Shown piece after piece: positions 1 through 17,500 of a DNA stretch of 17,500 nt (the stretch's first letter is position 1; each line of letters starts with the position of its first letter). The translations under genes were made by a program, and so were the position numbers. The notes under the pieces were generated by a model, which did no database searches, was not told where the DNA came from, and worked only from the letters and a program-made list of their open reading frames with translations. Source of the stretch: Monoraphidium neglectum (Eukaryota > Chlorophyta > Chlorophyceae > Sphaeropleales > Selenastraceae); assembly GCF_000611645.1 (NCBI RefSeq), contig NW_014013228.1, forward strand, positions 1 through 17,500. Reading direction: 5' to 3'.

Positions 1-379
1 GGGTGGGAGTGGGGGTCGGGCGTGGTTGGTGGCCCGAGCACAAGGGTGCATGGGGCATGCATGTGTCGGGGGGTGCTGCCGCTGACCCATTGCAACACCG
101 GCACTGGGTTCAGTGGGTGTGGTCATCGAGTGGATGGGAGGGGTGGGCGGCCTGGCGCACATGGGGGGAGCGCGCTGCACTAACAGCCATGCAGCCGCGG
201 GCCGCTTGGCCTCGAAAGATGATGACTTTTGATCTTCGCAGGGTTGGCGACCAACCAGACCTCCCAGTTAGAGGGCAGATGGTGTCAAAAACCAAGGCTG
301 GTCAGTCCGCAGCGGCGTAACAATCCACAGCCTGCAGATTGCGTGCACATGCGCTCAACGCGCAGCCCGCGCCACTCAC

Positions 380-820
380 CTCTGCGGTGTCGATCAGGTT
401 GACACCCGCCTCTGCCGCAAAGGACAGCATGCGGTGCGCCTCCGCCTCGTCCGTCTGCTCCCCAAACGTCATCGTCCCGAGGGTCACATTCGACACTTCC
501 AGGTCGGACCCACCCAGCGGCTGCCGCTGTATTTGTTTGGGCGAAAGGCATGAGACAGGTGGTTAGGGCAGGCAGGCACACACCTGGCTAGCGTACAAGC
601 ACACAGCCATAAATCAATGCCACCCCGATTGCCCGTTGCATTGGGTGTTTACCGTGATTGAAACGTCTGCGTCGGTCGCCACTGCCGCGCGACAAACGCG
701 CTTACACCGTCGGCGGCCATTGCTGCACGCGCCATCGCGAGCAGCGAGTGCTACGTATCTGGCAGGCTGTTGCGTGGGCCCACGACACCGCGATTTTATT
801 TGCTGTTGGGGCTGCATCAT
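380..820 (-). CDS. Aldo/keto reductase, 5' portion (partial, two exons)
   Basis: This is the start of an NADPH-dependent aldo/keto reductase; later exons lie beyond the left edge. Exon 1 (653-820) begins at tandem ATG codons and encodes 56 residues rich in Arg/Ser/Ala with few acidic residues, ending near VCRAAVAT, which resembles a plastid transit peptide and its cleavage region. It ends at ACG|GTAAAC. A 126 bp intron ends in ATACAG, and exon 2 (380-526) resumes in phase 0 with RQPLGGSDLEVSNVTLGTM, then FGEQTDEAEAHRML and NLIDTAE, before the donor GAG|GTGAGT. The LG(T)MTFG and (D)TAE motifs are the classic AKR N-terminus: the first barrel strand and the catalytic Asp, whose Tyr partner would open the next exon. 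I found no next exon in 1-379, so that intron is longer than 379 bp. Plastid location is inferred. The specific substrate cannot be told. Confidence 0.85.
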
Positions 821-1778
821 TCTCAGTTCCCGGTGAGGTGGAGAGATGGTTCGCAGGACCTCCTCGCGTGTGACGCACCGTAAGGCGAGAAATGGATCCC
901 TAAATGTTGCATAAAAATTGAAATCCAACCAGTCCGAGTGGTCACGCCTTGATCTTACGCGAAACGTTCTCAAGCATGACAGCACCCCGCCTGCGATCTT
1001 ACGAGTGGGGACCCAAACGACAGCTTGAGCGGTTGATCAGAGCCACATACAATGCGTCAGGGCTTTTACGCATATCGCAGGCATCGGCCGGTGCGCATCC
1101 CGCCGTTCCAAAATCACGACGGCGGCGAAGCCAGGTGAGCTCAGCTGGATGTCAAGCTGCCACGATATGCGACTTCGCCCCTGCGGCTGATGACGTTGAA
1201 AAGATACTGTAAATTACATGTAAATTACAGAGGATGCCATCAACATGTTCATTTGCCAGAGGAGTCTGATGAGCAACCTGAACACCAAACATGGACCAAC
1301 ATCCATCTCCTGGATGACGCCACCATGCAAGAGCATGTTGATGCAATTTGAGCAGAATGTCTTTGTGCTGTAAGATGTACGGATGCTACGCCGTTGTCCG
1401 CCGTGCAGGTGGCCATGCATCGGTGCAGTCAACCCAGTACGTCAGTGCTCCCTGGCCAGAACCGCGACAGCTGCCGGCAGGACACCCGCTGCCCACCGCC
1501 AAATGCGACTGCTAAGTTTTTCACGTTCACCGTTACCGTGCAATCACTACAAAAAATGGCTCACACGAAACGCTGCATGCAGATTACTGAACGCGATCTG
1601 CGGGATACCTGTTCGTTGCTGGAAGTGGCTTCTGTGAGGCAACGTTGAGCGTACTATGCGACTCTGTACCTATCGGCGCGTGACTGCATTCAGCAAGGGC
1701 AGTGCCCAAGCAGCATGTTGGCAATTCAAGCTTGTGTGCAGTGTGCCCAGGGCGCTGCGCCGCTGCTGGCACCTGCAG
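821..1778. other. Upstream region between the aldo/keto reductase and VLRF1 genes
   Basis: This stretch separates two divergent genes and should hold both promoters and 5' UTRs. Its base composition is lower in GC than the exons and no open frame in it resembles a protein family. It contains an exact tandem 11-mer at 1208-1229. An upstream exon of the VLRF1 gene may lie near 1560-1637: the frame there ends at TCT|GTGAGG in phase 0, compatible with an acceptor at 1777-1778, but its sequence is not convincing as coding. Confidence 0.5.
1208..1229. repeat. Tandem pair of 11-mers, TGTAAATTACA
   Basis: Two exact copies of TGTAAATTACA lie back to back. Each copy contains TGTAA on the plus strand and TGTAA on the minus strand (as TTACA), so the site presents the green-algal poly(A) motif four times, twice per strand. 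No gene end was identified next to it, so its role is unknown. Confidence 0.7.
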
Positions 1779-1796
1779 GCGGCACGAGAAGAGTTC

Positions 1797-3279
1797 ATGG
1801 CCTGGCTCGAGGCCAATCCCTTACCAGGCACAGGGACGGCTCCCACGAGCTCTTGGCCAGCAGCACCAGTGGCGGACCCAGGCGTCCGTCAGCCATGCGA
1901 GCGGGCCGCCTTCCCAGCCGCCGAGGCGCTCGAGCGGCTGGAGGCGCTCAGCAACCAGTACCCCAGGTGTGTGCTGCAGCGCCGCGCTGGTGCCGTCTCT
2001 TGCTTCTGCTTTTAGCCTCAACCGATGTCCCGGCTGCCTGCAGGTTGCCTGAGGATTTTAGATCATTCACACCCTCCTCCCTCGGACAGCACCTGCTTGC
2101 GTGCGCTTCACGCTCTTGGCACCCATGGCACTGCCGCCCGCCCGGCCTACCCCAGGGCCATCTGGCGGCAGGAGGTGCACGCATGGTGCACAGCTGACGC
2201 CACGGGGCGCCTAGCCCTCGAGCTGCGCCTACCGCGCATCGTGCCGGCTCCTCTTCAGGGCACCCTTGGCCCGCAGCAACACCTGGCGCAGCTGGTCAGC
2301 GGAATTCCTCTGCAGCGCAGCCAGCGTAAAATTATCGCGCACACAGGGCAGCACGTGGAAGGCCCCTGTTGGTCAAAGGCAGAAGCAGCAGCAGAAGTAG
2401 CAGCAGCAGAGGGTTTCCAGCCGTGGCGCGTACCACTTTTGGAATCAGGGATGCCGGACAACGAATTGCACCCTGGGTTGGCGCTTGGCGAAATAGAAAT
2501 GGCGGAGCTTGAAGATTTGGATGACGACGAGACAGCTTGGGATGCCGAGGATGCATCACAGCTGGCAGAGCTGCGGGCCGCATCCCTCGCCAGCTGCCAC
2601 GGCGGCAGCGGTGGTGGCATCAGGGGCTCGTACGTGGGGTCTGTGCTGCTGGTGCTGCTGTCCGCGGACTCGGCAGCACTCGGGCTGTGGCGAGGCGGCG
2701 AGCTGCTGCGGCACAAGGTGCTCACCGGCTACACTGTACGCCGCAGCCAGGGCGGCGCGCAGGCTGCATTTGAAGCGCGCGGTGGGCGCGGGCGCACGGC
2801 AGGGAGTGCGCTGCGTCGGAGCGAGACGCGGCGGCTGTGGCAGCGGACGGCGGCGCGGCTGGACGCGTGGCGAGACGACATCAAGGAATGTCACACTTTG
2901 TTTCAGAGCGGTGCTGTCCGCAACTGGGGCCTGCTGTACTCCGCTACGTGAGTGTTGTGCGGGCCCTCCCCCCTCCTCCAGGTGTTGCAAGTGCTGAGCC
3001 TGTCAGGCCCTCTGTTCCTGGTGGTGATCTTGGCAGTACCTGTACGGCTTGCTTTGTGTCCCAGAGTTTCACAGTTCCCACCCAGCATTGCCCAAGCGCC
3101 CCTGCGGACCCCAATCAATCCACCCTTGTTGCAGGAAGCCTCCTCCGCCGGTGGACCGCCGCGACCCGCGTTGGCAGCGGCTGGGCCTGAGTGTCCCGAG
3201 GCCGCGCTTCAAGGCGTTGTTGGCCGCGTACAGGGGGTTGGCCTTCGGAGAATGCAGGGAATATGACATACACAGCTGA
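1797..3279 (+). CDS. VLRF1-domain protein (Vms1/ANKZF1-like peptidyl-tRNA hydrolase), three exons
   Basis: Proposed exons are 1797-1966, 2156-2947 and 3135-3279, giving 368 aa. The donors are AG|GTGTGT and AC|GTGAGT and both junctions are phase 2. The C-terminal ~150 residues match the VLRF1 domain: GSVLLVLLSADSAALGLW, then HKVLTGYTVRRSQGGAQ, then AGSALRR, and after the last intron DRRDPRWQRL and PRPRFKALL, with the stop soon after. Gln259 of QGGAQ aligns with the essential Gln of yeast Vms1 (Q295), which releases nascent chains from stalled 60S subunits. An acidic linker (LEDLDDDETAWDAED) precedes the domain. I see no C2H2 zinc finger, ankyrin repeats or p97-binding segment, so it is a stripped-down family member. 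The second acceptor could instead be at 2089 (exon from 2090, same phase, 22 residues longer). The start is uncertain: the ATG at 1797 follows a possible acceptor at 1777-1778, so an upstream exon may exist. Confidence 0.82.
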
Positions 3280-4103
3280 GCTCATGCTTTGATGGCCACT
3301 GCTCAGGCCCCAGAGTCCGCACGCTGACCTCAATCAATCTGAATGATTTTGCATTGGCATATGTTCAGCGTCCCTGCCCTCATTTTTTGTGCATGCACAG
3401 CTCAATTTGTGTATGCGTTGCACTTTCAACTGCGCTGCTGAACGCCAACCCTTTACTCGTTCTTTGTTAGTCAACTGGCACCTTCGTTTCGTTCTTGCAA
3501 ATATGACTTGCGGCGTATGCGCAGCACCTTATGCATGCTCGAGTCGTCGACTTGCCCCTCAACTCTGTAAGCCACTTGCTTGTGCTGGTGTGTGTTGTTA
3601 GATTCAGGCTTTTGCCATTGCGTTGGGCTCACCACCACTGCCGTGGCGTCCTCCTGCTGCCAGTGTATGCTTTTCGCGCCGCAGACGCGCACTCAGGTGC
3701 CGGCTGCGCCAACCAACCCGCAGCATAGCTGGCAGCTGTAAAACAATGCTGCCGTGCACCGCCTACACCTGCCCGAAATCAGGTGCTGCCAGTCGACGCC
3801 GCAACATTGCACATCACCCCTGCGCCAGGTAATGCTGCAGCCTGCTGCCCGGCCAATACTCCTGTCCCTTGTGTCTTGCTGCTGCAAAAGCTGTTTCTGT
3901 TGCTGCAGCTAGGTCTGGCATCCATGCCACTGATCAGCCACGCCTCCCAGCGCACCGTTGCTGTGCTGCGCGTCCGGCTGTGCTCTCGCTCCAGCAGCCG
4001 CCACTGTAATCGCTCACGAGGTGGGCTGCCCTGGTGACCCACAAGACACCATAGGATCGACACATTACAGGCCGCCGTGGGGCCGCAGCGGCCCAAGCTC
4101 GCC
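3280..4103. other. Convergent intergenic stretch and 3' UTRs
   Basis: This lies between the stop codons of the VLRF1 gene (plus) and RPL35A (minus). I see no recognisable coding sequence. Plus-strand TGTAA motifs at 3566-3570 and 3737-3741 could end the VLRF1 transcript. The minus-strand TGTAA at 4065-4069 is well placed for RPL35A. Confidence 0.5.
4065..4069 (-). other. Candidate poly(A) signal (TGTAA) of RPL35A
   Basis: TGTAA on the minus strand lies 35 nt past the RPL35A stop codon. TGTAA is the usual polyadenylation signal of chlorophyte algae. The distance gives a very short 3' UTR, common for ribosomal protein genes. Confidence 0.5.
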
Positions 4104-4430
4104 TCACACCCGGCTGGGGTAGAGCATCACGCGCACCGACGCGCCGAGGCTCTTCGGGGGCAGGTTCTTCCTGAACTTTGAGCGCACGGTGCCGCCGCTG
4201 CCGTGGGCGCGCGTGACCTTGCCCCAGATGACCCGCAGCTTGGATCCCTGCTTCTCGGTGTGGGCGCGGTAGATGTAGGCGATGCGCTTGCCCAGGTAGA
4301 AGTCCAGCTCCTTCTTGGACGCCACGCCGTCGATCTTGATGAGCGCCGTGTGGTTGTGCTGGTTAGCCTTGGCCCGCTTGTAGCCCAGGATTTGGCCCTT
4401 CACGAACAGCCGCACGGTCTCGCCCCCCAT
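4104..4430 (-). CDS. RPL35A: 60S ribosomal protein eL33 (RPL35A)
   Basis: This 108-residue protein is a structural component of the cytosolic large ribosomal subunit. The whole family pattern is present in order: [74 protein letters not shown] and the terminal [10 protein letters not shown]. The length is that of the family. The start was chosen because the conserved protein begins there. The open frame extends upstream to 4697, but that part has no family resemblance and carries a likely splice acceptor (CTTGCAG ending 10 nt before the ATG), suggesting an intron in the 5' UTR. The coding region itself has no intron, which is unusual beside its intron-bearing neighbours. It diverges from the S9A peptidase gene. 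Confidence 0.97.
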
Positions 4431-5017
4431 GTTGGCTTGCTGCAAGCGCGGGAGGAGTGCAGCGGGGGCAGCAGCGATACGATGGGTGCAGAGGCAAGGG
4501 CGAAACAACGTCCAGGGGCGGGTGCAGCTGTACCAACAGCTAAAAGGAACTCGCGGCTGCTTGTTGCCACGGCCAGCAGCCACTGAGCTTGCAAGTCGGC
4601 CCGTGCAGCAGCCACTCCGCGGGATGCTGCTGGCTGCGCGTGCTCCTCTGGACGTCCCGCACCTTGGCCTTAAGAGCGCTGGTATCAAGGCTGGCAACGA
4701 AGAGGGCGTTGCACGGTCCTGCTGTGAGCTTTGTGCTTTGGCATTACAGTGCCTGCCTAGCTTCGGGCCCGGCTTCTGTTATGTTGTGCATGCGGTGAGC
4801 CGAGAAAGCATATATACGTTGGACCTGATAGCGGATGGCAGGAAACCGAGCCAGAGCAAGGTGCAGTGTCTTGCTGCCCAGATCAGCGTTGCGGTGGTGC
4901 GCTGCGCGCGGCGCTCGGCTCCGCTCTGCGCCATGGGTCCATTAGTAACAGGCTTGGGCGGCATCTTGAGGCTAGTCTCAATTATACAAAACCGTGCTTC
5001 ATACAGCCGGGCTTGAC
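4431..5017. promoter_or_regulatory. Bidirectional upstream region, RPL35A and S9A peptidase
   Basis: These 587 bp hold the 5' UTRs and promoters of two divergent genes. A TATATA hexamer lies at 4811-4816; being palindromic, it could serve either strand. It is about 200 bp upstream of the peptidase ATG and 380 bp upstream of the RPL35A ATG. An acceptor-like CTTGCAG just before the RPL35A ATG suggests a 5' UTR intron there. No coding sequence was recognised. Confidence 0.45.
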
Positions 5018-8000
5018 ATGACCGCATTGCTGACGAGCCGCGGCGTGACCAGCGACTGGTGCAGGCCCATTGAGCCATCGTGCACCCCGCGGCAGTGGCC
5101 AAGGCTGCTGCGGCCGCGCGGAGCACGGCGGTCCTGCAGCGCGGGAACGTCGCGCGCCTCGCCAGCGCCGGGCCCGGCCTCCAGCCCCGGGCCCGCCCCA
5201 CCGCCCTCGCCCTCGGACCCGACCACGCCGCCCGTGCCGCGGGTGGGCGCGGCCGAGCCTTTGCTGTGGAGGGGCGCCGAACTGCACCGCGATGAGTTTG
5301 CTTGGATCTGGCGGCAGGGATTTGAGGATTCAGAGGTGCTGCAATACCTCAGCGAAGAGAACAGGTGGGCGCCGCGGCAGCTGCCGAGCGCCGCAGAGGC
5401 GCATCCACACGCGCGCAGCCCGCGTGCGCTGCGCATGCATCGCCATGCGGCGCCTGCGCTGGCGGTGACGCTTCAGGCCTGGCGCACACACACACCAGCG
5501 CATGTGGGGTGCATCAAACTCCATGCGGCATACTCCCGGACACGCCCGGCTGCACAATGCCGGCTCCCTTGACGCTGACTGGCGCAGGTACGCCGCCGCC
5601 GCGATGGCGCACACCAAGCCCCTGCAACGCCGCCTGCAGGCGCTGCTGCAAGAGTGGCGCCTGCATTCGGCGATGAAGGAGGCTGCTGCTGCGGCTGCTG
5701 CTAACGACGATTATGATGACGTTATCGAAAGCGGTACTGAAGGCCTCCTTGAGCTGCGTCAACAGGCGCAGCCCAGCAGCGACTCAGGCACAAGCCACGG
5801 GCCTGCAGCCGTCGGCGCCGTCACCCCTGGTGCGGCCGCCGCTCCGGACCTGATCAGCAGCTGCGGCCGCATCAGCCCGGCCACCACCTTGATGGCGTGG
5901 CGCCCGACGCGCGGATATGGCCCCAGGGGGCGTGCAATAGGTCGCCACATTTACTGGACGGAGCGGCAGCCGGGGTCTGCTTTGAGAGTCCATTACCGGC
6001 GGGCGCTCGGCGGCGTCACAGGGCCTGGCAAATGCACCGGTGGCAGCGGGGCCGCGACCCTTGCGGCGGTGGAGCTGGTTCTAGACGAGCGCAAGGCTGC
6101 TGGCAGCGCCGGGGAGGGCCATTACACCCTTCACAGCCTGGATGTTTCGCCAGCAGGCGACCTTGTCGCTGTAGTGGAGCGGCGCATGACCGGTGGCCCG
6201 CTCGAGCTGCGCGTGGTGCGCATCGGAGGGGGCCGGGAGCAGCTTGCCGCAGTCAGCCCTGTGGCAGGGCCGGCGGTTTGGGCCTCCTTTGCACCTGTTT
6301 TGGCCGACAGTGTGAGCACTAGGAGCAGCAGCAGCAGCAGCAGCAGCAATAGTAGCAGCATTTTGACACCGGGTGCGCCGCCCTCTGTGGCGCCTGGAGA
6401 TAGCGAGATGAACGACTGGGGACCGGAGGGAAGTGAGCAGCGGCAGCAGCCACAGCAGCCACAGCAGCAGCAGCAGCAGCAGCAGCAGCACCTGCTGTAC
6501 CTCTGCGCGGGTGAGATGGACGTGCGGGCGCTCTCGTTCACCACTGAGGGCAGCAACAACGCTGGTCCGCCTGCAGCATTGCAGCAGCCTATTGTGCCGC
6601 AGCAGCAGCACGGCACACTTGTGTACAGCGATCCCTGGGGCGTGCGCGCGTGCCTGTGGCGCAGCGCGCCCATCGGCCAAGGCGACGGCGGGGGCACGTG
6701 GGTGGTCTTTGTGGCGGGCCTAGCACCCGACAACACCCCTGTGGAGGTGCGCTGCCTGCCGCCCGGCGGCGACCCGCTCCGGGGCATCGTGCGCCGCTGT
6801 GGCGGCGGCGGCAGCGGCGGCGGCAGCGACGACGAGGCCTCTCGAACCATGGCAGGGGGGGAGGCCAGGGTCAGCCTGGCCGCTGCTCATGGCCTGGCAG
6901 CTTCTGGCAGTGGCTGGGTTGGGGTTCTGCCCGTTGACTCAGCGGCCCGGATGGCAGTGAGCTCCTGGGGCGGCTGGCTCTTTGCTCGGTGGGTAGCCTT
7001 CCTTATGGTGGGGTTGGATTTGGTATGCCAGGGAAGAACGGTCTGCTGATTGGTACCACATGGCGCATGTGTGCCCCTCACTTGTCAACAAAGCCAGTGA
7101 GCCTGGTCAACTGTGCATCCCCACCCCAATTCGACTGCAGGCAGTGGTCAGGCACAAGCCCAGGCGGCACCCTGTCAGTGTCCCGGATGCCGTGGTCCCC
7201 TCCCAGCAGTGGCGGCGGTGGCAGCATCAGCAGCGGCGGCAGCGGCAGCGCCTGCGCGGCGGACCGCCTTCCCTGGCAGCGCCTGCTGTCCGCAGAGCCC
7301 GGCTGCCGCTTCGAGGCGCTTCTCCTGCCTCCGGAAGCAAGCGGCACAGGTGCTGGCGACGGCGCGCTGGCGCCGCGCGAGGTGCTGCTGCTCTGCCGGC
7401 TGCTGGACGCTGAAGGCGGCTGCAGTGAGCGCCTGGTGGCGCGCCTGCTGCATCTTCAGCTCGCTGAGGACGCCAGCTGCGGCGGTAGCGGCATCGGTGA
7501 TGGCAGCTGTGCAGCGGGCGGAGTTTCGCTGCGGGTGGCGGCAGAGTACGAAGTGCCTCTGCCTGACGTCTCGTGTGTACTGCGTGGCGTGACCTGGGAG
7601 TGGATGGGCGTCAACGGTTGGACAGTGCCACAGCTCCAGAAGCAACAGGTTCTGCAGGGGCAACAGGAGCTGCAGAAGCAGCAAAAGCAGCAGGAGCAGC
7701 AGGAGCAGCAGCAGCCGCTGGGGCAGCTTCTGATGAGCTTCTCGTCCCTCGTCACGCCGCCCTCTCAGCTGCTGCTCGACCTGGCGGCCGGCGCCACAGC
7801 GCGGCTGCTGCTGGGCGGCGCCGCTGCGGCGGTGGCCGCCCACCCTGCGTTTGACCGCACGCGGTACCGCCTCGCCACAACCTCGGCCGCCGCGCACGAC
7901 GGCACCCGGGTGCCCATCACCATCGCTTGGCACGAAGCAAAGCGCGCGGCGCTGCAGGCAGGGCTGTGCAGCGAGGACGGGCGCGGCGGCGGGCCGCCGC

Positions 8001-8905
8001 TGGTGCTGCATGCCTACGGCAGCTTCGGGCTCCCCGAGGCTGAGGCGGCCTTCGATGAGTCGAGGCTGCTGCTCATGCAACTGGGCTTCGCCGTGGCCAT
8101 CGCGCACGTCCGAGGCGGCGGCTGGCTGGGCCGCGCTTGGGCTGAGGCAGGGCGCGGCGCGGCGCGCAAGGCGCGGGTGTCGGTCGCTGACCTGTCGGCG
8201 GCCGCCGACATGCTGGTCGCGCGCGGTGCGTGCGCGCGCGGCCGCCTGGCGCTGGCCGGCGCGAGCGCGGGCGGCTGGCTGGTCGGCGGCGCGCTGGCTG
8301 CGAGGCCGGGGCTGGCTGCGGCGGCGGTGCTGACTGTGCCGTGCCTGGACCCCCTTGAGGCCCTGGTGCGGCACAAGCAGGGTAGCCTAGAATGGATCGG
8401 CGCAGAGGAGCACGGCGGCGGGGCGGGGGGCAATGGTGATGGTGATGGCGACCGCGATAGCGATAGCGACAGCGCGGCGGCGGCGGTGGCGGCGCTGGCG
8501 GGGTGGTCGCCGTATCAACACCTAGAGGCCCTCGCGGCAGCGGGGATACCGGCGCCGGGAGCCACGGAGGGCGGCGACTTGCCGGGGCCGCCGCACCTGC
8601 TGCTGCGCGCCGCGCTGCACGACCGCGACGTCGGCTTCTGGGACGCCGCGAAGGCCACCGCGCGCCTGCGTCGCCTGCGCGCCGCCGCGGCCGGCGACGG
8701 GCGGGGCCCGCGTGCTGCAGAGCCGATGCTGCTGCTGCGGACAGTGCCAGGCAGCCACGGCGCGTACGAGGGGGACACAAAAGAGGCGGCCCTGGGGGCG
8801 GCGTTCCTGGTCGAGGCGCTGGCGGGGCAGGGGCAGCTGCTGGCCGCGCTAAGCGCCGGGGCTGCGGAGGGTGACGGCGGCTGGGGGGTGGTGGATTGGT
8901 TGTAG
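5018..8905 (+). CDS. S9A serine peptidase, oligopeptidase B/prolyl oligopeptidase-like, three exons
   Basis: Exons 5018-5364, 5588-6988 and 7141-8905 join in phase 2 (donors AG|GTGGGC and CG|GTGGGT) to give 1170 aa; the family is usually about 690-800 aa. The N-terminus is Arg/Ser/Pro-rich and could be an organelle transit peptide. Next comes the family start (DEFAWIWRQ, VLQYLSEENRY), then a propeller with GRHIYWTERQPG and LHSLDVSPAGD. The catalytic domain has VLHAYGSFG, HVRGGGWLGRAW, the nucleophile Ser958 in GASAGG, Asp1077 in LHDRDV and His1122 in GSHGAYEG, so the triad is complete and spaced as expected. Such enzymes cleave short peptides, those of the oligopeptidase B branch after basic residues. 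The extra length is low-complexity sequence: Ser8, Gln9, a Gln/Glu/Leu tract near 7640-7725 and Gly/Asp tracts. The Glu usual in RGGGE is Trp here. An ATG at 4994 in the same frame is an alternative start. Confidence 0.9.
6324..6347 (+). repeat. AGC trinucleotide repeat (8 units) coding poly-Ser
   Basis: Eight AGC codons in the peptidase propeller region encode Ser8, followed by Asn-Ser-Ser-Ser. The tract lies in a poorly conserved loop and is likely to vary in length between strains. Confidence 0.9.
6462..6488 (+). repeat. CAG trinucleotide repeat (9 units) coding poly-Gln
   Basis: Nine CAG codons encode Gln9, preceded by two shorter Gln-Pro stretches, in the same propeller insertion as the Ser tract. 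The reading frame is kept on both sides. Confidence 0.9.
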
Positions 8906-9219
8906 AGGTGTTGCGGGTGCCCTCTGCACTCCCGGTTTACCAATGCAGGCACTGCATTGTTATCATCACCATTGTCAGTGGCAGCAGTAGCAGCAGATGC
9001 CGCTGCTGCGGCTCAACAGCTGCTCGACAGCTGCTGTTTTGTCGCATCATCACACACATTTGCACACTACTACACAAATGTCTGAAACTCCAGCCACCAA
9101 AAATCAATTGATTAGCAACCGCACACCACAGCAGTTGCTGCCAGGACGTGCTTCAAGCGTGTAACGAACATTTGTCGATGGTCAAATGCATCCTGCGGCT
9201 GCAACCCAGCAATCCTGCC
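8906..9219. other. Convergent 3' UTR space between S9A peptidase and NELF-A-like genes
   Basis: Only 314 bp separate two facing stop codons. A plus-strand TGTAA at 9160-9164 lies 255 nt past the peptidase stop and within about 60 nt of the opposite gene's stop, so the two 3' UTRs probably overlap. No TGTAA was found on the minus strand here, so the NELF-A-like transcript may use a variant signal or end inside the peptidase gene. No gene was seen. Confidence 0.5.
9160..9164 (+). other. Candidate poly(A) signal (TGTAA) of the S9A peptidase gene
   Basis: This is the first plus-strand TGTAA after the peptidase stop codon, 255 nt downstream. It fits the chlorophyte signal and a 3' UTR of ordinary length. 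Confidence 0.45.
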
Positions 9220-10237
9220 CTAATCCTCGTCATCGTCAGAAATGACCGCGCGCCGCCGCTTCGCCTTGGCACTTGGCGTGCCCGCCGCAGCTGCCTCCAC
9301 ACCCGCCGCGCCCGTGGCCGACGCGCCGCCAGCTGTGGGCCCGGCCTCCGCCTCGTCGTCCTCATCTTCAAACAGCTCCCTCAGCTGCTGCTCCTGAAGC
9401 TGCCGCGCAGCTGACTGCGGCGCCTCAGCCCCGTCTCCCTGCGCCACGTCATCCTCCAGCAGGGCGTCCTCCTCCGCCGCCCGCTGCTCCCCCGACACGT
9501 CTGCCGCCACCGCCCCCGACGCCGCGGCCGCGCGGAGACGCCCTGACGGCTGCCGCCCGCCGCGCGCGATCTGCAAAGCCGGCCGCGGCGCGGCCGCCGT
9601 CGCGCGGGCCGGCTCGAAATCGTCGTCGTCATCGTCGTCCCACGATGCCAGCCGCGCAGCGCTGCTGCCCAGCACCGGCTCGGCCCCTGCTTCGTCCTCC
9701 TCCGGCCCTGGTGGCGGGGCCCTCGGCTGGACGGGCTGGGCTGCCCCCCCGGTCCGCTTGAGCTGCAGGGGGAGTCGAACCTTGGGCGCCGCGCCACCGG
9801 CGGGGGCCTGCTGCTGTGGCTCAAGCGCCTGCTGCTGCTGCTGCTGCTGCTCCTGCTGCTGCTGCTGCTGCTGCAGCAGCTTTTCCTTCTGCTGCTGCCG
9901 CAGGAGCTTGGCCGCGTCCTTGTTCCCTGCGAGCGCCTGCAGCGACAGCCGCGACACCGCCTCCCTCTGACCCACTGGCTGCACAGGGTGCTTGCCGGCG
10001 CGCCGCTCGGGCTGCTGCTGAGCGCGCTGCTGCGGGGCGTGCACGGCGCGCGGAAGAGGGGCTGAACGAATGAGTACAGTGGAAGGACCCGTGCAATCAG
10101 ATGCAGTGCATTTGCACATGTGCGCGTTCAATTTTGTGGCGCCTGCACATGTATGGGCATAACTGCAGAGACAATGTGGGGGCATGGCCAATGGCTTCAC
10201 GACAGTTGACCAATCCCCACCTGCCGCAACCCCCATC

Positions 10238-10272
<35 letters not shown>

Positions 10273-11688
10273 GGGCACGCGGCGGCGCCTCGGCCGCCCG
10301 TGCTGGGCGGAATGCGGCGTCTTCCCCTGTGCTGGTGCCGCGCCGCGCAAGCATTGAGCCTGCGGAGCCGCGAAGCATCGCGTGCGCACGAACCGCGCGG
10401 GGTGGGTCAGAGCGCTGACGACGGGTCGTGACGACGAGCAGGTTGAAGCCAGGACACGGCCTGGAGTAATGGCAACACCAAAAACATCCAAGCTTCACAT
10501 TGCGGCAAAAAGGAACTTGCCCCGGCGTGCGACCGCTGCGTTGGAAAGCAATCGCCCCTTTGGCTTTGTGCCAGCCCCAGTCGTGCAGAGGGCTGCGACT
10601 CATCCCACCTTGCCGCGGCAGCCCTTTGGGGCTGAGCGGGCCCGGCGCCCGGGCGCGCACGCGCAGGGCGGGCACCTCCCCGGGCGCTCTGGGGGTGAAG
10701 TGGTGGTGCTGCCGCTGCTGCTGCGCCGCCGCAGCCTCGGCGTTTGACGGCGCCAGGTACAACTCCTGCGGCAGTTGGCGTTTGGTGGGGAGGGGCTGGG
10801 AGTGGTTGGGGGCGCATGCCACCGCGGCCGGGCCTGCAGCCACAGAGACACCCGAGAGGACTGGATACGAGCAGCGATATGCTCTGCAGTCGCAGGCACC
10901 AACAGCAGACCCCACACCCACCCCTGGTCGCGCCGCGCCGCACCTCAAGAGGGGGGTACAGGTGCGCGTTGGTGCAGCCGGCCGCGAGCTCCCGCAGCCG
11001 CGCCACGGTCGCGTTCACCTGCGGGGTGGCTCAAGAAGGCGCAAAGGATGGCAAACCTGGTCCGCGCGGCTGTGCAGGGGCGGCGGCGGCGGCGCTGCTT
11101 CTAGCGGGGGCATGGCTCGTTGCGCGGCGCGGCGACGGCTCCTGCAATCTGCGGCTGGCCGAACCGGCGCTCTTCGCTGCTCAGCTGCTCCTCTTGCTGT
11201 CTCCAATGCGGCCCGTGGGCCCCCGTCCAATGCATCCCGCCGCCCTCCCTTTGCGCCAGCTTTTCAGGGAGCCTGCCCACCTTGGGGTTGGCAGCGCACA
11301 CCGCACCGAGGTCCAGCCGTCCATCAAAGTCCCCCGCGGCAGCGCCCAGCACCTTGACCCACGCATCGTCGTCCGCCAGGGCCATGTCCCCCAGCCGTCG
11401 CAGCTGCGCCGCGAGCTGGCTGCCGCCGCCCGGTTGCTGCTGCTGCGACTGCAAGCCGCCAGTCTCGGCGCCAGCCGCAGCCGCAGCCGCGGCGCCACGC
11501 GGCTGCTGGCGGGACGCGGCCATTAGGCAGGAGAGAATGAGGCGCGCCTTGACCAAGGGGTCGAGGGATTCGAACGCGTCTGTTGACAGCTGGGCAAGGA
11601 GCTCCGGCTTGGGCTGGAACCGGTCCGCGCTCCAGTCGTCGCCCAGGCGCGAGGACAGCAGGTACCCCAGGTTGGGAGCGGGGTCCAT
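9220..11688 (-). CDS. NELF-A-like negative elongation factor subunit, about five exons
   Basis: Exons 1-2 are well supported: 11281-11688 (136 codons, start context GCCATGG) and 10944-11018 (25 codons). Exon 3 starts at 10765. All these junctions are phase 0 (AAG|GTGGGC, GAG|GTGCGG). The joined protein follows the NELF-A N-terminal domain in order: LGYLLSSRLGDDWSADRF, a helical segment with DPLVKARLILSCLMA, DDAWVKVLGAAAGDF, LDLGAVCAANPK, then VARLRELAAGC and LYPPLEELYL across the exon 2/3 junction. In animals NELF-A holds RNA polymerase II in promoter-proximal pause. The middle is uncertain: exon 3 may end at 10609 (phase 1), or an exon 10271-10414 may join 9220-10029 in phase 0. The last exon has a Gln tract, acidic clusters (SWDDDDDDDFEP, LFEDEDDEAEAG) and a basic KAKRRR stretch before the end. 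It bears no clear resemblance to the animal C-terminus. The family call rests on the first ~170 residues. Confidence 0.78.
9829..9873 (-). repeat. CAG repeat coding poly-Gln in the NELF-A-like gene
   Basis: On the coding (minus) strand this is seven CAG codons, one GAG and seven more CAG codons, giving Gln7-Glu-Gln7. More Gln codons flank it. It lies just after KLLRQQQKEK in the last exon, probably a disordered linker. Confidence 0.85.
10239..10270 (-). repeat. (GT)16 microsatellite at a candidate splice donor
   Basis: Sixteen AC units on the plus strand read as (GT)16 on the coding strand of the NELF-A-like gene. The repeat directly follows CCCAG, so the sequence CCCAG|GTGTGT makes its first GT a candidate 5' splice site of the intron before the last exon. 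Confidence 0.85.
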
Positions 11689-12580
11689 GGCAGGGGCGCC
11701 CGCCCTGGGCAGGGGCGCCCGCCGTCCTTGGCTGCTGCTGTTGTTGCAGCGGCCGCGGGGCCACTGCGGATGCCGCACGTGCGTCGCTTGCAGGCGCCGC
11801 CCCCGCAGCGCAGCAGATGATGCCTGCCGGAGGAAAGCAATCACGGATACTTTTGCAACGGATTACAACTCAAATGATTTTAGACACATCCGCCGCTATT
11901 GAGGGCAGCACCACCCCTAGAATTGATCCACACTGTGCAAGCCCACGTACGTGATCTGACGAAGCACGCTTGTAAAACACTTCAGACCTTCAAAAACCGC
12001 ATTTATGGGGCACAATGTTACACGGTTGCTGCCGTTGTCGCGGCGGCCATGTCTCGGATAAGCAGTCACTGCGCCTCACCGGCAGTACAGTTGCCAGTGT
12101 GTCATATGTAGGCAAGGTGCCGTTGAGCTGGCATCCTTCGTGAGTTGATTTCTTTTCGACGACGATTTTTGCACATTTCTACGGTCTTGAAGGGCACAAG
12201 CCGACAGTTTCGGTTATGGTGCGCGGGCCGGTGCGCCCTGCCCGCACCCGCGCCCCAGCGGAACCCGGCGCGCGCGTTGCCCCGAACCCAAACGGCGACA
12301 GATTGTGAGCGGCCGGGGGGCCAGGCGGTGGGGCGCACCCGAAGTTGACAAACATCCCTGTATGGTAACAACTGCACTACACCTGTAGAGGCGACGATGA
12401 GCGGCCCCGCTCCAACCACATCCCCTTGCACTCGGTCACCATGGTTGGCTGGCTGGCTGCAACGGCACCAGCAGGAACCAGCATCGTCATGGCTAGGGCC
12501 TCCTGGGCGCCAGTGCGTGGAATGACAGCCTGGCTTCACTTGCACGGGAGTGTGGACTAAACCCATGCATTTGCAGGTCG

Positions 12581-12619
12581 TGGGACGCCTGCTCGATACC
12601 ATCACGTGCAGGCGTCCCA
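12581..12619. repeat. Perfect 12 bp inverted repeat with 15 nt loop
   Basis: The left arm TGGGACGCCTGC (12581-12592) pairs without mismatch with GCAGGCGTCCCA (12608-12619). The loop ends in CACGT, so CACGTG, a G-box/E-box palindrome, spans 12603-12608. It lies in the gene-poor stretch. It could be a hairpin, a transcription-factor site or a relic of a transposon end. Confidence 0.7.
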
Positions 12620-12957
12620 GGGGTGGCTCACAGCATGCACTATCGATGCCACCCACTGCGCGGTCACGCATGCCACAGTCTCACAGTGGTGCCTCAGGTA
12701 CGCCGTTGTGAAAAAGATGGCTCCCAGAGGTTTGCTCGTGCCCAGTTGCCTGTGCCCCCTTGGCAGGGTGACCTGTGCACGCACGGATAGGCAGCCGCGC
12801 ATGGAACTGCACTTGCATTTGTCTGCTATTGACATGTCCTCTGGCTGGCTTACCATTTGCTCTTGCGTTTGTTGGCTGCGGTCGTGTGCGCGTGGCACGT
12901 CCCTTCCTGACGGCAGTGTCGTGGCCCCTGCATGCGCCTTTCTTTCTCTTCGCACAG

Positions 12958-13507
12958 GTGCCCGGCTTGGCCCGCAGTTTGCATGCATGCCGTTGGAGCA
13001 GGACTGTGCGCACTGTGTCCTTGGATACTGTAAAGCCCTGGCCTGGGTCTTTGGTGCTGGCGCTTGACCCCATTATTTAGTGGGTTGCACTACGGCTACT
13101 GCACTGGTTCAGTGCGAGGGATTGTATGTGCCAAATGGCCAAGGAGCACGCTATCTGAGTGTTGTGGCAATGCATGGCATCCCGGTGATCGGCGGCGTCT
13201 GCCTCTTCGAGGTAGGTTGCTTGTCCTGAGCATATGCATCAGCCAGCATCGCTCTGAGGTATCCATGCTGGCACTGGCCAAATCTCAAGGCAGATCCCAA
13301 GAGATGGGCGTTGTTCCAGCTGACAGGGACGCGCCACCCCTGCTAGAATCTGCGCGTGCTTCATGCCGACTAAGTGGTGTAGGCTGTCAGGCCCAAGGGC
13401 TGCGGAGCGCTATGAGAAGTCGCCAGCAAAGGCTGACGCCATAATCGGGAAGTCCATCGCCCTCCCCCCCAAAAAACAACCCTGCCCATGACCCAACCAT
13501 GCGTCCG
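12958..13507 (+). pseudogene. Exon-like fragments of an unrecognised gene, possibly decayed
   Basis: Three neighbouring stretches read like protein. One follows an acceptor at 12957 (frame reads ARLGPQFACMPLEQDCAHC) and could end at T|GTAAAG. A second follows ATTTAG at 13079 and reads ALVQCEGLYVPNGQ, then ARYLSVVAMHGIPVIGGVCL up to a good donor, GAG|GTAGGT. A third, after an acceptor near 13390, reads RAAERYEKSPAKADAIIGKS and stops at about 13490. Phases fit between the first two, but the intron would be only about 51 bp. I found no start, no complete frame and no certain family. The pattern suggests a decayed gene, perhaps from a transposable element, but a real low-expressed gene or chance are also possible. 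Confidence 0.25.
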
Positions 13508-13733
13508 GCCACGTGTCCCAGCTTATCATGAAAACATGTTCAAGAAAGTGGTACAGGTATGAGTTGCGCCTGCCCAGCGCCCTGATACGGTTGGCCAACC
13601 AGTGCCTCGAGAGTGAGAGCCAGCTTCAGGGCAGCAGCGAACAACTTCGAGCCCCCTTTATGTGGCCTGTAATAGACGTCTTCACTTTGCAGCATTACCA
13701 TCATCGCCTCTCAACAAAGTGAGGACCTGTAGC

Positions 13734-13760
13734 GCACAGGAGCCGCGAGCACAGGAGCCG
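13734..13760. repeat. Short direct repeat, two copies of GCACAGGAGCCG
   Basis: Exact 12 bp copies at 13734-13745 and 13749-13760 are separated by 3 nt. This is a minor tandem duplication with 15 bp period in non-coding sequence. Confidence 0.7.
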
Positions 13761-14294
13761 TAGCAGTTTGACGGCGCACAAGGCCGGCAGGAGTGAGGGA
13801 GCCGTCGTAAACCACTCTTCATCAACTCGAGGACAGATTGGGATGACATATCAGTGACTCCTAACGTTCCCCCGTGCAACAAAACTAGTTCACGCTCGCA
13901 AAAACGAATACACAAGCCCATCCATCTTGATTCTCTGCACGAGCACGCAGCACTTGGCGTCCAGCAGCTTGTCACGCCAAGTACACAAGCGCGTTGGTAT
14001 TTTAGGGATTGTTTAGCTACACAGCGCGTCCTTAGCTCTTGAGACCCGGCACTTCGTCAGGCTCAGTCTTGCCTGCGGGCTTCTTTGCAACAATGCAGCC
14101 CACGCGCGGCGCGGGCATCAGGCCTCGTGCCGAGGCTCATTCGTATGCATCCCGCAGCGCCCTTCCGGCAGCCCGCATAGGTGCGCGGGGTGAAAGCGAA
14201 GGTGCTTGGACAGGATGCGGGGTATCCGAACCGCTTTGCTGAGGTGATGAACCGGGTCTTGATACACTCTTGCACACTCTCGATCGGCTATCCC

Positions 14295-15858
14295 ATGCCC
14301 GCAGCTTCCGGATGCACCCCGGCGGTGCCCGCTGTGGCGGCGTGCGCAGCGGCGGCGCCTGCTGCGCCTTCGCGACGCACGTCGTATCTGACGACCCAGG
14401 ACCTGGAGTTGGTGCGAACGAGCCTTGCAGCACGAATGGCCATTGAGGCGCCCACGCAGGCTCCTCAGCAGCAGCGGCAGAAGACACGGGAGCAGCAGAG
14501 ACAGCCGCCGTGCGCGAAAGGTGGGTGTTGCGATGGCGACCGTGGATGATGTAAGCGCTGTGCATGGATTGGCGTTGGCGCAGCGGGCAAGTGCACATTG
14601 GGCATCACATTGTTGTTGTCGCACTGCTGCACCCTTTCGCGCGATAGGTGCCATGGCAGCCACTTCGTGTTGGAAGCCGCGCTGTGTGGCTGCGCTCGCA
14701 CCCGTCCACGTCGCCGGCCCCCCTCACACGCTCCCCTCCATCCCTCGCTGCACAGCAGCCTACCACCCGTCCGAGGGCTGGCGGACGCAGCCGCATCACC
14801 TTAGCAAGGAGCAGCTGTGGGAGAGGATCCGGCAGGAGTGCAAGCGTGATGCGGTGAGCAGGGTTTGCTGGTATGGTATGCTGCACTTGTGCCAAGCAAG
14901 CTAGGTTCGGTCAACGCGTCTCCGCATTGCGATCGCCAGGCCAGGATTGCGGCGCCACTGCAGGGAAAGGCTTGGCGGGGCCAGGAGCGGCAATCGCACA
15001 GCTGAGCTGCTCGGTTCCATGCGAGCGGTCCTCTCACGCGTAGCACGCACAATGCCACCGCGCCGCTGACGCGCGCGCACGCTTGCGCCCCACCTCGGAA
15101 CGTTGTCCCAACCGCAGGATGACGAGCCCACCCTGGCCAGCTTCCTTTACAGCAGCATCCTGGCCCACAAGAGCTTGGAGCAGGCGCTGGCCTTTGTCCT
15201 GGCCAACAAGCTGGCCAGCCCCACCCTCTACAGCACCCAGCTCAAGCAGATTGCGGAGGACGTGTACAGGGAGGACCCCTCGGTCATGGAGGCGGCCATG
15301 GCGGACCTGCACGCCGTGCTGGACCGCGACCCGGCCTGCGACCGCTACACCCAGGCGCTGCTGCACTTCAAGGGCTACCAGGCCGTGCAGTCGCACCGCA
15401 TCGCGCACCACCTGTGGCTCCGCGGGCGGCGCGCACTTGCGCTGATGCTGCAGTCGCGGATCAGCGAGGCGTTCCACGTCGACATCCATCCCGCGGCGCG
15501 GGTCGGGCGCGGCATACTGCTCGACCACGCGACGGGCGTGGTCATCGGCGAGACCGCCGCCATCGGGGACAACGTGTCGATGCTGCACCACGTCACACTG
15601 GGCGGCAGCGGCATCGGCAGTGGCGTGCGCCACCCGCAGGTCGGGCACGGCGTGCTGCTGGGCGCGGGCGTCACCGTGCTGGGGCCGGTGACGCTGGGCC
15701 CTGGCGCCAAGGTGGGCGCGGGCAGCGTCGTGGTGACAGACCTGGAGCCGCACAGCGTCGCCGTCGGCGTGCCGGCGCGCGTCATCAAGCGCGCCGCGGA
15801 GTCTGAGCCCTGCGATGATATGGACCAGATCGGGTTTCTGCTGGACTATGTGATCTGA
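14295..15858 (+). CDS. Serine O-acetyltransferase, three exons
   Basis: The enzyme makes O-acetylserine from serine and acetyl-CoA, the step committing serine to cysteine. Exons 14295-14520, 14756-14853 and 15118-15858 join in phases 1 and 0 (donors AAAG|GTGGGT, GCG|GTGAGC) to give 354 aa. The N-terminal ~75 residues are Ala/Pro-rich then Gln-rich, resembling an organelle targeting sequence. The family helical domain follows: QLWERIRQECKRDA spliced to DDEPTLASFLYSSILAHKSL, and YTQALLHFKGYQAVQSHRIA. The left-handed beta-helix has VDIHPAARVGRGILLDHATG, where Asp230 and His245 match E. coli CysE catalytic Asp143 and His158 with equal spacing. The protein ends in DYVI, the C-terminal Ile tail that inserts into O-acetylserine (thiol)lyase in the cysteine synthase complex. 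The loop usually read as GDRHPK is GVRHPQ here. An in-frame ATG at 14247 is an alternative start. Confidence 0.95.
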
Positions 15859-17306
15859 CCTGGCGCCGTCGGCGTGTCATCAAGCGCGCCGCGTGGCAAC
15901 AGCTGAGCGGTGGTAGTGGAAGATTAGTGCGGTTGTACACTAGCGGCTGGGGTTGGAGGCCGCTGGCGGCTGCCCGAGCTGTGTGTGGGCGGGGTACCTG
16001 CAGCCTTTATGTGCATCAGTGCCCGGTCCTTCGGGGCATAGCCGCGCGGCGGCTCTTTGGCCGCTTGCATCGAGCATTGAGAGAAGTTTGTGCTGCACGG
16101 GCGCTGTGGGGCGTGGGGGCAGCAGGGCTACTGCGCAGCTAGGTGCAGCTGCGCCTTGCCACTAGCCTTTCCTTTGCCCATGCTCTGGTCGGACACTGGG
16201 TAGCGCGTCAGAGCCTGTACCGCAAAGGGAATGCATCCAGCCGCCTTTCGTGGCTTTCTTTCACAGGCCTGTTGTGACGTTCCTGGGTTGTCTCTGCGCG
16301 ACTGTTCTGCGTGCAGTGCTGCCCTGGTCGCCTTTACACTCGCATAGCGCATCTCAGCGGCTGTTGCCGTTGTGCGTGCGCTGGTGCACTGCGAATGCTG
16401 GCAAAACGCCCCGTAGCGGGCCCTAGATATGCATCGCGCCCCAACCCCTGGTTGTGGCCTTGGGCAGGGCCCTCCCGCCGCAGCGCGCCACCGCACTTCG
16501 TCCGGCCGTGCGCTGTGCTCAACCTCAGGCAGGTTGCCTCGTGAATGTAGCACTGAGCGCAGGCGTCGGCAGTGCACCAGCCGCTGCAGCGTCGGCACTT
16601 GATGCGCGCGCTGCGGCACAAGGGCCCCTTTGCATTTGGTTGGTTTTTTCAATGTTACACGTTTGTTTATGTTCAAACTCGCCTCTGTCCTCGGATGTTC
16701 CCGGGAAGCACCCCCACCCACCTCTGCACCAGTTGGGCGTGCAGCATTTTTACTGCTGACGCTGCATACTGTTTTCCCTTGCCATGACGCCACGCCTTGC
16801 TGTTGCGAGGCGTCTGGGGGTGTCTCGCGCACGCACACTGTCGCCACTGGCCCAGTGTTGCATCCGGCGGGGCCGCAGCGGTGTCCATGTTTGAGGCCTG
16901 TTATGGGTTGTCGGAGGGATTGTTGCGTCTGTGCGGAGGTTTTGAGATCTCATGTCTCCAGTGCAGGGGGTCAAAAATCGACCAACTCAACAGGGTATGT
17001 GCCTGCCAACAACTGGCCTCACTTTAGATTTCGACCGACACCTGACTCTCTGATTCTCTGTCCAACGCACAGCGCACCCGCCCCGGCATGCTGCCTCGCA
17101 AGTCGACGCGTCGTTGTTGCCGTAGTTTGCTTTTTCGCGCCGCACTGGTGCGCATTGTTGAGGTTGTCCGTTGTGAGCATGTAACACATTGCGCTGTGAC
17201 TGGCCCATCCCTTTGCATTGTACGCTTTTTGGACTTTCTGATTGTGTCAAGACATAATTGGTGGGGACAGTTTGCAGGGGAGCAATCACCCAAGAGCGCT
17301 CTATCC
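15859..17306. other. Gene-poor stretch after the serine acetyltransferase gene
   Basis: This holds the 3' UTRs of two convergent genes and about 1 kb of sequence with no recognised gene. The first 35 nt contain a partial copy of the preceding coding sequence (15864-15893). A minus-strand frame of 239 codons (16128-16847) is long but lacks family resemblance and shows no coding-like pattern. No plus-strand TGTAA was found close to the acetyltransferase stop; the one seen, near 17180, is 1.3 kb away. Confidence 0.45.
15864..15893 (+). repeat. Partial duplicate of serine acetyltransferase coding sequence in the 3' UTR
   Basis: This stretch, starting 6 nt after the stop codon, repeats coding positions 15759-15771 (13 bp) and 15782-15798 (17 bp) exactly, omitting the 10 bp between them (15772-15781). 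The source encodes the region around VAVGVPARVIKRAA. It is a short duplication with an internal deletion. Confidence 0.85.
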
Positions 17307-17500
17307 CTAGGACAACTCCAGGTAGGCGTCTGAAGCGACTGGCAGCGCCCCAAACGCCCTCGGCGCCGCCGCTTTGATGTCGTCCACCCACTGCCGCAAT
17401 GGCAGGTAAGGCAACCGCAGCCGCAGTACCTGCTGTGCCTCTTGCTGCTCCTGCCCCGCGTCCAAAAACTCGCCCACGATTCCCAGCCTCGCCGCTGCCC
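17307..17500 (-). CDS. 3' end of an unrecognised gene (partial)
   Basis: A minus-strand frame enters from the right edge and ends at TAG (17307-17309), giving 63 visible residues. They begin ARLGIVGEFLDAGQEQQEAQ, continue with VLRLRLPYLPLRQWVDDI and end ALPVASDAYLELS. The composition (regular hydrophobics, Glu/Gln-rich amphipathic stretch, no stops) looks coding and probably helical. I do not recognise the family. A plus-strand reading is also possible because CAG|GTAAGG, a strong donor sequence, occurs at about 17403, but the plus-strand frames look less protein-like. The gene would converge on the serine acetyltransferase gene. Confidence 0.42.
   Translation of the reverse strand, partial: AAARLGIVGEFLDAGQEQQEAQQVLRLRLPYLPLRQWVDDIKAAAPRAFGALPVASDAYLELS

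What the first reader, a model, noticed from the sequence alone, without database searches (positions are those of the whole stretch)
9220..11688. NELF-A-like pausing factor gene in a green alga
NELF is usually described as an animal (and some protist) complex absent from land plants and yeasts. Here the spliced N-terminal ~170 residues match the NELF-A layout segment by segment, and the match crosses two introns whose phases agree. Seen directly: LGYLLSSRLGDDW, DDAWVKVLGAA, LDLGAVCAANPK, VARLRELAAGC, LYPPLEELYL. Known: in human NELF-A the corresponding parts are LWLHNKLGATDELW, DPWVLMVADIL, LNLELEEQNPNV and LPLECQYL. Inference: this lineage has at least a NELF-A-type factor and might pause Pol II near promoters, with a different, polyQ/acidic C-terminus.
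Basis: partly seen in the sequence, partly recalled or inferred. Interest (0 to 1): 0.85.

Follow-up and report, generated by a model that had tools for sequence, protein, structure and literature searches.

The report
Green-algal NELF-A pausing factor gene
A gene labelled hypothetical in the green alga Monoraphidium neglectum encodes a member of the NELF-A family, part of the complex that in animals holds RNA polymerase II just after it starts a gene; NELF-A had already been reported from other green algae, so it is a good but not unprecedented case.

Summary
The gene at 9220-11688 (minus strand) is MNEG_3252 of Monoraphidium neglectum (Chlorophyceae), annotated 'hypothetical protein'.

One sequence alone gives only sub-threshold hints of NELF-A. 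A profile of eight algal relatives puts human NELF-A first among 177,635 PDB sequences (E 5.6e-7; best unrelated 0.98). The predicted fold also ranks NELF-A first. Both tryptophans that plug human NELF-A into NELF-C are kept: in 23 of 26 relatives (3 are cut short) and 26 of 26. A NELF-B exon over the Pfam cut-off lies in the same genome. NELF-C/D was not found, but the same kind of search also missed Spt5 and this very NELF-A, so that shows nothing. The C-terminal tail does not resemble the human Pol II-binding region.

NELF-A and NELF-C in the green alga Chlorella variabilis were reported in 2016 (PMC4940160). Verdict: a genuine NELF-A, new member of a known kind; pausing itself is untested.

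The parts
11281..11688 (-). Exon 1 (residues 1-136): start of the NELF-A N-terminal helical domain, with W19 and W110
   Evidence: GT donor; joined CDS equals MNEG_3252; profile and fold matches to NELF-A
11632..11634 (-). Codon of W19, aligned to human NELF-A W24
   Evidence: W in 23 of 26 relatives, the other 3 lack that part
11359..11361 (-). Codon of W110, aligned to human NELF-A W89
   Evidence: W in 26 of 26 relatives
11019..11280 (-). Intron 1, phase 0
   Evidence: GT/AG, frame kept; several metagenomic fragments leave the family at this same residue (by eye)
10944..11018 (-). Exon 2 (residues 137-161): helix of the extended region that in human NELF-A contacts NELF-C
   Evidence: AG/GT borders; aligned to human VQDILGELREK...PLE
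10766..10943 (-). Intron 2, phase 0
   Evidence: GT/AG, frame kept
10609..10765 (-). Exon 3 (from residue 162): end of the conserved region, with the HF motif (residues 183-184) aligned to human VKHFQLKRK
   Evidence: AG/GT borders; alignment; H183, F184 and R187 kept in 7 of 7 rows of A3
10271..10359 (-).
   Evidence: AG/GT borders; needed to reproduce MNEG_3252; a similar stretch in Raphidocelis P0002
9220..10029 (-). Exon 5: polyQ and acidic C-terminal tail, ending with the stop codon
   Evidence: profile of such tails does not recognise the human C-terminal region
9823..9921 (-). polyQ-rich segment (residues 280-312), predicted as one confident helix
   Evidence: pLDDT blocks 86-96 over residues 281-310; coordinates
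9223..9267 (-). C-terminal basic-then-acidic end (residues 498-512, KAKRRRAVISDDDED)
   Evidence: similar ends in P0002, P0005 and P0007

Best explanation
This is the NELF-A gene of Monoraphidium neglectum. Its N-terminal ~185 residues form the helical NELF-A domain plus extended region (shown by sequence profile and predicted fold). Inferred mechanism: W19 and W110 insert into pockets of a NELF-C partner, as W24 and W89 do in human NELF-A, so the protein joins a NELF-A/C/B core that binds an early elongating Pol II-DSIF complex and slows it. The Pol II-contacting C-terminal part is not recognisably the animal one; a polyQ helix and a basic/acidic tail stand in its place, so the pause may be weaker or differently released. 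My odds by step: membership in NELF-A 0.95 (shown); part of a NELF-B/C-containing complex about 0.8 (NELF-B exon shown, NELF-C not found here); slows Pol II near promoters about 0.55 (inferred only).
Confidence: 0.85

Rival explanations
1. A NELF-A orthologue that has left the pausing machinery: it keeps the NELF-C-binding domain but, lacking the animal Pol II-contacting region, serves another nuclear role (for example transcript termination or stress-response control).
For: No match of the algal tails to the human C-terminal region: human ranked 1,918th of 1,926 listed rows, -4.0 bits, best shuffle 10.2. PMC11482795 (passages) states that the HDAg-like domain was found only in animals and Capsaspora. 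PMC13089224 (passages) reports Chlamydomonas NELF-A-domain genes among salt-response co-expression networks.
Against: Both NELF-C-contact tryptophans are kept and NELF-B is in the genome, so the complex probably persists; PMC11482795 correlates NELF-B plus C/D alone with higher pausing than no NELF.
Confidence: 0.3
2. An unrelated small helical-bundle protein whose likeness to NELF-A is convergent.
Against: Profile E 5.6e-7 with NELF-A alone at the top; colinear alignment over about 136 columns with both functional tryptophans; NELF-A first by sequence and by fold.
Confidence: 0.03
3. A wrong splice model or a pseudogene.
For: The gene model rests on prediction; no RNA reads of this species were seen.
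Against: Frame kept over five exons and equal to the public protein; a homologue named by a TSA-style transcript accession, P0006, reads through the same junctions; residues constrained across relatives.
Confidence: 0.03

Closest known systems
[quoted passage not shown]
   Same: Order of segments, helical fold, the two NELF-C-contact tryptophans, PLE-x-x-YL and HF motifs
   Different: About 26% identity in the aligned domain; alanine/glutamine-rich insert in the middle of the domain; no recognisable HDAg-like/Pol II-binding region; polyQ and acidic tail
NELF-A of Chlorella variabilis (reported in PMC4940160; sequence not seen here)
   Same: A green alga with a NELF-A homologue; the paper also names NELF-C there (passage)
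Chlamydomonas reinhardtii genes Cre07.g357500 and Cre10.g454350, said to carry a NELF-A domain (PMC13089224)
   Same: Same class of alga; same domain name (passages)
   Different: Sequences not seen here; the domain call is the authors' and was not tested; they did not appear

Membership tests
NELF-A | N-terminal helical domain recognised by profile | tested here: met
   E 5.6e-7 against PDB NELF-A with an 8-sequence profile; but the single sequence is below Pfam's cut-off
NELF-A | Fold of the N-terminal domain | tested here: met
   Foldseek rank 1 and VIA ranks 1-5 are NELF-A; model confidence moderate
NELF-A | Two tryptophans that insert into NELF-C (human W24, W89) | tested here: met
   W in 23 of 26 rows (3 truncated) and 26 of 26 rows
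NELF-A | Extended region essential for NELF-C binding (human 111-182) | tested here: met
   Aligned to human residue 175 by hhalign; in the fold search only to human residue 134-135 in the clean rows
NELF-A | HDAg-like / Pol II-binding region after the domain | tested here: inconclusive
   No sequence match, but the test used a human segment partly typed from recall and disordered tails align poorly; PMC11482795 reports this region only in animals and Capsaspora while still naming NELF-A homologues elsewhere
NELF complex | NELF-B in the same genome | tested here: met
   COBRA1 exon 27.2 bits over cut-off 22; 6 of 6 PDB matches are NELF-B. One exon only, at a contig end; joining further candidate exons did not extend the match
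NELF complex | NELF-C/D in the same genome | tested here: inconclusive
   0 hits in three searches, but Spt5 and NELF-A_N itself were missed too
NELF complex | NELF-E | not tested
   Its RRM alone would not identify it
NELF complex | Promoter-proximal pausing of Pol II | not testable with these tools
   Needs PRO-seq and mutants

The most novel reading that the evidence does not exclude
Green algae run a NELF that consists of A, B and C/D without NELF-E, in which the animal Pol II-contacting region of NELF-A is replaced by a lineage-specific polyQ helix and a basic/acidic tail; this would be a third design of pausing factor next to the animal one and the land-plant state without NELF, and would show that NELF-A's domain is as old as the split of plants and animals.
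Probability: 0.35. Interest if true: 0.6.

Novelty: new member of a known kind. Interest (0 to 1): 0.38.

Why it matters
It adds a chlorophycean NELF-A, together with a NELF-B exon in the same genome, to the single earlier 2016 note on Chlorella, and so supports the view that NELF-A's NELF-C-binding domain was in the common ancestor of plants and animals and was lost on the way to land plants. PMC11482795 (passages) treats NELF-A as more recently derived, with the HDAg-like part only in animals and Capsaspora; the algal protein fits an older N-terminal domain with a later animal C-terminal addition. Green algae with genetic tools would allow a direct test of what NELF does without the animal add-ons. 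The annotation 'hypothetical protein' can be replaced.

Tried and rejected
1. My first guess for the last exon (acceptor at 10062, giving ...GLPRQAPLPRA..., which looked like human GIPKQAPFRS; note) was wrong: the public protein uses exons 10271-10359 and 9220-10029. With it fell the idea that the algal tail keeps a piece of the animal HDAg-like region; a direct profile test was also negative.

2. An exon 4 ending at 10272 was off by one base; 10271 is right.

3. Spt5-NGN, TH1 and NELF-A_N family searches of the genome found nothing. Since NELF-A is certainly there, these negatives are not read as absence. Human NELF-C/D, long and short, also gave nothing.

4. Joining further candidate NELF-B exons to the first gave no longer match (residues 16-107 only; E 7.8e-4 against 8.1e-4 for the exon alone).

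5. The three protein searches found relatives named as Monoraphidium, Raphidocelis and Scenedesmus, all Sphaeropleales (the strain NREL 46B-D3 was not looked up), one transcript record, and unnamed sequences; each call scored only about 8,000 candidates, so nothing is said about other algae or land plants.

Full report
What it is. The window is contig C389 of a genome of 34.6 Mb in 1,632 contigs. The protein encoded at 9220-11688 on the minus strand is in the public databases as 'hypothetical protein MNEG_3252' of Monoraphidium neglectum, 512 aa, a green alga of Chlorophyceae, Sphaeropleales, Selenastraceae. The exons 11281-11688, 10944-11018, 10609-10765, 10271-10359 and 9220-10029 have GT/AG introns and translate exactly to that protein. 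A search of the held genome with residues 1-213 found this place only (3 matches, all within the gene).

Is it NELF-A? Alone, the sequence is weak evidence: Pfam NELF-A_N 14.5 bits against a cut-off of 27, no NELF-A among the 6 weak PDB hits of a single-sequence search, and none of P0001-P0005 at E <= 1 as whole proteins. With 5 N-terminal pieces, 2 of 5 match NELF-A_N at E <= 10 and one each matches DUF6456 or DUF5577 weakly; the 5-row profile ranks human NELF-A first in the PDB but at E 0.068. With the 8 algal proteins known by then (A4, trimmed to the N-terminal part) the same search gives NELF-A at ranks 1-3, E 5.6e-7, 7.7e-6 and 7.9e-6, and then 0.98 for an unrelated protein. A profile from 26 of the 27 proteins found (P0013, the window's own frame, left out) scores human NELF-A 1-236 at 24.6 bits against 7.3 for the best of 2,000 shuffles, and hhalign gives probability 96.4 over 136 columns at 26% identity.

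Residues that matter. The crystal structure paper says that W24 and W89 of human NELF-A insert into NELF-C pockets and are invariant in its alignment, and that the extended region is essential for NELF-C binding (PMC4940160, passages only). In the alignment of 26 algal rows with human NELF-A, the W24 column is W in 23 rows and a gap in 3 rows that start later, and the W89 column is W in 26 of 26. Many of these rows are close relatives or fragments, so they are not 26 independent observations. The PLE..YL and HF motifs of the extended region are also kept in the window protein.

The tail. After the domain come a short variable stretch, a polyQ-rich segment predicted as a confident helix, and a C-terminus that ends in a basic then acidic stretch, similar in P0002, P0005 and P0007. 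A profile of six algal tails does not recognise the human C-terminal stretch: rank 1,918 of 1,926 listed rows, -4.0 bits, best shuffle 10.2.

Partners. A NELF-B (COBRA1) exon lies at C40:53681-53890, 27.2 bits against a cut-off of 22; its 6 PDB matches are all human-type NELF-B, E 8e-4 to 9e-4, aligned to about residues 292-381. It sits within 50 bases of the contig's listed end (53,940), so the rest of the gene is partly missing; candidate downstream exons did not add to the match. NELF-C/D was not found, but Spt5, which PMC4940160 calls the most widely conserved of these factors, and NELF-A_N itself were not found either by the family search, so these negatives carry no weight. The held 34.6 Mb may be only part of the genome (recalled: the published assembly is larger).

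How it most likely works. Shown: domain identity, kept NELF-C contact residues, a NELF-B exon in the genome. Inferred: NELF-A joins NELF-C and NELF-B, the core binds early elongating Pol II with DSIF and slows it. Not known: whether the algal tail contacts Pol II, how the pause would be released, and whether a focused pause exists in chlorophytes at all. [quoted passage not shown] the word 'alga' does not occur in its held text.

What is already in print. PMC4940160 (2016; passages seen) states that NELF-A and -C homologues are present in the green alga Chlorella variabilis and in Dictyostelium and infers early origin with later losses. PMC13089224 (2026; passages seen) lists two Chlamydomonas genes with a NELF-A domain and calls the domain not previously reported in plants. 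PMC11482795 (passages) finds NELF-B and C/D widespread, lost in land plants, and NELF-A homologues in some unicellular eukaryotes. Five library searches listed no paper on NELF in Monoraphidium, Raphidocelis or Scenedesmus; these searches did not use those names, and subscription journals are largely not held, so this is no claim of absence.

Verdict. A genuine NELF-A in a green alga, currently unannotated as such; new member of a known kind. The broad claim that green algae have NELF-A was made in 2016; what is added here is a chlorophycean case with gene structure, fold, contact residues and NELF-B in the same genome.

Noticed in passing
6938-8905 (+): Prolyl oligopeptidase (Peptidase_S9, 85 bits) C-terminal exon; the gene runs tail to tail into the NELF-A gene, whose stop codon is at 9220.
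   Followed up: partly
2016-2951 (+): Open frame with a VLRF1 release-factor domain (bVLRF1, 60 bits, cut-off 27), probably a Vms1/ANKZF1-type protein (the latter name recalled).
   Followed up: no
4104-4778 (-): Ribosomal protein L35Ae, 140 bits.
   Followed up: no
302-562 (-): Exon of an aldo/keto reductase, 31.5 bits.
   Followed up: no
15070-15858 (+): Serine acetyltransferase (SATase_N 120 bits, hexapeptide repeats), in one open frame.
   Followed up: no
L005 (G000:C40:48900-53940), exon at C40:53681-53890 (-): NELF-B (COBRA1) exon at the end of a contig in the same genome.
   Followed up: partly
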